A program made the position numbers and the translations under genes. A DNA stretch of 59,812 bases from an uncultured Cytophagales bacterium (lineage in GTDB: Bacteria > Bacteroidota > Bacteroidia > Cytophagales > Thermonemataceae), in the NCBI GenBank assembly GCA_938002655.1, contig CALLAC010000013.1:1-59812 (forward strand), written 5' to 3'. The notes under the pieces are model-generated. The model worked only from the letters and a program-made list of their open reading frames with translations. It did no database searches and was not told the origin of the DNA. Positions 1 to 59,812 of this stretch are shown here, piece by piece. Each line of letters begins with the position of its first letter. Within the stretch, counting starts at the first letter, position 1.

Positions 1-479
1 TAGAACTTATCAAACAAGTAGAAATCAATATCGATTATATCCTGAAACTTATACAGAAATATAAAAATGAACATATAAAAGATGTTGAAATTATCACTAA
101 AATCAACAAAGTTATCAATGCCACTGTTAAACTACGGGACAAAAAAGATCTTATTAACGAGTTTATTGAATCATTTGATGCCAGCTCCATAATAGAAGAA
201 GAATGGCCAGAATTTGTACATGAAAAAATGAAAAAAGAACTGGATAAAATCATTGAAGAAGAAAAGTTAAACTCACAAGAAACTTATAAATTCATAGAAA
301 AATCTTTTAGTAATGGTTTTATAACAGATATGGGTGTAGAATTTGCTCAAATTTTGCCCCCCATCTCACGATTTTCAAAAGAAAACGAGAGAGGGAAAAA
401 ACGAGAAAGAGTATTAGACAAATTACAAAAGTTTTTTAATATTTTCTCTGATATTGTTAGAAATAAACTAGCTATTTAG
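1..479 (+). CDS. hsdR: Type I restriction enzyme R subunit, C-terminal end (partial at left edge)
   Basis: The frame is open from base 3 to a TAG at 477-479, giving 158 residues with no start inside the window, so this is the 3' end of a gene that begins to the left. The charged, helical sequence ends with an ILPPISRF-type motif (about 349-372) followed by a helix resembling L-x-x-FF-x-x-F. This pattern is typical of the extreme C-terminus of HsdR, the ATP-dependent translocase and nuclease subunit of type I restriction-modification complexes, where the helical tail contacts the methylase core. The nuclease and helicase motifs and the hsdM/hsdS genes would lie upstream, out of view. The end looks intact, not truncated. 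An in-frame ATG at 228 is internal, not a start. Confidence 0.8.
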   Translation, partial: ELIKQVEINIDYILKLIQKYKNEHIKDVEIITKINKVINATVKLRDKKDLINEFIESFDASSIIEEEWPEFVHEKMKKELDKIIEEEKLNSQETYKFIEKSFSNGFITDMGVEFAQILPPISRFSKENERGKKRERVLDKLQKFFNIFSDIVRNKLAI

Positions 480-484
480 GTATA

Positions 485-1045
485 TTTTAGAAGTAGCTCA
501 TTATTGCCATAGATATTGAGCAGAGCTTGAAGGAGATGAAGCCCTTGTTTTCTGATAGTATTTACAAGCAAACAAAGATAAACGCCCCTTGTAAGGTTCT
601 GAAACAGATTTTTATCCTCCGAATAGCTTATTCAGCGACATTGTGGGTAAAAGAAACTTCTCTGACGCAAGCAAAACAAGCACCTGCCTTTCATCCGTTT
701 TCAAAAGGTTCAAAAGATTTCTGCTTTGGCTATTTTTGGATTTTTACGACTACAACAACTACGGCTCTTGGCATAATGAATAACCTCCTTGCTGGCTCGA
801 GCTATTTGTGCTAATATCTTGCCTTGATGCCCCAACTGACCGCCCTGAATTTGCTCAGATGACTATGGCTACTACTCGAGTTCTGCTCTAAACGACGACG
901 TAATTCAGCATTTTCTGCTTTTAACGCAACGTTCTCTTTCCAAAGCCTATTTATTACAACTCCTAAAAGTATTTGCTATTACTTCTCTATCGAGCTGGGT
1001 AGTTTCCTCTCCGAAAAATGAAAAAATTTTTCTCAATTTCGCAAG
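485..1045 (-). pseudogene. IS66-family transposase (TnpC) relic 1, internally deleted
   Basis: Read on the minus strand, this gene-free stretch holds scattered pieces of an IS66 transposase in several frames. The N-terminal leucine-zipper-like block (KENVALKAENAELRRRLEQN, about 860-947) runs into a shortened QLGH region. After an internal deletion come a KNSQSRNLLN-type block (about 650-740) and the C-terminal RKQGLHLLQALLNIYG block (500-555). The catalytic middle is missing and stops and frameshifts are frequent. About 150 bases of the N-terminal part match relic 2 at 20.15-20.45 kb, in opposite orientation. It lies just beyond the hsdR stop and ends about 80 bases from the 3' end of the PLP-enzyme gene. 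No terminal inverted repeats were recognised. Confidence 0.75.
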
Positions 1046-1122
1046 TACTTAAATAGTTACAATCTTTCTCAATTTGCTTACATTGTATGCTGTCAATATC
1101 TACTAAATCAGGTTTTAGTTGA

Positions 1123-2007
1123 TCATATTGATTTTGATTGCTCGAATATCCCTCCTGTATGTATGAGAAGCACCTTGCTGTTTTCGGCAAAGTAATTTTT
1201 TCCTAATAAATCAAAGAAAGCAAAAAACATTTTTCCCGTATAAACCGATTCGGTAGGAATTTGAAATTTCTGCTTGAAATTTTCTAAAAAATTCAAAAGC
1301 TCATTTGTTTTTTTAGCATAACCGCCAAAATGATAGTCTAAAAGCAACTCAAAAGGTTGAAAAGATTGATTTTGTAGCAGGTTTTGTATGTCTTTGTATA
1401 AGAAAGAAGCATTTTTTAGCACAGGAATTCCCAGTAATTTAGTATTTGTACCCAAGAGACTTTTGGCAAGCCCTGCCAAGGTTCCACCTGTTCCTACGCA
1501 GCAAAGTACATAATCAAAACTGAAAGAAAGTTGTGGCAAAAAGTCTAATATCTCGCTTGCACCCTGAACGGCTAATGTATTAGAACCTCCTTCGGGAATG
1601 AGATAAAATTTCCCAAATTTTTGCCTCAAACTCTCAACAAAATCCACATTGTTTTTTTCACGATAGCTTTGCCGACTAACAAAATGCAGTTCCATTCCCC
1701 ATTTTTGTGCTTGTAATAATCTTGCGTTAAGAACAGACGGTTTTTCTCCTCTGATAATCCCGATGGTTTCAAAGCCCCAACGCTCTCCCGCTGAAGCAAC
1801 TGCTAAAATATGATTGGAATATGCCCCGCCAAAAGTAAGTAGTTTACGCAAACCCAATTTTCTTGCTTCTTGTAAATTATACTTTAACTTAAACCATTTA
1901 TTACCCGAAATGTAGCTATCAATTTTATCCAAACGCAAAACGTAAGTTTCTACTTTTTCTGTAAAATTCACCTTTTCTAAAACATTGAAAGAGTTGATAA
2001 AAATCAT
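1123..2007 (-). CDS. PLP-dependent ACC deaminase / D-cysteine desulfhydrase family enzyme
   Basis: This 294-residue fold-type II PLP enzyme belongs to the family of 1-aminocyclopropane-1-carboxylate deaminase and D-cysteine desulfhydrase. The PLP lysine sits in SGNKWFKLKYN (K about 37), followed by GGAYSNH, the EGGSN loop and the glycine-rich phosphate-binding GTGGT turn. Substrate cannot be decided by eye; D-cysteine or another D-amino acid is more likely than ACC in this phylum. The ATG at 2007 places SGNKW at the usual distance from the N-terminus; ATGs at 2049 and 2100 are possible, but the latter overlaps the divergent globin gene. The C-terminus ends IHTGGIFEQSKSI where relatives usually read IHTGG-x-x-G, and the IS66 relic begins about 80 bases beyond, so the last residues may have been replaced. 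Confidence 0.85.
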   Translation of the reverse strand: MIFINSFNVLEKVNFTEKVETYVLRLDKIDSYISGNKWFKLKYNLQEARKLGLRKLLTFGGAYSNHILAVASAGERWGFETIGIIRGEKPSVLNARLLQAQKWGMELHFVSRQSYREKNNVDFVESLRQKFGKFYLIPEGGSNTLAVQGASEILDFLPQLSFSFDYVLCCVGTGGTLAGLAKSLLGTNTKLLGIPVLKNASFLYKDIQNLLQNQSFQPFELLLDYHFGGYAKKTNELLNFLENFKQKFQIPTESVYTGKMFFAFFDLLGKNYFAENSKVLLIHTGGIFEQSKSI

Positions 2008-2056
2008 ACTTTCGTTTTGAAAATAATCGTAATTTGAGGAAAAATACATAACTCTT

Positions 2057-2473
2057 ATGACAGCCGAACAATCTGAAATCATTAAACAATCGTTTCCCAA
2101 AGTGCTTGCAAGAACATTCGGGAATGTTCGTCTTCTTTACGAAAAACTCTTCGAGCTTGCCCCCGAAACCAAAGAGCTTTTCAAAAATACTTCAATGGAA
2201 CGACAATCGCAAATGCTTGTAGCGGCAATAGGAAAGCTTGTCCGAAGTATTGATAACTGGGAAAATGTAAAACCTGATCTAGAAGCCCTTGCCAAACGCC
2301 ACGCAGGTTATGGCTTAAAACCCGAACACTTTGTTTCCTTCGGAATAGCTTTTTTACATATGCTCAGAAGTATCTACGAAAACGAATGGAATAGCAGTTT
2401 GGAAGAGGCTTGGAAAGCCGTCTATCAAAGAATTTCGGAAGTAATGATTAGCACACTCTTTGTTAAATCTTAA
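2057..2473 (+). CDS. Single-domain bacterial globin
   Basis: The 138-residue protein is a complete three-over-three globin of the flavohaemoglobin type without the reductase domain. The start (TAEQSEIIKQSFPKV) resembles helix A of flavohaemoglobins. The proximal haem-ligand histidine is expected in LAKRHAGYGLKPEHF (about residues 78-92), a classic helix F signature. Likely roles are oxygen or nitric oxide binding in the cytoplasm; without a reductase domain it would need an external electron donor for NO dioxygenation. The gene is divergent from the PLP enzyme (50 bases between the chosen starts) and convergent with the TPR lipoprotein gene, whose stop is 2 bases away. Confidence 0.92.
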   Translation: MTAEQSEIIKQSFPKVLARTFGNVRLLYEKLFELAPETKELFKNTSMERQSQMLVAAIGKLVRSIDNWENVKPDLEALAKRHAGYGLKPEHFVSFGIAFLHMLRSIYENEWNSSLEEAWKAVYQRISEVMISTLFVKS

Positions 2474-2475
2474 AC

Positions 2476-3576
2476 TTACTTTGCAATAATTTGCTCTTTG
2501 GCTGGTTGTGCTTTCCACAAAGAATCTTGTAGGCGTTTCATTCGCTCTTGTTCCAATTTTTCTTTTAAAAAATAGAATGCTTGGCGAGCTATTAAATCTT
2601 CGGCATCTTGCTTGATAGCTTTCCGATAAAAATCTAAGGCAAGCTCGTTTCTACCTAATTTTTCATGACAGAGCCCCATAAAATAATTGATTTTGGGCAA
2701 AGCAGGAGCATACTGATAAGCATTTTCCAAAAAATGGAGTGCTTCTTGGTATTTTTCTGTTTTGAGAGCCTGTTCTCCTAAGAAAAAAGAAGCTTGATAC
2801 AAACGATTATTTTGCTGATAGGCTTTCAGAAAATATTTAGCGGCACTATCTTTTTCTTCGAGCTTCTGAAAGGCAAGGGCTTTTTCCAACAGCAAACTAT
2901 CGTATAAATTTCTTATTTTCAAGCCTTTATTTGCCCATTCCAAAGCCTTTGTAGGCTGGTTTTGCTCATTATACAATTGGCTCAACAGTTTGTAACTTTC
3001 TGTATTTGTAGGGTTTTGCTCAATGGCTTTTTGCAAAAAATGATAGGCTTGCAGAGTGTCATTTTTCAAAAAAGCAAGTTTCCCTTTGGCAAAAGTAAGT
3101 TGAGTGGCTTCGGGATAATTTTTTTCAAATATTTGTAAATATTTTTCTGCTTCTTGCCACTCGCTTTGCTCTACGGCAAAATGAAAAGCAAAAAGCAAAG
3201 TCAGAAAGTCATTTTTTCGAATTTTCAGGGCTTTTTGCAAGTTTTTTCTTGCCTCTACAAAATTTTTCAAGCCATTTTCGCATTGAGCTTTTAAGAGATA
3301 GTATTCTGCTTTTTCGGAAATTTCAAGAGCTTTTTCGATGAAATAATTGGCTTTATGATACTCTTTGTGATAGAGATGCCAAACAGCCAGTTGGTAAGCA
3401 ACCATATCTTTTTTAGGGCTATTTGCCCAAGCCTCTTGAAGTGTCTGTAAAGAAGCAAATGAATACAATGCATCTATGGGAGGATTTTCGTGTACGAGAA
3501 AATTAGCTTTTTGTTCTGTACAAGCCCCCAATATCAAAATTGCTTCAATTATGTAAATGCATTTTAATTTGAGCAT
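2476..3576 (-). CDS. TPR-repeat lipoprotein
   Basis: The 366-residue protein begins with a short hydrophobic signal ending in a lipobox (ILGAC, Cys19), so it is probably a lipoprotein. The rest is a run of tetratricopeptide repeats of about 34 residues, from roughly residue 55 to 335, with the usual A/G at position 8 and P near position 32 (for example EALHFLENAYQYAPALPK). TPR solenoids mediate protein-protein contacts; no enzymatic domain is visible. The C-terminal 30 residues are charged. It lies downstream of the E1 gene on the same strand with a 63-base gap, so cotranscription is possible but unproven. The biological role is unknown. Confidence 0.88.
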   Translation of the reverse strand: MLKLKCIYIIEAILILGACTEQKANFLVHENPPIDALYSFASLQTLQEAWANSPKKDMVAYQLAVWHLYHKEYHKANYFIEKALEISEKAEYYLLKAQCENGLKNFVEARKNLQKALKIRKNDFLTLLFAFHFAVEQSEWQEAEKYLQIFEKNYPEATQLTFAKGKLAFLKNDTLQAYHFLQKAIEQNPTNTESYKLLSQLYNEQNQPTKALEWANKGLKIRNLYDSLLLEKALAFQKLEEKDSAAKYFLKAYQQNNRLYQASFFLGEQALKTEKYQEALHFLENAYQYAPALPKINYFMGLCHEKLGRNELALDFYRKAIKQDAEDLIARQAFYFLKEKLEQERMKRLQDSLWKAQPAKEQIIAK

Positions 3577-3639
3577 TTTAGACAGATTATAAAGGTTGCA
3601 AATTCGAATAAATTTGAACTTGAATTCAAGCCTTGCAAA

Positions 3640-6057
3640 TTAGTAGAGCGGAGGAAATTTTTGAGGATTTGCTTCGCTCATCATAGCATAGATTTTATCA
3701 AAGATGTCTTCGGCATTGGGTTTAGAGAAATAGTCGCCATCAGAAGCATAGGCAGGGCGATGGTCTTGTGCATGAATGGTTACAGGGGCAGAATCCAGGT
3801 ATCGGTATGCTCCTTGCACTTCCAAAACTTGTTGCATCATAAATGCCGAAGCTCCTCCTTCTACATCTTCATCAGCAAATACAACTCTATTCGTTTTTTT
3901 GACAGACTGCAAAATACTATGATGTATATCAAAAGGTAAAAGCGTTTGAACATCTATCACTTCTACACTTATACCCACTTCGGCAAGCTGTGTGGCGGCA
4001 TCAATTGCTATTCGGCACATTGAGCCATAAGTAACTAACGTAACATCAGTACCTTCGCGTAAGATTTCAGGTATTCCTAATGGTACGGTAAATTCGCCCA
4101 AATTAAGTGGCATTTTTTCTTTCAAACGATAGCCATTCAGGCACTCAATAATAAGAGCGGGTTCATCAGTTTGAAGCATTGTATTGTAGAAGCCCGCCGC
4201 AATAGTCATATTTCTTGGTACAAGTACTCGAATACCACGAATAGCATGTAAAATCATGCCAATGGGTGAGCCCGAATGCCAGATACCTTCTAAACGATGC
4301 CCCCGTGTGCGTATAATTACAGGGGCTTTTTGCCCACCTTTGGTACGATATTGCAAGCAAGCCAAATCATCTGACATGATCTGAATGGCATAGAGCAGAT
4401 AATCTAAATACTGAATCTCGGCAATAGGACGCAAGCCACGCATTGCCGCACCAATTCCTTGTCCTAAAATAGTACATTCACGAATGCTGGTATCGGTAAT
4501 ACGAATTTCACCAAATTTTTCTTGCAATCCTGCAAAGCCTTGGTTTACATCGCCTATTTTTCCTACATCTTCTCCAAAGGCTACTACCAAGGGATTTTTG
4601 CGGAAAATAGCTTCAAAATTGGCTTGTAAGACTTCCCTGCCATCTACCATTTTAGCATTGGGTGCATAAATAGGCTTTATTTCTTTTACGTGTAAAGCAT
4701 TTTGAGCAGATTCGCTGTAAAGAAAAGAGTTGTATTCATCGCGAGCTAGTGCTTGCTTATCTTTGAGTGTTTGAAGCAACTCTTTTTTAGCAAATTCAGG
4801 CTCATTACGCAAAATGCGTATAGCCTTTTTGAGAGCGATAATTGAGTCTTTTTTGATAGGATTGACAGCACTTTTCAGCTCTTGCTTTACTTTCTGCAAA
4901 GCCTCTTGGTAAGCAGGGTTTTGAGCAATTGCCCAATCCAATGCTTTTTCGGTATCATCTTGATATTTTTTGATAGATTTGAGAAAGTTGTTCCATGCAG
5001 TAGTTTTTGCTTGTTTTACACGCTCTTTGGCTTCTTCTTCAATGCGAGTAAGCTCGGTAATGGTAGCTATGCCATGTTCTAAAATCCATTCTTTAAACAT
5101 TCGGTTACAATCAAAGCTCATTTCCCACTCTAAGCGTTCTCTGGATTTGTAGCGTTCGTGCGAGCCTGAGGTGGAGTGTCCTTGTTGTTGGGTGACTTCC
5201 ACTACGTGTATGAGTACAGGAGTATGCGTTTCGCGACAGATTTTAGCGGCTTTTTGGTAAACATCAATGAGTTTCAGATAATCCCAAGCTTTTACTTTGA
5301 AAATTTCAAATCCTTTTTGTTGGGGATTTTCTCGCTGAAAGCCTGCCAAAGCATCAGAAATACTTTGCTTGATGGTATGGTATTCTTTGGGAACAGAAAT
5401 GCCGTATTCATCGTCCCAAACCGACATCAGCAGAGGCACTTGCAAAACACCTGCGGCATTGAGAGCTTCAAAAAACATTCCTTCGGAAGTAGAAGCGTTA
5501 CCAATGGTTCCGAAGGCTATTTCATTTCCTTTGTTAGAAAATTGTGAAAACTCAGAGAGTTCGGGATTGAGACGATACAATTTAGAAGCCCAGGCTAGTC
5601 CTAAAAGGCGAGGCATTTGCCCTGCAGTAGGAGAAATATCGGCAGAAGAGATTTTCAGTTGGGTTAGGTTTTTCCACGAGCCATCTTTATTGAGTATGCG
5701 AGTAGCAAAATGCGAGTTCATACATCTACCTGCCGAAGCAGGTTCATTTTCTAGCTGCGTATCGGCATAGAGCTGAGCAAAAAAGGCTTCCAAAGTGAGT
5801 TCGCCGATAGCCATCATGAAGGTTTGGTCGCGATAGTAGCCCGAACGCCAATCCCCTACTCTGAAGGCTTTTGCCATTGCAATCTGAGGTAACTCTTTGC
5901 CATCGCCAAAAATACCAAATTTGGCTTTTCCTGCAAAGACTTCCTTCCGTCCCATAAGACTTGCCTCTCGGCTTTCGCAAGCAAGGCGGTAATCGGCTAA
6001 AATATCTTCTTTCGTCAGGCTAATCCCCGTAGCCGTGTTCTGAATATAAAAGCTCAT
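3640..6057 (-). CDS. 2-oxoacid dehydrogenase E1, fused alpha and beta subunits
   Basis: This 805-residue protein joins an E1 alpha-like half (residues about 1-410) to an E1 beta-like half (about 470-790). E1 uses thiamine diphosphate to decarboxylate a 2-oxoacid and acylates the lipoyl arm of E2. The alpha half carries the thiamine-binding region as GNASTSEGMFFEALNAAG, with VWDDEYGIS where the GDG...NN motif has ENN. The beta half has FGEDVGKIGDVNQGF and the QYLDYL and GGQKAPVIIRTRGH segments typical of transketolase-like beta chains. Branched-chain 2-oxoacids are a likely substrate. The ATG at 6057 is preferred because it follows a consensus promoter (6079-6109) and begins the conserved part; an upstream ATG at 6108 overlaps that promoter. 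No E2 or E3 gene is nearby. Confidence 0.92.
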   Translation of the reverse strand: MSFYIQNTATGISLTKEDILADYRLACESREASLMGRKEVFAGKAKFGIFGDGKELPQIAMAKAFRVGDWRSGYYRDQTFMMAIGELTLEAFFAQLYADTQLENEPASAGRCMNSHFATRILNKDGSWKNLTQLKISSADISPTAGQMPRLLGLAWASKLYRLNPELSEFSQFSNKGNEIAFGTIGNASTSEGMFFEALNAAGVLQVPLLMSVWDDEYGISVPKEYHTIKQSISDALAGFQRENPQQKGFEIFKVKAWDYLKLIDVYQKAAKICRETHTPVLIHVVEVTQQQGHSTSGSHERYKSRERLEWEMSFDCNRMFKEWILEHGIATITELTRIEEEAKERVKQAKTTAWNNFLKSIKKYQDDTEKALDWAIAQNPAYQEALQKVKQELKSAVNPIKKDSIIALKKAIRILRNEPEFAKKELLQTLKDKQALARDEYNSFLYSESAQNALHVKEIKPIYAPNAKMVDGREVLQANFEAIFRKNPLVVAFGEDVGKIGDVNQGFAGLQEKFGEIRITDTSIRECTILGQGIGAAMRGLRPIAEIQYLDYLLYAIQIMSDDLACLQYRTKGGQKAPVIIRTRGHRLEGIWHSGSPIGMILHAIRGIRVLVPRNMTIAAGFYNTMLQTDEPALIIECLNGYRLKEKMPLNLGEFTVPLGIPEILREGTDVTLVTYGSMCRIAIDAATQLAEVGISVEVIDVQTLLPFDIHHSILQSVKKTNRVVFADEDVEGGASAFMMQQVLEVQGAYRYLDSAPVTIHAQDHRPAYASDGDYFSKPNAEDIFDKIYAMMSEANPQKFPPLY

Positions 6058-6078
6058 AAAATACAATGTTTGGAGTGG

Positions 6079-6109
6079 CAAAATTATACTTGTAAGGCAA
6101 TATATCAAA
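6079..6109 (-). promoter_or_regulatory. Bacteroidota-type promoter for the E1 gene
   Basis: On the minus strand TTTG (6106-6109) is followed after exactly 19 bases by TAATTTTG (6079-6086), matching the Bacteroidota consensus TTTG-N19-TAnnTTTG. Transcription would start near 6072, about 15 bases before the chosen ATG. It lies between the carboxylase stop and the E1 start, so the two genes need not share a transcript. Confidence 0.7.
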
Positions 6110-6120
6110 AAAATCTTTTT

Positions 6121-7686
6121 TTACAAAGGAATGTTACCGTGTTTCTTTTTAGGTAAAGAAGCTACTTTGTTCTCTAACATTGTGAAAGCTCGTATGAGTT
6201 TTTGGCGAGTTTGCGAAGGCATTATTACTTCATCGATGTATCCTCTGAAAGCGGCTCTGTACGGGTTAGCAAATTTTCGTTCGTATTCTTCAATTTTTTC
6301 TTGCAATTTAGCCTCGGGGTTTTCAGCTTCCATAATTTCTTTGCGGAAAATAATTTCAGCGGCACCTTTTGCCCCCATTACTGCAATTTCAGCTGTAGGC
6401 CAAGCGTAGTTCATATCGGCACCGATATGTTTGGAGTTCATTACATCGTAAGCACCGCCATAGGCTTTGCGTGTAATCACGGTTACTCTGGGCACAGTAG
6501 CTTCGCAGAAAGCATATAAAAGTTTAGCTCCATGATTGATGATGCCGTGCCATTCTTGGTCGGTACCAGGCAAAAAGCCAGGCACATCTTCAAAAACAAG
6601 CAGTGGAATATTAAAACAATCGCAAAAACGTACAAAACGAGCCGCCTTGATACTGGCATTGATATCCAGAACACCCGCCAACACCGCAGGCTGATTGCCC
6701 ACAATACCAATGCTTTTCCCTGCCAAGCGAGCAAAACCTACTACGATATTTTCAGCAAAGTTTTTATGTACTTCTAAAAACGACCCTTCGTCTACCACAC
6801 TTTCAATGATTTCCCGCATATCATAAGGCTGATTAGGATTATCGGGAATAATATCGTCAAGATGAGGACGCAATTCATCGTCTTTGCTAGTATAAAGGTA
6901 GGCAGGCGAATCTTCCTCACAATTTTGAGGTATGTAAGAAAGCAGTTTTTTGATAGTTTCCAGCGTTTCTATTTCGTTGGCACAAGCAAAATGCGTAACT
7001 CCCGATTTAGTACTATGTGTAGAAGCCCCTCCCAATTCTTCGGAAGTTACTTCTTCGTGGGTAACGGCTTTTACAACATTAGGACCTGTTACAAACATAT
7101 AGGAAGTGCCTTCGGTCATCAGGATAAAGTCAGTGATAGCAGGTGAATAAACGGCTCCTCCTGCACAAGGTCCCATGATAGCTGAAATTTGCGGAATTAC
7201 TCCCGAAGCAAGAGTATTTCGGTAGAAAATATCAGCATAACCTGCAAGCGAAACTACCCCCTCTTGTATTCTTGCTCCTCCCGAATCGTTCAAACCAATT
7301 ACAGGAGCACCATTTTTCATGGCCAAATCCATTATTTTACAGATTTTCTCGGCATAGGCTTCGGAAAGTGAGCCACCAAACACCGTAAAATCCTGTGAAA
7401 ATACATACACCAATCGTCCATTGATAGTACCATACCCTGTAACTACCCCATCACCCAAATAGTGCTGTTTATCCATTCCAAAATCACGAGCTCTGTGCAT
7501 GACAAACTTGCCAATTTCCTCAAAAGAGCCTTTATCCAAAAGTAATTCTATACGCTCCCGAGCCGTGAGTTTGCCTTTTTTATGTTGTGCTTCAATTTTA
7601 TCTTTTCCGCCTCCCAAGAGGGCTTCGGCATTTTTTTCTGCTAAAATCTGATATTTTTCAGCTTTGGTTTTTCCTGATTCCATCAT
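6121..7686 (-). CDS. Acyl-CoA carboxylase carboxyltransferase (beta) subunit, propionyl-CoA type
   Basis: The 521-residue protein has both carboxyltransferase lobes of the propionyl/methylmalonyl-CoA group. The N-lobe contains [38 protein letters not shown] and [13 protein letters not shown]; the C-lobe contains the GIVGNQP segment, GFLPGTDQE and [12 protein letters not shown]. It transfers carboxyl from biotin to propionyl-CoA or acetyl-CoA, giving methylmalonyl-CoA or malonyl-CoA, and works with a biotin carboxylase/carrier alpha subunit that is not in this window. Length fits PccB or MmdA; sequence alone does not separate carboxylase from decarboxylase use. A second ATG at 7683 is equally possible. 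A consensus promoter lies 20-50 bases upstream. Confidence 0.93.
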
Positions 7687-7706
7687 TTTTGCAAAGGGTT
7701 TTTTGC

Positions 7707-7736
7707 CAAAAATACAAAAAGGTTTCTTTCAGCAAA
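7707..7736 (-). promoter_or_regulatory. Bacteroidota-type promoter for the carboxylase gene
   Basis: On the minus strand TTTG (7733-7736) is separated by 18 bases from TATTTTTG (7707-7714), close to the consensus TTTG-N19-TAnnTTTG. The predicted transcription start near 7700 leaves a leader of only about 14 bases before ATG 7686. Confidence 0.65.
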
Positions 7737-7787
7737 AAATATTTTGTAGAGTTTTCTAGAAGGCAAAAGTTGAAGTAGATAAAAACT

Positions 7788-7822
7788 AAAACGACCACAG
7801 CTTGAATAGCTGTGGTCGTTTT
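7788..7822 (-). terminator. Rho-independent terminator after the beta-barrel gene
   Basis: A perfect 15-base stem (7788-7802 pairs with 7808-7822) encloses a TGAAT loop, with A/T tracts on both flanks. It lies about 30 bases past the stop of the minus-strand beta-barrel gene and just upstream of the carboxylase promoter. The flanking tracts could let it work in both directions, but only the minus strand has a gene running into it. Confidence 0.8.
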
Positions 7823-7852
7823 GATTGCATAATTACTCTTTTTGTTCTTTTC

Positions 7853-8962
7853 TTATGGACTTACCAAGTAAATACCTACGCTCAGGTAAGGTGTGTTACC
7901 AATATCGTTATTAAGCAAAAATTTCTTGTTAAACAGTCCTTCTTTTATATCACGAGCTTCCGAGAGGTTGAACTTATAATTGTAGCGAAAACCTGCTTGT
8001 AGCGAAATCCAGATAAAGTTTTTGAGAGACTGCTCGTAAATAGCCCTGATTTTAATTTCAGAACGACGAAGCTGTAAGTCGTTGTAAGGACGTAAATCAC
8101 GGCCTATTTGGTCGCTAGTGTTACTGATATGATACGAGTTTCCTACTATTTCATAACCTAACTGTAAAAGAGATTTAGGTGAGAAATTTCGGCGAAAATG
8201 TACTCTTGCAGGGAAAAGTACTTCTACGCCCCAGCGGTCATTAAAGGTACGATTATAAAGCAAAATAGGAATGTGCAAAGTTTCGCCCCCACGATAAGTA
8301 CGTGTAACCCCAATACCCCACATGAAGCGGTCGTTTTTCTTCCAACCATAAATGAACGCTCCGCTGAGTGTTAGTCCACTGCTAAATGCCGTGCCCAATT
8401 CATTGAGCTGAAAATCGCCGTTAATATCTCCTTGAGCTTGGAAAATCATAAAGCGAGTTTCGTTAATAGGCTTAAAGATGGTAGTTCCTATTCCTCCTGT
8501 ACGCAAGCCTCTATCATTAAGGCTTCGGTACAAGCTATATTCTTTCGGGTCATCAATGATGAAACGACTTTCTTGATACTGAGCCATTAAACTTACAATG
8601 ATACTAGATTTGGAAATAATAGGATAATTTACGTTGAAATGCAAACCGTGAACAGCTTTCACATTTACATCATTAGGGCTATCGACTACATCGTTGTAGT
8701 TGGCGTCATTTTTATAGGATTCTCCTTTTTTTGATTGAATACCGAAAGGTCCTTGTACTTCGTAGCCTCCCCCATAGAGTTTGGCAGGCGTGAGGTTCTG
8801 AACTTTTTGCGTGCAATAACGCTTTACGCCCGAACCAACATCTTCATAATTGCTAAAATCATCATCAATAGGTGGAGCATCCACCCCTGTGCTATCTTGA
8901 GCATAGGAAAGCTCTGCTGTAAAAAGCATTGTAAAAAGTAATAAGATTTTTCGCATAAGCAT
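7853..8962 (-). CDS. Secreted outer-membrane beta-barrel protein (DUF6268-like)
   Basis: The 369-residue protein has a clear Sec signal peptide (MLMRKILLLFTMLFTAELSYA, cleavage before Q about 22). The mature part begins with an acidic linker (DAPPIDDDFSNYED) and continues as alternating beta-strands with aromatic girdle residues, ending in a short hydrophobic strand, as expected for an outer-membrane barrel. It resembles the DUF6268 family of uncharacterised Bacteroidota barrels, a tentative match from memory. The ATG at 8962 puts the signal peptide at the N-terminus; longer starts up to 9010 would precede it with non-signal residues. It stands alone, closed by the terminator at 7788-7822. 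Function unknown. Confidence 0.82.
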   Translation of the reverse strand: MLMRKILLLFTMLFTAELSYAQDSTGVDAPPIDDDFSNYEDVGSGVKRYCTQKVQNLTPAKLYGGGYEVQGPFGIQSKKGESYKNDANYNDVVDSPNDVNVKAVHGLHFNVNYPIISKSSIIVSLMAQYQESRFIIDDPKEYSLYRSLNDRGLRTGGIGTTIFKPINETRFMIFQAQGDINGDFQLNELGTAFSSGLTLSGAFIYGWKKNDRFMWGIGVTRTYRGGETLHIPILLYNRTFNDRWGVEVLFPARVHFRRNFSPKSLLQLGYEIVGNSYHISNTSDQIGRDLRPYNDLQLRRSEIKIRAIYEQSLKNFIWISLQAGFRYNYKFNLSEARDIKEGLFNKKFLLNNDIGNTPYLSVGIYLVSP

Positions 8963-9079
8963 TTTTAGGTTTAAGTTGTAAAAAATGTTTTGATATATGC
9001 AATTTAACAAATATTTAGAAACTGCAAGTTTTTTTGTAAAAAATTTTAGGCTTACTTACTTAAAGAGGAATATGAAAGT

Positions 9080-10543
9080 TTATTTAATTAAATCTGCTGT
9101 GATTTTTGCTGATGAGAGACATAAAGGAATGCCACCCCCTGGATGCACACTTCCACCTACAAAATAAAGATTTTTTATTTTTCTTGAAAAATTAGCATGT
9201 CTCAAAAAAGCCGCATAGCGATTGTTTGAGCTGTTGCCGTATAAGGCTCCTTGTGTACTAAATGTTTTAGCTTCGATGCTGCGAGGTTCTAAAATGCCTT
9301 CAACTTCTATGAGTGTTTCTATTTCAGTTTTGAGCAAACGGCTCAATTTAGCTAAAATGTTTTTTCGGGCTTCCAAGATAAGTTTATCCCAATCTTGCCC
9401 TGTATTGTTGGGAGTGTTTATCATCACAAACCAAGTTTCGGAGCCTTGTGGTGCATCGGTAGGTTCGTATTTTGAGCCAATATTTACATATACGGTGGGG
9501 TCGTGATAGATAGTTTTTTTCTGAAAAATATGCTCAAATTCGGCTTGATAATCTTTACTGAAAAAAATATTATGCAAACGCAATTCAGGAAAAGTTCTAC
9601 CTATTCCCCAATAGAAAATCAGTGCCGAACTAGATTTGGGTTGCTCCAAAATTTTGATAGGTGCAGGCACATCAGGTAATAAATATTTATAGGTTGCTAC
9701 TATGTCCATATTGCTCACTACTACATCAAAGTTTCGTTTTTCACCTTTTACTAAAATCCCTACTGCTTTTTGATTTTCAAGGAAAATACGTTCTACTTTG
9801 CTTTGCAAATGAAACTTTATACCTAAATCTCGGGCAAGTTGCACCAAACTTTGCGTGATAGCATACATTCCCCCTTGAGGAATAAAAGCTCCTATGTTGT
9901 GCTCCAAATGAGGAATAATGGTGAGCGTAGCGGGTGTTTCATAAGGATTAGAACCATTGTAAGTAGCAAAGCGATTGAAAAGCTGCACCAAACGCTTATC
10001 TGTGAAAAATTGGCTATTGGCTTGGTGCATTGTCTTGAAAATTTCTAACTTATGTAGATTTTTATAGCCCTTGAAGGCGTCGGCACAGAGCCAAGTATTT
10101 ATTTTGTGCAAAGATCTTTTCAGAAATAAATTTGCCGTAATTTCGTACTTTTTGGCACTTTTTTGTAAATACTGCAAGATTTTTTCAGCTTTTTCGCCTG
10201 TTTTAGCCTCTACCTCTTCGGCAAAACGTTTTTTATCAGCAAAGGCTTCAAGAATAGTACCATCTTCGTAAAAATACTTGCAAACAACTTCCAACTTCTG
10301 ATAAGAAAAATACTGCCTAATATCTTTTTTAGCAACTTGGAAAAGCTCTTCTACCAAATGAGGCATCGTAAAAAGCGAAGGACCTGCATCAAAACGATAA
10401 GCTCCTAAACGAATTTCAGATAGCTTTCCACCTAAATACTTGTTGGCTTCAAAAACTTCTACCTCATAGCCTTTACAAGCCAAACGTATGGCTGTGGCAA
10501 TCCCTGCAATACCTCCTCCAATGATACAAGCGTTTTTTTGCAT
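9080..10543 (-). CDS. crtD: Carotenoid desaturase of the CrtI/CrtD family, most like CrtD
   Basis: This 487-residue flavoprotein has the N-terminal FAD-binding Rossmann motif (CIIGGGIAGIATAIRLA, residues 6-22), the following acidic strand end, and the C-terminal FAD motif LYFVGGSVHPGGGIPLCL used by phytoene desaturase-type enzymes. The FDAGPSLFTMPHLVEELF segment resembles the 1-hydroxycarotenoid 3,4-desaturases (CrtD) of Bacteroidota more than their phytoene desaturases (CrtI), where I expect FDMGPSWYWMP. It would desaturate the hydroxylated end of an acyclic or monocyclic carotenoid at the membrane, in keeping with crtZ and ispH elsewhere in the window. Other crt genes (crtB, crtY) are not adjacent. 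The CrtD assignment is inference; the desaturase fold is secure. Confidence 0.88.
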   Translation of the reverse strand: MQKNACIIGGGIAGIATAIRLACKGYEVEVFEANKYLGGKLSEIRLGAYRFDAGPSLFTMPHLVEELFQVAKKDIRQYFSYQKLEVVCKYFYEDGTILEAFADKKRFAEEVEAKTGEKAEKILQYLQKSAKKYEITANLFLKRSLHKINTWLCADAFKGYKNLHKLEIFKTMHQANSQFFTDKRLVQLFNRFATYNGSNPYETPATLTIIPHLEHNIGAFIPQGGMYAITQSLVQLARDLGIKFHLQSKVERIFLENQKAVGILVKGEKRNFDVVVSNMDIVATYKYLLPDVPAPIKILEQPKSSSALIFYWGIGRTFPELRLHNIFFSKDYQAEFEHIFQKKTIYHDPTVYVNIGSKYEPTDAPQGSETWFVMINTPNNTGQDWDKLILEARKNILAKLSRLLKTEIETLIEVEGILEPRSIEAKTFSTQGALYGNSSNNRYAAFLRHANFSRKIKNLYFVGGSVHPGGGIPLCLSSAKITADLIK

Positions 10544-10585
10544 AGTTTTTCACCATTAAACCGAAAGCAAGATTTTTTGTTTTGA

Positions 10586-10593
10586 CAAAATTA
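10586..10593 (-). promoter_or_regulatory. Putative -7 promoter box for crtD-like gene
   Basis: TAATTTTG on the minus strand matches TAnnTTTG and lies about 43 bases upstream of the desaturase ATG. No well-spaced -33 TTTG was found, so this rests on the -7 box alone. Confidence 0.4.
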
Positions 10594-10613
10594 AGGGCTT
10601 ATGTAAAAATTTG

Positions 10614-10621
10614 TAATTTTG
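10614..10621 (+). promoter_or_regulatory. Putative -7 promoter box for the ABC-2 permease gene
   Basis: TAATTTTG on the plus strand, 25 bases before ATG 10647, matches TAnnTTTG. With the opposed box at 10586-10593 it would make this 103-base gap a divergent promoter region. A properly spaced -33 element is not evident. Confidence 0.4.
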
Positions 10622-10646
10622 CAAGCAAATTTTTTTCAAAAAAGCT

Positions 10647-11507
10647 ATGAATACACAACATCAAGACGAATGGATAGAAGTCATTTCTCCAAAAACAAGA
10701 TGGTTTGATATCAACCTTTCTGAACTATGGCGATACCGTGATTTGGTAGGGCTTTTTGTGTACAGAGATTTTGTTGCTATCTACAAGCAAACTATTCTCG
10801 GACCCCTTTGGCATATCATTCAACCTCTTTTTACAACGATTGTCTTTTCAGTTGTTTTTGGAAATATAGCCAAAATACAAACTGATGGCATACCGCACTT
10901 TCTTTTTTACCTCTGTAGTATCACGATTTGGAACTATTTTGCTAGCTCGCTCAATAGTACCTCCAATGTTTTTGTAAACAATGCAAATATCTTTGGAAAA
11001 GTATATTTCCCTCGTCTGACGGTACCCGTAGCAAACGTAATTTCAGGTTTTTTAGCTTTTAGCATTCAATTTACACTATTTTTGGGTTTTTATCTGTATT
11101 TTTGGCTTTGGCAAGGTAATACGGCAATACAACCGAATTGGTATATTTTACTGGTGCCTGTATTCGCTTTGAATATGGCAATTTTAGGACTTGGAATAGG
11201 TATTATCGTTTCTTCCCTTACAACAAAATATCGAGACCTCACATATGCCGTAGGTTTTGGAGTTCAACTTTTGATGTATATTTCGGGAGTTATTTACCCA
11301 CTTTCGTACATTTCTGAAGAAAAACGTTATTGGGTACTACTCAATCCTATTTTCAGTATTGTAGAGGGTTTTCGTTTTGCTTTCTTCGGACAAGGCGTAT
11401 TTGAAATTACGATGCTCTTGTATAGCCTAATCGTGAGCATAGCTATTTTTCTGATAGGTGTAGCTCTGTTTCATAAAGTAGAAAAAAACTTCATGGATAC
11501 AGTATAA
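10647..11507 (+). CDS. ABC-2 type permease of a polysaccharide/lipid-linked glycan exporter (Wzm/TagG-like)
   Basis: The 286-residue protein has a soluble N-terminal segment with the amphipathic [23 protein letters not shown] helix, then [10 protein letters not shown] and six predicted membrane helices, the typical layout of Wzm, RfbA and TagG permeases. Such permeases export O-antigen, teichoic acid or related lipid-linked polymers, powered by a cognate ATPase (Wzt or TagH). Unusually, no ATP-binding partner is next to it: the next gene, 52 bases on, encodes a transketolase half. The ATPase must be encoded elsewhere or supplied by another system. Confidence 0.9.
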
Positions 11508-11559
11508 CGATGAAATTTGCAGTTTTCAAGCACTCAACAGGTATAAAAAAATAAAGTCA

Positions 11560-12537
11560 ATGAAAAAATATGAAATTTTAGGCAATAACGATACGCGTTC
11601 AGGTTTTGGAGCCGGACTTTTAGAAATTGCTAAGCAAAACGCTGATGTAGTAGCTCTTTGTGCAGACCTTACAGGTTCGCTCAAAATGGACGCTTTTCAG
11701 AAACATTTTCCCGAGCGTTTCTTTCAAGTAGGTATTGCCGAAGCCAATATGATGGGCATTGCGGCAGGACTTGCTATCAGTGGGAAAATTCCTTATACAG
11801 GTACATTCGCTAACTTTTCCACAGGAAGAGTATATGACCAAATCCGACAGTCTATTGCTTACTCACATAAAAATGTTAAAATTTGTGCTTCACATGCTGG
11901 TATTACACTTGGAGAAGATGGAGCCACCCATCAAATGTTAGAAGATATTGGCATGATGCGAATGTTGCCAGGAATGGTAGTTATCAATCCTTGTGATTAC
12001 AACCAAACTAAAGCCGCCACTCTTGCCATTGCCGAGCATTATGGACCCGTATATCTGCGTTTCGGCAGACCCAAAGTGCCTATCTTTATACCCGAAAATC
12101 TGCCTTTTCAGATTGGAAAGGCTTTACTATTACAAGAAGGTACTGATGTAAGTATTTTTGCCACAGGGCATTTGGTATGGAAAGCCTTGCAAGCCGTAGA
12201 AATACTAGCTCAACAAGGCATTAGTGCCGAAGTTATCAACATTCATACCATCAAACCATTAGATACAGAGGCAATTTTAGATTCTGTTGCCAAAACCCGC
12301 TGTATAGTTACTGCCGAAGAGCATCAATGTTTTGGTGGTTTGGGCAGTGCCATAGCCGAACTCTTAAGCCAAAAAATGCCTGTACCACAAGAATTTGTTG
12401 CTATAAATGATACCTTTGGCGAAAGCGGTACCCCCGATGAACTTATGAAAAAATATGGATTAGATACTTCAAACATTGTAGAAGCAGTAAAAAAAGTTTT
12501 ACAACGAAAACATAACTTTCAAACTTACCACTATTGA
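11560..12537 (+). CDS. Transketolase, C-terminal (pyrimidine-binding plus regulatory) half
   Basis: The 325-residue protein matches the second half of transketolase or DXP synthase: an N-terminal domain with [44 protein letters not shown] (binding the thiamine pyrimidine ring through the conserved Glu) and [15 protein letters not shown], then a C-terminal transketolase_C domain with [16 protein letters not shown] and [15 protein letters not shown]. Split transketolases need an N-terminal subunit carrying the diphosphate-binding GDG motif; in many genomes the halves are adjacent, but here that half is absent from the flanks. The role is pentose phosphate sugar interconversion or a specialised two-carbon transfer. 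The stop (TGA 12535-12537) overlaps the TTG start of queG. Confidence 0.9.
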
Positions 12538-13481
12538 GCCTTCAAGAAAAGTATAGCCAACTTATCAAGCAAAAAGCCGCTGAAATTGGCTTTGATTTCT
12601 GTGGTATTGCCAAAGCCGAATTTCTAGCAAAAGAAGCTCCACGCCTCGAAGAGTGGCTCAAAAGCAATATGCATGGCGAAATGAGTTATATGGCAAAGCA
12701 TTTTGATAAAAGGCTCAATCCAAAACTTTTAGTAGAAGGAGCAAAATCTGTTATCTCTTTGCTACTCAACTACTTTCCACAGCAAGATTTAGCCCGAAAA
12801 AATGCCGATAACTTCAAAATTTCTAAATATGCCTATGGCGAAGATTACCATTTTGTCATGAAACGCAAACTAAATCTATTACTGAATTTTATTCGAGAGC
12901 ATATCGGCGAAGTAAACGGCAGAGCCTTCGTAGACTCAGCCCCCGTAATGGATAAAGTGTGGGCCCAACGAAGTGGATTGGGCTGGATAGGTAAGCATAC
13001 CAATCTGATTAACCGAAAAATAGGAAGTTTCTTTTTCATCGGCGAGCTAATTGTAGACTTAGAACTTGCGTATGATGCCCCCACAGGTGATTATTGCGGT
13101 ACGTGTAAGCGATGCATAGAGGCTTGCCCCACAGAAGCTATTGTGAGCCCTTATGTTGTAGATGGAAGTAAATGTATTTCTTACCTGACTATTGAGCTAA
13201 AAAAAGAAATCCCGCAAGAGTTTCAAGGAAAAATAGAAAACTGGATTTTTGGCTGTGATATCTGCCAAGATGTTTGCCCTTGGAATCGTTTTGCAAAGCC
13301 TCACCGAACCCCCGAATTTGAGCCTAATGAACACTTAAAAACTATGCAGAAAAAAGATTGGTTGGAAATTACCGAAGAAGTTTTTGCCAAAGTTTTTCCC
13401 AAATCAGCAGTAAAACGAACAAAAATAAAAGGCTTGCAACGCAATATTCATTTTGCAAGCCTTGAACCAAAAAATCCTTAA
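12534..13481 (+). CDS. queG: Epoxyqueuosine reductase QueG
   Basis: The 315-residue protein catalyses the last step of queuosine synthesis, reducing epoxyqueuosine in tRNA anticodons with cobalamin and two 4Fe-4S clusters. Visible features are the [25 protein letters not shown] segment (catalytic Asp134), the ferredoxin motif C188-x2-C191-x2-C194-x3-CP with C198, C214, and the second set C241-x2-C244-x3-C248P. The start is TTG at 12534, overlapping the transketolase stop by four bases (TTGA), which suggests translational coupling; no ATG lies near the conserved N-terminus. The length fits the short form without a HEAT tail. Its last 50 bases also encode the terminator of the opposing gene. 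Confidence 0.95.
13429..13463 (-). terminator. Terminator of the convergent small gene, inside the queG 3' end
   Basis: A perfect 11-base stem (13429-13439 with 13453-13463) and 13-base loop lies in the last codons of queG. On the minus strand it is followed by a T-rich tract (TTATTTTTG) and sits 23 bases beyond the stop of the 62-residue minus-strand gene, so it fits a terminator for that gene. On the plus strand no T run follows. Confidence 0.6.
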
Positions 13482-13485
13482 TTCT

Positions 13486-13674
13486 TTAAGAAAGCACCAT
13501 TTTGAACTGATTGTTGAGAACTTGATGATAATTGGCAAATTTTACATAACACCAACGCCGTAAATCTTCGCGTTCGGTAGGTTTCAGTTGTGCCAGAGCC
13601 TTGCGTAGCTCTTTCTCAAACAATAATTTATCAAAACTTACTTTCTCTAAAATCATTTTAAAATACTCTAACAT
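13486..13674 (-). CDS. Small conserved Bacteroidota protein, 62 residues
   Basis: The predicted protein is short, charged and helical (MLEYFKMILEKVSFDKLLFEKELRK start, then REDLRRWCYVKFANYHQVL). This pattern resembles a small conserved protein of Cytophagales and relatives whose function is unknown to me. There is no signal peptide or membrane segment. It is convergent with queG, whose stop is 5 bases away, and has its own terminator-like hairpin at 13429-13463, which argues that it is a real expressed gene. ATGs at 13674 and 13656 are both possible; the longer one keeps the LEYFK motif. Confidence 0.7.
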   Translation of the reverse strand: MLEYFKMILEKVSFDKLLFEKELRKALAQLKPTEREDLRRWCYVKFANYHQVLNNQFKMVLS

Positions 13675-13809
13675 AGGCGTTACATTTTGAAACTTTGAAA
13701 TAATGAATGAAAGTTTTAGTTTGCATTGAGTTCAGTGTAGCATTATTTCATAAGCAAGTGTAGTTTCAGTTCGGATTGCTAAAATACATAGAAAAAACTA
13801 AACTTCCAA

Positions 13810-15204
13810 ATGTTTTCTCAAAAAAGTTCAAAAAAAACTTGGATAAAGACTACTTTTCAGTTATTAGCATTCTTGACGATTTTGCAGAGCTATTCGCAAG
13901 AAATACGCATAGAACTTGTCCGAAAGAAAATCAAACAAAATGAATTTTTGCAAATTCGTGTGTTATCAAATTATGAAGATTTCAAAGGCATAGAAGGCTT
14001 TCCTGAAATCAAAAATTTTGAAAAAACGTTCCAAATAAATCTTGAATATACCAGCGACAAAGGAGAAACTTGGAAAGGCATAGAGCAAAACTACAAACCA
14101 CTCAAAGTAGGTAAGTTCAAAATTCCTGCTTTTGAAATAAAAATCGGAAACCAAAAACAAATATTCAAAGAAGAAGAAATTTTGGTAGAAGAAAGCCCCG
14201 AAAATACCGAAACAGACCTGCTCTCGCAACTAGAAGAAGAAAGCCTAGAAGAAGATTTAGTAGGTTTAGGCAAATTACAAAACATATTTGTTGCCCTTAC
14301 GGCTAATACCAAAGAAGTTTTTGTTGGTGAAGAGATTAACCTTAATTTTGCTTTATACATCGCCCAAAATGCCCCCATAGCACTAGATTTGTACGATTTG
14401 GATAGACAAATCGCTCAGATTGTTCGGCAAATCCACTTACCTAAATCTTGGCAAGAAAGTTACGGACTAGATAGCGTAAGCACAGATGAAATCGTTTTAG
14501 AAAAAAGAACTTACAAACGCTACAAGTTTTTTCAGAGTGCTTTTTACCCTACCGAACCTCTGCTTTGGAATATTCCTGCTTTGGAACTCAAAGTTTGGGA
14601 TAAAGAAAAAGAAAAGCTACTTTCTTTGCGAAGCAACCCTCTTTCTATCCTGATAAAACCCTTACCCCAAAATATCAAAATACTTACAGGAAGGTTGCAA
14701 ATGCAAGAAATTATCACTTATCTCAAGATTCAGACAGGGCAAAGTGTAAGTTACCAAATCAATATTGTGGGCAATACCAACTTTGCAAGGCTCAACTTGC
14801 AAGCCCCCAGTAGCAACAATTTTTTAGAGTTTTACGCTGCTGCTACCGAGCAAACTTTACGCAAAATGCCTTCGCAAATTATTGGTATAAAATCCTTCAA
14901 ATACATTATTTTAGCCAAAAAACCAGGCAAATATCCGCTCAAAAATTACTTTTTTTTGCCTTATTTCAATCAAGAAACTAAAAAAATTGATACGCTACGC
15001 TCTAAATTGGTTTTGGAAGTAAGTGGCAACCCTTTGGAATTTTCCTCGTTAGAAAATAGTGAGCTACAATCTTGGATTGAAAAAGCCGATGATACACCCG
15101 TACAAATGCGTACCTACTCGCGTATGCGTTGGATAGCCACCAGCTTGCTTGTACTACTTTTTTTGGTGGTTTTGTACAAAGTCTTATCTACTTTCAAAGA
15201 GTAG
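13810..15204 (+). CDS. BatD-like periplasmic protein with C-terminal membrane anchor
   Basis: The 464-residue protein has an N-terminal signal segment (about residues 10-30, ending YSQ), a large beta-rich extracytoplasmic region with two immunoglobulin-like repeats (about 30-125 and 150-290), and one C-terminal transmembrane helix (WIATSLLVLLFLVVLYKVL). The arrangement and phrases such as VGEEINLNFALYI and AFYPTEPLLWNIPALELKVW fit BatD, an aerotolerance-operon protein usually found with the vWA proteins BatA and BatB and the TPR protein BatC. No bat partner is adjacent; the next genes are the coiled-coil/vWA-like lipoprotein cluster. Function inferred from family resemblance only. Confidence 0.78.
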   Translation: MFSQKSSKKTWIKTTFQLLAFLTILQSYSQEIRIELVRKKIKQNEFLQIRVLSNYEDFKGIEGFPEIKNFEKTFQINLEYTSDKGETWKGIEQNYKPLKVGKFKIPAFEIKIGNQKQIFKEEEILVEESPENTETDLLSQLEEESLEEDLVGLGKLQNIFVALTANTKEVFVGEEINLNFALYIAQNAPIALDLYDLDRQIAQIVRQIHLPKSWQESYGLDSVSTDEIVLEKRTYKRYKFFQSAFYPTEPLLWNIPALELKVWDKEKEKLLSLRSNPLSILIKPLPQNIKILTGRLQMQEIITYLKIQTGQSVSYQINIVGNTNFARLNLQAPSSNNFLEFYAAATEQTLRKMPSQIIGIKSFKYIILAKKPGKYPLKNYFFLPYFNQETKKIDTLRSKLVLEVSGNPLEFSSLENSELQSWIEKADDTPVQMRTYSRMRWIATSLLVLLFLVVLYKVLSTFKE

Positions 15205-15226
15205 TTTTTGTTTCTTGCAAAAACAC

Positions 15227-15257
15227 TTGCCAAAGGCAATATAATTTCATAGATTTG
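15227..15257 (+). promoter_or_regulatory. Putative promoter for the 15.3-19.3 kb cluster
   Basis: TTG (15227-15229) is followed after 20 bases by TAGATTTG (15250-15257), matching the Bacteroidota -33/-7 pattern. The expected start near 15264 is about 27 bases upstream of ATG 15291. It would drive the cluster that runs to at least 19268. Confidence 0.5.
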
Positions 15258-15290
15258 CTTTTTCAAAAAATCTGCAAACACTGCTTATTT

Positions 15291-16886
15291 ATGGAAGAGG
15301 CTATCAAACACATAGAAACTTTGCCCGAAAATAGTGAGCTTAAATCTGCCCCTGATGCCATTTTGCCCGAAAATACGCAAAACAACCCCGAAAATAAGCC
15401 AAACACGCAAATCACAGAAACTACTGATAGCATTTCTGAAAAGCCCCCCATTATAAACCTTTTTGAAGAAGCCTTACAGAAAAATGATAATTACCAATCA
15501 GGCTTTTGGAATGGCTATTTTGGGCTTTCCAAAGATACTTTGGAAACCTATCTTTCAGAAAAAGGACGCTACGACAAAATTTTTGACCAATTACTTTATC
15601 AAGAAACATTATTGCAAGAAAATCTGCAAAAAATAGCTAACCATAAGCAAAAATACCAAGATACTTTCAGCGAGCTTACCCAAATCAACTATCAACTAGA
15701 CTACCAAGTCAATCTCAGACATAGACGTGGCGAAGAACTTGCCGAAACCGAAAAGCAAATTCAAAGCTATAAAACTGAAAGAGAAAATCTACGTAACAAC
15801 AATTCATTTTTAGGGGGTATTTTGTTTTTGCTGGCAGCAGTTGTATTTATTGCAGGCGATTTGATTATCTCTCATGAAATTGTTGCCTATGCCCTCAATA
15901 TCAAAAATAATATAGAGGCTTGGGCTTTTGCCGTAGGTTTGGCAATGGTTTCGGTGCTTCTCAAACCTGCTTACGACAGATTGATTGAATACCCTTACTT
16001 AGAAGATAAAACCCTTCGCTCTAAACGTATATATCTGATTTTCAAAATTTTGGTAGTTATATTCACCATAGTTACGCTTTGCATCTTAGGCTATTTTCGC
16101 TATGAAGCCTACCGAGCCGACCAGCTCAAAAATAGCCTTAACAGCACTATTCTCACGCTACAAGAAGAAGAAAGTTTGCAAAATTTGACACTCATAGAAG
16201 AACTTTCTCGCAAAACCGAAAAACTAAGCCAAGATTTGGTAGAAAGTCCTTCGGGAATGTGGGCTTTTGTACTTTCGGGTGTGATGTTTGCTATTGCAGG
16301 AGCTATCTGCTTGGGTATTGCATTCCCAATAATTGTAGCATATGTTAGAATTTGGTTTCAAATTCCTATAAAGTTGCGTAAATTGCAAAAAATTCGTGCC
16401 TCACAGCTTAGTAGTGTAGAAGAATTAGAGCAAATCATCAGCGAACAAACAGCTATTGCCGAAGCCAAAAAAAGTCAATTGGAAGCCCTTGGCAATTTGG
16501 AAGAATTAGAAAAACAAAGACAAGAAATTGCTGATACTATTCTCAAGCTCAAAAAAGATTTGCATACGTGTAAAGTAGAACTGCAAATTTATGAACTCAA
16601 CTTGGGCTATGAAAAAGGGCAACATGCTTTCAAATTGGAGGAAAATAAAAAGCAAGAACAAACACAAAATTCAGAAAATCTTGCCAAAGAACTCTCAAAC
16701 CTTGAAGAAAACTTGAACGGTAATGGGAAAGCGAACCTTCAAGAAGTTTTGAAAAAAGAAGAACAGAAAGAAAATACAGAAAGCTCGGAACCCAAAGAAG
16801 AAGTTGTAAGTGAAAGCTCTACCGAAACACCCCAACCCAATCGTACTATTAGCAGTAAAGTTTTAAGTAAAATTAGAAAAAAATAA
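15291..16886 (+). CDS. Coiled-coil protein with a four-helix membrane core, unknown function
   Basis: I do not recognise a family for this 531-residue protein. The N-terminal 50 residues are Glu/Asn/Pro-rich and probably disordered. A coiled coil covers about residues 100-170. Four hydrophobic segments follow (about 176-200, 217-232, 245-270 and 320-350), the last two separated by a short charged loop with a coiled heptad pattern. A second long coiled coil spans about 365-460, and the C-terminal 60 residues are Glu-rich and end in basic residues. The ATG at 15291 begins a sensible reading; the same frame extends upstream into the BatD gene without a convincing start. It leads an apparent operon with the vWA-like lipoprotein 14 bases downstream. 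Confidence 0.8.
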   Translation: MEEAIKHIETLPENSELKSAPDAILPENTQNNPENKPNTQITETTDSISEKPPIINLFEEALQKNDNYQSGFWNGYFGLSKDTLETYLSEKGRYDKIFDQLLYQETLLQENLQKIANHKQKYQDTFSELTQINYQLDYQVNLRHRRGEELAETEKQIQSYKTERENLRNNNSFLGGILFLLAAVVFIAGDLIISHEIVAYALNIKNNIEAWAFAVGLAMVSVLLKPAYDRLIEYPYLEDKTLRSKRIYLIFKILVVIFTIVTLCILGYFRYEAYRADQLKNSLNSTILTLQEEESLQNLTLIEELSRKTEKLSQDLVESPSGMWAFVLSGVMFAIAGAICLGIAFPIIVAYVRIWFQIPIKLRKLQKIRASQLSSVEELEQIISEQTAIAEAKKSQLEALGNLEELEKQRQEIADTILKLKKDLHTCKVELQIYELNLGYEKGQHAFKLEENKKQEQTQNSENLAKELSNLEENLNGNGKANLQEVLKKEEQKENTESSEPKEEVVSESSTETPQPNRTISSKVLSKIRKK

Positions 16887-16900
16887 ATCTCACTTTCTCG

Positions 16901-17713
16901 ATGAAATCCTTGCTTACTACGCAGTTAGCTATATTTTGTTTGTGTTCTATTTTTTTGAGTTCTTGCGGAGGAAACAATCAGCCTTTGCAACAGGTCGCCC
17001 CGCCCAAACCTTCACCTAATATTTATTCGCTGATTTTTATAGATAAAACCGTAAGCGTAAGCCTAAAAGATAATTTTACACGCGAAAAATACAAAAAAGC
17101 CCTCCAAATGATTGTTCAGCAAAATATTCGTCAGAAAGGTGATAAAATTGAAGTCTATTTTCTGCACGAAAATACTTCGCAAGCACGTGTATTCGCAATG
17201 CAATGCAAAGTAGAAATGAAAGATACCACAGGGCTCAATCCCACAGATATTAAATCTATCAAAAATGCTTATCAAGTAAGTTTGAAAAAAGAACAAAACA
17301 AAATGCAGCAGCGTTGTATAGAAGCCCTTCTAGATGATAACCTCACCGAAACAAAACAGTATACCGATATATGGGCAATTTTGCCTATTATTGATAAAAA
17401 AAATGCCAAAAAGCCCGAAAATTCGCTCCTGAAAGTTTTTATTCTCAGCGATATGGTAGAAAGTATGCCCGGTCTGGAACGCCGAGATTTTTATAAAAGA
17501 CCGCCTTTCAGCAGGCAAGAAGCCGAGCAATGGGCAGAAAAAGATGTCAAACGCTTTACTGATATTGATTTGAGTGATGTAGAGATATTTTACATTTTAC
17601 CTCATTCACCTTTAAGCACTACCAACCAAAACAATCCAAATGTTTTGTATTACTGGGAAAAAATGCTTACCAAACTTGGTTTGGACGAACTAAAAGAATG
17701 GAATGTAGAATAA
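16901..17713 (+). CDS. Lipoprotein with a von Willebrand A-like domain
   Basis: The 270-residue protein has a lipobox (FLSSC, Cys22) and a proline-rich linker. It continues with a strand and motif IFIDKTVSVS (about 45-54), whose D48-x-T50-x-S52 resembles the MIDAS metal site D-x-S-x-S of vWA domains. Further features, an alternating helix/strand pattern, the EVYFLHENTS strand and LKVFILSDMVES (about 178-190), match the central Rossmann-like sheet of vWA folds. A surface-anchored metal-dependent binding protein is the best guess. It is sandwiched in the cluster between the coiled-coil membrane protein (14 bases upstream) and the SGNH hydrolase (25 bases downstream). The vWA assignment is inference. 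Confidence 0.78.
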   Translation: MKSLLTTQLAIFCLCSIFLSSCGGNNQPLQQVAPPKPSPNIYSLIFIDKTVSVSLKDNFTREKYKKALQMIVQQNIRQKGDKIEVYFLHENTSQARVFAMQCKVEMKDTTGLNPTDIKSIKNAYQVSLKKEQNKMQQRCIEALLDDNLTETKQYTDIWAILPIIDKKNAKKPENSLLKVFILSDMVESMPGLERRDFYKRPPFSRQEAEQWAEKDVKRFTDIDLSDVEIFYILPHSPLSTTNQNNPNVLYYWEKMLTKLGLDELKEWNVE

Positions 17714-17738
17714 TTTTATTACAAAAATTTTGAGCCTT

Positions 17739-19268
17739 ATGCCCAAGTTTTATTTACTGTGCCTATTGCTTTTTGTTTTCTTGCAATGCAAAGCACAAGA
17801 AACTGCTCAAAATTCTGCTGATACGCTTGCATATCCTTGGCTCAAACCCTCGCTGAACTATGTGCAGTATTATCAAAGAGATGTTTTTGCTTATTTGTAT
17901 TACAAATGGAAATTAGCTCCTAAAAAGAAATTTTCAGTAGTTTTTTTCGGCGACTCGCACTTGCAACAAGGCTCTTACCCCAATGCTTTCCGCAAACGAT
18001 TACAAGCCACTTTGGGTGATGGAGGCAAAGGTTTGCTGACAGCTTTTTCGGCCGCAAATACTTATTCCAATACCGACTACAAAACCTCTCACGAAGGCAA
18101 ATGGCTATACACAAAGAGTTTTATGAATACGCTCAAATTGCCCCTAGGGGTTTCGGGAATGAGTGTGCGTACTGAAAAACTGCCTGCTTCGCTTGCCTTT
18201 TTTTTCAAAGAAAATCTAAACGCCGAAAACAACTTACTTACCATTTTTTGCAAAAAAAGTTCTGAAAGTTTTGATATCAAACTTATTATTGACGAAACCC
18301 ACACCATTCCGATTGCTACCGATAACACCAATGAAAGCTCTTTTATTCGTGTTACTATCCCTCCTGTCAGGCAAAGTTTGCGTTTAGAACTAGAAAAAAA
18401 TCGTGAAAACCAGCGTTTTTTTGAATTTTATGGAATGATTTTAGAAAATAGCCAAAATAAAAATGCTATTCTACACAATGCAGGCGTAGGAGCGGCAAAA
18501 TATGGCTCTATGCTACGCAAAAATCTTTTGGCAGAACAACTGCCCTATTTCAAAGCTGATTTAATTGTACTGGATTTCGGCACTAACGATTATTTATATG
18601 ATGATAAAATCAGTTCTACTCTGGAAAATCAGATTCGTGAAATTATTACAAAAATTCGCAGAATAAGTCCTGATGCTGTAATTTTACTCACTACTGTCCA
18701 AGATTTGTATTGGCAAGGAGTGAATATTAAGTCGGGGCTTGCCTTTTCGGAACTCATACACAAAATTGCCGCTGAAACGAAATGTCTTGTCTATGATTGG
18801 TATTGGGTAGCAGGTGGGCAAACTGTAATGAAAGATTGGCTCAAAGCAGGTCTTGCTCTGCCCGATATGGTTCATCTCAACGCCAAAGGCTATACGCTGA
18901 AAGGTAATTTGTTCTTTGAAGCACTGCTCAATAGCTTTCAATATTTTGAAAAAAATTCCAAACAGCCCCAATTGGTGCTTAATGTCGATAGCCTCAAACA
19001 AAAACAAGCTCATTTCCAACAGAAACGCATTTTTGCCTATGACTACTCGGCAGGTAATATCAAAAAACCTGCAAAACACAAATCTATTCTACCTGTAAAA
19101 AATCAGCCTAAAACCAAAAATATTACTTATATCGTAAAACAAGGAGATACGCTTTTTGCAATAGCTCAAAGGTATAAAGTGAGCGTATCGCAATTGCAAA
19201 CTTGGAATAAGCTAAACGATAGCAATTTGCGTATTGGGCAAGAGATAATCATTCAAGTTGAAAAATAA
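17739..19268 (+). CDS. SGNH/GDSL-family hydrolase with C-terminal LysM domain
   Basis: The 509-residue protein has a signal peptide (LLFVFLQCKAQ, cleavage about residue 20). The SGNH hydrolase domain follows: block I FFGDSHLQ with nucleophile Ser73, a GTNDYLYD block III, and a D-x-V-H catalytic pair in LPDMVHLNAKGY. Such enzymes remove acyl or acetyl groups from lipids, peptidoglycan or polysaccharide. The last 45 residues form a LysM domain (YIVKQGDTLFAIAQRYKV...), which binds N-acetylglucosamine polymers, so peptidoglycan or a surface glycan O-acetyl group is a plausible substrate. The ATG at 17739 is preferred to a TTG three codons earlier because the signal peptide follows it directly. 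Confidence 0.9.
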   Translation: MPKFYLLCLLLFVFLQCKAQETAQNSADTLAYPWLKPSLNYVQYYQRDVFAYLYYKWKLAPKKKFSVVFFGDSHLQQGSYPNAFRKRLQATLGDGGKGLLTAFSAANTYSNTDYKTSHEGKWLYTKSFMNTLKLPLGVSGMSVRTEKLPASLAFFFKENLNAENNLLTIFCKKSSESFDIKLIIDETHTIPIATDNTNESSFIRVTIPPVRQSLRLELEKNRENQRFFEFYGMILENSQNKNAILHNAGVGAAKYGSMLRKNLLAEQLPYFKADLIVLDFGTNDYLYDDKISSTLENQIREIITKIRRISPDAVILLTTVQDLYWQGVNIKSGLAFSELIHKIAAETKCLVYDWYWVAGGQTVMKDWLKAGLALPDMVHLNAKGYTLKGNLFFEALLNSFQYFEKNSKQPQLVLNVDSLKQKQAHFQQKRIFAYDYSAGNIKKPAKHKSILPVKNQPKTKNITYIVKQGDTLFAIAQRYKVSVSQLQTWNKLNDSNLRIGQEIIIQVEK

Positions 19269-19338
19269 ACTTTTCCTTTTGCTTTTCTGATAAAATTTTT
19301 CTATCATTACACCAAAAACATAAACCATTCTGAAAATT

Positions 19339-19980
19339 ATGAGTATACAATTGGATAAAAAAACAGGCATTAACCTTTCGAAAGGAAGTAAAATTTCTTT
19401 GGAAAAAGAAGGTAAAAAGCTCGAGGAAGTTTGCATAGGTCTGAATTGGGGTGCTATTAAAAAATCCATATTATTTAATCTTATCAAGCAAACCATAGCC
19501 GTGGATTTAGACGGAAGCGTAACGACCTATGATGAAAATAAACAAATCGTAGAAACCGTGTATTACAGAAAGCTACGTTCCAAAGATGGAGCTATTGTAC
19601 ATAGTGGCGATGATAGAGATGGCGATATCTACGGAGATGATGAATTGGATAACGAAGTAATTGAAATTAACCTCAACAAGGTCAATCCGAAGGTGAAATA
19701 TATTGTTTTCTACCTTAATTCTTACAATGGACAAGACTTCTCTGAAATTCCTTACTCCAAAATTCGTATTTTTGAAGGAAATAGCAAAAGAGTAGACTCC
19801 GTTTTTGCGACTTTCAACCTTTCTGCCGAAGAAGCCTTTAAGAAACACGTTTCGATGGTTTTAGGCAAACTTACTCGCAAAGAAAACGGACAATGGGAGT
19901 TTACTGCTATCGGCGAAGCTGTACCAACTAAAAACATAGACGAAACTATTTTATACATTCAAAAGCATTATCTCAATTAA
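19339..19980 (+). CDS. TerD-family stress protein
   Basis: The 213-residue protein has the TerD fold start (LDKKTGINLSKGSKISLEKE), the GLNWG motif, and an acidic calcium-binding stretch (SGDDRDGDIYGDDE, about 93-106), followed by VKYIVFYLNSYNGQDF and SKIRIFEG. TerD proteins belong to tellurite/stress resistance systems and are thought to act as calcium-dependent scaffolds at the membrane inner face, frequently with vWA proteins (TerY/TerF) and TerC. Here no terC or classical ter operon is present, but a vWA-like lipoprotein and a membrane coiled-coil protein lie just upstream on the same strand, 70 bases beyond the SGNH gene. The extra C-terminal part (FSKKH..EFTAIGEAVPTK) is normal for TerD. 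Confidence 0.92.
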   Translation: MSIQLDKKTGINLSKGSKISLEKEGKKLEEVCIGLNWGAIKKSILFNLIKQTIAVDLDGSVTTYDENKQIVETVYYRKLRSKDGAIVHSGDDRDGDIYGDDELDNEVIEINLNKVNPKVKYIVFYLNSYNGQDFSEIPYSKIRIFEGNSKRVDSVFATFNLSAEEAFKKHVSMVLGKLTRKENGQWEFTAIGEAVPTKNIDETILYIQKHYLN

Positions 19981-19993
19981 ATTTCATTGCTGG

Positions 19994-20119
19994 ATGTTCA
20001 AAAAAATTGGCATAGGAATACTGATTGCATTTGTATTTCTATGTCTATCTGTTTTACCTTATGCTTTTCCCTACACGTCAATTTCCTCATTTTTTAGAGC
20101 AAAAAAACGATTTCCCTAA
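19994..20119 (+). pseudogene. Truncated N-terminus of a signal-peptide protein, cut at an IS66 relic
   Basis: An ATG 14 bases after the TerD stop opens a 41-codon frame whose start is a convincing membrane-signal sequence (basic MFKKIG, then a hydrophobic stretch ILIAFVFLCLSVLPYA). It runs into a low-complexity SSFFRAKKRFP and a TAA at 20117-20119, just where similarity to the IS66 relic begins. This looks like the remaining 5' end of a fifth cluster gene interrupted by transposon insertion. No downstream continuation was found. Confidence 0.5.
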
Positions 20120-20139
20120 AAGTAAATTTATCGAAATTA

Positions 20140-20563
20140 TTTAGTTTCTTGCGAAATTGGGAAAAATTTTTCCATTTTTCAGAAATGAAACTACCTAACT
20201 CGATAGAGAAATTACAGCAAATGCTTTTAGAAGTTTTAGTCAAGTTATCAAGAGAAGGTAAATAACTTCGGAAAGAGAACGCTGCGTTAAAAGCAGAGAA
20301 TGCCGAGTTACGTCGTTGTTTAGAGCAGAACTCGAGTAATAGCCATAAGCCCCCGAGTAGTGATGGATACAAGAAGAGAAAAATAGTATCGGCATTGCCA
20401 AAGTCATCAGAGCAAATTTGAGGGGGTTAGTTGGGCATATTGAGGCAAGACTTTGGAGCAGATATCGCAAGCCAATAAGGAATTGATACATCACACTTCT
20501 GAATGAATACGACAGGCACACACTTGCCCCACTTTAGCCCAAGTGGAAAAATTAGTGGGCAAG
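20140..20563 (+). pseudogene. IS66-family transposase (TnpC) relic 2, N-terminal part
   Basis: From ATG 20185 the translation starts MKLPNSIEKLQQMLLEVLVKL, meets an in-frame TAA, and continues as the characteristic IS66 N-terminal block LRKENAALKAENAELRRCLE, then QNSSNSHKPPSSDG (20266-20370), before further stops. The next segment is scrambled and loosely matches the zinc-binding linker. About 300 bases are shared with relic 1 at 0.8-1.05 kb, in opposite orientation. The catalytic domain is absent; sequence beyond about 20575 belongs to a different transposase family. Confidence 0.8.
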
Positions 20564-20576
20564 TCGCCTCATTTAG

Positions 20577-20900
20577 TCAAGGTGGATAGAGGGTATCGGG
20601 GTTGTAGTCAAATCGCAGAGGCGAAGATATTAGTTCCCAGCCCTTCAAGCGTATGAGTGAATATGAGCAAAGGAAATTACGCCAAGAACACAGGAAAAGG
20701 GCAGGCATAGAGCCTGTGATAAGGACACTTGAAAAAAGAGCATAGATCTCTTGCTTGCGGCGGCTTTCAATTTCAAAAGGATAATGAACCAATGGAAATC
20801 TTTTTTGTCGATTTTTTTACGTTTATTTTTACACAAGTGAAAGCTTTTTGGATTGCTGTTTTTATCAAAAAATCTTAAAACTGACTTTTTCGAGAACGAC
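20577..20900 (+). pseudogene. IS5-type transposase relic, C-terminal part
   Basis: Immediately after the IS66 fragment the frame reads VDRGYRG (20582-20602), a conserved DDE-transposase signature containing the second catalytic aspartate region, then an interrupted SEYEQRKLRQEHRKRAGIEPVI (about 20650-20720; the E of IEPVI corresponds to the catalytic glutamate) and, in another frame, LAAAFNFKRIMNQWKSFLSIF (about 20755-20815). These are C-terminal features of IS5/IS1182-like transposases. Multiple frameshifts and a deletion between IEPVI and the AAAFNF block show it is dead. The remaining bases to 21019 hold only the terminator below. Confidence 0.7.
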
Positions 20901-20950
20901 TAGCTAGCCCTTTCCGTGAAGAAATGACAATAGTTTGCATAGGCTTTGCA

Positions 20951-20997
20951 AAAAATAGTACAAGGGACCCCAATTGATAGGTGTCCCTTGTATTTTT
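20951..20997 (-). terminator. Rho-independent terminator after the MORN-like gene
   Basis: A 10-base stem (20959-20968 with 20983-20992), extendable through A/T flanks, lies 23 bases past the stop of the minus-strand gene that ends at 21020. On the minus strand it is followed by CTATTTTTT, a suitable T tract. Confidence 0.7.
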
Positions 20998-21019
20998 CGG
21001 ATATAATTTTGCTTATGAA

Positions 21020-22441
21020 TTATTTAGTTGTTATTTCATAGCAACCCCAGTGGTAGGTAGTATTCCCTGTTTTTTCATCAATTTCAAATGGATTTTCGGG
21101 GTCACCTTCTATAAAACTGACTTTTTTCACCACATCAGTTAAACCTTCAAAGTATAACATAAAAGTGTGCATTTCGCCATAAGCCGAAGACTGGCTGTAT
21201 GGAGAAAGGGCAATATTAAATACTTTGGTTACGGGATAAATCTTTTTAGTTACTAAATCGTAAGCGTTGAAAGCCCCCTTACCACCAGGACCATCAGTAC
21301 GAATGGCAGAACCTCTGACAAAAGTAGTGTTGACAGTTTGGAAATAAGCAATAGCTCCCTTGTCGGTATATTGAATTTTATCTAGATAAATAAGTCCACT
21401 ACCTTTGCTATCACATTCCATCGTATATTTTACTTCCTTTACAATTTTTTGCTTGCTCAAAAATGAAGGAAAATCAAAAGTTTCATCTTTAGCTTTTCCG
21501 TTGCTGTATTCAATGATGCGAGTTGGCTTCCATTCTTTTTTATCGTTTTCGCGAAAATTATCTTGGGTTTTACCTTCTCTTATACCATTTTTAACTTCTA
21601 TCAAAGCGATTTCTAATTTACCACTCAAACTCATTTCTTTTACTACACCTGTGAAAGGTTGTCCGTCTTTGAAGAATTTTTCAGAAACAATAATGTCGTT
21701 GTCGTAAGTAATAACGGCTACTATACCATCGTTGTAGTAGCTTTTCCATTCTCCTACACGATTATTCTTACTGAAAGTACCTTCTTGTACGAGGGTTTCT
21801 TTATCTTCCCAGATATGGAATTTTTTGTAAGCTCCATCATAGAAATTAGAAAAAGAGCTTGTTAAAGGGTTGATTTGCTGGTAACCTTCAATTTCTAGGC
21901 GTCTGCCAAATTTTTTGCCCGTAGGTTTTTTGTTTTCGTCCAAGTGGTCGGCGATGTAATAAAAAAACATCTTCACTTTACGAGGGAACTTGCTTGCATC
22001 GGAAAGGAATACGTATTTATGATCTAGAACTTTGGTTTCAGGGTGGTAGAATTCTATTTCTTTCAAATCTCCCTTGTCAAAGGTCTCTATGGTTTCAAGG
22101 ATACCTCCTATAATATAGTTTTCGATTTTCCCATGTTTTAATCCCGTAAAGTAATTTCCTTTTTCTATCATTTCCTTTCCTTCTATTCCCATTGTGTAGA
22201 TTTCCAAAGAGCCGTGCAATAATTCGCCTTGGAAAGAGCCTTTGCTATTGCCTACTTTGCCTCCTTTTACCCAGTAATAGGTTTTACTAGGGTCAGGAGT
22301 AATTTTACAACCTACACATACTTCGGCTGTACCTTCTTGGTCGCCATCTTTGATTTTTACTTTTTTGGTTTGGTATTGTCCTAATACGAAGCCTGTAGCT
22401 ATAAAAAATAGCATTGCAAGCAGGTAAAACTTTTTATTCAT
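21020..22441 (-). CDS. Secreted protein with degenerate MORN-like repeats
   Basis: The 473-residue protein has an N-terminal signal peptide (LLAMLFFIATGFVLGQ, cleavage about residue 22). The body contains repeats of the pattern G-x-W/K-x-x-Y-x-x-G (for example FQGELLHGSLEIYT, LKHGKIENYIIGG, RVGEWKSYYNDG, IREGKTQDNF), as in the MORN_2 variant domains of Bacteroidota that often sit in secreted or surface proteins. The first 50 residues of the mature part hold CVGC, perhaps a disulfide. No enzymatic motif is visible. It is monocistronic, with a terminator downstream and a 150-base leader upstream. Function unknown. Confidence 0.8.
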   Translation of the reverse strand: MNKKFYLLAMLFFIATGFVLGQYQTKKVKIKDGDQEGTAEVCVGCKITPDPSKTYYWVKGGKVGNSKGSFQGELLHGSLEIYTMGIEGKEMIEKGNYFTGLKHGKIENYIIGGILETIETFDKGDLKEIEFYHPETKVLDHKYVFLSDASKFPRKVKMFFYYIADHLDENKKPTGKKFGRRLEIEGYQQINPLTSSFSNFYDGAYKKFHIWEDKETLVQEGTFSKNNRVGEWKSYYNDGIVAVITYDNDIIVSEKFFKDGQPFTGVVKEMSLSGKLEIALIEVKNGIREGKTQDNFRENDKKEWKPTRIIEYSNGKAKDETFDFPSFLSKQKIVKEVKYTMECDSKGSGLIYLDKIQYTDKGAIAYFQTVNTTFVRGSAIRTDGPGGKGAFNAYDLVTKKIYPVTKVFNIALSPYSQSSAYGEMHTFMLYFEGLTDVVKKVSFIEGDPENPFEIDEKTGNTTYHWGCYEITTK

Positions 22442-22592
22442 AACGATTTTTTGTGTTTTAATAAGAATTAATCAAGTGTTAACACAGTTTGTGCCGAAGT
22501 TACAAAAAATTAAAGAATTTTTCACACAAAAAAACGTTTTTTTTTCGTAGTTATTGCCTAAGCTATATTTTTGCCTGAAAGGAAAAGGATTC

Positions 22593-23951
22593 TTAAAAGA
22601 GCGATTTTCTAATTCTCCACTCCGAAGGGTAATAGTTATTGAAACGGTTTCCAATATTTTTGAGCCAACCTAAACCTAACTGCTGATAGCTTGCCAAGTA
22701 CCAGCCTTTTTCGCCTAATGAAAGAGAAAAATCTTGTTTGCTTAGAAACTGTAAAGCCTCTTTTTCAGATAATTCCAATCTTTTTATTTCTTTGGAAACA
22801 TTGGAACTTAATGCTAGTTCGGCACTAGGAATAAAATCTTTACTTTTGAACTTACCAATTTTAAGAGCAATTTGTTTGATATAGGCTTTTTCAGCTAAAT
22901 GACTTATCCAGGTAGTATGGTCTGGGTTTATCAAGAATATTTGATTTTGGTAGCTGTAAAATTCTTTGTTTTCGGCGAAAGCCCATTGCTCCATTTCTCT
23001 TTTTTCTTTTGAACTTAAAGGTTGAAAAAGATTCTTGTTTTTGTAAGTTTTTGAAGAGGTGCTTGTATGTTTTTTTTGCAAACAAGCTACGAAAAAGCCT
23101 TCTCCTTGCAAGTAATGAGGGAAAAAACGATAAGCAAATCTGCCTTTTTCTTCGATTTCGATGATATTCCACTCTGCTGAAAGAGGAACTCGTATGCTTT
23201 GCAGTTCAAAGTTTTGGCAGAGCCAGTGTAAATTTTCTTCATTTTCTTGGCGGTTGAAGGTACAAGTGCTATAAATCAGATAACCTTCGGGGGCAAGTGC
23301 AGGAAAAATTTCTGAAAGAATATATTTTTGCCTTTCAGCACAAAAAAGTACATTTTCTTTCGACCATTCGCTAATAGCTTCTTTATCTTTACGAAACATA
23401 CCTTCGCCTGAACAGGGGGCATCTACCAAAATTACATCAAAAAAATGTTCTAATTTAGCCAAATTTTCAGGACTACTTTGAGTAACTACATAATTGGAAT
23501 AGCCCCAATGAGCCAAATTTTCAACAAGCACCTCAGCTCTGCTTTTTACAATTTCATTGCTTATCAGCAAGCTATCAGAGTTCATTAGCGAAAGCAAATG
23601 CGTACTTTTTCCACCAGGAGCGGCACACAAATCCAGAACCCTCAAAGATTTTTTTGAAGCAATTTTTGTAAAAATTTGCTCTAAAAACATTGAAGAAGCC
23701 TCTTGAACATAAAAAGCTCCTGCCCAAAACAAAGGATTTTCGGTAAAGGAAGGTCTTTGAGAAAGATAGTAACCATTTGGGCACCAAGGCACTGCACACA
23801 TAGGCGAATAAGGCAGTTGGAACGTTTTTTTTAATGGATTAATCCTCAATGAAATTACAGGTGCTTGAGAAAGACTTTCTAGAAAAAGTTCTTGGTTTTC
23901 GGACAAAAAGCTAGATATGCTTTTCAGAAATTGAGCAGGCAAGAAAGTCAT
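22593..23951 (-). CDS. rRNA cytosine-C5 methyltransferase (NOL1/NOP2/Sun family, RsmF/RsmB-like)
   Basis: The 452-residue SAM-dependent enzyme methylates a cytosine of ribosomal (or transfer) RNA. The SAM-binding motif is VLDLCAAPGGKSTHLL (about 105-120), the first catalytic Cys lies in VDAPCSGEGMFRKD, and the second in YSTCTFNRQENEE, the standard Cys pair of m5C methyltransferases. The N-terminal part (PVISLRINPLK) and the C-terminal PUA-like tail (LSLGEKGWYLASYQQLGLGWLK) fit the RsmF type with an RNA-binding extension. The ATG at 23951 starts the conserved TFLPAQFLK; an ATG at 23990 is an alternative. It follows the histidine kinase gene by 50 bases and may share its transcript. Confidence 0.92.
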   Translation of the reverse strand: MTFLPAQFLKSISSFLSENQELFLESLSQAPVISLRINPLKKTFQLPYSPMCAVPWCPNGYYLSQRPSFTENPLFWAGAFYVQEASSMFLEQIFTKIASKKSLRVLDLCAAPGGKSTHLLSLMNSDSLLISNEIVKSRAEVLVENLAHWGYSNYVVTQSSPENLAKLEHFFDVILVDAPCSGEGMFRKDKEAISEWSKENVLFCAERQKYILSEIFPALAPEGYLIYSTCTFNRQENEENLHWLCQNFELQSIRVPLSAEWNIIEIEEKGRFAYRFFPHYLQGEGFFVACLQKKHTSTSSKTYKNKNLFQPLSSKEKREMEQWAFAENKEFYSYQNQIFLINPDHTTWISHLAEKAYIKQIALKIGKFKSKDFIPSAELALSSNVSKEIKRLELSEKEALQFLSKQDFSLSLGEKGWYLASYQQLGLGWLKNIGNRFNNYYPSEWRIRKSLF

Positions 23952-24001
23952 AAGATAAGGTTTCTGGCAAAGAAACAGAGTTTTCTTCAAAAAGCAAACT
24001 T

Positions 24002-25090
24002 TTATGCTTGGTTTGTGAGTTCATTCTGTACGGCAGATATGCTTTCAGTAAGTTTGCTCGGAAAGCGTTTGAGAGTAACTCGGAAGTTAGAGCCTTTATC
24101 TACTTTACTTTCAACTTCTATGATACCTTCGTGGGCATCAACGATTTGCTTGACAATTGCCAGCCCTAAACCACTGCCTCCTTTTTCTTTGGAACGACTT
24201 TTTTCTACTCTGTAAAAACGTTCAAAAATACGAGTTAAGTGCTTTTTCGGAATACCTGTGCCATTGTCTTCCACTTCTATTATACAATGCTCTTTGGTTT
24301 GGAGCAGCCAAACTTTTACAAAGCCGCCATCTTTTCCATATTTAATACCATTTTCTACCAAATTGATTAGCACTTGCCTGATACGATTTCTATCAGCCCA
24401 CACAATACATTCAGCACTAGTGCGTTCGTCGATAATGAGAGTGATATTGCGTTCATTCGCTTTTTCTTTCAATTGTTCAAGTACTTCTTCCAAAATCAGG
24501 TTCAAGTTCGTCTCTTGAAATTGCATCTTAATAATGCCTGCTTCCATTTGAGAAAGCATAATCAGGTCTTGTACGAGATGGTCAAGCCCTTCAAGACTTT
24601 TAGCGGCTTTTTGTAAAAACTTATCCCGCACCTCGGGGTCTTCTATGGCACCATCTATCAAGGTATGAATGAAGCCTTGTGCAGCAAAAATCGGGGTTTT
24701 TAGTTCGTGAGAAACATCTGCCAAAAATTCTCTTCGGAAAGCCTCTAATTGCGTAAGATAATCAATTTCTGCTTGTTTTTTTGTAGCATACTCGTATAGT
24801 TCTTGATTGAGCTGTTGCAGGGGGCTTGCTGTAAGTGTAGAAAGCCTTCGGCGAGCTAGTTTGAAATCTTTTTTCTTGATTTTCTCAAAAGAAAGATAAA
24901 TTTCATTGATTTCGCGAAATACCAAAAATTCAAGTGCTGTGGCAATAAGAAAATAAGAACATGCAAAGCAAATCAGGAAAATGACAATCAGGATAGTGGT
25001 TTCTACATCGAAAAGAGCTGAAAAAGATGTAGTGATAGTAGCTATCAGCAAAGCTAAAAATACAGGCAATATGCGAGATTGCCATTTCAT
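24002..25090 (-). CDS. PhoR-like sensor histidine kinase
   Basis: The 362-residue membrane kinase has two N-terminal transmembrane helices (about 7-25 and 33-55) with almost no periplasmic loop, a short HAMP-like linker, the HisKA box FLADVSHELKTP with phospho-accepting His128, and a HATPase_c domain with LINLVENGIKYG (N box), DNGTGIP (G1) and GGSGLGLAIVKQI (G2). The tiny extracytoplasmic part means it probably senses a membrane or partner signal rather than a soluble ligand. Its cognate regulator is encoded 5 bases upstream on the same strand. A phosphate-starvation role like PhoR is possible, but no pst genes are nearby. Confidence 0.94.
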   Translation of the reverse strand: MKWQSRILPVFLALLIATITTSFSALFDVETTILIVIFLICFACSYFLIATALEFLVFREINEIYLSFEKIKKKDFKLARRRLSTLTASPLQQLNQELYEYATKKQAEIDYLTQLEAFRREFLADVSHELKTPIFAAQGFIHTLIDGAIEDPEVRDKFLQKAAKSLEGLDHLVQDLIMLSQMEAGIIKMQFQETNLNLILEEVLEQLKEKANERNITLIIDERTSAECIVWADRNRIRQVLINLVENGIKYGKDGGFVKVWLLQTKEHCIIEVEDNGTGIPKKHLTRIFERFYRVEKSRSKEKGGSGLGLAIVKQIVDAHEGIIEVESKVDKGSNFRVTLKRFPSKLTESISAVQNELTNQA

Positions 25091-25095
25091 AAAGA

Positions 25096-25788
25096 TTATT
25101 CGTTTAATGAAAACTTATAGCCTACTCCCTTGACAGTCTTGATGTACCCTTCGCCAAGTTTTTCGCGGAGTTTTCGTATATGCACATCTACGGTACGAGC
25201 TAGCACATACACATCACTGCCCCAGATTTTTTGTAATAGTTCTTCTCGGGAGTATACTCTTCCAGGATTTTGGGCAAGGAAAAAGAGCAACTCGAATTCT
25301 TTGCGAGGCATTTCAAAAATATTTTCGCCTTGTGTAATGGTGTAGCTTCGCTTATCGATAATCAAATCACTTATTTCCAGAACTTCATTGGTTTTATTTT
25401 TCTTATTTTCTCTGCGAAAAATAGAAGCAATACGGCTCATTAGAGCACGTGGCTTGATGGGTTTTACGATGTAATCATCGGCACCAATATCAAAAGCGGC
25501 AATTTCGGAGTATTCTTCGGAGCGAGCTGTAAGGAACATAATGTAGGTTTCGGCAATTTCGGGAGTTTCTTTGATAATCCGACTTGCTTCTATGCCATCC
25601 ATCTGGGGCATCATTATATCCATCAGTATCAAGTGTGGCTGAAAAGAAAGGGCTTTTTCTATGGCTTCTTTACCATTACTAGCAGTTTTGACTTCGTAGC
25701 CCTCTTTCTTGAGATTGTATTGCAACATTTCTACAATATCGGGATCATCATCAGCAATGAGAACTTTTTGGAGTGTTTTTACTGCCAT
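25096..25788 (-). CDS. PhoB-like response regulator (OmpR/PhoB family)
   Basis: The 230-residue regulator has a receiver domain with acidic pocket DDD (13-15), phospho-acceptor Asp57 in LILMDIMMP, and K near 109 in DYIVKP. The C-terminal winged-helix domain includes LTxxEFELLFFLAQNPGRVYSREELLQKIWG-like residues and RTVDVHIRKLREKLG. It would bind DNA as a dimer when phosphorylated by the adjacent kinase. The ATG at 25788 begins just before the receiver fold; another at 25809 lies between the promoter and this start. A TAATTTTG box at 25807-25814 is close upstream. Confidence 0.95.
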   Translation of the reverse strand: MAVKTLQKVLIADDDPDIVEMLQYNLKKEGYEVKTASNGKEAIEKALSFQPHLILMDIMMPQMDGIEASRIIKETPEIAETYIMFLTARSEEYSEIAAFDIGADDYIVKPIKPRALMSRIASIFRRENKKNKTNEVLEISDLIIDKRSYTITQGENIFEMPRKEFELLFFLAQNPGRVYSREELLQKIWGSDVYVLARTVDVHIRKLREKLGEGYIKTVKGVGYKFSLNE

Positions 25789-25806
25789 ACAATACAAATT
25801 TTTATG

Positions 25807-25814
25807 CAAAATTA
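25807..25814 (-). promoter_or_regulatory. Putative -7 box for the two-component operon
   Basis: TAATTTTG on the minus strand matches TAnnTTTG and sits 18 bases upstream of ATG 25788, which would give a leader of about 12 bases. No correctly spaced -33 TTTG was seen. If correct, it excludes the alternative ATG at 25809. Confidence 0.45.
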
Positions 25815-25963
25815 AGCAGAAATTTAGTGCTAAAAAAATTTTTACAAAAACTTCATTATTTGTTTATCGAGACTTAAAACTGGAGATAGTATTCAAAAAA
25901 ACTAAAAAACCTATGAGCATTAAAAAAAGCACTCGGATAAGTGTAGGCTTTATGATTTTTTCT

Positions 25964-25971
25964 TATTTTTG
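25964..25971 (+). promoter_or_regulatory. Putative -7 box for the ABC-2 permease gene
   Basis: TATTTTTG on the plus strand matches TAnnTTTG and lies 52 bases upstream of ATG 26024. The -33 element is not clear. Confidence 0.4.
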
Positions 25972-26023
25972 TTGCTATCAGAAACAAAGCAATACTAAAA
26001 ACATTTCTTGAAAAAAATTAGCA

Positions 26024-27349
26024 ATGAAAAAAATTTGGGTAATTATTCAGCGAGAGTACTGGGTACGGGTGCGTAAAAAGTCTTTTATTATTATGACTTT
26101 CCTGGCACCTATTCTTTTTGCCGCTTTAATGGTTATTCCTGCCATTTTGGTTCATTCTTCTTTTTTACAGGAGGATAAAACCATTCAAGTTTTAGATAAA
26201 AGTAATTTTTTTGCCCCAAAAATTAAAGATGAAAAAAAAATTAAGTTTGCTTACGTGCAAGGAGAGATTAGTGAAGTTCGCAAGCGTTTTGAAGCAGATG
26301 AAAAGGCATATGCCTTACTTATTATTCCAGAAATGACTTTGCAAGAGCCCAAAGGCTTTCGAATGATTAGCAAAAAAAGTATTAGTTTAGAAACTGAAAT
26401 GTACATAAAAGAAGAATTGGAACGTATTATCCGTGAGGAGCGAATGCAGGCTTTGGGCATCAAGCAAGAAGATTTAGAAAAAGCCAAAGCTCGTGTAAGT
26501 ATCATTACCGAAACACAAGAAGGTAAACAAAGTAGCAGTGGGTTAGTATATGCAGTGAGTTTTATTGCGGCACTGCTCATTTATATGTCGGTATTGCTTT
26601 ATGGCGTACAAGTAATGCGTAGTGTAATTGAAGAGAAAACCAATCGTATTGTAGAAGTAATAGTTTCTTCGGTAAAACCCATACAATTGATGCTCGGGAA
26701 AATTATTGGCGTAGCAGGAGTAGGACTTACGCAGTTTTTGCTTTGGATAATTCTTTCTTTTGCACTTTCTAGCGTAGCAAGTAGTATTTTTTTGAAAAAG
26801 CAAGCCGTAGAAAATACGTTTGAAAAAGTACAAAAAATGACAGGTAATGATATTGAAAAAAAAGTAGACGAAGAAACTGAAAGAGAAATTCCTTTGGAGA
26901 AAATCGGCAATGCTCTTGCTACGCTCAACCTGCCTTTAATTTTAGCAAGTTTTTTGTTTTATTTTGTAGGAGGGTATTTGTTGTACAGTGCCTTGTTTGC
27001 GGCAATAGGTTCGGCAGGAGATAACGAAACCGATGCTCAACAATTTACGCTTCCTGTTACATTACCGCTAATTGTAGCTTTTATATTGGCACAAGCCATC
27101 ATCAACAATCCTCATAGCAATTTGGCTTTTTGGCTTTCAATGCTTCCTTTGACCTCGCCTGTTGTGATGATGGTGCGTATTCCTGCCGGTGTACCTGCTT
27201 GGGAGATTGCTCTTTCTATGTTTTTGCTTGTAGTAGGCTTTATTTTTATTACTTGGCTTGCCGCTCGTATCTATCGCATCGGTATTTTGATGTATGGCAA
27301 AAAAGTTTCTTTCAAAGACTTAGGCAGGTGGCTTGTGATGAAAAACTGA
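26024..27349 (+). CDS. ABC-2 family permease (NatB-like)
   Basis: The 441-residue membrane protein starts with the REYWVRVRKKSFIIMTFLAP segment (first helix about 18-40), followed by a large extracytoplasmic domain (about 45-170) and five or six clustered helices toward the C-terminus, including YGVQVMRSVIEEKTNRIVEVIVSSVKP, a hallmark of NatB/ABC-2 permeases. These export sodium, drugs or other substrates with a NatA-type ATPase. The ATPase gene is not adjacent: upstream is the divergent regulator and downstream the gmk gene. A terminator at 27376-27407 follows immediately. Confidence 0.88.
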   Translation: MKKIWVIIQREYWVRVRKKSFIIMTFLAPILFAALMVIPAILVHSSFLQEDKTIQVLDKSNFFAPKIKDEKKIKFAYVQGEISEVRKRFEADEKAYALLIIPEMTLQEPKGFRMISKKSISLETEMYIKEELERIIREERMQALGIKQEDLEKAKARVSIITETQEGKQSSSGLVYAVSFIAALLIYMSVLLYGVQVMRSVIEEKTNRIVEVIVSSVKPIQLMLGKIIGVAGVGLTQFLLWIILSFALSSVASSIFLKKQAVENTFEKVQKMTGNDIEKKVDEETEREIPLEKIGNALATLNLPLILASFLFYFVGGYLLYSALFAAIGSAGDNETDAQQFTLPVTLPLIVAFILAQAIINNPHSNLAFWLSMLPLTSPVVMMVRIPAGVPAWEIALSMFLLVVGFIFITWLAARIYRIGILMYGKKVSFKDLGRWLVMKN

Positions 27350-27375
27350 GATTACTTCTAAAAATTCAAAAACCT

Positions 27376-27407
27376 AAAAACCTGCCCTTTGTTTAGAGCA
27401 GGTTTTT
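27376..27407 (+). terminator. Rho-independent terminator after the ABC-2 permease gene
   Basis: A 10-base stem (27376-27385 with 27398-27407) with GC-rich upper part CCTGC/GCAGG and an adjoining T run lies 27 bases past the permease stop. It isolates the permease gene from gmk. Confidence 0.75.
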
Positions 27408-27421
27408 TGTTAGAAAACTCT

Positions 27422-27429
27422 TATATTTG
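27422..27429 (+). promoter_or_regulatory. Putative -7 box for gmk
   Basis: TATATTTG matches TAnnTTTG and lies just after the terminator, 20 bases before ATG 27449. No well-spaced -33 element is seen. Confidence 0.4.
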
Positions 27430-27448
27430 CAAAATTTTTCAGCAGTTT

Positions 27449-28030
27449 ATGTCCAATCATCAAGGCAAACTCATTATTTTTTCAGCTCCTTCGGGCTCGG
27501 GTAAAACTACCATTGTAAAACATTTGGTTCAAGAATTTCCTAATTTGGGCTATTCTATTTCGGCTTGTACGCGTCCGCGTAGAGGTAGAACCGAAGAAGA
27601 CGGCAAGGACTACTATTTTATGAGCAAAGAAGAATTTGAACAAAAAATTCGCAACGAAGAATTTGTAGAATGGGAGCAGGTATATCCGGGAGCTTATTAT
27701 GGCACACTGAAATCTGAAATTCAACGAATATGGAACGAAGGTAAACACGTAATTTTTGATGTAGATGTAGTAGGAGGCTTGCGAATAAAAGAGTATTACG
27801 GAGATAAGGCACTGGCCGTTTTTGTAAAAGTAAAATCCGTAGAAGAGCTACGCAAAAGACTTTTGCAACGCCAAACCGAAACCGATGCCTCGCTGGAAAC
27901 TCGCCTTGCCAAAGCTGAATACGAAATGTCTTTTGAAAATAGATTTGATGCTGTCTTACTGAATGAAGATTTAGAAGAGACTTTGCAAAAAGCCCGAGAA
28001 ATGGTCAAAAAATTTCTAGAAGAAAAATAA
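27449..28030 (+). CDS. gmk: Guanylate kinase
   Basis: The 193-residue enzyme phosphorylates GMP to GDP with ATP. Visible motifs are the P-loop [10 protein letters not shown] (about 12-21), the GMP-binding [23 protein letters not shown] region, and GxYYGT in [12 protein letters not shown], all diagnostic. The length matches the family. The ATG at 27449 starts directly before the P-loop strand; an ATG at 27389 overlaps the terminator and would add an unrelated 20-residue leader. Confidence 0.97.
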
Positions 28031-28073
28031 TAACACAACTGCAGGTTTCGTTTTTTGTAAAATATCAAAAACA

Positions 28074-29354
28074 ATGAAAACATATTGGCTTGTTTTCAGC
28101 CTGTGGGGAATAGTGCTCGGAGAAAATGCTTTTACACAAAAACTTTCGAGAAGAGCTTTCTTAGGCATTGAAACTGAAAATAAGGAAAATAAACTGCTGA
28201 TTACCCGAGTTTTGCCCCAAACCGCCGCCGAAAAAGTAGGCTTGCAAGTAGGAGATGAAGTTCTGACGATAGAAGGTATCAAACCTGCTAACCAAACAGA
28301 TTTGGTAAAAATAATCAGAACGAAAAATCCTCGTGAGGAAATTAGCGTTGTAATACGTAGAAATCAGCAGATTTTTACACTCAAACCTATTTTAGAAGAA
28401 GCACCCCAAGAAAATTCTACCGCTTACTTCAAGGTTCTGTACGATGAATTTCCTACTCAAGATGCTGTTTTACGGACTATTATTACCTCGCCAATGAAAA
28501 CAGGCAAGCACCCTGCGGTGCTTTTTGTGCAAGGGGTTGCTTGCTACCCTATTGATACCCCCTTTGATACCACTTACGGACACGTTCAGATCGCTCGCCA
28601 ACTAAGCCGACGCAACATCGTAACTATGCGAGTAGAAAAATCAGGAGTAGGTGATAGCCAAGGGATTGATTGCGAAAAAATGGACTGGCAAACAGAAATC
28701 AAACATTTTTCCGATGCCTTGAAAATACTGCGAAGCTATCCATTTGTAGATAAAGACAATATCTTTGTTATTGGGCATAGCCTTGGTGGCGTGATTGCTC
28801 CTATCATAGCCAAAAAAGAAAAAGCCAAAGGTGTAGTAGTTTTTGGAACTATCGGGCAAAATTGGGTAAATTATCTCATAGATTCTCGCAGGCATATCGC
28901 TTTGCAAAAAGGTGAGGATTGGGAAGATGTAGAAGAATGGACTAAAACCGTCACCGATTGCAGTGTGCGGTTTTTTATCCAAAAGCAAAACATGGACAGT
29001 GTAATCAAGCAGAACCCCGATTGTAAAGATTTTTTACGCCGCTTTGCTTTTCGAACACCTGCTTATTGGCATCAACTTACCGAAGCTAATATTGCTCAAA
29101 TTTGGAAAGAATACGATGGATTTGTGCTTTCGCTCTGGGGTGAGAAAGATAGAGCGGCTCTAGAAAAAGAACATCAACTTATTGCTGAAATTGTAAACAA
29201 GTTCCGTCCTCAAAAAGCAACTTTTCTCAAAATTAGCCGTACCGACCACCGAATGGCTCTACAAAATGGTGAGCAAAGAGAAAAAGACTTCAACCCACAA
29301 GTAGCAGAAACCATTTACGAGTGGATACAAAAAGTAAAAACAGCAATAGAGTAA
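28074..29354 (+). CDS. Secreted PDZ domain plus alpha/beta hydrolase
   Basis: The 426-residue protein has a signal-like start (WLVFSLWGIVLGENAFTQ), then a PDZ domain (about 28-108: FLGIET, AAEKVGLQVGDEVLTIEGIKPAN) and an alpha/beta hydrolase domain (about 120-426). The nucleophile elbow is GHSLGG (Ser about 240), and the strand VLFVQGVACYP and the late SRTDHRMAL provide the other catalytic elements. It probably acts outside the cytoplasm as an esterase or peptidase whose PDZ domain binds C-terminal peptides. It follows gmk by 43 bases on the same strand; functional linkage to gmk is unlikely. Confidence 0.85.
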   Translation: MKTYWLVFSLWGIVLGENAFTQKLSRRAFLGIETENKENKLLITRVLPQTAAEKVGLQVGDEVLTIEGIKPANQTDLVKIIRTKNPREEISVVIRRNQQIFTLKPILEEAPQENSTAYFKVLYDEFPTQDAVLRTIITSPMKTGKHPAVLFVQGVACYPIDTPFDTTYGHVQIARQLSRRNIVTMRVEKSGVGDSQGIDCEKMDWQTEIKHFSDALKILRSYPFVDKDNIFVIGHSLGGVIAPIIAKKEKAKGVVVFGTIGQNWVNYLIDSRRHIALQKGEDWEDVEEWTKTVTDCSVRFFIQKQNMDSVIKQNPDCKDFLRRFAFRTPAYWHQLTEANIAQIWKEYDGFVLSLWGEKDRAALEKEHQLIAEIVNKFRPQKATFLKISRTDHRMALQNGEQREKDFNPQVAETIYEWIQKVKTAIE

Positions 29355-29361
29355 AAAAAGC

Positions 29362-29619
29362 TCATTGCTTACGCAAAAACTCTAATGCAAGATTATTGAA
29401 CTTTTCTGCTTATGTTTCCATTGGGCAATGCCCCGCTTGTGAAATAATTTGTAAAGAAATAAAAGGATATCTTTTAACAAAATTCTCGGCTAATGATTTT
29501 TTCATCCACAAATCATTTTCGCCCCAAAAAAGTTGCAATCCGTCTATAAAATCTTGATAACCAACAGAAGTGCTGAGTATATCGGTAGAAACAAAAGTAT
29601 TCAAAATAGCTTCGGTAGT
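29362..29619 (-). pseudogene. Alpha/beta hydrolase, C-terminal fragment with in-frame stop
   Basis: On the minus strand an open stretch reads TEAILNTFVSTDILSTS, GLQLFWGENDLWMKK and ISQAGHCPMET, the charge-relay region of an alpha/beta hydrolase (the Asp after GEND and the His of GHCP). A TAA at 29410-29412 interrupts it, and the same frame continues AEKFNNLALEFLRKQ to TGA at 29362-29364, the natural C-terminus. The nucleophile half is missing, and the fragment begins where the IS66 relic ends. It is therefore a decayed, transposon-truncated gene. Confidence 0.7.
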
Positions 29620-29621
29620 TC

Positions 29622-29745
29622 CTTAGAGTTATGCTTTGGCTATTTTTAGGTTTTTTCTTTTGCTGTTTTTTCGGGAGGAGGTTCTTCTCGTTCTGCCTGC
29701 TGACAAATCTCCTCGTATCGGTTTGAACATTTGCCACCCATGGAT
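29622..29745 (-). pseudogene. IS66-family transposase relic 3, middle fragment
   Basis: The minus strand encodes NRYEEICQQAEREEPPPEKT (29663-29722) followed by a frame-shifted KNSQS stretch, resembling the RYEEIL...PPPEK...R-x-LLxRL linker that precedes the C-terminal block in IS66 transposases. The 15 bases encoding the KNSQS part are shared with relic 1. Only this segment survives. The 120 bases from 29745 to 29862 contain nothing I can identify. Confidence 0.6.
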
Positions 29746-29862
29746 ATTTTTCTTTCGAAGTTGTTGATATTCTAAAATTGCGGAAAACGATTTAACTTCT
29801 AAATGCCTGTTTTCTGCCTTTTTTACCTAGTACTTTTAAACAAGCCCCGACCCATTAAACAC

Positions 29863-32613
29863 TTATCCTTGCCTACGATTTTTGGCAAGTTCTTTTAGCT
29901 GATTTACATTGAAATACTCGCTGATAGGTCTGCGGAAGCCCAATTTGTGAGCCAATTTTTCAAGATATTCACTATTTTGCAAATAGGTGCGAACTTTCTT
30001 TTCCAAAGGCACCAACGAAACTGCCAAAAGAATATTCATTATCAGCTTGAAAATGAACACTCCACCCACGAAGTCGTCAATTACAGGCTCTAAAAGTAAA
30101 ATGATGAACTCAAAAATCGTAATAATTGCAACAAGCGTAATAACAGAGGCTACTCGCGACTCTGCTCCACGCTGGTTGTAAATAACTGCCGCCAAAAGCA
30201 AGCCTATCATTACTCCAATTTGTATGAGGTAAAACCACCAAGTCTGCCAAAAGGGAGCTTTCACAATAAAAGGGAAATGATACACACTACTCACGATACC
30301 TATTGCATTCCGAGAGCGTATTTGCAATTCATAGTTGCCATTGGGAAGAAAAGGAAACTCAATCAGAGATTGATTTCGCCACTCCGACCACTCGTCGTTA
30401 TCATCAAGCCCTTTCAAACGATACTGAATTTGTGTGTTCTCTTCACCAATAAAAAAGGGTGAGGCTACTCTGATGCTTACCTTTTGCCCTTCGTTATCGC
30501 TTTGAATAATAGCATTTTCCAAACTTAAAAGGTTATCATTACCCTCAATTTGCCTGACAAAAAGATTAGGCTCTTTCTCCTCTTTTTTTGCTTCCAAAGC
30601 ATTTATCCAAAAAACTCCCGAAGCTGTGGCCACCCACAGATGTCCATTGTCATCTTGAAAAATATCTTGTACTTCGCTAAGCACCGAAAGAAAGCGAGTA
30701 GCAGGATTGGCTTGGGAAACATTCAGTTCTTGCCAGTTTTGTTCTTGAAAAGCCCAAATCTGCTTACCAAAAAACAAATTAGCTTCCCCTAATTTGAGTG
30801 AGCTGTATTTTGCAGAAGGCAAGAATAAGTCAAATACTAAATTTGTTTTTTCCAAAACAATTTTATTGGAAAAAAAGACAAGTTTTTTTTGTACAACATG
30901 CGAATACATACGCATACTGCTGTTTTTTTCCAGAGTGTAAATAGCTTTTATTTTGGTAGGCACCCCTGCTTGCGAGAGTTCAAGTTTCCATATTTTACCT
31001 TGCCCTGCAAGCCAGAGATGTTTTTCGTACTGCGAGCAGTTGAATACAAAGCCTTGCAAGCCGCTTATCCATTGCGGTTCAGACCAGCTATCTCCATTTT
31101 TAAGCAGATAGAAAAATCCTTTGCTACTGCACACATACAAAACATTAGGATTGGTTTCTGCAACTTCTAGATACTGAATGGTTTTGTCTTCTAAAATATT
31201 TTTTGCCATTCCGAAGATAACTTCGTATAGTCCTGTACCTGTGAGAGCAATCAGATGATCCTGAAAATCAATAATTTGTTTACATTTGCTATCAATACCT
31301 GAAATTTTGCGAAAGTTGAAGGGTATTTGCTCTAAAAGGAAATTGCTGTAATTGTATTCGTATACGTTTGCCTCTACTACAACAGTAACAACTTTGGTTT
31401 CAGTTTTGGGCTTTTCGTCTTTTTTCTGAATAGAAATTTGGGATAAAAGGTTTTTCAAGCCTTTTTTCTTTTTTTGTTTAGCTCTTTGGCGGGCTTGCTC
31501 CCAAGCTAAAATTTGTATTTGGCGTTGCTTTTCATAAGCTATTTGCCTTGAAACATCATCTTTATTGCTTCGGCTCAAATAAAATAGTCCTACATTTGTA
31601 CCTACATACAACAAGTCTTTTTTCTTAAAAATGCTTGTAGGTTTTCCTTCAAGGCCTGGATAATGTGAAAAACTATACACGGGTAGGTTCATAGAAACTT
31701 TGGAAATACCCTCGGTGTGGCAAAGCCAGATATCCTTTTGGCTATCTACCAAAACTGCGGAGATTTCGTTGTCGGCAAGCCCTGTTTCTTGGTTAATGAT
31801 ATGGCGAATGCTTCTATCTTGCTTGTTTAGAATGAGAGCCCCTCCTGCAAGTGTAGAGATTACCCATTCTTTTTCGGAAAGTTGAGTTATTTTTTCTAAA
31901 AAATTTTCGTTTAGGTAGCTACTTGCAAAATTGAAGTAGGTATCAAAACTTTTGCCATCAAAAATCCAGACAAGGTTATCATCGCAGGCAAGCAAGAGGC
32001 GGTTTTTATCAAGACTAACAAAATTTTGAATGTATTTTTCTGCAAAATCGCTACGAATAGGAACTAGATTTTTACCATTTAGCTTGCAAAGCCCTTTTTC
32101 AGCAATGTTGAGAAAAATTTCATTATTCAGTAAGCACCATCCTTGCATTTCACCATTTTCTTGCAAGAAAAGTGTTTCTAAACTTGTACCATTCCACTTA
32201 CAGAGAGCTTTATCGCTGTAAAAATATACCTGCTTTTCTTGAACAAAAACACTCTTGAAAGTACCAAGCTCTTTCTCAAAATCCTGATTAGTGATAGGCT
32301 CAAATTGCCACTTTCGGGCTTTATCCAAAATGCCTCTGCTGATAGAGCCTTTACCTGCTACCCAAAGCTCATCTTCTATGCCGAAAGCTATCGTATGCGG
32401 GCTAAACGAAAGGGGCAGGTTTTCCCAAACAAAGCCATCGTACATCAGGATGCCTTCCGAATGAGCAAAATACAAAATTCCTTGTTTATCTTGAGCAATC
32501 TCCGTAACTTGAGGAGTAAAGTTGAGACGATAGTTCTTTACCCACAAATTGCCTCTTTGAGCAAATGAAAAAAATGAAAGGAATAGCAATCCAGACCCTA
32601 AAAATGCCTTCAT
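29863..32613 (-). CDS. Two-component-type propeller and Y_Y_Y protein with membrane C-terminus, no kinase
   Basis: The 916-residue protein has a signal peptide (FLGSGLLFLSFFSFAQ), a long beta-propeller region (about 25-680) of repeats such as ITEIAQDKQGILYFAHSEGILMYDG and SAVLVDSQKDIWLCHTEGISKVS (Reg_prop type), a Y_Y_Y domain (about 690-770: YRLKGLDDNDEWSEW, LPNGNYELQIRSRN) and at least three to four C-terminal membrane helices. Most relatives are hybrid sensors ending in a kinase or DNA-binding domain; here the tail is a short cytoplasmic helix after the helices, so signalling would need a partner. The first 15 residues of the mature protein begin with QRGNLWVKNYRLN. It is a single-gene unit on the minus strand. 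Confidence 0.86.
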   Translation of the reverse strand: MKAFLGSGLLFLSFFSFAQRGNLWVKNYRLNFTPQVTEIAQDKQGILYFAHSEGILMYDGFVWENLPLSFSPHTIAFGIEDELWVAGKGSISRGILDKARKWQFEPITNQDFEKELGTFKSVFVQEKQVYFYSDKALCKWNGTSLETLFLQENGEMQGWCLLNNEIFLNIAEKGLCKLNGKNLVPIRSDFAEKYIQNFVSLDKNRLLLACDDNLVWIFDGKSFDTYFNFASSYLNENFLEKITQLSEKEWVISTLAGGALILNKQDRSIRHIINQETGLADNEISAVLVDSQKDIWLCHTEGISKVSMNLPVYSFSHYPGLEGKPTSIFKKKDLLYVGTNVGLFYLSRSNKDDVSRQIAYEKQRQIQILAWEQARQRAKQKKKKGLKNLLSQISIQKKDEKPKTETKVVTVVVEANVYEYNYSNFLLEQIPFNFRKISGIDSKCKQIIDFQDHLIALTGTGLYEVIFGMAKNILEDKTIQYLEVAETNPNVLYVCSSKGFFYLLKNGDSWSEPQWISGLQGFVFNCSQYEKHLWLAGQGKIWKLELSQAGVPTKIKAIYTLEKNSSMRMYSHVVQKKLVFFSNKIVLEKTNLVFDLFLPSAKYSSLKLGEANLFFGKQIWAFQEQNWQELNVSQANPATRFLSVLSEVQDIFQDDNGHLWVATASGVFWINALEAKKEEKEPNLFVRQIEGNDNLLSLENAIIQSDNEGQKVSIRVASPFFIGEENTQIQYRLKGLDDNDEWSEWRNQSLIEFPFLPNGNYELQIRSRNAIGIVSSVYHFPFIVKAPFWQTWWFYLIQIGVMIGLLLAAVIYNQRGAESRVASVITLVAIITIFEFIILLLEPVIDDFVGGVFIFKLIMNILLAVSLVPLEKKVRTYLQNSEYLEKLAHKLGFRRPISEYFNVNQLKELAKNRRQG

Positions 32614-32709
32614 ACCCGTTTAGCTTAGTTATAGAAATTTGGTGTAAAATTAACAAAAAGTAAATAGCTTTCAGCGAAAATTGTTTTTAATGTTTTATGA
32701 AATTCTGCT

Positions 32710-34113
32710 ATGTTGGTTCAAAAGTTATTTGCCCAAACACTTTCCGTAGAGCTTACCCCCCAACAGCAAGATTTTGTCAAGATTTTAGAAAAATTTTTAC
32801 AAACCGATCACCCCAAGCCTGCTATCCTTTTGCATGGCTATGCAGGTACAGGTAAAACTCTGATGGTCAGTACGTTTGTAAAAATAGCTTCACAACTCGG
32901 TTATAAAACGGCTCTTTTAGCCCCCACAGGCAGAGCCGCCAAAGTATTGGGGCTTTATGCAGGCAAAAGAGCTTCTACCATTCACCGTAAAATTTATCGA
33001 CAAGTAGATACACAGCAGGGGAGGTTTGTCTTCAAGCTCGTCACAAACACTGCCGAAGATACAATTTACATTGTTGATGAAGCCTCCATGATTTCTGATA
33101 AGCCTGTTACAGGTAAAAAAAGCCTTTTAGACGATTTGATAACTTTTATTTTTGCTCGTTCTAAAGCAGGAAATAAACTGATTTTGCTAGGAGATATTGC
33201 CCAACTTCCGCCTGTGGGTGAAAATACCAGTGTAGCTTTAGACAAAGATTTTTTAGAAAAAAAATACAAACTGCAAATATTTTTCTGCGAATTTACCCAA
33301 GTGATGCGGCAAGCTGAAAATTCGGGCATTCTGTATAATGCCACCAACATACGCAACCTTTTACGTGAAAACAGCCTAAAATTGGCTCTGAAAACCAAAG
33401 GCTATCCTGATTTTTACCGAATGACTTACGATAAATTGGAGGACGGCTTACGATATGCTTACAAAAAATATGGATTAGATGAAACCATTCTGCTTTGCCG
33501 TTCCAATAAGAATGCGAATAATTTCAATCGCTATATTCGTCGGAATATCCGATTTATGGAAAGTGAAATAGAAGCAGAGGACTATTTGATGATTGTCAAG
33601 AACAATTATTTTGTACTTGCCGAAAATGGCATCAATGGTTTTTTGGCAAATGGTGATATGGTAAAAGTTCGTAGCATAGAAGATACCGAAGAAAAATATG
33701 GTTTTCGCTTTGCTACGATGCTTTTGGAGCTATTAGATTATGAAGGCGAAACTTTTGAGGCAAAAGTAATTTTGAATACCCTTTACTCAGAATCTCCTTC
33801 GCTTTCTGCCGAAGAATACAACAAACTGCACCAAGCGGTAGCCGAAGAATATAAAGATATAGGCAACAAACGCTATAAGCTAGAACTACTGAAAGATGAT
33901 CCTTATCTGAATGCTTTGCAAATTAAATTTGCTTATGCCATCACTTGTCATAAATCACAAGGGGGACAATGGAAAGTTGTATTCGTAGAACAAGGCTTTA
34001 TGACAGAGGAAATGATAAATACTGAATTTTTGCGTTGGCTTTATACGGCTATTACCAGAGGCGAAAAAGAGGTTTTTCTTATCAATTTCAGAGAAGAATT
34101 TTTCCAAGCCTAA
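32710..34113 (+). CDS. RecD-like ATP-dependent DNA helicase
   Basis: The 467-residue superfamily 1B helicase has Walker A HGYAGTGKT (42-50), motif Ia LLAPTGRAAKVLG, Walker B TIYIVDEASMI, motif III GDIAQLPPVG, and C-terminal motifs V and VI in TCHKSQGGQW and LYTAITRGEKEV. It lacks the N-terminal RecBCD-specific region of RecD, so it is a short RecD2/Pif1-like helicase acting in DNA repair or recombination. The first ATG at 32710 is the only good start. Upstream it is divergent from the propeller gene. Confidence 0.93.
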   Translation: MLVQKLFAQTLSVELTPQQQDFVKILEKFLQTDHPKPAILLHGYAGTGKTLMVSTFVKIASQLGYKTALLAPTGRAAKVLGLYAGKRASTIHRKIYRQVDTQQGRFVFKLVTNTAEDTIYIVDEASMISDKPVTGKKSLLDDLITFIFARSKAGNKLILLGDIAQLPPVGENTSVALDKDFLEKKYKLQIFFCEFTQVMRQAENSGILYNATNIRNLLRENSLKLALKTKGYPDFYRMTYDKLEDGLRYAYKKYGLDETILLCRSNKNANNFNRYIRRNIRFMESEIEAEDYLMIVKNNYFVLAENGINGFLANGDMVKVRSIEDTEEKYGFRFATMLLELLDYEGETFEAKVILNTLYSESPSLSAEEYNKLHQAVAEEYKDIGNKRYKLELLKDDPYLNALQIKFAYAITCHKSQGGQWKVVFVEQGFMTEEMINTEFLRWLYTAITRGEKEVFLINFREEFFQA

Positions 34114-34271
34114 TTGCTAATGCTTGAAACTTGAAATATCAAATCCTTCAGCAACCAGCAAAATTGTTACTTCAAAACAAATTTTTCGTTTTTCTGTGAA
34201 TTTTTTAGCAAGCTATTCAAGATTTTTTTATTTTTCCGTCTTGAAATTTTTTACACCGAAATTGAAGTCTA

Positions 34272-36125
34272 ATGAAACAACTTTTTCGTAAAAAAAGTAT
34301 TGAGCAAATACTTTCAGATGTTCAGCACGGTTTTGGTGAAGGCGAACACGGAGCAGGTCTGAGCAAAGAACTCAGTCTTTTTGACCTTACTTCGCTTGGC
34401 ATTGCGGCAATTATAGGAGCAGGCATTTTTGCAACTATCGGGAAAGCCTCTTACAACGGTGGTCCTGCGGTTTCATTGCTTTTCATATTTGTAGCGATAG
34501 CCTGTATTTTTTCGGCTTTGTGTTATGCTCAATTCGCTTCGCTTATTCCTGTAAGCGGAAGTGCTTATACGTACTCTTATGCTACGTTCGGCGAGCTAGT
34601 AGCTTGGATTATCGGTTGGGCTTTGATTTTGGAGTATTCCGTAGGCAACATTGTAGTAGCTATCTCGTGGTCGGGGTATTTTACAGGTTTTTTGCAGGGC
34701 TTTGGGATAGATTTTCCTGCGTATCTTTCTACTAACTATGGTGGAGCCAAAGAGGCTTTTAAGCAAGTTTCCCAAGACCTTGCTCAAGGAGTACCTCTCG
34801 ATAAAATCTCTTCTAGTTTGCAAGAAGGATATCTTGCTTGGAAAAACGCTCCCGAAATCGGCGGATTGAAAGTGATTTTAGATATTCCTGCTTTCTTGAG
34901 TGTGGTGTTGGTTTCTGCACTTGCTTACGTGGGCATTAAAGAATCTAAAACTGCTAGCAATATAATGGTAGCGGTGAAAATTTTGGTAGTAATTTTGGTA
35001 GTGCTTGTAGGAATGTTTTATGTAAACCCGAAGAATTGGTCGCCTTTTGCACCGAATGGAATAGAAGGGGTTTTGCAAGGAATAGCGGCAATTTTCTTTT
35101 CTTACATTGGCTTTGATGCCATTTCTACCACTGCCGAAGAATGTAAAAATCCACAAAGAGATTTACCCAAAGCAATGATACTTTCCGTAGTGATTTCCAC
35201 CATTTTGTATGTAAGTCTTACCTTGGTGCTTACAGGAGTGATGAACTACACACAGCTCAATTCTGAAGACCCACTTGCTGATATGTTTCACTTTCTCAAA
35301 ATGGACTTTCTTTCGGGAATAGTAGCAGTAAGTGCCGTATTTGCAATGACGAGCGTTCTGCTTGTATTCCAACTCGGACAGCCCCGTATATGGATGACTA
35401 TGAGCCGCGACGGACTGATGCCACCTGTTTTTGCCAAAATACACCCTCGCTTTCATACACCTTCTTTTGCAACTATCATAGCAGGACTTATGGTGGCTTT
35501 GCCCACACCTTTTATCAATATTGATTTTGTAGTAGATTTGACAAGTATCGGAACACTTTTTGCTTTTGTACTTGTGTGTGGCGGTGTTCTGATTTTACAA
35601 AATACAACTAAAGGTAAGGAGCAAATTGAAAAAGCACGCTTCAAAGTGCCTTATTTCAATGCCAAGTTTATTGTACCTGTGCTTTTTGTGGTAGGATTTG
35701 CACTAGCTTGGCTTTGGAATACTGAGCCAATGAAAGATTTTTTTGCATTTAGCAATGCTTTGCGAATTGAAACTTTACAAAAAGAACTTGCTAGCAAGCA
35801 AACCGAACTTGCCCAAAATGAAACCAATGAAATAAAAATGGCAATTACTACGCTGAAAGAAACTTTAAAGGCAGAACAAGAAAAATCTGCCCTCAAATTA
35901 TTTTTTGAGCGTTTGCCTTTGTGGGTGTTTTTAGCAATGTGCGTAGTAATGAGTTGGCTTTCTTGGAGAAAAAATCTTTCGCTGATACCCGTTTTGGGCT
36001 TACTTGTAAATTTTTATCTGATGTCCGAAATAGGTATTGCCAACTGGATAGGCTTTGTAGTTTGGCTGGCTTTAGGGCTAATTTTCTACTTCAGCTATGG
36101 CTATAAAAAAAGCCGATTTGCTTAA
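34272..36125 (+). CDS. APC-family cationic amino acid permease
   Basis: The 617-residue membrane transporter has the APC start LSLFDLTSLGIAAIIGAGIFATIG (helix 1), about 12 membrane helices, and the conserved FFSYIGFDAISTTAEECKNPQRDLPKAM loop. It would import amino acids with a proton or sodium gradient. Two inserts are unusual in the core fold: about 45 residues between helices 4 and 5 (GGAKEAFKQVSQDLAQGV...) and a coiled-coil stretch (about 495-545, LRIETLQKELASKQTELAQNE) before the last two helices. It is followed after 12 bases by the next gene on the same strand. Confidence 0.9.
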   Translation: MKQLFRKKSIEQILSDVQHGFGEGEHGAGLSKELSLFDLTSLGIAAIIGAGIFATIGKASYNGGPAVSLLFIFVAIACIFSALCYAQFASLIPVSGSAYTYSYATFGELVAWIIGWALILEYSVGNIVVAISWSGYFTGFLQGFGIDFPAYLSTNYGGAKEAFKQVSQDLAQGVPLDKISSSLQEGYLAWKNAPEIGGLKVILDIPAFLSVVLVSALAYVGIKESKTASNIMVAVKILVVILVVLVGMFYVNPKNWSPFAPNGIEGVLQGIAAIFFSYIGFDAISTTAEECKNPQRDLPKAMILSVVISTILYVSLTLVLTGVMNYTQLNSEDPLADMFHFLKMDFLSGIVAVSAVFAMTSVLLVFQLGQPRIWMTMSRDGLMPPVFAKIHPRFHTPSFATIIAGLMVALPTPFINIDFVVDLTSIGTLFAFVLVCGGVLILQNTTKGKEQIEKARFKVPYFNAKFIVPVLFVVGFALAWLWNTEPMKDFFAFSNALRIETLQKELASKQTELAQNETNEIKMAITTLKETLKAEQEKSALKLFFERLPLWVFLAMCVVMSWLSWRKNLSLIPVLGLLVNFYLMSEIGIANWIGFVVWLALGLIFYFSYGYKKSRFA

Positions 36126-36137
36126 AATCAAACACAA

Positions 36138-37031
36138 ATGAAAACAATTTTTAGAGTTTTAGGCATTGTAGTAGTTGTTTGTTTGCTTGTGCTTTCTGCC
36201 CGAGCACAATTGCCCAAGCGTAAGTGGTTGCCCCAACGTTCTTACCAAGAGCCCAGAGCCTATTGGGCTGTGCAGTTATCTCTGGGAGCAAAGCAATTGG
36301 CAATGACACCCACACTCTTTGCTCTCAATTACGACCATCCCGATACCGATACACTTTTTCTAAATCAGGAAAATATCACAGCGACTACCTTCAAAGGGGG
36401 GAGCAGTATAGCTTTCAATGCGAATTTTGCTTTGGAAGCAGGTTTTACAAAAGGTTTTTTTGGTGAAATCCGTTTTGATGGCATTTTCACTAATCCGTTT
36501 CTAAATAGCATAGAAGTAGGCGGTGGTTGGAATTTTGAACTGACTTACTACGAAAACGAGCGACTTCTGACCATACGTCCCGCTGTTGATTTTGTTTGGC
36601 TTCTCAATCAGTTCAAAATTGGTTCATACAATTTTCCTGAAAATACTCGCCAAATTGCAATGCTTGATGCAATTTACGAAAGAAGGGCAAATCTTAATTT
36701 CTACTTACGCAATCAGGTATTGGGCATAAAGCCACGCCTAAGTATTTCACTTCCTATTTCGCCGGGCTGGATGCTTCGTGCCGATATAGGCTACTTGTTT
36801 GTTTTGAACAAATATAGTCGTTTCTATATTACACAAGAAAGTGTACACGAAAGTCCTTATGTACTTTCGCCTGATGAAGAGCGTTTAGGCTTTACGATGA
36901 ATGGTATTCGCAGCCGTACGGATTTATTTACATACAGCGGATTTGTGTATACTATTGGCATTGCCCGAAAATTTGGCGACAATCGCGATAATGGCAGAAG
37001 ATACAAAGGTCGTTATGCAAAATACAAGTAA
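36138..37031 (+). CDS. Secreted outer-membrane beta-barrel-like protein
   Basis: The 297-residue protein has a clear signal peptide (VLGIVVVVCLLVLSARAQ, cut about residue 24) and then alternating aromatic beta-strands such as AYWAVQLSLGAKQLA, FGEIRFDGIF and FVYTIGIARKFG, ending in a basic tail. It looks like a small porin or OmpA-type barrel without a C-terminal OmpA domain. It probably shares a transcript with the permease 12 bases upstream, perhaps providing outer-membrane passage, but that is inference. Convergent with the MacB-type permease gene, 2 bases away. Confidence 0.75.
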   Translation: MKTIFRVLGIVVVVCLLVLSARAQLPKRKWLPQRSYQEPRAYWAVQLSLGAKQLAMTPTLFALNYDHPDTDTLFLNQENITATTFKGGSSIAFNANFALEAGFTKGFFGEIRFDGIFTNPFLNSIEVGGGWNFELTYYENERLLTIRPAVDFVWLLNQFKIGSYNFPENTRQIAMLDAIYERRANLNFYLRNQVLGIKPRLSISLPISPGWMLRADIGYLFVLNKYSRFYITQESVHESPYVLSPDEERLGFTMNGIRSRTDLFTYSGFVYTIGIARKFGDNRDNGRRYKGRYAKYK

Positions 37032-37033
37032 AA

Positions 37034-38278
37034 TTATTCGTTATGCAATAGATCAGCAGGGGCTTGTAAAGCGGCTTTGTGAGCAGGATACCAACCAAAA
37101 ACAATGCCTATGGCAATAGGAATAAACATCACTACAAGTATCCCTTCCCAATCAAAAGCTATACTAATTTGCATTTGGCTACGAAGCAAAAAAGAAAGTA
37201 GATATCCGAAAACCAAACCTACCAACCCTCCCAAAAAGCAAATAAATACGCTTTCAAAAAGAAATTGCAAATGAATATCGCTTTGCTTAGCTCCTACGGC
37301 TTTGCGAATGCCAATTTCTTTGAGCCGTTCTAGCACCGCAGTAAGCATGATGTTCATAATGCCAATACCGCCAATCAGTAAGGCTATACCTGTAACTACT
37401 CCTAAAAGTTGTGTGAGCATACGTTGTGTTTTTTGCTTTTCTCTCAAAATTTGTTCGGGTACAATAACTTCCACATCACTCTGTCCTGCATGCAAGCGAA
37501 GAAAAGTTCTTTGCAAACTTTCGGCAGTTTTGAGCAGTTGGCTATTTTCGCTTACTTGCACTACAATTCTGTGTAATTGATGCGTAAGATTACCTGAAAC
37601 TTGAATGAATTTTTTGTAGGAAAAACGATGCACAAGGCTTTCTATAGGAACATACACTGAAAGGTTTGTAGAATGAATACCCAAATTTTCTGCAATATTT
37701 TGAGAACTATATTGTGTTTGAATAACCCCAATCACTTTGAACCACTGGTCATCAAGGCGAATGTATTTGCCCAAACCCGAAACGCCACCAAAAAGTTTTT
37801 TTTCCAAAGATGCCCCAATTACACACACAGGTAACAAATTTTGAATTTGATAGTCATTAAAAAAATTTCCTTTCTGGCAAGAAAGTTTAAGCATATGGAA
37901 GTAATCCTTTTTTACCCCATACAAGTCTGTATTAAACCACCTGCCTTGCGAAGAGGCTATCGTTTTCAAGTGAATTTCAGGGCTAATAAAACTTACATTG
38001 GGGTAGGTCTGGGCAATGCTTTCAGCGTCTTGCAGGCATAAACCACGAGAGTTTTTAGTAAAATTTTTCTTTTCTGTCGAAGGAATTATGATGATTGTAT
38101 TGGCTCCAATAAGTTGCATTTCTTGCTCCAATTCTTTTTGCGAACCTTTGCCAATTGCCAAAATAGCCACCATTGAAGCTACAGCAAATGTTACACCCAA
38201 AGCCGCCAAGAAAGCTCTGAGTTTTCTACCTTGCAAGGCTTGCCAAGCAGTTTGAATATGTAGAAGCAAAGGAAACAT
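37034..38278 (-). CDS. MacB-type ABC transporter permease
   Basis: The 414-residue protein has the MacB/FtsX architecture: helix 1 (LRAFLAALGVTFAVASMVAILAIG, about 20-43), a periplasmic MacB_PCD domain (about 45-270) beginning NTIIIIPSTEKKN and with IGANTI-type motifs, then three C-terminal helices with GGIGIMNIMLTAVLERLKEIGIRKAVGAKQSDI, the FtsX hallmark. It mediates efflux or lipoprotein transport with a separate MacB-like ATPase, absent here. A -7 box at 38304-38311 is upstream. Confidence 0.92.
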   Translation of the reverse strand: MFPLLLHIQTAWQALQGRKLRAFLAALGVTFAVASMVAILAIGKGSQKELEQEMQLIGANTIIIIPSTEKKNFTKNSRGLCLQDAESIAQTYPNVSFISPEIHLKTIASSQGRWFNTDLYGVKKDYFHMLKLSCQKGNFFNDYQIQNLLPVCVIGASLEKKLFGGVSGLGKYIRLDDQWFKVIGVIQTQYSSQNIAENLGIHSTNLSVYVPIESLVHRFSYKKFIQVSGNLTHQLHRIVVQVSENSQLLKTAESLQRTFLRLHAGQSDVEVIVPEQILREKQKTQRMLTQLLGVVTGIALLIGGIGIMNIMLTAVLERLKEIGIRKAVGAKQSDIHLQFLFESVFICFLGGLVGLVFGYLLSFLLRSQMQISIAFDWEGILVVMFIPIAIGIVFGWYPAHKAALQAPADLLHNE

Positions 38279-38303
38279 TTCTACTGCAATAAAATATTAT
38301 GCT

Positions 38304-38311
38304 CAAAAGTA
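38304..38311 (-). promoter_or_regulatory. Putative -7 box for the MacB-type permease
   Basis: TACTTTTG on the minus strand matches TAnnTTTG and lies 25 bases upstream of ATG 38278. The 260-base gap to 38545 is otherwise AT-rich with no other recognisable element. Confidence 0.4.
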
Positions 38312-38545
38312 TAAAATTTAGCAAACTTTGCCCTTGTATACAATCAACTTGTTAGCACTACTTACAAGTTTTAGAAAAGTGTTCAAAAAAAATGTAAATT
38401 TTGTATCGTAAATTTAAGAATATAACTTAAAAACATTTTGAGAATTTAATAATCAGTGTTTATTTGCCTAATTTAGATAATTTATGTTACACAGATGTTT
38501 ATTTATCTATGACAAATTCAAAAAAGTAACTTTTTTCAATAAAAA

Positions 38546-39118
38546 TCAGCTAATTTTTTTCTTGACAACAATATAGCCTGGATATTTGATATAGCCTTTA
38601 CCTACGGAAATAGAAGGTTTTACTCGCAAAGTCAAATTTTTAGGTTGGTTTTGTTCATCTTTGATACCAAGAGCTTTGGCAATTAAATCACGTCCCTCTT
38701 TTTGAGAAAAAATCTTGTATAAATCAGAACTAATTTGTAAGGGCATCACAATACTTCCTTTGGCAGGTATTTCGTAACGCTGATTGACAAATCCTCTGGC
38801 TATTTCTACTTTATCAATCTCGGCAATCCATTCTAGATAGTTGAGTGCGGCAAGTTTATCATTAGGATTATTGATATTGATATGGAAGGTAAAGCTTAGA
38901 TGCAAGGATTTTTGTGAAAAAGATTTAAGTAAAGAGGCTATATCTAAAATGCTCACTTCATTGATATCTGTTTTTTCCTGCAAATTGATACCTGCCAAAT
39001 GTAAATTATCAATACCCATGCTTGTAAAATCGCATTGAGCAAGATTTTTTAACTCTCTGAAAGTACGACAAGAAAAAATAAATAAAAATAAAAATGCCAA
39101 CAGAGCAATTTTCTTCAT
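38546..39118 (-). CDS. LEA14-like (Hin1/water stress) lipoprotein
   Basis: The 190-residue protein has a lipobox (FIFSC, Cys17) and a single beta-sandwich domain of the LEA_2/WHy type: a strand FTFHININNPNDKLAALNYLEWIAEIDK (about 78-105), GFVNQRYEIPAKGSIVMPLQI and a C-terminal tail KPSISVGKGYIKYPGYIVVKKK. LEA_2 proteins are associated with desiccation or membrane stress in many bacteria. An ATG at 39136 would overlap the upstream gene by four bases; ATG 39118 begins the signal. It is the last gene of the 42.4-38.5 kb minus-strand group. Confidence 0.75.
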   Translation of the reverse strand: MKKIALLAFLFLFIFSCRTFRELKNLAQCDFTSMGIDNLHLAGINLQEKTDINEVSILDIASLLKSFSQKSLHLSFTFHININNPNDKLAALNYLEWIAEIDKVEIARGFVNQRYEIPAKGSIVMPLQISSDLYKIFSQKEGRDLIAKALGIKDEQNQPKNLTLRVKPSISVGKGYIKYPGYIVVKKKIS

Positions 39119-39132
39119 AATGTATGCTAAAC

Positions 39133-40230
39133 TCATAAGGATAACGTCGTAATAGCTTTTGAAGAAACATCAAGTGAATTTTGAGTTTTTCTTTTTTTAC
39201 GCAGAATCAGCAAAATTTGTGTAAAAGAAAGCATAATTACAAATAAAATTGCAAAATATGCATATACGTTCAACAAATTGGCGAAATATGCGGCAATAAT
39301 GATACATATATTGAGGGCATACAAAATAAAACTGGCTTGTAAATGCGAGCAACCTATGTCGAGCAAAAGATGATGTAAATGATTTCTATCTCCTGAAAAA
39401 GGGGATTTACCTTTTGCCACTCTTACAACGAATACTCGCAAGGTATCAAAGAGAGGTACTACCAAAACTGCAATGGCAAATAAAGGAGCTTTCCCTCCTA
39501 CAAAGGAAATTTCAGTTTTGTTCATTTCTATAAATTTGATAGCAAAAACAGCAGAAATAAATCCCAAAATCAGCGAACCGGTATCGCCCATAAAAATTTT
39601 ACCTACAAAGTTGTAACGCAAAAAACCGAGAGTTGCTCCACAAGTAGCCATAGCCCAAATGAAAAGGCTTTCTTCGCTATGCCTGAAAAACCATATTCCG
39701 AAAGTAGAAATCACAATACAAGCTACACCACCTGCCAGCCCATTGATGCCGTCAATCAGATTGAATGAATTGATAATCACAAGCATAGTAAAAATTGTAG
39801 CACCATATAGCACAACAGAATGAGCCTCGTAGGTAAAAAAGAAACCATATAAGCTGCTTAGTTTTACATCACCCCAAAAAACAACAATACACACAGCTAT
39901 AAGTTGTGCTAGAAATTTTTTATAAGGCGTTAAAGGAATAATATCATCTTTAATTCCTGTAAAAAATAAAATAGTAATTGATGAAAGAAAAGCTCCCAAA
40001 TCTAAATTTTTACTATGATGAGCAAAAAAAGTAGCAGAAATCACTGTTCCTGCAAAAATGGCTATTCCGCCAAGTGTAGGAATTTTTCTTATATGAATCT
40101 TACGAATTTCATCGGGTTCATCATACAAATGTTTTTGTTCTGCTACTTTGATGATGGAAGGTATGCTCATCAGTGCAATGAACAGCGAAATAACAAAAGT
40201 AATAACAAAGATAAAAATCATCATAAACAC
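39133..40230 (-). CDS. WecA/MraY-family polyprenyl-phosphate sugar-1-phosphate transferase
   Basis: The 365-residue integral membrane enzyme transfers a sugar-1-phosphate from a UDP-sugar to undecaprenyl phosphate. Signatures are the first loop HIRKIPTLGGIAIF, the NSFNLIDGINGLAGG motif (acidic catalytic residues), FMGDTGSLILGF and GDRNHLHHLLLDIGCSH, as in WecA/Rfe (GlcNAc-1-phosphate transferase). About eleven membrane helices are predicted. It starts a glycan, such as O-antigen or capsule. It lies next to a second initiating glycosyl-phosphate transferase (40293-41705), a sign of a cell-surface polysaccharide locus. Confidence 0.93.
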   Translation of the reverse strand: MFMMIFIFVITFVISLFIALMSIPSIIKVAEQKHLYDEPDEIRKIHIRKIPTLGGIAIFAGTVISATFFAHHSKNLDLGAFLSSITILFFTGIKDDIIPLTPYKKFLAQLIAVCIVVFWGDVKLSSLYGFFFTYEAHSVVLYGATIFTMLVIINSFNLIDGINGLAGGVACIVISTFGIWFFRHSEESLFIWAMATCGATLGFLRYNFVGKIFMGDTGSLILGFISAVFAIKFIEMNKTEISFVGGKAPLFAIAVLVVPLFDTLRVFVVRVAKGKSPFSGDRNHLHHLLLDIGCSHLQASFILYALNICIIIAAYFANLLNVYAYFAILFVIMLSFTQILLILRKKRKTQNSLDVSSKAITTLSL

Positions 40231-40292
40231 CTGTTTTCACGCCCGCCTCAAACCTTTTGAATTAAAAAATAACACTTTTTCAAAATAAATTT

Positions 40293-41705
40293 TTAGAAGG
40301 CATTTTTGTCGCCTTTGAAAATTGCTTTAATTGTCCATAAAATAATAATAATATCCAACCAAAACGACCAATTTTCTATGTAAAACACATCCATTTTCAC
40401 CCGATTTATCATGGAGCGAACATCACGAGTTTCGCCACGATATCCCTTTACTTGGGCAAGTCCCGTAACCCCAGGTTTTACCAAGTGCCTCAGCATATAT
40501 TTTTCTACAATATGCTGAAACGTATTGTTGAGTTCCAATGGATGAGGACGAGGACCCACCACGGTCATATCGCCTAAAAGTACGTTAAAGAACTGCGGTA
40601 ATTCGTCTAAACTTGTTTTTCGTAAAAACTTCCCAATTTTAGTTACTCGGCTATCGTTGCGTGTAGCTTGCACAAATTCTGCATCTTTTTGGTAGGTCAT
40701 TGTGCGAAATTTGTACACCCAAAATATTTTACCATCTTTGCCCGCACGCTTTTGCTTAAAAAAAACAGGACCTTTGGAGGTTAGTTTGATAAGCAAAGCG
40801 ATAATCGGAAACAGCCAAGTAAAAATAAATATAATTACCGAAAGAGAAAAGAAAATATCAAAACTTCTTTTTAAAAATTGATTAAAAGCATCATTCAAAG
40901 GCTCTCGGCGTGAAAGTACTACAGGAATGTTCCCGAAATGTTCTACTGCTACTTCTGATACAGTAAAATCTTTCAGATTGGGAAGCAAGCGTATGCGTTT
41001 AAGATGATTATCAGCAAATTGAGTGATTTTTTTGAGTTGCTCGCGACTGATGCTATCCAAAGAGCAATAGATTTCATCAACATGATTTTCTAAAACAAAT
41101 TTTTCCAAATCTTTGAGTTTTCCTTTTACTAATGAGTTATTCTCTTCTTTTTCATCAAAAAAACCTAAAAACTGATAGCCTCTATCTTTGTTTTTGGTAA
41201 CAAAATTATATAAGTCTAATCCGGTTTTTCCATAACCTACAATGACAATGCGGACTTGGTTGTAGCCCATTTTTCGATAAATCCTTAAAAGCCATAAGAT
41301 TAGTATTCGCCAAATTGTAATAAATACCGTAAAAGTAGAGTAGGAAACAATGAGGTGAAAACGTGAGTAGGCTTTTTCTTGAATAAGTACTAAAAAAACA
41401 GCCATCAGAGCAAAATGCCATGCTATGGCTTTGAGTATCTTACGAACGATTGTCCAATATTCTTCTAAACGAGAAATTTGGTAGGTTTTCGCAAAAATAG
41501 CAATGCATATCCATACTATATTTGCATAAATACCTACATACCAATAAGGTTCATTAAAAATGCCATCAAAGCTTTTGAAACGAATAAAATAAGCTATCAA
41601 AAAAGCCAAATTCAGAGCTAATACATCACCCAAGGAATAAAAAAAGCGGACAAATCTTCTGTACGAGGCGTGCATATTACTCTGCAAAGGTTTATTTACA
41701 ACCAC
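40293..41705 (-). CDS. Undecaprenyl-phosphate glucose phosphotransferase (WcaJ-like)
   Basis: The 470-residue protein has four or five N-terminal membrane helices (about 20-130), a CoA-binding-like Rossmann region (NQVRIVIVGYGKTGLDLYNF, about 145-165), and a C-terminal bacterial sugar transferase domain: RSFDIFFSLSVIIFIFTWLFP, KGPVFFKQKRAGKDGK, FRTM, TSLDELPQFFNVLLGDMTVVGPRPHP and KPGVTGLAQVKGYRGE. It transfers glucose-1-phosphate (or a similar sugar) to undecaprenyl phosphate to initiate exopolysaccharide. The next gene is 62 bases away. Confidence 0.93.
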   Translation of the reverse strand: MVVNKPLQSNMHASYRRFVRFFYSLGDVLALNLAFLIAYFIRFKSFDGIFNEPYWYVGIYANIVWICIAIFAKTYQISRLEEYWTIVRKILKAIAWHFALMAVFLVLIQEKAYSRFHLIVSYSTFTVFITIWRILILWLLRIYRKMGYNQVRIVIVGYGKTGLDLYNFVTKNKDRGYQFLGFFDEKEENNSLVKGKLKDLEKFVLENHVDEIYCSLDSISREQLKKITQFADNHLKRIRLLPNLKDFTVSEVAVEHFGNIPVVLSRREPLNDAFNQFLKRSFDIFFSLSVIIFIFTWLFPIIALLIKLTSKGPVFFKQKRAGKDGKIFWVYKFRTMTYQKDAEFVQATRNDSRVTKIGKFLRKTSLDELPQFFNVLLGDMTVVGPRPHPLELNNTFQHIVEKYMLRHLVKPGVTGLAQVKGYRGETRDVRSMINRVKMDVFYIENWSFWLDIIIILWTIKAIFKGDKNAF

Positions 41706-41782
41706 CTAAAAATGGGCTTGAAAGTTAAAAGTCTACTTTTTAGTAGAGTTTTAGCTTGCGTAATAACAAATAAAATAGAAAG

Positions 41783-42364
41783 TTAGCGTCCTTGGCTTAA
41801 TTTTTCCATTTCAGCCTCAAAGGTTTTTTTGAATTTTTCATAATCGTAATCAATCTTGAGGCGTTCTTCTTGGGAAAGTTTTTGCATACGTTTGTTGTAA
41901 GATTCAAGCAAATCGTCTGTGGTGAGTTCTATGGCAATATAGTATTTGTACGTACCTTGCTGCGTTTTTACGAGCTTTTCGCAGATGGTTTTTGTTCCTG
42001 CGATTTCTTGGTCGATAACTTCGCGGGTAAGATTCTCGTAGCGTTCTTCAACTTCTTCTTTGTTGTTGAACTCACGAGAGTTTATGTAGTTATCTATAAC
42101 TGCTTTTATACGTGTACTGATACTACGAGCTAGTTCATCGCGACAATTGCTTAATGCTTTTCGTTTGGCAACCATTTGGTCTTGGCTTTCACCCATTGCA
42201 TTGGCTCTGAAAGTTTTTTTATCTGTGAAATACTGCGGACCCGAACAAGGAACTACTACTTCTTCCTCACCTTTGGGAAGTTTTACTTTTTCTTTCTTTC
42301 TACAAGAAAAAGAAACTGCGACTACCAAAGCTATGAACGTGAAATAGATAAAAGACTTTTTCAT
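41783..42364 (-). CDS. LPP20-like lipoprotein
   Basis: The 193-residue lipoprotein has a signal (YFTFIALVVAVSFSC, lipobox Cys20) followed by a Lys-rich linker, a C-x-GPQY segment and a domain of long charged helices with alternating ANAMGESQDQMVAKRKALSNCRDELARSI (about 55-83), which recalls the LPP20 fold in which a conserved A-x-G helix packs on a beta-sheet. The C-terminal coiled tail (EERLKIDYDYEKFKKTF) is charged. Its role is unknown. The ATG at 42364 starts the signal; an ATG at 42388 would add eight residues. Two lipoproteins and two sugar-phosphate transferases here form one group. Confidence 0.7.
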   Translation of the reverse strand: MKKSFIYFTFIALVVAVSFSCRKKEKVKLPKGEEEVVVPCSGPQYFTDKKTFRANAMGESQDQMVAKRKALSNCRDELARSISTRIKAVIDNYINSREFNNKEEVEERYENLTREVIDQEIAGTKTICEKLVKTQQGTYKYYIAIELTTDDLLESYNKRMQKLSQEERLKIDYDYEKFKKTFEAEMEKLSQGR

Positions 42365-42502
42365 AAAAACATTTTTTGGGGTTTGCACTATTTGTAAAGC
42401 ATGAATAATGCCAAAGTTGAAAAAATTACAAAAAAAAAAACGAAATTATTTTGTAAACTTAATACGCATAATTTCACTATCTTGATTTAAGACTATTACA
42501 AT

Positions 42503-44011
42503 CTAATGTACTCTTATTTTTTGCCCTACGACAAGACTTTCGCCTTTGAGTTCGGGATTTAATTTTCGGATTTTCTCGACAGAGCCGTTGTAACGTTTGC
42601 TGATACTCCAAAGCGTATCGCCTTGTTTGACAACATGGTACACTGCTTTTCTTGCAGAAAGCGTGTTTTTGTTGGTAGCTACTGCTCCTACGGGTGGGGT
42701 TTTAAAGGCTACTTTATGAATAGGAACTTTGGTTTCTGAGCTATTTTGAGCCTCTTTTTCATCAATTTCTGTTTTGTTATTGTTTTGAACTAAATCTTCT
42801 TCGCTATTTTTAGGTGTTTCCTCTTTGTTTTTTTCTTCTATCCACAACACAAGGCGTTGCGAAGCCATCAGATTTTGAGAGCGAAGTTTGTTCCAAAGCA
42901 TTACATCGCGAGTATGTACTTGATACAATTGGGCAATTTGAGCGAGTGTTTCGCCTTTGCGTACCGTATGAGTAACTTTCTTTTTACCTTTGGTACTGGC
43001 AAGAGCCTCATTATAAATAGTAGGATAGGGAATGTACTGATAACTTCTTTTGCTAGCGGCTTTTAGAATCTCTTCGCGATGTTCGTTGAAATATTCTATT
43101 TTATCTTTGGGAATACGTAAGGCATAATCTTTATAGTGGTGAGGTACAACATTTTTTTTCAGTTGAGGATTAAGCACTTGTAAAATCTCAAAATCAACAT
43201 CTAATTGTTTAGCAAGTTCTTTTACATTAACAAACTGACTGACCACTATGGTATCGGCAGGAATGTAGGTATGTACCTCTTCGGGGAGTTCGGCAAAATG
43301 CTCGTGATAATAGTTGAAAACGTAAGTTACAGCAATGAAAATAGGTACATAGGCACGTGTTTCGGCAGGAATGTAAGGATAGATGTCCCAAAAATTTCTT
43401 TTACCACCCGCTCTCTTGATGGCTTGGTCTATTCTTCCCGGACCCGCATTATAGGCGGCAAGAGCTAAATGCCAATCGCCAAATCTTTCATACAGATATT
43501 TCAGAAAGCGAGCCGCCGCTTCGGTAGATTTGTAAGGGTCTATGCGTTCATCAATATAAAAATCTTGCTTTAAGCCATACATTTTGCCTGTGAAAGGCAT
43601 AAATTGCCATAAGCCCACTGCCGAAGCCCAAGAGGTAGCTTTCGGAATAAGAGCCGATTCCACTACCGAGAGGTATTTGAGTTCATCAGGCATATTGTAT
43701 TTAGCCAAAATTTCCTCAAAAATAGGGAAGTAGCGGTCTTTTCTCATCAAATAATACTTGATTTGCTTGCGTTGTTTTACGCAAAACCGCTCAATCTGCT
43801 TTTTTACAATATTATTGTAAGTAAGCGGAATTTCATTTTCTATACACTTCAAACGCTCTGCAATGAGGTCGTCGTGAATTGCGGGGATATAATCTTTAAG
43901 TTCAGCATCAATTTCTGAGTTTTTAGCGGTTTCCGGCTGCCCATATAATTTGGGGCTTACACAGGCAAATGCTAAAAAGCCAAACAACAGAACCTTCGCT
44001 ACTTTTTTCAT
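42503..44011 (-). CDS. Membrane-bound lytic transglycosylase D-like protein with two LysM domains
   Basis: The 502-residue protein has a signal ([19 protein letters not shown]). An SLT domain follows (about 95-210), with the catalytic-Glu motif in [32 protein letters not shown] and the [14 protein letters not shown] motif. Two LysM domains (about 345-390, [18 protein letters not shown], and 455-502, [17 protein letters not shown]) bind peptidoglycan. It cleaves the glycan strand of murein to form anhydro-muropeptides and takes part in wall remodelling. The ATG at 44011 begins the signal; the longer frame from 44053 adds residues with no conserved feature. Confidence 0.94.
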
Positions 44012-44125
44012 CGGTAGAGTATTTGGTTTTTTACAGAACATTTGTCGTGCCACAACAAGTCAGCAGTGTAAAGGTATAGAAAGTTTTTTACACTGCCAAA
44101 CTCTACAAAAGAAAAGTTAAGATTT

Positions 44126-46576
44126 TCAAATTTTAATACCCATCAGCAGAATATCATCTCTTTGCATAGTACCACGCTGGTAATTATCTAAAAATGCTTC
44201 TAGATGCTTTTTCTGTTCGTTTATAGGTAGCTTGCAGTTTTGAGAAAGCAAATACTTAAACTTGGCTTCTCCGAGTTTGATACGCTCTGCGTTGTTTTGG
44301 TCTGTGAAGCCATCGCTACCCAAATAAAGTAAACTACCTGATTTGAGGCGAAGTTCTTGGTTGGTAAAAGGGATATTTTCGTTTTGAAAACCTCCGATGC
44401 AGCGTCTGTCGCCTTTAAGCATAAAAACTTGGTCGTGGTCAGCTTCTATGTAGTAAAGAGGTCTTTTAGCACCAGCATAAGTAATTTTGGTGAAGCCATC
44501 GGGTTGCTTTTCCAGTGCACACACAGATAAATCCATTCCGTATTGGTTTTCGGTTTTGTCTTGTTGGAGAGTAGAGCGGATTTCTTCGTCCAATTTTTTA
44601 AGAATTTCAGCAGGTTCAGTGACCTGATATTGCTTGACTACTTTGGTAAGCATCATGCTGCCAATGATACTCATCAAGGCACCAGGTACGCCGTGTCCTG
44701 TACAATCTACGGTAGCTACAATTACTTTGTTTTCAACTTGTTCTACCCAGTAGAAATCTCCCGAAACTACATCGCGAGGGCGGAAGATAAGGAAATATTC
44801 GCCAAGTAGGTCTTTCATTTTATCTTCATGAGGCAGAATGGCTTGCTGGATAGTCATTGCGGCGTTGATACTTTTTTCAATTTTCTCGTTTTGCTCGGCA
44901 AGGATAGCATTTTTTTCGGCGATGGCATCTCTTTGAGCCATAATTTCCTCTTGATTCTGACGGAGTTCTTCGTTTTGAGCGGCGATTTGATTAGCTTGCT
45001 CTTGGATAGCCACCGATTGTTTTTGAATTTCTTTGGATTGCTTTTCAATTTCTTGGGCTTGGCGTTCAATAGCTTCTTTCTGCTTGCGAATGCGTATGTA
45101 AGTGTAAATACTGTAGGCAAGCCCTATTACTGCCAAGGCAATGATAATCATTAAGAGTTGGTTGATAAGCTCATTGGCACGGGCTTCTTTCTCGGCGGCT
45201 TCTTTTTGTTGTTTGGCGATTTTTTCTTTTTCTTTTACTTCGGCAAGTTCTTTTTCTTTGAGGACTTTTTCTTTTTCTTGGGCTTGAATTTTGATGGCTT
45301 GTAGTTCTTTTTCACGTTGCAAAAGTTCGTTTTCTTGCTTTTGTTTTTCGGCTTCTGCTCGTTGTTTGGTGATTAGTAGAGCTTGTTCTATTCGCTTGCG
45401 TTCTAGTTCTTGGTTTAGTGCTTTTGCACGGCTGATTTCGCTTTCTTTACGAGCCAAATCTGCTTCCTGCTTAGCTTTTTCTCTTTCCAAAGCGAGTTGT
45501 TTCAAGGTCATTTCTTGCTTTTCTTTTTCAGCGATATCCTGTTTGAGCTCATTTTCTTTCTTTTCTACGTTAATTTGTTCTTCAAGCAATTTTTGTTGAT
45601 TAGCGGCTTCTCGCTGTCTAATCTTTTCGCGGGTATCTTGATACAGTTTGTTATATTTTTGGTATTGCGAGAAATCTTTTTCTTTTTGATAGATTTGAGC
45701 TAAAATATTGTAACTAACTTCCAAGATATTATCGCCATTGGGCAAATTTTGAGCAATAGAAATGGCTTTTTCAGCTTGAGCAATAGCGTTTCTGTTTTTT
45801 CCCGAAACGTAGTTGTTAGCAGCTAAGTAATTGGAGAGATTGGCAATTTCATAATCATTTTTCTGATTTTCGGCAATTTTATAGGCTTTTTGGAAATACT
45901 CGCCTGCATCATCAAATTTGCCAATGTAGCTGTAGGTTACGCCCAAATTGGTGTACATTGTGAGTTGCTGCTGTGGACGCAAACGGCTTAGTTTGCCATA
46001 AATGGCGAGTGCCTCCATAAAGTGATCCATAGATTTTTGTGTGTTGCCGAGCTGTCGGTACAAAAATCCTAAATTGTTGTGGGTATCGGCAACTGCCATC
46101 TCGTCGCCCAGTTCTTTGTTGAGTTGCAAACACTCCAAAGTATAGTTTAAGGCATCTTGATTTTTATCGGCGGCTTCGCAAATTTCAGCAAGTTTGTGTA
46201 GAGTATTTACTTCGTCTTTTTTACGATTTTCCTTTTTTTGCAAACGCAAAATTTTATCATAAGTTTTTTGGGCATTGCTGTAGTCTTTGAGAGCCATTTG
46301 TGAATTACCGATTGCATTTAAAATAGCAATTTTAGCAGAGTTATTATCATTGTTTTGCTCTTGCAACTGATACACCTGCTCAAAATATTCAATGGCTTTT
46401 TTATGAGCATTTTGCTTTTGGTAAGTAAGTCCTAAACGTTCTAAAATATTGATACGTTCAGGAATATCTTTGGCTTTGTTAAGTTCGGCAAGTAGCGTAT
46501 TGATGCTATTTTGAGCGAATATTTTCAAGCATAAACAAGTAAAAATGAGTAACAGGGAATACTTAATAGGTTTCAT
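44126..46576 (-). CDS. TPR and coiled-coil SpoIIE-type serine phosphatase
   Basis: The 816-residue protein has a signal (LLLIFTCLCLKIFAQ), about six TPRs (residues 25-300), a Glu/Lys/Gln-rich coiled coil (about 315-465), one membrane helix (LLMIIIALAVIGLAYSIYTYI), a second coiled coil (about 500-565), and a C-terminal PP2C/SpoIIE domain with VVSGDFYWVEQ, ATVDCTGHGVPGALMSIIG and a late SDGFTDQNN metal-binding Asp. It would dephosphorylate a serine on a partner, such as an anti-sigma antagonist, in response to a periplasmic TPR-sensed signal. It follows the two TonB receptors by 13 bases, so its signal may be uptake-linked. Confidence 0.92.
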   Translation of the reverse strand: MKPIKYSLLLIFTCLCLKIFAQNSINTLLAELNKAKDIPERINILERLGLTYQKQNAHKKAIEYFEQVYQLQEQNNDNNSAKIAILNAIGNSQMALKDYSNAQKTYDKILRLQKKENRKKDEVNTLHKLAEICEAADKNQDALNYTLECLQLNKELGDEMAVADTHNNLGFLYRQLGNTQKSMDHFMEALAIYGKLSRLRPQQQLTMYTNLGVTYSYIGKFDDAGEYFQKAYKIAENQKNDYEIANLSNYLAANNYVSGKNRNAIAQAEKAISIAQNLPNGDNILEVSYNILAQIYQKEKDFSQYQKYNKLYQDTREKIRQREAANQQKLLEEQINVEKKENELKQDIAEKEKQEMTLKQLALEREKAKQEADLARKESEISRAKALNQELERKRIEQALLITKQRAEAEKQKQENELLQREKELQAIKIQAQEKEKVLKEKELAEVKEKEKIAKQQKEAAEKEARANELINQLLMIIIALAVIGLAYSIYTYIRIRKQKEAIERQAQEIEKQSKEIQKQSVAIQEQANQIAAQNEELRQNQEEIMAQRDAIAEKNAILAEQNEKIEKSINAAMTIQQAILPHEDKMKDLLGEYFLIFRPRDVVSGDFYWVEQVENKVIVATVDCTGHGVPGALMSIIGSMMLTKVVKQYQVTEPAEILKKLDEEIRSTLQQDKTENQYGMDLSVCALEKQPDGFTKITYAGAKRPLYYIEADHDQVFMLKGDRRCIGGFQNENIPFTNQELRLKSGSLLYLGSDGFTDQNNAERIKLGEAKFKYLLSQNCKLPINEQKKHLEAFLDNYQRGTMQRDDILLMGIKI

Positions 46577-46589
46577 AAACATAAAGTTT

Positions 46590-48635
46590 TTAGTGAATTA
46601 CGTAATTGAAACTAAACATAAACCTTCTACCGAAATCAGGTATTTGGTTAGGCTTGTAGAATATGGCACTATTCCAGCCTTGAGCATCGGAATTTAGTAC
46701 ATTCCAAACGGGCGAATTTAGCAAATTATTTACTTTTAGCTCCATAAATAAGCCTTTTATGTTGAGCAATCTATCAAAATTTTGTCGGATGTATAAGTTG
46801 AAATAAATACTTGCAGGCACCTTGTGTTTGGTGAAATTATTAGGATTGACATCTGGGTTTTCAATAACTTGATTGCCTTGTACAATAATGGCTTCGGGGC
46901 GGGTTTCTCCTACATTGTTATTAGCAGGAGCAAGCATTAAAATTTTACCATTAAAGTATCCTTCTAAGCCTAGAACGGTTCCTTTTTTGAAAGAATGACT
47001 TGCTCCACCTTTTATCATTAGGTCAGGTGAGTCCAGAGGTAGAAGCATATTGGGTAGTGGATCATAAACGGGTGCTACACCTCCTGAACCGATAGTTCCC
47101 AAGATACCTGTTCCTGGACGAGGATTTTTGTAATCTCTCATAAAAGGGAAAGCATCAGAAGGGCGTCGAAGAATGTAATACGTTGCCGAGCCCCATAAAT
47201 CAATAGCTTCTAAATTATGGTGAGCTGAAAGTGTAAAACCTGTATTATTCCAAGCACTACCCGCATTGAAAGACTGCAAAGCAGGATTGAATTGATACAA
47301 ACGATTATTTTGCAGATAAAACACATTGAAAGAAACATTGCTTCGCTTTTTATTGAAATTATGGCTTACAATTACCTCATAATTATCTGTAATTTCGGAG
47401 CGAGGCTGAATATCCAAAGGCAAGCGAATTATTTCTTGTGGTGGCACTGCCCGAAATGCACGAGCAAAGATAGCTCTTATATTGGTATTTTCTGTGAAAC
47501 GATAATTCACAACAATTCTTGGTGTGAAGTTTTTATCTGTTTTATTTTGAGCTTGAATAGGCGTGTATTCGCCAGTGGTAGAGTTAAACGTATAGACTAC
47601 TTGATTACCCAAGTTACGATAAGCATCTTTAATAAATTGATAGTCGTAACGAACCCCTGCGGTGATGATAATTTTGGGAATAGGGGTGTAAATAGCTTGT
47701 AGCCATAAACCGTAGTACCAACCATTATCAGAAATGCCTCCCGAAGGTCGATAGAAAAGAAATTTATTGTTTCTTGCTGAAATCCATTGGATATTTTTGT
47801 AGTCGGCAATTTCTAAATTCCCTCCTAAACTTATGTTAATTTTTTCAGTTTTATAAGGTATCATCTGAAATTCAGCTCCCCAAGATTTGGTAATTCCTGC
47901 ATAATTTATGCGTAATCCGCCACCATTATATGCCAAAGTACTATCATTCAATAAAGAAGCATCTATGAGCGTATTATACCTAACGAAATTACCATCTATT
48001 AACAAAAATCTATTTGCATTACCTCCGCTGAAAGGATTTAGAAAAGTATTGAGTGCTGTGGAAGCCAACGTTTGCCCATTGATAGGGTTTCTATCGGTAA
48101 GGCTAAAATCTTGAATTTCGCGATTAGTACTCAAGTTGTAGCTAATACGAGCAGTTATTCCCCATTTGGTAATAGGTTTGAGCTCTATGTAAGCGGCACC
48201 GTGGCTCCATTGTCTATCATTATCGGGGTGGTTGAAAGTTACATTATCTTTGGGTTGTACCCACGAAACGGCTCGGCTGTGCATAAACGCTCCTATGGAG
48301 AAATACTCACTATTAAAACGCATATCAAAATTAGGAATATCATAACCTCCATTAAAGCTACCATCGTTAGGAACATCAAAATATACTTGATTTCTGTAAA
48401 TAATATCGGCAAGCCCTGCTCCTTTTTTGGTAAAACTACTTTGCCAAGGGCGAGCTGTGTTACCCGTTTTGGTATCATATTCTAACCCTCCTGAAAAACG
48501 ATAAAGTGTAAGGGAAAGATTCGTTTTGTCGGTAATACCAAAAGTTGTTCCCATCGAATATCGTTGTACGATAGAGTTTCTACCTAATTCTTCAAAAACA
48601 GCAGACGTATAAATAAATTTTAGTACGATTTTCAC
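46590..48635 (-). CDS. TonB-dependent receptor, beta-barrel part (split by a frameshift from its plug)
   Basis: The reading frame (GTG-type start at 48635; 681 residues) carries only the barrel of a TonB-dependent receptor: AVFEELGRNSIVQRYSMGTTFG, alternating strands, and a C-terminal ending FGRRFMFSFNYVIH with the terminal aromatic. The plug and signal peptide lie in the adjacent upstream frame (48592-49185), which overlaps it by 44 bases. The natural gene is almost certainly 46590-49185 with a one-base frame change near 48600-48640. A sequencing error, recent mutation or programmed shift are all possible. The barrel would take up a nutrient or siderophore complex. Confidence 0.7.
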   Translation of the reverse strand: MKIVLKFIYTSAVFEELGRNSIVQRYSMGTTFGITDKTNLSLTLYRFSGGLEYDTKTGNTARPWQSSFTKKGAGLADIIYRNQVYFDVPNDGSFNGGYDIPNFDMRFNSEYFSIGAFMHSRAVSWVQPKDNVTFNHPDNDRQWSHGAAYIELKPITKWGITARISYNLSTNREIQDFSLTDRNPINGQTLASTALNTFLNPFSGGNANRFLLIDGNFVRYNTLIDASLLNDSTLAYNGGGLRINYAGITKSWGAEFQMIPYKTEKINISLGGNLEIADYKNIQWISARNNKFLFYRPSGGISDNGWYYGLWLQAIYTPIPKIIITAGVRYDYQFIKDAYRNLGNQVVYTFNSTTGEYTPIQAQNKTDKNFTPRIVVNYRFTENTNIRAIFARAFRAVPPQEIIRLPLDIQPRSEITDNYEVIVSHNFNKKRSNVSFNVFYLQNNRLYQFNPALQSFNAGSAWNNTGFTLSAHHNLEAIDLWGSATYYILRRPSDAFPFMRDYKNPRPGTGILGTIGSGGVAPVYDPLPNMLLPLDSPDLMIKGGASHSFKKGTVLGLEGYFNGKILMLAPANNNVGETRPEAIIVQGNQVIENPDVNPNNFTKHKVPASIYFNLYIRQNFDRLLNIKGLFMELKVNNLLNSPVWNVLNSDAQGWNSAIFYKPNQIPDFGRRFMFSFNYVIH

Positions 48636-49185
48636 GACTTAAAAATACAGGGTCAGCATTACGAGTAATAATATTGACAACACCCTGTACTGCTACACTA
48701 CCATACAAGGCACCGCCAGGTCCCCTCAATACCTCTACTCTTTCTATATTGTTTAAGTCGCCAATAACATCTGCATAAAAATCGCCAAAATGGAAACGCT
48801 CATTGATACGATGGCCGTTGATGAGAAAAAGTACATTTCGTCGGGTATTATTAGTAAAAAAGCCCCTGAAATCTGTATCAAAATTGTTTCCCGTATAATG
48901 TGTATAAACTTCGGGAACACGAGCTAAAAGTTCTGCTAAATTTCGATAGCCATATCTTTCTATATCTTCGCGGGTAATTACCGTGATACTTGCTGGAGCA
49001 TCGCTCAAATTTTCACTGATACGCGAAGCTGTAACTACTTTGATTTCTGCTTCTTCATCTTTTTTGAGCCTCAAAATTTCTCCTACTTCAGGAGTAAAGA
49101 GCCTAATCTGAGTGCTATCATTTTGTGCATACGCATACAGTACAGACAGCACAGCAAGAAGATTAAAAAATAATAGCTTAAACAT
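48592..49185 (-). CDS. TonB-dependent receptor, signal and plug part (truncated by frameshift)
   Basis: The 197-residue frame has a signal (LLFFNLLAVLSVLYAYAQ), then a canonical plug domain: EIKVVTASRISENLSDAPASITVITREDIERYG, LAELLARVPEV, FRGFFTNNTRRNVLFLINGHRIN, IERVEVLRGPGGALYGSVAVQGVVNIITR. It ends abruptly in IYLYVCCF where the barrel should start; the barrel occupies the +1 frame just downstream. The receptor lacks the N-terminal carboxypeptidase-like repeat of SusC proteins, as does its neighbour. Start at 49185, 22 bases after the upstream receptor's stop. Confidence 0.8.
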   Translation of the reverse strand: MFKLLFFNLLAVLSVLYAYAQNDSTQIRLFTPEVGEILRLKKDEEAEIKVVTASRISENLSDAPASITVITREDIERYGYRNLAELLARVPEVYTHYTGNNFDTDFRGFFTNNTRRNVLFLINGHRINERFHFGDFYADVIGDLNNIERVEVLRGPGGALYGSVAVQGVVNIITRNADPVFLSRENRTKIYLYVCCF

Positions 49186-49207
49186 ACGTGTAAAATTTTA
49201 GTTTCTG

Positions 49208-51412
49208 TTACCACCTTAAACGAAGCGTAGCCCAAAAGGTAGTATTTTCCCACCCGGGCGTTCCAGGCGAAACGTCTGGTCCGCCTGCATTACTGTTCAT
49301 GGGATATAGATTTGTATTGTTGGTCAGGTTTTTAGCTTGAAAGTCTAGAGAAATTTTTTCTGTAAAATCGTATCCTACACCAGCATTAAGCACGAAGCCT
49401 CCTTGGGCAACAGTACCTGCTGGTGAGTACCAACGCGAATAGTAAACAGAATGGAGTCCTGCATTGAAATTTTTTAAAGGTTTAGCTATCACACTCAAAC
49501 GTGTTACGTTTTCAGGAAAAGCTTTGTAATGGAGTTTTTTATTTTCATCAGCGGCAAGATACATACTATTGGCATTGATAGCTAAATTTTTCTGCTCTGT
49601 AGTTGCTTCCATTACTTTTACTAAGGCATTACTTAAATTGATGTACACTTTTTCATGTTTGAAACTGAGTATAGTTTCGTTGCCAATTTGGGAAAAAGTG
49701 CCGGGGGTATTTTTGAAGAACCAATAACCGTTCCAATCGCCAGGGATATCTGAACCAATATTGACCATTGTAAAGTCGTTGGGATCTTGATAAAATACAC
49801 CTACATCAATTACGTTCTCTACGATGTTGTAAAAAGTTACGGTTTGAATTGTAAGATTAGGTATCGCATTCCACTGAAAAGCGAGCTCAATGTTATTGAT
49901 ACGTTCAGGGGCTATTAAGTCTATATTTCGGGCATTGGGTATGTTCGAGGCATCTACCAGTGTATAGTTTTCGGCACGCAGGAAACCGTCTCGGCGATAG
50001 CCCCCTGAATAGTGCAATCCAACAGCTCCACGAAAACCTGCTTGATAAGATGCACGTACCGAAAAATTCTGGTTGGGAGTAAAAATTATTCCCAAACGAG
50101 GCGAAATATTCTGCCCCCAAAAAGGATGTTGGTCGTAGCGAAAGGCGGCGAAAAAGTCTAGTTTTTCTGTTGGACTGAAATAATTTTCACCAAAAATGCT
50201 CAATAAGGTAATATTTTGCCTATATGCCATTGTTAGATCTTGATTAGCGGTAGCGGGGTTAAACGAACCTACTACATTGGCAATGTAGTTGTTACCAGCT
50301 CGGTTGGGTAAGCCCATAGCAAAGATTCTGTATTCTGCCCCTATGGCAGTTTTATTGTTTTTCCATATGTCTAAACTGAAAACACTCTTTACTCCGTAAC
50401 GTTGTTCAGCTGTTCCGCCCATAGTAGTGCCTGTAAGCGAGTATAAGCCGTAATCGTCGTTGATGAAAGAAACACTGCTTATGTTATTGATTTTTTCGGA
50501 AATTTTAAAGTTGTAGCCTAAAGTAAGTGAAAGTAAATCTTGGCGAATGACTTCGCGGTCGCGATAGAAGTTATAAAGGTCGCGGCGTTGCCCTGTTTTT
50601 AAGATATTGATAACTAAATCTTTGACTTGGGTACTATTGATAATAGTAGTATTTTGACTTCTTCGCAGCCTGTGTCCCATATCAGCTACTTTTCCTCCTG
50701 CGAATCCCTGATTACCTTGCTGTGCCGCCCAACCCTCGTTACGAAGAGCTTGCCCATGATAGGAAAGTCCTGAAATATAAGTATAAGAACGAATACCTTT
50801 GGTGTTGATTTTGATACCTACACTTCCATTGTAAAAGTCGTTCAAACCTGCTGATGCAGAAAGTTCGTAACCTGCATTTTCGGCATCTTTGCCGTCTTTG
50901 GTAATAATATTGATAACTCCCAACAAGGCTCCTTGTCCGAGTGTAACCGAGCCTGGTCCACGTATGACTTCAATTCGTTCAATATATTCTAAATTTGAGC
51001 TATTCAAAATGGCGTCAGGTGGTCCCCAAAAAAATTCTGTATTTAAGTTTTGTCCATTGATAAGCATTAAAACTTTGGAGTTATTATCAGGAGCCAAGCC
51101 TCTGAAACCTGCAATTAAATCGTCTTGGTCTTCAACTGCAAAATAGCCAGGAGCCAAAAGCGTGAGAGCTTCGGAAAGTGTTCTTGCACCGCTCAAACGA
51201 ATTTGCTCTTTGGTGATTACGGTTACTGAGGCAGGTTGTTTGTTGATATCCTTCACAACGTTGGAAGCAATGCTTACTTCTTGTGCCTCTTTGACAGGAA
51301 TTTTCAGAAGTTCTTCTGGAGTAGCTGTGAATAACTTTATACTAGAAGAATCTTCTTGTGCATAAACTTGCCAAGATATTAGTATCAGGTAAATTCGAAG
51401 TAAATTTTTCAT
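49208..51412 (-). CDS. TonB-dependent receptor
   Basis: The 734-residue outer-membrane receptor has a signal (LLRIYLILISWQVYAQ), a plug with VSIASNVVKDINKQPASVTVITKEQIRLSGART and IERIEVIRGPGSVTLGQGALLGVINIITKDG, and a 22-strand barrel ending TFWATLRLRW. No carboxypeptidase-like or SusC features occur, so a siderophore, cobalamin or other small ligand is more likely than a polysaccharide. It is the first gene of a minus-strand operon with a paralogous, frameshifted receptor and the SpoIIE phosphatase. Its substrate cannot be told from the sequence. Confidence 0.93.
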   Translation of the reverse strand: MKNLLRIYLILISWQVYAQEDSSSIKLFTATPEELLKIPVKEAQEVSIASNVVKDINKQPASVTVITKEQIRLSGARTLSEALTLLAPGYFAVEDQDDLIAGFRGLAPDNNSKVLMLINGQNLNTEFFWGPPDAILNSSNLEYIERIEVIRGPGSVTLGQGALLGVINIITKDGKDAENAGYELSASAGLNDFYNGSVGIKINTKGIRSYTYISGLSYHGQALRNEGWAAQQGNQGFAGGKVADMGHRLRRSQNTTIINSTQVKDLVINILKTGQRRDLYNFYRDREVIRQDLLSLTLGYNFKISEKINNISSVSFINDDYGLYSLTGTTMGGTAEQRYGVKSVFSLDIWKNNKTAIGAEYRIFAMGLPNRAGNNYIANVVGSFNPATANQDLTMAYRQNITLLSIFGENYFSPTEKLDFFAAFRYDQHPFWGQNISPRLGIIFTPNQNFSVRASYQAGFRGAVGLHYSGGYRRDGFLRAENYTLVDASNIPNARNIDLIAPERINNIELAFQWNAIPNLTIQTVTFYNIVENVIDVGVFYQDPNDFTMVNIGSDIPGDWNGYWFFKNTPGTFSQIGNETILSFKHEKVYINLSNALVKVMEATTEQKNLAINANSMYLAADENKKLHYKAFPENVTRLSVIAKPLKNFNAGLHSVYYSRWYSPAGTVAQGGFVLNAGVGYDFTEKISLDFQAKNLTNNTNLYPMNSNAGGPDVSPGTPGWENTTFWATLRLRW

Positions 51413-51583
51413 AAAGTGTTGAGCACTAGTGTTAAACTTAAAAAATACCGCAAAAAAGGTAAAAAATTTCTAGGAATTTTCCAAAAAAAAGAACGAAAAG
51501 TTTTGGATATGTTAAATTTATTTGAAAATTTTTTTGACATATTTTCGTTAAAAAATTGTAAATCAATTCTTTAAGTAAAGATA

Positions 51584-51617
51584 AAAAAGCGATTGCTTGG
51601 TGTAGCAATCGCTTTTT
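51584..51617 (-). terminator. Rho-independent terminator after crtZ
   Basis: A 14-base stem (51584-51597 with 51604-51617) with a TGGTGT loop and T/A tracts on both sides lies 38 bases past the crtZ stop on the minus strand. It closes the 57.7-51.65 kb gene run and separates it from the TonB receptor operon. Confidence 0.85.
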
Positions 51618-51654
51618 ACCGAAAATATTTTGTTTTCGTTAGAGAATATAGGAT

Positions 51655-52131
51655 TTATTCGAGTTCAACTTTCTCATTTACATCTTTGGGGGCGTATTTT
51701 GGAGGAGCGTACAAAAACCCAAAGGCTTCAGCACCTTTTTTTCCTAGATGCTTATGATGAATTTTATGAGCTCGTATCATACGACGGAGATATGGATTTC
51801 TAGCAACAAATTTAATCTTTACACGTCTGTGCACCAAAATATCATGGAAAAGTACATAAAAAATGCCGTAGCCTAATATACCAAAACCTATCCATTTCAG
51901 AAAAGCAAGGTTTTCAAACTCAAAACCTGCAATAATCGTAGCAACAGAAGGAATACTAAAAACTACTGCAAACAAGTCATTTTTCTCAAAAAAACCTTTG
52001 CGAGGTCTGTGATGCGATTCATGCCAACACCAAAGAAAACCGTGCATTACGTATTTGTGTGTAGCCCAGGCTACTCCTTCCATCAGAAAAAAAGTAGCAA
52101 TCATTAGCAATATGTTGATAAAAAGTTCCAT
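51655..52131 (-). CDS. crtZ: Beta-carotene hydroxylase CrtZ
   Basis: The 158-residue membrane di-iron enzyme adds hydroxyl groups to beta-ionone rings to form zeaxanthin. It has the four histidine clusters of the family: H25-x4-H30, H37-x2-HH, H96-x4-H101 and H122-x2-HH, together with the GFLWCWHESHHRPRKG region and four membrane segments. Length and layout match bacterial CrtZ. It shares an apparent operon with the H-NOX gene (14 bases upstream), ispH, ABC-F and the large helical protein gene. Combined with the CrtD-like desaturase at 9.1 kb, this supports carotenoid production. Confidence 0.93.
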   Translation of the reverse strand: MELFINILLMIATFFLMEGVAWATHKYVMHGFLWCWHESHHRPRKGFFEKNDLFAVVFSIPSVATIIAGFEFENLAFLKWIGFGILGYGIFYVLFHDILVHRRVKIKFVARNPYLRRMIRAHKIHHKHLGKKGAEAFGFLYAPPKYAPKDVNEKVELE

Positions 52132-52145
52132 AGGTACAATATAAT

Positions 52146-52679
52146 TTAATAGTGGCTGAAAGTCATGATAGCTTTGTTTTCTGAAATTTTTTCAATCTGG
52201 GTTTGATTATTGAAATACACGTCTAATCCTTTCACAAGCGATATGTACAAATCAAAGAGTTTGCGTTGGGAAATATAAGTTACTTCGTATTTGTTAGGTG
52301 CAAGCTCTTTGTATTCAAAGCGAGGTGGCAAGGCTGTTTCACGTAATTTACCAAACATTTCGTGAATTTTAGTTAGTTTAAGAACCATATCTTTGGTAGT
52401 ATTACATCCTATGTAGAAGCCTGAATACAATTTAGGAGCATATTCTGTACACCAATAGACACCAAAATCATCAAATAGCTGTTGTAAAGAAATTCCTAGT
52501 ATTTCAGCAGATTTGAATATGAAGTTAATGGTTTGTTTTTCATCAATATCTTCTTTGAGTTGGGTAATAAAAGAATAGTTAGGTGGCAAATTGCAAGATT
52601 TGAGGCATTCTTGCCACTTTTCTTTACCATATTTTTGAATGATAGTTTCTTCAAGACAGTAATGGATAGTACCTTGCAT
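52146..52679 (-). CDS. H-NOX haem-based gas sensor, stand-alone
   Basis: The 177-residue protein is a haem nitric oxide/oxygen-binding domain. It has the proximal haem ligand His106 (KLTKIHEMFGKL), the conserved LPPRFEYKEL stretch and the propionate-binding Y135-x-S137-x-R139; the 29-residue spacing from His to Tyr is the same as in known H-NOX proteins (His102/Tyr131). The start MQGTIHYCLEE at 52679 is typical of the family; an earlier ATG at 52697 overlaps ispH. It would bind NO or oxygen and signal to a partner. Usual neighbours are a kinase or cyclase; here the neighbours are ispH and crtZ. Confidence 0.85.
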   Translation of the reverse strand: MQGTIHYCLEETIIQKYGKEKWQECLKSCNLPPNYSFITQLKEDIDEKQTINFIFKSAEILGISLQQLFDDFGVYWCTEYAPKLYSGFYIGCNTTKDMVLKLTKIHEMFGKLRETALPPRFEYKELAPNKYEVTYISQRKLFDLYISLVKGLDVYFNNQTQIEKISENKAIMTFSHY

Positions 52680-52683
52680 AAAT

Positions 52684-53529
52684 TTATAGTTTTTCAATAA
52701 TGGCTTTTACTTCTTCCATTAGCCACATAGGGGTAGAGGTAGCTCCGCAGATACCCACCTTTTCGCCTTCGTTGAACCATTCTTTTTTCACCTCGTTGGG
52801 GTGAGAAACAAAATGCGTATTTGCATTTGTTTGTTTGCAGACTTCGTACAACACTTTGCCATTAGAAGATTTAGTTCCTGCTACAAAGATGATTTTATCA
52901 AATAATTTAGCAAAATCTCGCAATTCAATGTCACGGTTCGAGACCTGCCTGCATATTGTATCATTAGCTTCTACTTCTATACCTTGCTTTTCTAAGAGTG
53001 CTTTGATTTCATAAAATTTATCTGTACTTTTTGTAGTTTGGCTATAAAGCGTAATTTTGGGTGGGAGTTTTTCAATTTCTAGTTCGCTTATATCCTGAAA
53101 TACGATTGCTTCGTTGTGTGTTTGCCCTAAAAGTCCTACAATTTCGGCGTGTCCATGTTTTCCGTATATGTAAATTTTTTCATTTTTATCATAAGAATTC
53201 TTGATACGATTCTGCAGTTTGAGTACCACTGGGCATGAAGCATCAATGAGTTCTAAATTGTTTTCAAGGGCAATTTGATAGGTGGAGGGGGGCTCACCAT
53301 GAGCTCGGATGAGTACTTTTTCATTTCGCAACGATTTGAGCATATCGTGATTGATAATCTTCAAGCCTTTGGCTTGGAGACGTTTTACTTCTTCGTCGTT
53401 GTGTACTATATCACCCAAACAATACAGCTTACCTTCTTGGTTCAGAATTTCTTCTGCCATTTCAATAGCATAGACTACGCCAAAGCAAAAACCTGAGTGT
53501 TTATCAATCGTAACAGAGAGATTGAGCAT
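52684..53529 (-). CDS. ispH: 4-hydroxy-3-methylbut-2-enyl diphosphate reductase IspH
   Basis: The 281-residue iron-sulfur enzyme makes IPP and DMAPP, the last step of the MEP pathway. The three cluster cysteines are C15 (HSGFCFGV), C99 (DASCPVV) and C193 (NDTICRQ). H44, H77 (RAHG), H127-x-E129 (HAE) and the SxN (KSSNGK) binding residues are present. The ATG at 53529 is at the conserved LSVTIDKHSGFC start; the long upstream frame overlaps the ABC-F gene and is not coding. H-NOX follows after 4 bases. Upstream of the start is an AGGAGG-like site (TTGGAGGAAG) about 20 bases away. Confidence 0.95.
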   Translation of the reverse strand: MLNLSVTIDKHSGFCFGVVYAIEMAEEILNQEGKLYCLGDIVHNDEEVKRLQAKGLKIINHDMLKSLRNEKVLIRAHGEPPSTYQIALENNLELIDASCPVVLKLQNRIKNSYDKNEKIYIYGKHGHAEIVGLLGQTHNEAIVFQDISELEIEKLPPKITLYSQTTKSTDKFYEIKALLEKQGIEVEANDTICRQVSNRDIELRDFAKLFDKIIFVAGTKSSNGKVLYEVCKQTNANTHFVSHPNEVKKEWFNEGEKVGICGATSTPMWLMEEVKAIIEKL

Positions 53530-53571
53530 ATGATAGCAAAAAATCTTCCTCCAATATACGAAAAAGTTCGT

Positions 53572-53596
53572 AAAATTGTTTAAAAAAAACAATTTT
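53572..53596 (-). terminator. AT-only hairpin after the ABC-F gene, possible attenuator
   Basis: A 10-base stem (53572-53581 with 53587-53596) around a five-base loop lies 19 bases past the ABC-F stop and 42 bases before the ispH start. It has little GC and no good T run after it, so it may only weaken transcription into ispH or stabilise the end. Confidence 0.35.
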
Positions 53597-53614
53597 TTTT
53601 CAAAATCTTCAAAA

Positions 53615-55504
53615 TTATTCCTGAAACATACTTTCCCATACTTGCATTTTTTCGTCAAGTTCTTTGCAAGTTTGCTGATATTTTTTTTGGATTTCTTCAA
53701 GTAAAGCTATTTGCTCATAAATTATAGGGTTAGAAAGTTCATTTTCAAGTCGGGATTTTTCTGTTTCTAAAATGGTAATTTCTTGTTCAATTTTTTCAAT
53801 AGCTTTTTGTTGTTGTTTCTGAATGTTTCGGGTAGTTTGCACAGAAATAGCTTTATTTTTTTCTATGGTTTTTTCTTGCACAATTTCTTCTTCTTTGCTC
53901 TTTTTTTGTTTTTGTTCCTCTTGCCAAATTTCGTATTCGTCAAAGGTACCCAAAAATTCTTTAATTTGCAGATTTTCAATATACCAAATTTTATTGGCTA
54001 TTTTTCGGATAAAGTTTCGGTCATGAGAGACAACAATGAAGGTTCCTTGAAAGTTTTTGAGTGCTTGTGCAAGAATATTGACCGAAATCATATCCAAGTG
54101 GTTGGTGGGCTCGTCCAATAGCAGAAAATTAGCATCAGAAAGAAGTGTTTTGGCAAGAGCTACACGCGATTTTTCTCCACCCGAAAGCACGCAAATTTTC
54201 TTGAATACGTCTTCGCCCGAAAATAAAAAGCATCCTAAAATGGTTCTCAACTCAACTTCGGTACGAGTGGTGCCTGTCTGATGAAGTTCGGTGAGTAAGT
54301 CATTATCCAATGTAAGTGCTTCAATTTGATGTTGGGCATAATAAGTGCTTTTTACGTTATATCCCCACTTAATTTCTCCTTCATAATTTTCAGAACCTTG
54401 CAGAATACGTAAAAGGGTAGATTTCCCTTTTCCATTCGCCCCGATAAAGGCAATCTTATCGCCTCTTTCTATGGCAATAGAGGCATTTTTGAAAATTTGT
54501 AAAGAGCCATAACTTTTAGAAAGATTTTTAAGCTCTACCACTTGCCTGCCCGAATTTTGGGAAAAAGTAAAACGAAAATGCAATTTGATATTTTCATCTT
54601 TTACTTCTTCAATGCGTTCTAGGCGTTCTAGCATTTTTATCCGAGATTGTACCTGACGAGCTTTGGTAGCTTTGGCACGAAAACGATTGATAAAACGTTC
54701 GGTTTGGCGTATCATTGTTTGCTGATTTTGATAGGCATTTCTTTGTATTTCTGCTCTTTCGGCTTTCTGTTCTAAATAATCGGAGTAGTTGCCTGTGTAC
54801 ACATTGAGTTTCTTTTGAGCAACTTCTACAATCGTTTCGCAAGTATTATCCAAAAAATCTCTATCGTGCGAAACCACTAAAACTGCTCCTTCGTATTCAG
54901 CAAGATATTCTTCGAGCCACTCAATAGAAGGTAAATCTAAATGGTTGGTGGGCTCATCAAGCATAAGTAAGGCAGGTTTTTGCAGTAAAAGTTTGGCAAG
55001 CATCACACGCATACGCCAGCCCCCTGAAAATTGTTGCAAGGGCTTCTGTAAGTCTTCGGTACGAAAACCTAAACCTGCTAACACTTTTTCTGCCTGCGAT
55101 TGGAGGTTGTAACCATCAAGCATAGCAAACTCTTCTTGTAAAGCACTTAATCTATGCAAAAGATGCTCGCCATAATTTGTTTCCATTTCTGAAAGGACTT
55201 TCTGAATTTGCTCTTGCAGAAAATTTTGCCTTTCGAAGGCTTGCATAGCTACTTTCAGAATAGACTCCTGACTTTGATACGAGAGCAAGTCTTGGTTTAG
55301 AAAGCCAATAGTACACTCTTTGCTTCGGCTAATGGCACCGCTATCAGGTTGGTACTCGCCTGCAATCAAACGTAAAAGGGTAGATTTGCCTGTACCATTC
55401 AAGCCAATCAAGCCGATTCTATCTTTGGGTTTGATTTGTAAAGAGGCATTTTCGTACAAAATTCTGCCGCCAAAAGCAAAAGACAGATTGTGAATAGTAA
55501 GCAT
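53615..55504 (-). CDS. ABC-F family ATPase (translation factor type)
   Basis: The 629-residue protein has two ABC domains in one chain and no membrane segment: Walker A GLNGTGKST (34-42) and GANGKGKST, signatures FSGGWRMRVMLAKLLL and LSGGEKSRVALAKTLL, Walker B LLMLDEPTNHLD and LLLDEPTNHLD, with the typical linker helices between them. ABC-F proteins act on ribosomes (EttA, Uup) or confer antibiotic tolerance. The C-terminal coiled coil (about 545-625) points to a Uup-like type. The ATG at 55504 starts the first domain; longer upstream starts lack conserved residues. 34 bases separate it from the large helical protein gene. Confidence 0.92.
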   Translation of the reverse strand: MLTIHNLSFAFGGRILYENASLQIKPKDRIGLIGLNGTGKSTLLRLIAGEYQPDSGAISRSKECTIGFLNQDLLSYQSQESILKVAMQAFERQNFLQEQIQKVLSEMETNYGEHLLHRLSALQEEFAMLDGYNLQSQAEKVLAGLGFRTEDLQKPLQQFSGGWRMRVMLAKLLLQKPALLMLDEPTNHLDLPSIEWLEEYLAEYEGAVLVVSHDRDFLDNTCETIVEVAQKKLNVYTGNYSDYLEQKAERAEIQRNAYQNQQTMIRQTERFINRFRAKATKARQVQSRIKMLERLERIEEVKDENIKLHFRFTFSQNSGRQVVELKNLSKSYGSLQIFKNASIAIERGDKIAFIGANGKGKSTLLRILQGSENYEGEIKWGYNVKSTYYAQHQIEALTLDNDLLTELHQTGTTRTEVELRTILGCFLFSGEDVFKKICVLSGGEKSRVALAKTLLSDANFLLLDEPTNHLDMISVNILAQALKNFQGTFIVVSHDRNFIRKIANKIWYIENLQIKEFLGTFDEYEIWQEEQKQKKSKEEEIVQEKTIEKNKAISVQTTRNIQKQQQKAIEKIEQEITILETEKSRLENELSNPIIYEQIALLEEIQKKYQQTCKELDEKMQVWESMFQE

Positions 55505-55538
55505 AAAGTGTTTTTTTATTCGGCAAAGTTCGTAATTT

Positions 55539-57710
55539 TTAGAAAACTCCCTGTTGTGCAAGGATTTTATTTTCTTGCACCACTCGGATTTTGCCTGTAT
55601 CATCAAAGTAAAAATACGTTTCTACTTCGGCTTGGTAGGGGGCTTGCCCGTTGTGTTGCCAGCCCAATACTATCGGCACGATGGCTAAATCGCCATAGAT
55701 TTTCACTTGCAGATGCTCTATTTGGGCAGAATAATGAATATTTTTTCGGTTTTTGAAAAAATTTTGCAAATTCTTGGCAATATGTTCGGGCGTATGGTCG
55801 TAGAGTTTGATGTAGAGATGCACGTTTTCGGCAAAAAGTGCCTTCCAATTTTCCCAATCTTGCAAGGTAAGGTACTGACAATACAGCAAAATACTTTGCT
55901 TGTAGTGCATTATTTTGGCTAAAACGGGGTCTTTGTTTTCTTCTACTACTTGCACGGGTTCAGCAAATTGCGTAACTTTTTGGGTGCGTTTGCTTACATT
56001 CAAGCCTTCTTCAAAAAACCATAGCATGGCTTGCTCTAAAAGTCCTTCGGCTTGGGTTTGGGCGAGTTTTTCTTTTCCTTTGTTGTAGGCTTGCGATAGC
56101 GTAGGCTCATTTTTTTGTAAAATTGCCTTCATCGCCTCCTGAAAAGCATTTAATTTGTATTCGGTGCGTCTTTGAAAATTGGCAAGGTCTTTTTTGAGTA
56201 GCGTATCTACTTGTTTCAAATCTTTTTCTTTGTAAAATAAGATGCCTGCCATTAGCTTCAAATCTGCCCAATAGTGGGGAAATTTTTTATCAAAATTTAC
56301 TTGCAAACACATTTGCTCTATGCTTTGCAGGCAAATTTTTCTATTTTCCTCGTTATTTTGGTAAATGCAGAGGCGGAAATTGAGTAAAATATTATTGAGT
56401 TCAAATCGCCACAAGAGATTAGCAATATGCTTTTGGGAAAAAATTTTGAGATTTTCGGCGATTTTTTTACTTCTGAACTCCAAAACTTCCGTTTCCGACC
56501 AATCAGGATTTTGTTTGAGTTGCTCATTGATTTGGCGGTGTTCTAATCCGAAAACTAGATTTTCTAAAAAATACCCAAAACTCGTAAAAAGGAGGTCTTC
56601 ATTGTGTTGGAAAAAGCGTTTTTCTTTGCGTATAAGTTCTAAAATACGTTTACTTTCTTCAAAATCGGCTTTTTTAAGGGTTTCAAACAAATGTCTAATC
56701 AGTAGCAAAAGGCTAAACAGATGCCCCAGAGGGTTGGCTGTAAAGCTATCGTATTGTTCTTTATAGATTTCGGTGAGGTCTTCAATGGCTTGAATACGCA
56801 ATCGGGCTTTTTCGCTGATTTGCAGAAAAATAAGCAGTAAATTGTAAAATGAAAAGCCAAAAAAACCATCTTGCGAAGTATTTTTCCAATAATCATAATC
56901 TTTTTCTTCTTGGACTTGTTGCAGTCTGAAACCTAAAAATTCTTTCAGGCTTCGGTAAATATCTTCCTCGTAGGCTTCTTTTTGAAACAGATTGAGCAGT
57001 TTGTTGCGTTTTTCTTCGAGGGCATCATATTCTTTTTCGGCGATGCGTTCAAGTTCGTGGCGTATTTGCTCAAAATTTCGTTGGTCGGTATTTATTTCTT
57101 CGGTCTGACTTTTTTTCGCATAAAAGTGAATAGCCGTCTCAAAGAAATCTCGCAAAACGCTTTTAAGTTGTTTGTAATTGATGAGGTGCGGTGTATGGAC
57201 AATTTTAAAACTTGCCAATCGCATTTCCAAATCAAAAACTTTGTCGTAGAGGTAGTAAATTTTGTTTTTCTGCACAATTTTTTTGACTTCCTTAAAGATT
57301 TTTTCAACTATCCCGAATTGTCTGCCTTCCAACAAAAATTCGGCTGTCCATATCATTTTGAGAGCTTTTTGGGCAGTAATTTCTTGCAAAAGATTTTCGG
57401 GCAGTTCTCGTAATTTGTTTTCGGGCAAGTGCTCGTTTAGATGTGCAATCGTATTTTGTAATTTTTCTAAAAGTGTTTCGGTGGCATCATCAACCAAATC
57501 GGAAAAGTTTTTGGAGAAATTCTTGTCTTGATGAAGATTTTGGTAGGTTTCTTCATTTGATTTTTCGTTTGCAATAGCTTGGCAAATACCACTAATGAGC
57601 TTTTGTTGCTTGCTTTCTTTGCCATTTGGCTCGGTCAGCACTTCTCTAATATGGGCATTGCTTGCTAAAAACTCGCACAAATCAAATAAATCGGCAAAAT
57701 TTTGTGTCAT
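55539..57710 (-). CDS. Large helical protein with C-terminal NTF2-like domain, unknown function
   Basis: The 723-residue protein has no signal or membrane helix. Residues 1-580 are almost entirely helical, rich in Leu, Glu, Lys and Phe, with possible helical repeats, but no motif I recognise. Residues about 605-723 (YKQSILLYCQYLTLQDWENWKALFAENVHLYIKLYDH... to YQAEVETYFYFDDTGKIRVVQENKIL) look like an NTF2/SnoaL-like cone fold, which elsewhere binds small molecules or acts as a scaffold. It starts the minus-strand run to crtZ. A divergent 126-base gap separates it from the small-protein operon at 57837. Confidence 0.75.
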   Translation of the reverse strand: MTQNFADLFDLCEFLASNAHIREVLTEPNGKESKQQKLISGICQAIANEKSNEETYQNLHQDKNFSKNFSDLVDDATETLLEKLQNTIAHLNEHLPENKLRELPENLLQEITAQKALKMIWTAEFLLEGRQFGIVEKIFKEVKKIVQKNKIYYLYDKVFDLEMRLASFKIVHTPHLINYKQLKSVLRDFFETAIHFYAKKSQTEEINTDQRNFEQIRHELERIAEKEYDALEEKRNKLLNLFQKEAYEEDIYRSLKEFLGFRLQQVQEEKDYDYWKNTSQDGFFGFSFYNLLLIFLQISEKARLRIQAIEDLTEIYKEQYDSFTANPLGHLFSLLLLIRHLFETLKKADFEESKRILELIRKEKRFFQHNEDLLFTSFGYFLENLVFGLEHRQINEQLKQNPDWSETEVLEFRSKKIAENLKIFSQKHIANLLWRFELNNILLNFRLCIYQNNEENRKICLQSIEQMCLQVNFDKKFPHYWADLKLMAGILFYKEKDLKQVDTLLKKDLANFQRRTEYKLNAFQEAMKAILQKNEPTLSQAYNKGKEKLAQTQAEGLLEQAMLWFFEEGLNVSKRTQKVTQFAEPVQVVEENKDPVLAKIMHYKQSILLYCQYLTLQDWENWKALFAENVHLYIKLYDHTPEHIAKNLQNFFKNRKNIHYSAQIEHLQVKIYGDLAIVPIVLGWQHNGQAPYQAEVETYFYFDDTGKIRVVQENKILAQQGVF

Positions 57711-57805
57711 AAAAAGTATATTTTGCTTTGCTTTTTAAAGTAAAATTCCTCTTTTCTTATTTCAGACGTTGAAATTTTTTTGGCACGTTGCACGGGCTTT
57801 GTAAA

Positions 57806-57827
57806 GGTTTAGGCGAAACCCTAAACC
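57806..57827 (+). promoter_or_regulatory. Inverted repeat upstream of the small-protein operon
   Basis: GGTTTAGG (57806-57813) and CCTAAACC (57820-57827) form an 8-base inverted repeat with a six-base spacer, ending 10 bases before ATG 57837. It could be an mRNA leader hairpin hiding the start site or an operator for a dimeric regulator, as found upstream of autoregulated toxin-antitoxin operons. Confidence 0.45.
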
Positions 57828-57836
57828 CAAGCAACT

Positions 57837-58175
57837 ATGCACCCTAAAATCAAGGAAAAACTTCAAAAGAAAATTCTAGAAAACGCAACAAAGCAAGATA
57901 AGCGTTTTGCTGAAATTCTCCAAAGCATCTCTCCAAAACTTTTGAGAAAAGACCTCGTAAGACTCGCCGAACTAATTGGGATAGATGCAAATACGCTGTT
58001 TCGGTTTTTTGGCTACGGCTCTTGCAAGCCCTCCTACCAACTCCAACCACACAACGAACAGCTCATTGCTCAATTTCTCGGTTACAACAGCTACGAAAAA
58101 CTTTTAGAGACTCTTATGCTCGAATACACTCTTGAAATGCTCCAAAAAACCCTTAAAAACCTCAAAAATCTGTAA
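57837..58175 (+). CDS. Small protein with possible DNA-binding domain (candidate antitoxin)
   Basis: I do not recognise this 112-residue protein as a named family. It is basic and helical at the N-terminus (MHPKIKEKLQKKILE). Residues about 37-88 (LRKDLVRLAELIGIDANTLFRFFGYGSCKPSYQLQP...LIAQFLGYNSYEKLL) resemble a Bacteroidota domain in which an L-RFFG helix-turn and an LAQFLGY helix form a probable DNA-binding unit. A leucine-rich tail follows. It begins the plus-strand trio, 4 bases ahead of the DUF4258-like gene, with an inverted repeat in its leader. This placement suits an antitoxin or operon regulator; the role is inference. Confidence 0.65.
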   Translation: MHPKIKEKLQKKILENATKQDKRFAEILQSISPKLLRKDLVRLAELIGIDANTLFRFFGYGSCKPSYQLQPHNEQLIAQFLGYNSYEKLLETLMLEYTLEMLQKTLKNLKNL

Positions 58176-58179
58176 AACT

Positions 58180-58521
58180 ATGGGAAAACACTTTTTCAGA
58201 ACTCCACACTTCAGAAGAAGATGCCAAGAAAGGCAAATTTCTGAAAGCCTTGTAGGTATGATAGAACGCAACCTTGCTCACAACTGTGATTTCATTTTGC
58301 ACAAAATTTTTCACGAAGAAGATAAAATTGTAGTTACTCCTCCCTACTATTTTATCCCCAATCCACACGAACCTTATCTAATCATTGTCAGATACGGAAA
58401 GCACTTTATTACAGCGTACTGGGCTTGCTACGAAAAATTTTTAAGAATACAATTCCGAGAAACCTATTTCTACCTCAACCTTGAAAACCCCGATGAAAAC
58501 AGCACTTATTATTTCTTTTGA
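58180..58521 (+). CDS. DUF4258-like small protein (candidate toxin)
   Basis: The 113-residue protein carries H10-x3-R14-x2-ER-x-IS (HFRRRCQERQISESLVGMIERN), the start pattern of DUF4258 and related RelE-like BECR-fold proteins, some of which are toxins cleaving RNA. The following strands (FILHKIF, KIVVTPPYYFIP, YLIIVRYGKHFITAYW) and the C-terminal aromatic tail fit a small alpha+beta fold. The ATG at 58180 is chosen because the start is 4 bases past the upstream stop. Its last 29 bases overlap the start of the radical SAM gene, suggesting translational coupling of the three genes. Confidence 0.65.
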   Translation: MGKHFFRTPHFRRRCQERQISESLVGMIERNLAHNCDFILHKIFHEEDKIVVTPPYYFIPNPHEPYLIIVRYGKHFITAYWACYEKFLRIQFRETYFYLNLENPDENSTYYFF

Positions 58522-59746
58522 CCTCATCAGAGAAGGCGAACTGCCCAAGTCTTTGGCAGTCGCCTCTCTGCTTGCCTATCTGAAACAAGACACTCGTTAC
58601 GGCACCGAATTTATAGCCGAAAGCAAAAGTATCAATATGTGGCACTATCGTAATAACATCACTAACGAGTTTCTGTGGGATTTAGTAGAAGATTTAGACT
58701 TACACCGCTACGATACACTGGCTATCTCTTGCTACGTATGGAACGAATATGTGATGAAAGATTTTTTGCAAATTATACGTAAAAGTGGTTTTCAAGGAAA
58801 AATTGTACTTGGTGGGTATCAAATTTCTTACACCAATCGCCCCGAGCAACTTTTCCAAGAATACCCCGAAGCCGATATTTACATAAAAGGTTATGCCGAG
58901 AAAAGCCTTTTAGAAGCTATCCTAATGCCTCGCCCCATCGAAAAGAAAATACTGAAAAGTGAAGTAACATTTTCGCAAATCCCTTCGGTGTATTTAACAG
59001 GAGAGTTTCCTATTGAGCAAAATACAAAAATGATACGTTGGGAAACACAGCGAGGCTGTCCGTATGTGTGTACGTTTTGTGCTCACCGAGATTTGGAAAA
59101 AGGGAAGGTTTACAAACACGAGTTGGATAAAATTTTTGAGGAATTAGCTTTTTTCAAAGAAAAAAACGTGCAGAAAGTCAATGTGTTAGACCCAATTTTC
59201 AACGGAGGCAAAAATGCTGTACTCATTTTAGAAGAAATTGCTCGCTTGCAAATGAATACGATTTTTTCGTTTCAGGTACGCTTTGAAAATTTAAAAAATG
59301 CACTGGGTAGAAAATTTCTTGATTTAGCCGAAAAAATCAATATCAATTTAGAGTTTGGCTTGCAAACCGTAGTAGAAAAGGAATTTTATGCCATTGAGCG
59401 TCCGAACAACTTAAAAGTTGTAGAAGAAACAATTAACGAACTCAATGCAAAAGGGATTTCGTATGAAATTAGTATGATTTATGGCTTACCTTATCAAACT
59501 TTGGAAAGTTTTCAGTATGGAATAGATTGGCTTTTGCAAAGAAATGCAGAAAATATCCTTGCCTTTCCGCTGATGCTCCTGAAAGGTACAAAACTCTACG
59601 AGCAGAAAGAACAATTTGGCTTTGTAGAGAAAGTTTTAGGAGATTTCAACATTCCTACGGTAGTGAGCAGTAATAGCTTTTCTGAAAATGAATGGTGGCT
59701 AATGAAAGAAATAGCAGGTGAGCTAAACCCCAAAGTCAGATTTTAG
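58493..59746 (+). CDS. B12-binding-type radical SAM enzyme
   Basis: The 417-residue protein has an N-terminal Rossmann-like domain (about 1-140: TALIISFDLIREGELPKSLAVASLL, YDTLAISCYVW, KIVLGGYQI, ADIYIKGYAE), as in cobalamin-binding domains but without the classical D-x-H-x-x-G cobalamin motif. The radical SAM core (about 180-400) has the 4Fe-4S triad C189-x3-C193-x2-C196 in QRGCPYVCTFCAHRD, then VNVLDPIFNGGKN and SMIYGLPYQT. It could methylate or rearrange a substrate. The ATG at 58493 follows a TTG at 58481 and fits a compact overlap with the DUF4258 gene. Substrate unknown. Confidence 0.85.
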   Translation: MKTALIISFDLIREGELPKSLAVASLLAYLKQDTRYGTEFIAESKSINMWHYRNNITNEFLWDLVEDLDLHRYDTLAISCYVWNEYVMKDFLQIIRKSGFQGKIVLGGYQISYTNRPEQLFQEYPEADIYIKGYAEKSLLEAILMPRPIEKKILKSEVTFSQIPSVYLTGEFPIEQNTKMIRWETQRGCPYVCTFCAHRDLEKGKVYKHELDKIFEELAFFKEKNVQKVNVLDPIFNGGKNAVLILEEIARLQMNTIFSFQVRFENLKNALGRKFLDLAEKININLEFGLQTVVEKEFYAIERPNNLKVVEETINELNAKGISYEISMIYGLPYQTLESFQYGIDWLLQRNAENILAFPLMLLKGTKLYEQKEQFGFVEKVLGDFNIPTVVSSNSFSENEWWLMKEIAGELNPKVRF

Positions 59747-59812
59747 GACACTGCTCAAACTGCGAATAAAAAAGCCCTCAAATAGCGATTAAACAGCATT
59801 TTCACTGCAAAT

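Follow-up and report, generated by a model that had tools for sequence, protein, structure and literature searches.

A stand-alone H-NOX gene set between ispH and crtZ in genomes of Raineya

A gene for a stand-alone H-NOX protein, hnoX, lies between ispH and crtZ in genomes of the Cytophagales genus Raineya, an unusual, real and conserved setting that was seen in this one genus. H-NOX proteins are known as sensors of NO or O2 that act through kinases, cyclases or chemoreceptors, and stand-alone forms working with a cognate histidine kinase are known from Shewanella and Vibrio. In the stretch of 59,812 nucleotides that was analysed (the window), the three genes follow one another on the minus strand in the order ispH, hnoX, crtZ, with 4 bases between ispH and hnoX and 14 bases between hnoX and crtZ (Table 1), as a preliminary description of this DNA had given; the span of that description, 52146-53529, covers hnoX and ispH and leaves crtZ just outside. 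No kinase, cyclase or HNOBA gene adjoins hnoX, its neighbours being ispH and crtZ, and the earlier statement that the usual kinase or cyclase partner is missing beside it therefore stands.

Table 1. Positions of the features of the window that are discussed in the text
Feature	Positions	Strand	Basis or remark
hnoX, stand-alone H-NOX, 177 aa	52146..52679	-	ATG start; HNOB profile, motif residues, predicted fold
ispH, crtZ-linked paralogue, 281 aa	52684..53529	-	NCBIfam IspH; three cluster cysteines by eye
crtZ, beta-carotene hydroxylase, 158 aa	51655..52131	-	four His boxes by eye; Pantoea homology
Promoter-like element AAACAATT-N14-GTATATTG	53552..53581	-	22 bases upstream of the ispH ATG; one exact copy per genome in four genomes of the genus
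TPR-SpoIIE phosphatase, 818 aa	44126..46582	-	5 kb downstream of crtZ; also in R. orbicola
TonB-type receptor	46590..49185	-	two overlapping frames, 48592..49185 and 46590..48635

The product of hnoX is recognisable as an H-NOX from both its sequence and its predicted fold. It scored 98.5 bits against the Pfam HNOB family (PF07700; cut-off 25.5), with residues 3-163 covering positions 2-162 of the 163 in the profile, and matched zero other Pfam families at 1e-3. Alignment places His106 at the position of His102, the proximal haem ligand of Tt H-NOX, and Y135, S137 and R139 at those of the YxSxR residues Y131, S133 and R135, while the conserved Pro of H-NOX is present as P119; among 71 aligned H-NOX rows the proximal His is kept in 70, and the YxSxR motif and the Pro in all 71. 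An AlphaFold2 model built from 13 sequences adopted the H-NOX fold with a pLDDT of 90.7, its best match among solved structures being Nostoc H-NOX (Z 21.2, rmsd 2.0, 172 residues); the top structural matches were all H-NOX or guanylate cyclase domains, and the first other row came at Z 7.2. The best sequence match among solved structures was Tt/Ct H-NOX (1u4h, E 5.3e-14), an O2 sensor fused to a chemoreceptor, whereas the Raineya protein is not fused. With hnoX as the only HNOB match in this genome (97.5% complete), profile score, alignment and predicted fold bear out the stand-alone H-NOX with His106 and YxSxR that had been described, and the protein is best explained as a haem-based, stand-alone gas sensor that is functional. 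It resembles the Shewanella and Vibrio H-NOX proteins in its single HNOB domain, proximal His, YxSxR motif and predicted fold, but differs from them in having no adjoining kinase and in sitting in a carotenoid-branch operon. That it might instead be a haem-free redox or thiol sensor, with oxidation sensed through cysteines, appears highly improbable: a haem-independent response to oxidation is described for Vibrio cholerae H-NOX (excerpted text of PMC7108781) and all 13 rows of alignment A2 have C8, but the haem-contact motifs are intact.

The gene upstream of hnoX encodes an IspH that scored 365.7 bits against the NCBIfam IspH equivalog (cut-off 276), with cluster cysteines in the motifs CFGV, SCPV and CRQV as judged by eye. 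CrtZ had zero Pfam or NCBIfam matches at 1e-3, and none in Pfam even at 0.1; over 139 aa it shares 50.4% identity with the hydroxylase adjoining crtB in a Pantoea crt cluster, a homologue that its record labels 'sterol desaturase family protein'. The best plasmid hits to CrtZ have about 50% identity, the one examined for context being the Pantoea crt cluster. The ispH of the trio is not the sole copy, a possibility we rejected on finding a second paralogue in this genome (G000:C27:34466-35338); a second ispH is present in seven of the eight family genomes, the eighth having a completeness of 81%. When 26 rows were placed in a quick tree, in which two long branches were flagged with a program warning that long branches meet and in which the unlinked side consists of family members only, 19 crtZ-linked and 7 unlinked copies fell on opposite sides of one branch (SH-aLRT 100). 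Given that there are two paralogues and that linked and unlinked copies separate in the tree, the IspH adjoining hnoX is most simply, and probably, the carotenoid-branch copy. The tie to isoprenoid/carotenoid supply proposed earlier is thus better restricted to the carotenoid branch, this IspH being a second paralogue. The carotenoid cluster of Echinicola likewise keeps a copy of ispH with its carotenoid genes, as in Raineya, and the excerpted passages on it name no H-NOX; of the six strains compared in that study, five have crtZ in a separate cluster (PMC8683446).

A linkage survey extended the trio beyond the genome in which it had been described, since ispH-hnoX-crtZ recurs in R. orbicola and in the Raineya MAG SKYG86; confinement to a single genome, which the preliminary description had named as a refutation, does not apply. 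The closest named hnoX loci are those of R. orbicola SPSPC-11 (89% identical), SKYG86 (82%) and Thermonema rossianum (50%), and three of the four genomes labelled Raineya, this one included, carry an H-NOX within ispH-crtZ, the exception being G056. HNOB matches occur in 135 of 390 genomes of the order. Among 149 H-NOX loci of the order (L001-L071 and L165-L242, a few of which overlap, with the window's own as L001, a narrow view of about 1.5 kb or less per side for L001-L031, and fragment G212:C5 and the last HNOB matches of the order left out), ispH or crtZ was found near H-NOX in the three Raineya genomes only. The stand-alone profile A1, searched against the phylum, gave a match in 24 of 395 genomes, and neither ispH nor crtZ was near H-NOX at any of 35 further loci, which comprise 25 phylum loci beyond the window's, spanning about 1.5 kb per side, and the named loci L109-L118, 12 of the 35 repeating places already counted and 23 being new. 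A general Bacteroidota linkage of ispH, hnoX and crtZ was therefore rejected.

What is widely conserved is the pair without the sensor. In all eight family genomes ispH and crtZ are same-strand neighbours, and in five of them (G056 and four others) no H-NOX intervenes. At the best 30 crtZ matches from a search of 118 genomes, 103 of which had a match, ispH lies upstream of crtZ within about 510 bases at 19 loci (8 of 8 in the family and 11 of 22 elsewhere). The linkage of hnoX is thus young and narrow, and ispH-crtZ is the old pair. Because five of the eight family genomes, including the Raineya-labelled G056, have the bare pair, we conclude that hnoX was inserted into a standing ispH-crtZ operon, loss from the operon being less likely. 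The H-NOX gene of G056 has another place in its genome, ahead of a gene for a 1347-aa HNOBA hybrid kinase; an equation of this kinase-linked protein with the H-NOX of the Raineya trio was rejected, as the H-NOX tree puts them in separate regions.

The hnoX gene is itself under purifying selection. Across the three Raineya genomes the proteins are 89-93% (IspH), 79-89% (H-NOX) and 89-91% (CrtZ) identical, while synonymous differences in the trio comparisons are near saturation (pS 0.58-0.83); dN/dS of hnoX was 0.052 for the single pair of window and R. orbicola, at a dS of 1.1, the two other pairs being too saturated (pS 0.81-0.83) to yield a ratio. The gaps measure 4, 8 and 13 bases between ispH and hnoX and 14, 12 and 1 bases between hnoX and crtZ, and therefore spacing drifted while gene order held. 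Adjacency in R. orbicola says little alone because the whole neighbourhood is common to both genomes: its 16-kb stretch holds 11 of the 15 window genes tried and ends inside the eleventh. On the 7,150-base contig of SKYG86, by comparison, the trio is intact with none of 12 other window genes tried, and both flanks differ.

We considered that hnoX might be a hitch-hiker whose arrival behind ispH brought it expression and which is retained only because its removal would upset crtZ, with a signalling role unrelated to carotenoids. The arrangement is found in one genus only and related stand-alone H-NOX genes sit beside unrelated genes, both of which speak for such an origin; moreover, breaks in an operon would strand crtZ and are disfavoured whatever the genes do, so that conservation is no proof of a functional tie. 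However, hnoX is itself under strong purifying selection and the trio is intact in SKYG86, where both flanks differ, and we regard a hitch-hiking hnoX as rather unlikely.

Upstream of the operon, the promoter-like element of Table 1 recurred, as a pattern with a spacer of N13-15 and no mismatch, once in each of the four Raineya-labelled genomes and always ahead of the crtZ-linked ispH, with 0 occurrences of a reversed control; the pattern having been derived from these same four sequences, the once-per-genome count speaks for rarity and not for function. Since G056 carries the element before its bare ispH-crtZ pair, with no H-NOX between, the element was probably part of the old operon before hnoX was inserted.

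Taken together, these observations lead us to a tentative reading, to which we would give slightly less than an even chance, in which expression of the sensor goes together with that of the carotenoid-branch IspH and of CrtZ, and the sensor signals in trans. An H-NOX gene would have been inserted, before the three Raineya genomes diverged, into the older operon of the second, carotenoid-branch ispH and crtZ. The promoter-like element lies ahead of all three genes. In this reading ispH, hnoX and crtZ would be co-transcribed, and the sensor would then be made when the carotenoid branch is made. Haem would be held via His106, binding of NO or O2 would change the shape of H-NOX, and H-NOX would relay the signal through contact with a protein whose gene is not linked to it, the likeliest partner being a sensor kinase or a SpoIIE-type phosphatase, of which the genome has many. 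The insertion of hnoX between two pigment-pathway genes, and its being kept there, suggests that NO/O2 sensing is tied to carotenoid production.

Signalling in trans is supported by the relative from T. rossianum (L035/L109), whose gene has that of a kinase on one side and that of a REC-SpoIIE protein on the other. A quick tree of 71 H-NOX rows places the Raineya trio (support 99) in a group of 14 (support 94) that further holds T. rossianum and rows from other families; the T. rossianum protein is the only other family H-NOX in this group and has the same L/W/Y/L distal pocket, but its gene is placed in a CZB-kinase-H-NOX-REC-SpoIIE cluster, with the CZB protein and a PAS-kinase upstream and the REC-SpoIIE protein downstream, and not in an ispH-crtZ pair. 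It is also the only one of the 14 with a gene of cluster c0 (kinase) as immediate neighbour, as far as neighbours were clustered or scanned. An adjacent kinase is thus commonly missing in this branch, and its absence alone does not single out IspH as the target; overall the earlier interpretation is partly supported.

A direct action would dispense with such a partner: H-NOX would bind the carotenoid-branch IspH, or CrtZ, and, once its haem has taken up NO or O2, turn the enzyme off or shield the 4Fe-4S cluster of IspH. We know of no H-NOX that controls a metabolic enzyme directly. Furthermore, IspH and CrtZ work without H-NOX, their pair being bare in G056 and four other family genomes, and stand-alone H-NOX genes of the same branch adjoin quite different genes. 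Against these points stand the survival of the trio amid different flanks and near-saturated synonymous change, the oxygen-sensitive Fe-S cluster of IspH (excerpted text of PMC11192765), the want of a linked signalling partner and of HNOBA in three Raineya genomes, and a second ispH that would make gating of the crtZ-linked copy harmless. We judge direct action improbable. The more specific proposal that H-NOX is a gas-responsive regulatory subunit of IspH (or CrtZ), in which Tyr80 reads O2/NO and contact gates pigment synthesis without kinase or second messenger, is in our view distinctly improbable.

Returning to signalling in trans, HNOBA (PF07701) had zero matches in this genome, R. orbicola and SKYG86, a result that is indecisive as a test for partners: the kinase beside the T. 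rossianum H-NOX (G070) also lacks an HNOBA match, and an unlinked kinase partner therefore remains compatible with it. The homologue of that kinase in this genome is an unlinked 1266-aa GAF/PAS kinase (C1:372301-376101, 58% identical over the C-terminal half), and that of the REC-SpoIIE protein is likewise unlinked (C1:175271-176509, 46% identity); because the kinase query gave 24 matches in this genome and the REC-SpoIIE query 25, these two are candidates best by homology only. The kinase/REC-SpoIIE pair does not need H-NOX, since G041, which bears the T. rossianum genus label, keeps the two about 130 bases apart and has zero HNOB matches. The TPR-SpoIIE phosphatase of the window was also considered as a partner, but its proximity may be by chance given the 25 matches to the REC-SpoIIE query.

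The ligand of the Raineya H-NOX may be NO or O2. Its distal pocket reads L9/W76/Y80/L144 at Tt positions 9/74/78/140, as against Trp9, Asn74 and Tyr140 in Tt/Ct H-NOX (L9, W76 and L144 in Raineya), and differs from that of the kinase-linked H-NOX rows of the order. Of the 32 rows that lack a c0 gene within 50 bases downstream, 12 have the L/W/Y/L pocket, as against 0 of the 38 that possess one; the kinase label of c0 rests on Pfam scans of two members, the two groups were assigned by reading neighbourhoods, the first includes a few rows whose c0 gene is more distant or lies on the upstream side (L022, L025, L035), and the rows are related, so that the counts are no independent statistic. Tyr at Tt position 140 occurs in 0 of 70 rows of the order. 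We reasoned that the distal Tyr80, which may be able to stand in for Tyr140 in stabilising O2, as work on H-NOX mutants would suggest, could with Trp76 hydrogen-bond O2 although there is no Tyr144, making the protein an O2 sensor and not an NO sensor, a question that cuts across the other readings. This pocket, whose Y80 is shared by all 13 rows of A2, and its signature among rows without the downstream kinase-cluster gene are on the side of O2. By contrast, the residue that stabilises O2 in Ct/Tt H-NOX, Tyr140 (excerpted text of PMC9814294), is missing in Raineya, and no paper on the substitute Tyr came up in a literature search. With Tyr140 absent yet Tyr80 and Trp76 present, either NO or O2 may be the ligand.

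The organism's respiration also bears on the ligand. R. orbicola, an orange bacterium from a hot spring that contains carotenoids, is strictly aerobic with a growth optimum near 50 C, and its authors did not find genes for nitrate reduction and denitrification (excerpted text of PMC5982127). A haem-copper NO reductase sought among the COX1-family genes of this genome was not found, both genes being oxidases: a cbb3 oxidase above the cut-off and an aa3-like oxidase whose best model, CtaD_CoxA, was below it. A source of NO is therefore not evident, which favours O2; an alternative NO sensor of the FIST (NosP) type had 0 matches in six genomes. On balance we hold an O2 sensor to be possible but doubtful.

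No H-NOX in an ispH or carotenoid operon came up in the literature among the matches listed, covering titles and abstract starts and few subscription journals; in the excerpted text of PMC6696476 'carotenoid' occurs once, as a reference, and that of PMC8738867 has no mention of stand-alone, Bacteroid or carotenoid. A pigment-operon H-NOX with its own pocket signature and no adjoining signalling gene offers a compact system for testing whether gas sensing is directly coupled to isoprenoid/carotenoid metabolism in Raineya, and the two ispH paralogues allow control of the carotenoid branch to be tested apart from essential isoprenoid supply.

Some further neighbourhoods were observed in the course of the survey. 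H-NOX genes lie beside SpoIIE-type phosphatases (REC-SpoIIE or coiled-coil-SpoIIE) at L035, L036, L037, L002, L010 and L018, three of these six having been scanned with Pfam, and the phosphatase of L002 looks by eye like an HNOBA-SpoIIE protein. Small SpoIIAA-looking proteins of about 135-190 aa occur near stand-alone H-NOX at L045, L051, L048, L047 and L070; a SpoIIAA-like recurrent partner was dropped as a candidate, as one of five scanned had a weak Pfam match (E 0.052). At L039, L056 and L071, all from one genus (f13 g16), H-NOX follows two genes that by eye resemble those of an ECF sigma factor and an anti-sigma factor, with no adjoining kinase-cluster gene. Finally, the TonB-type receptor of the window is split into two frames where R. 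orbicola (L032) has a single frame of 865 aa at the matching place, and the split represents a pseudogene or an assembly error.
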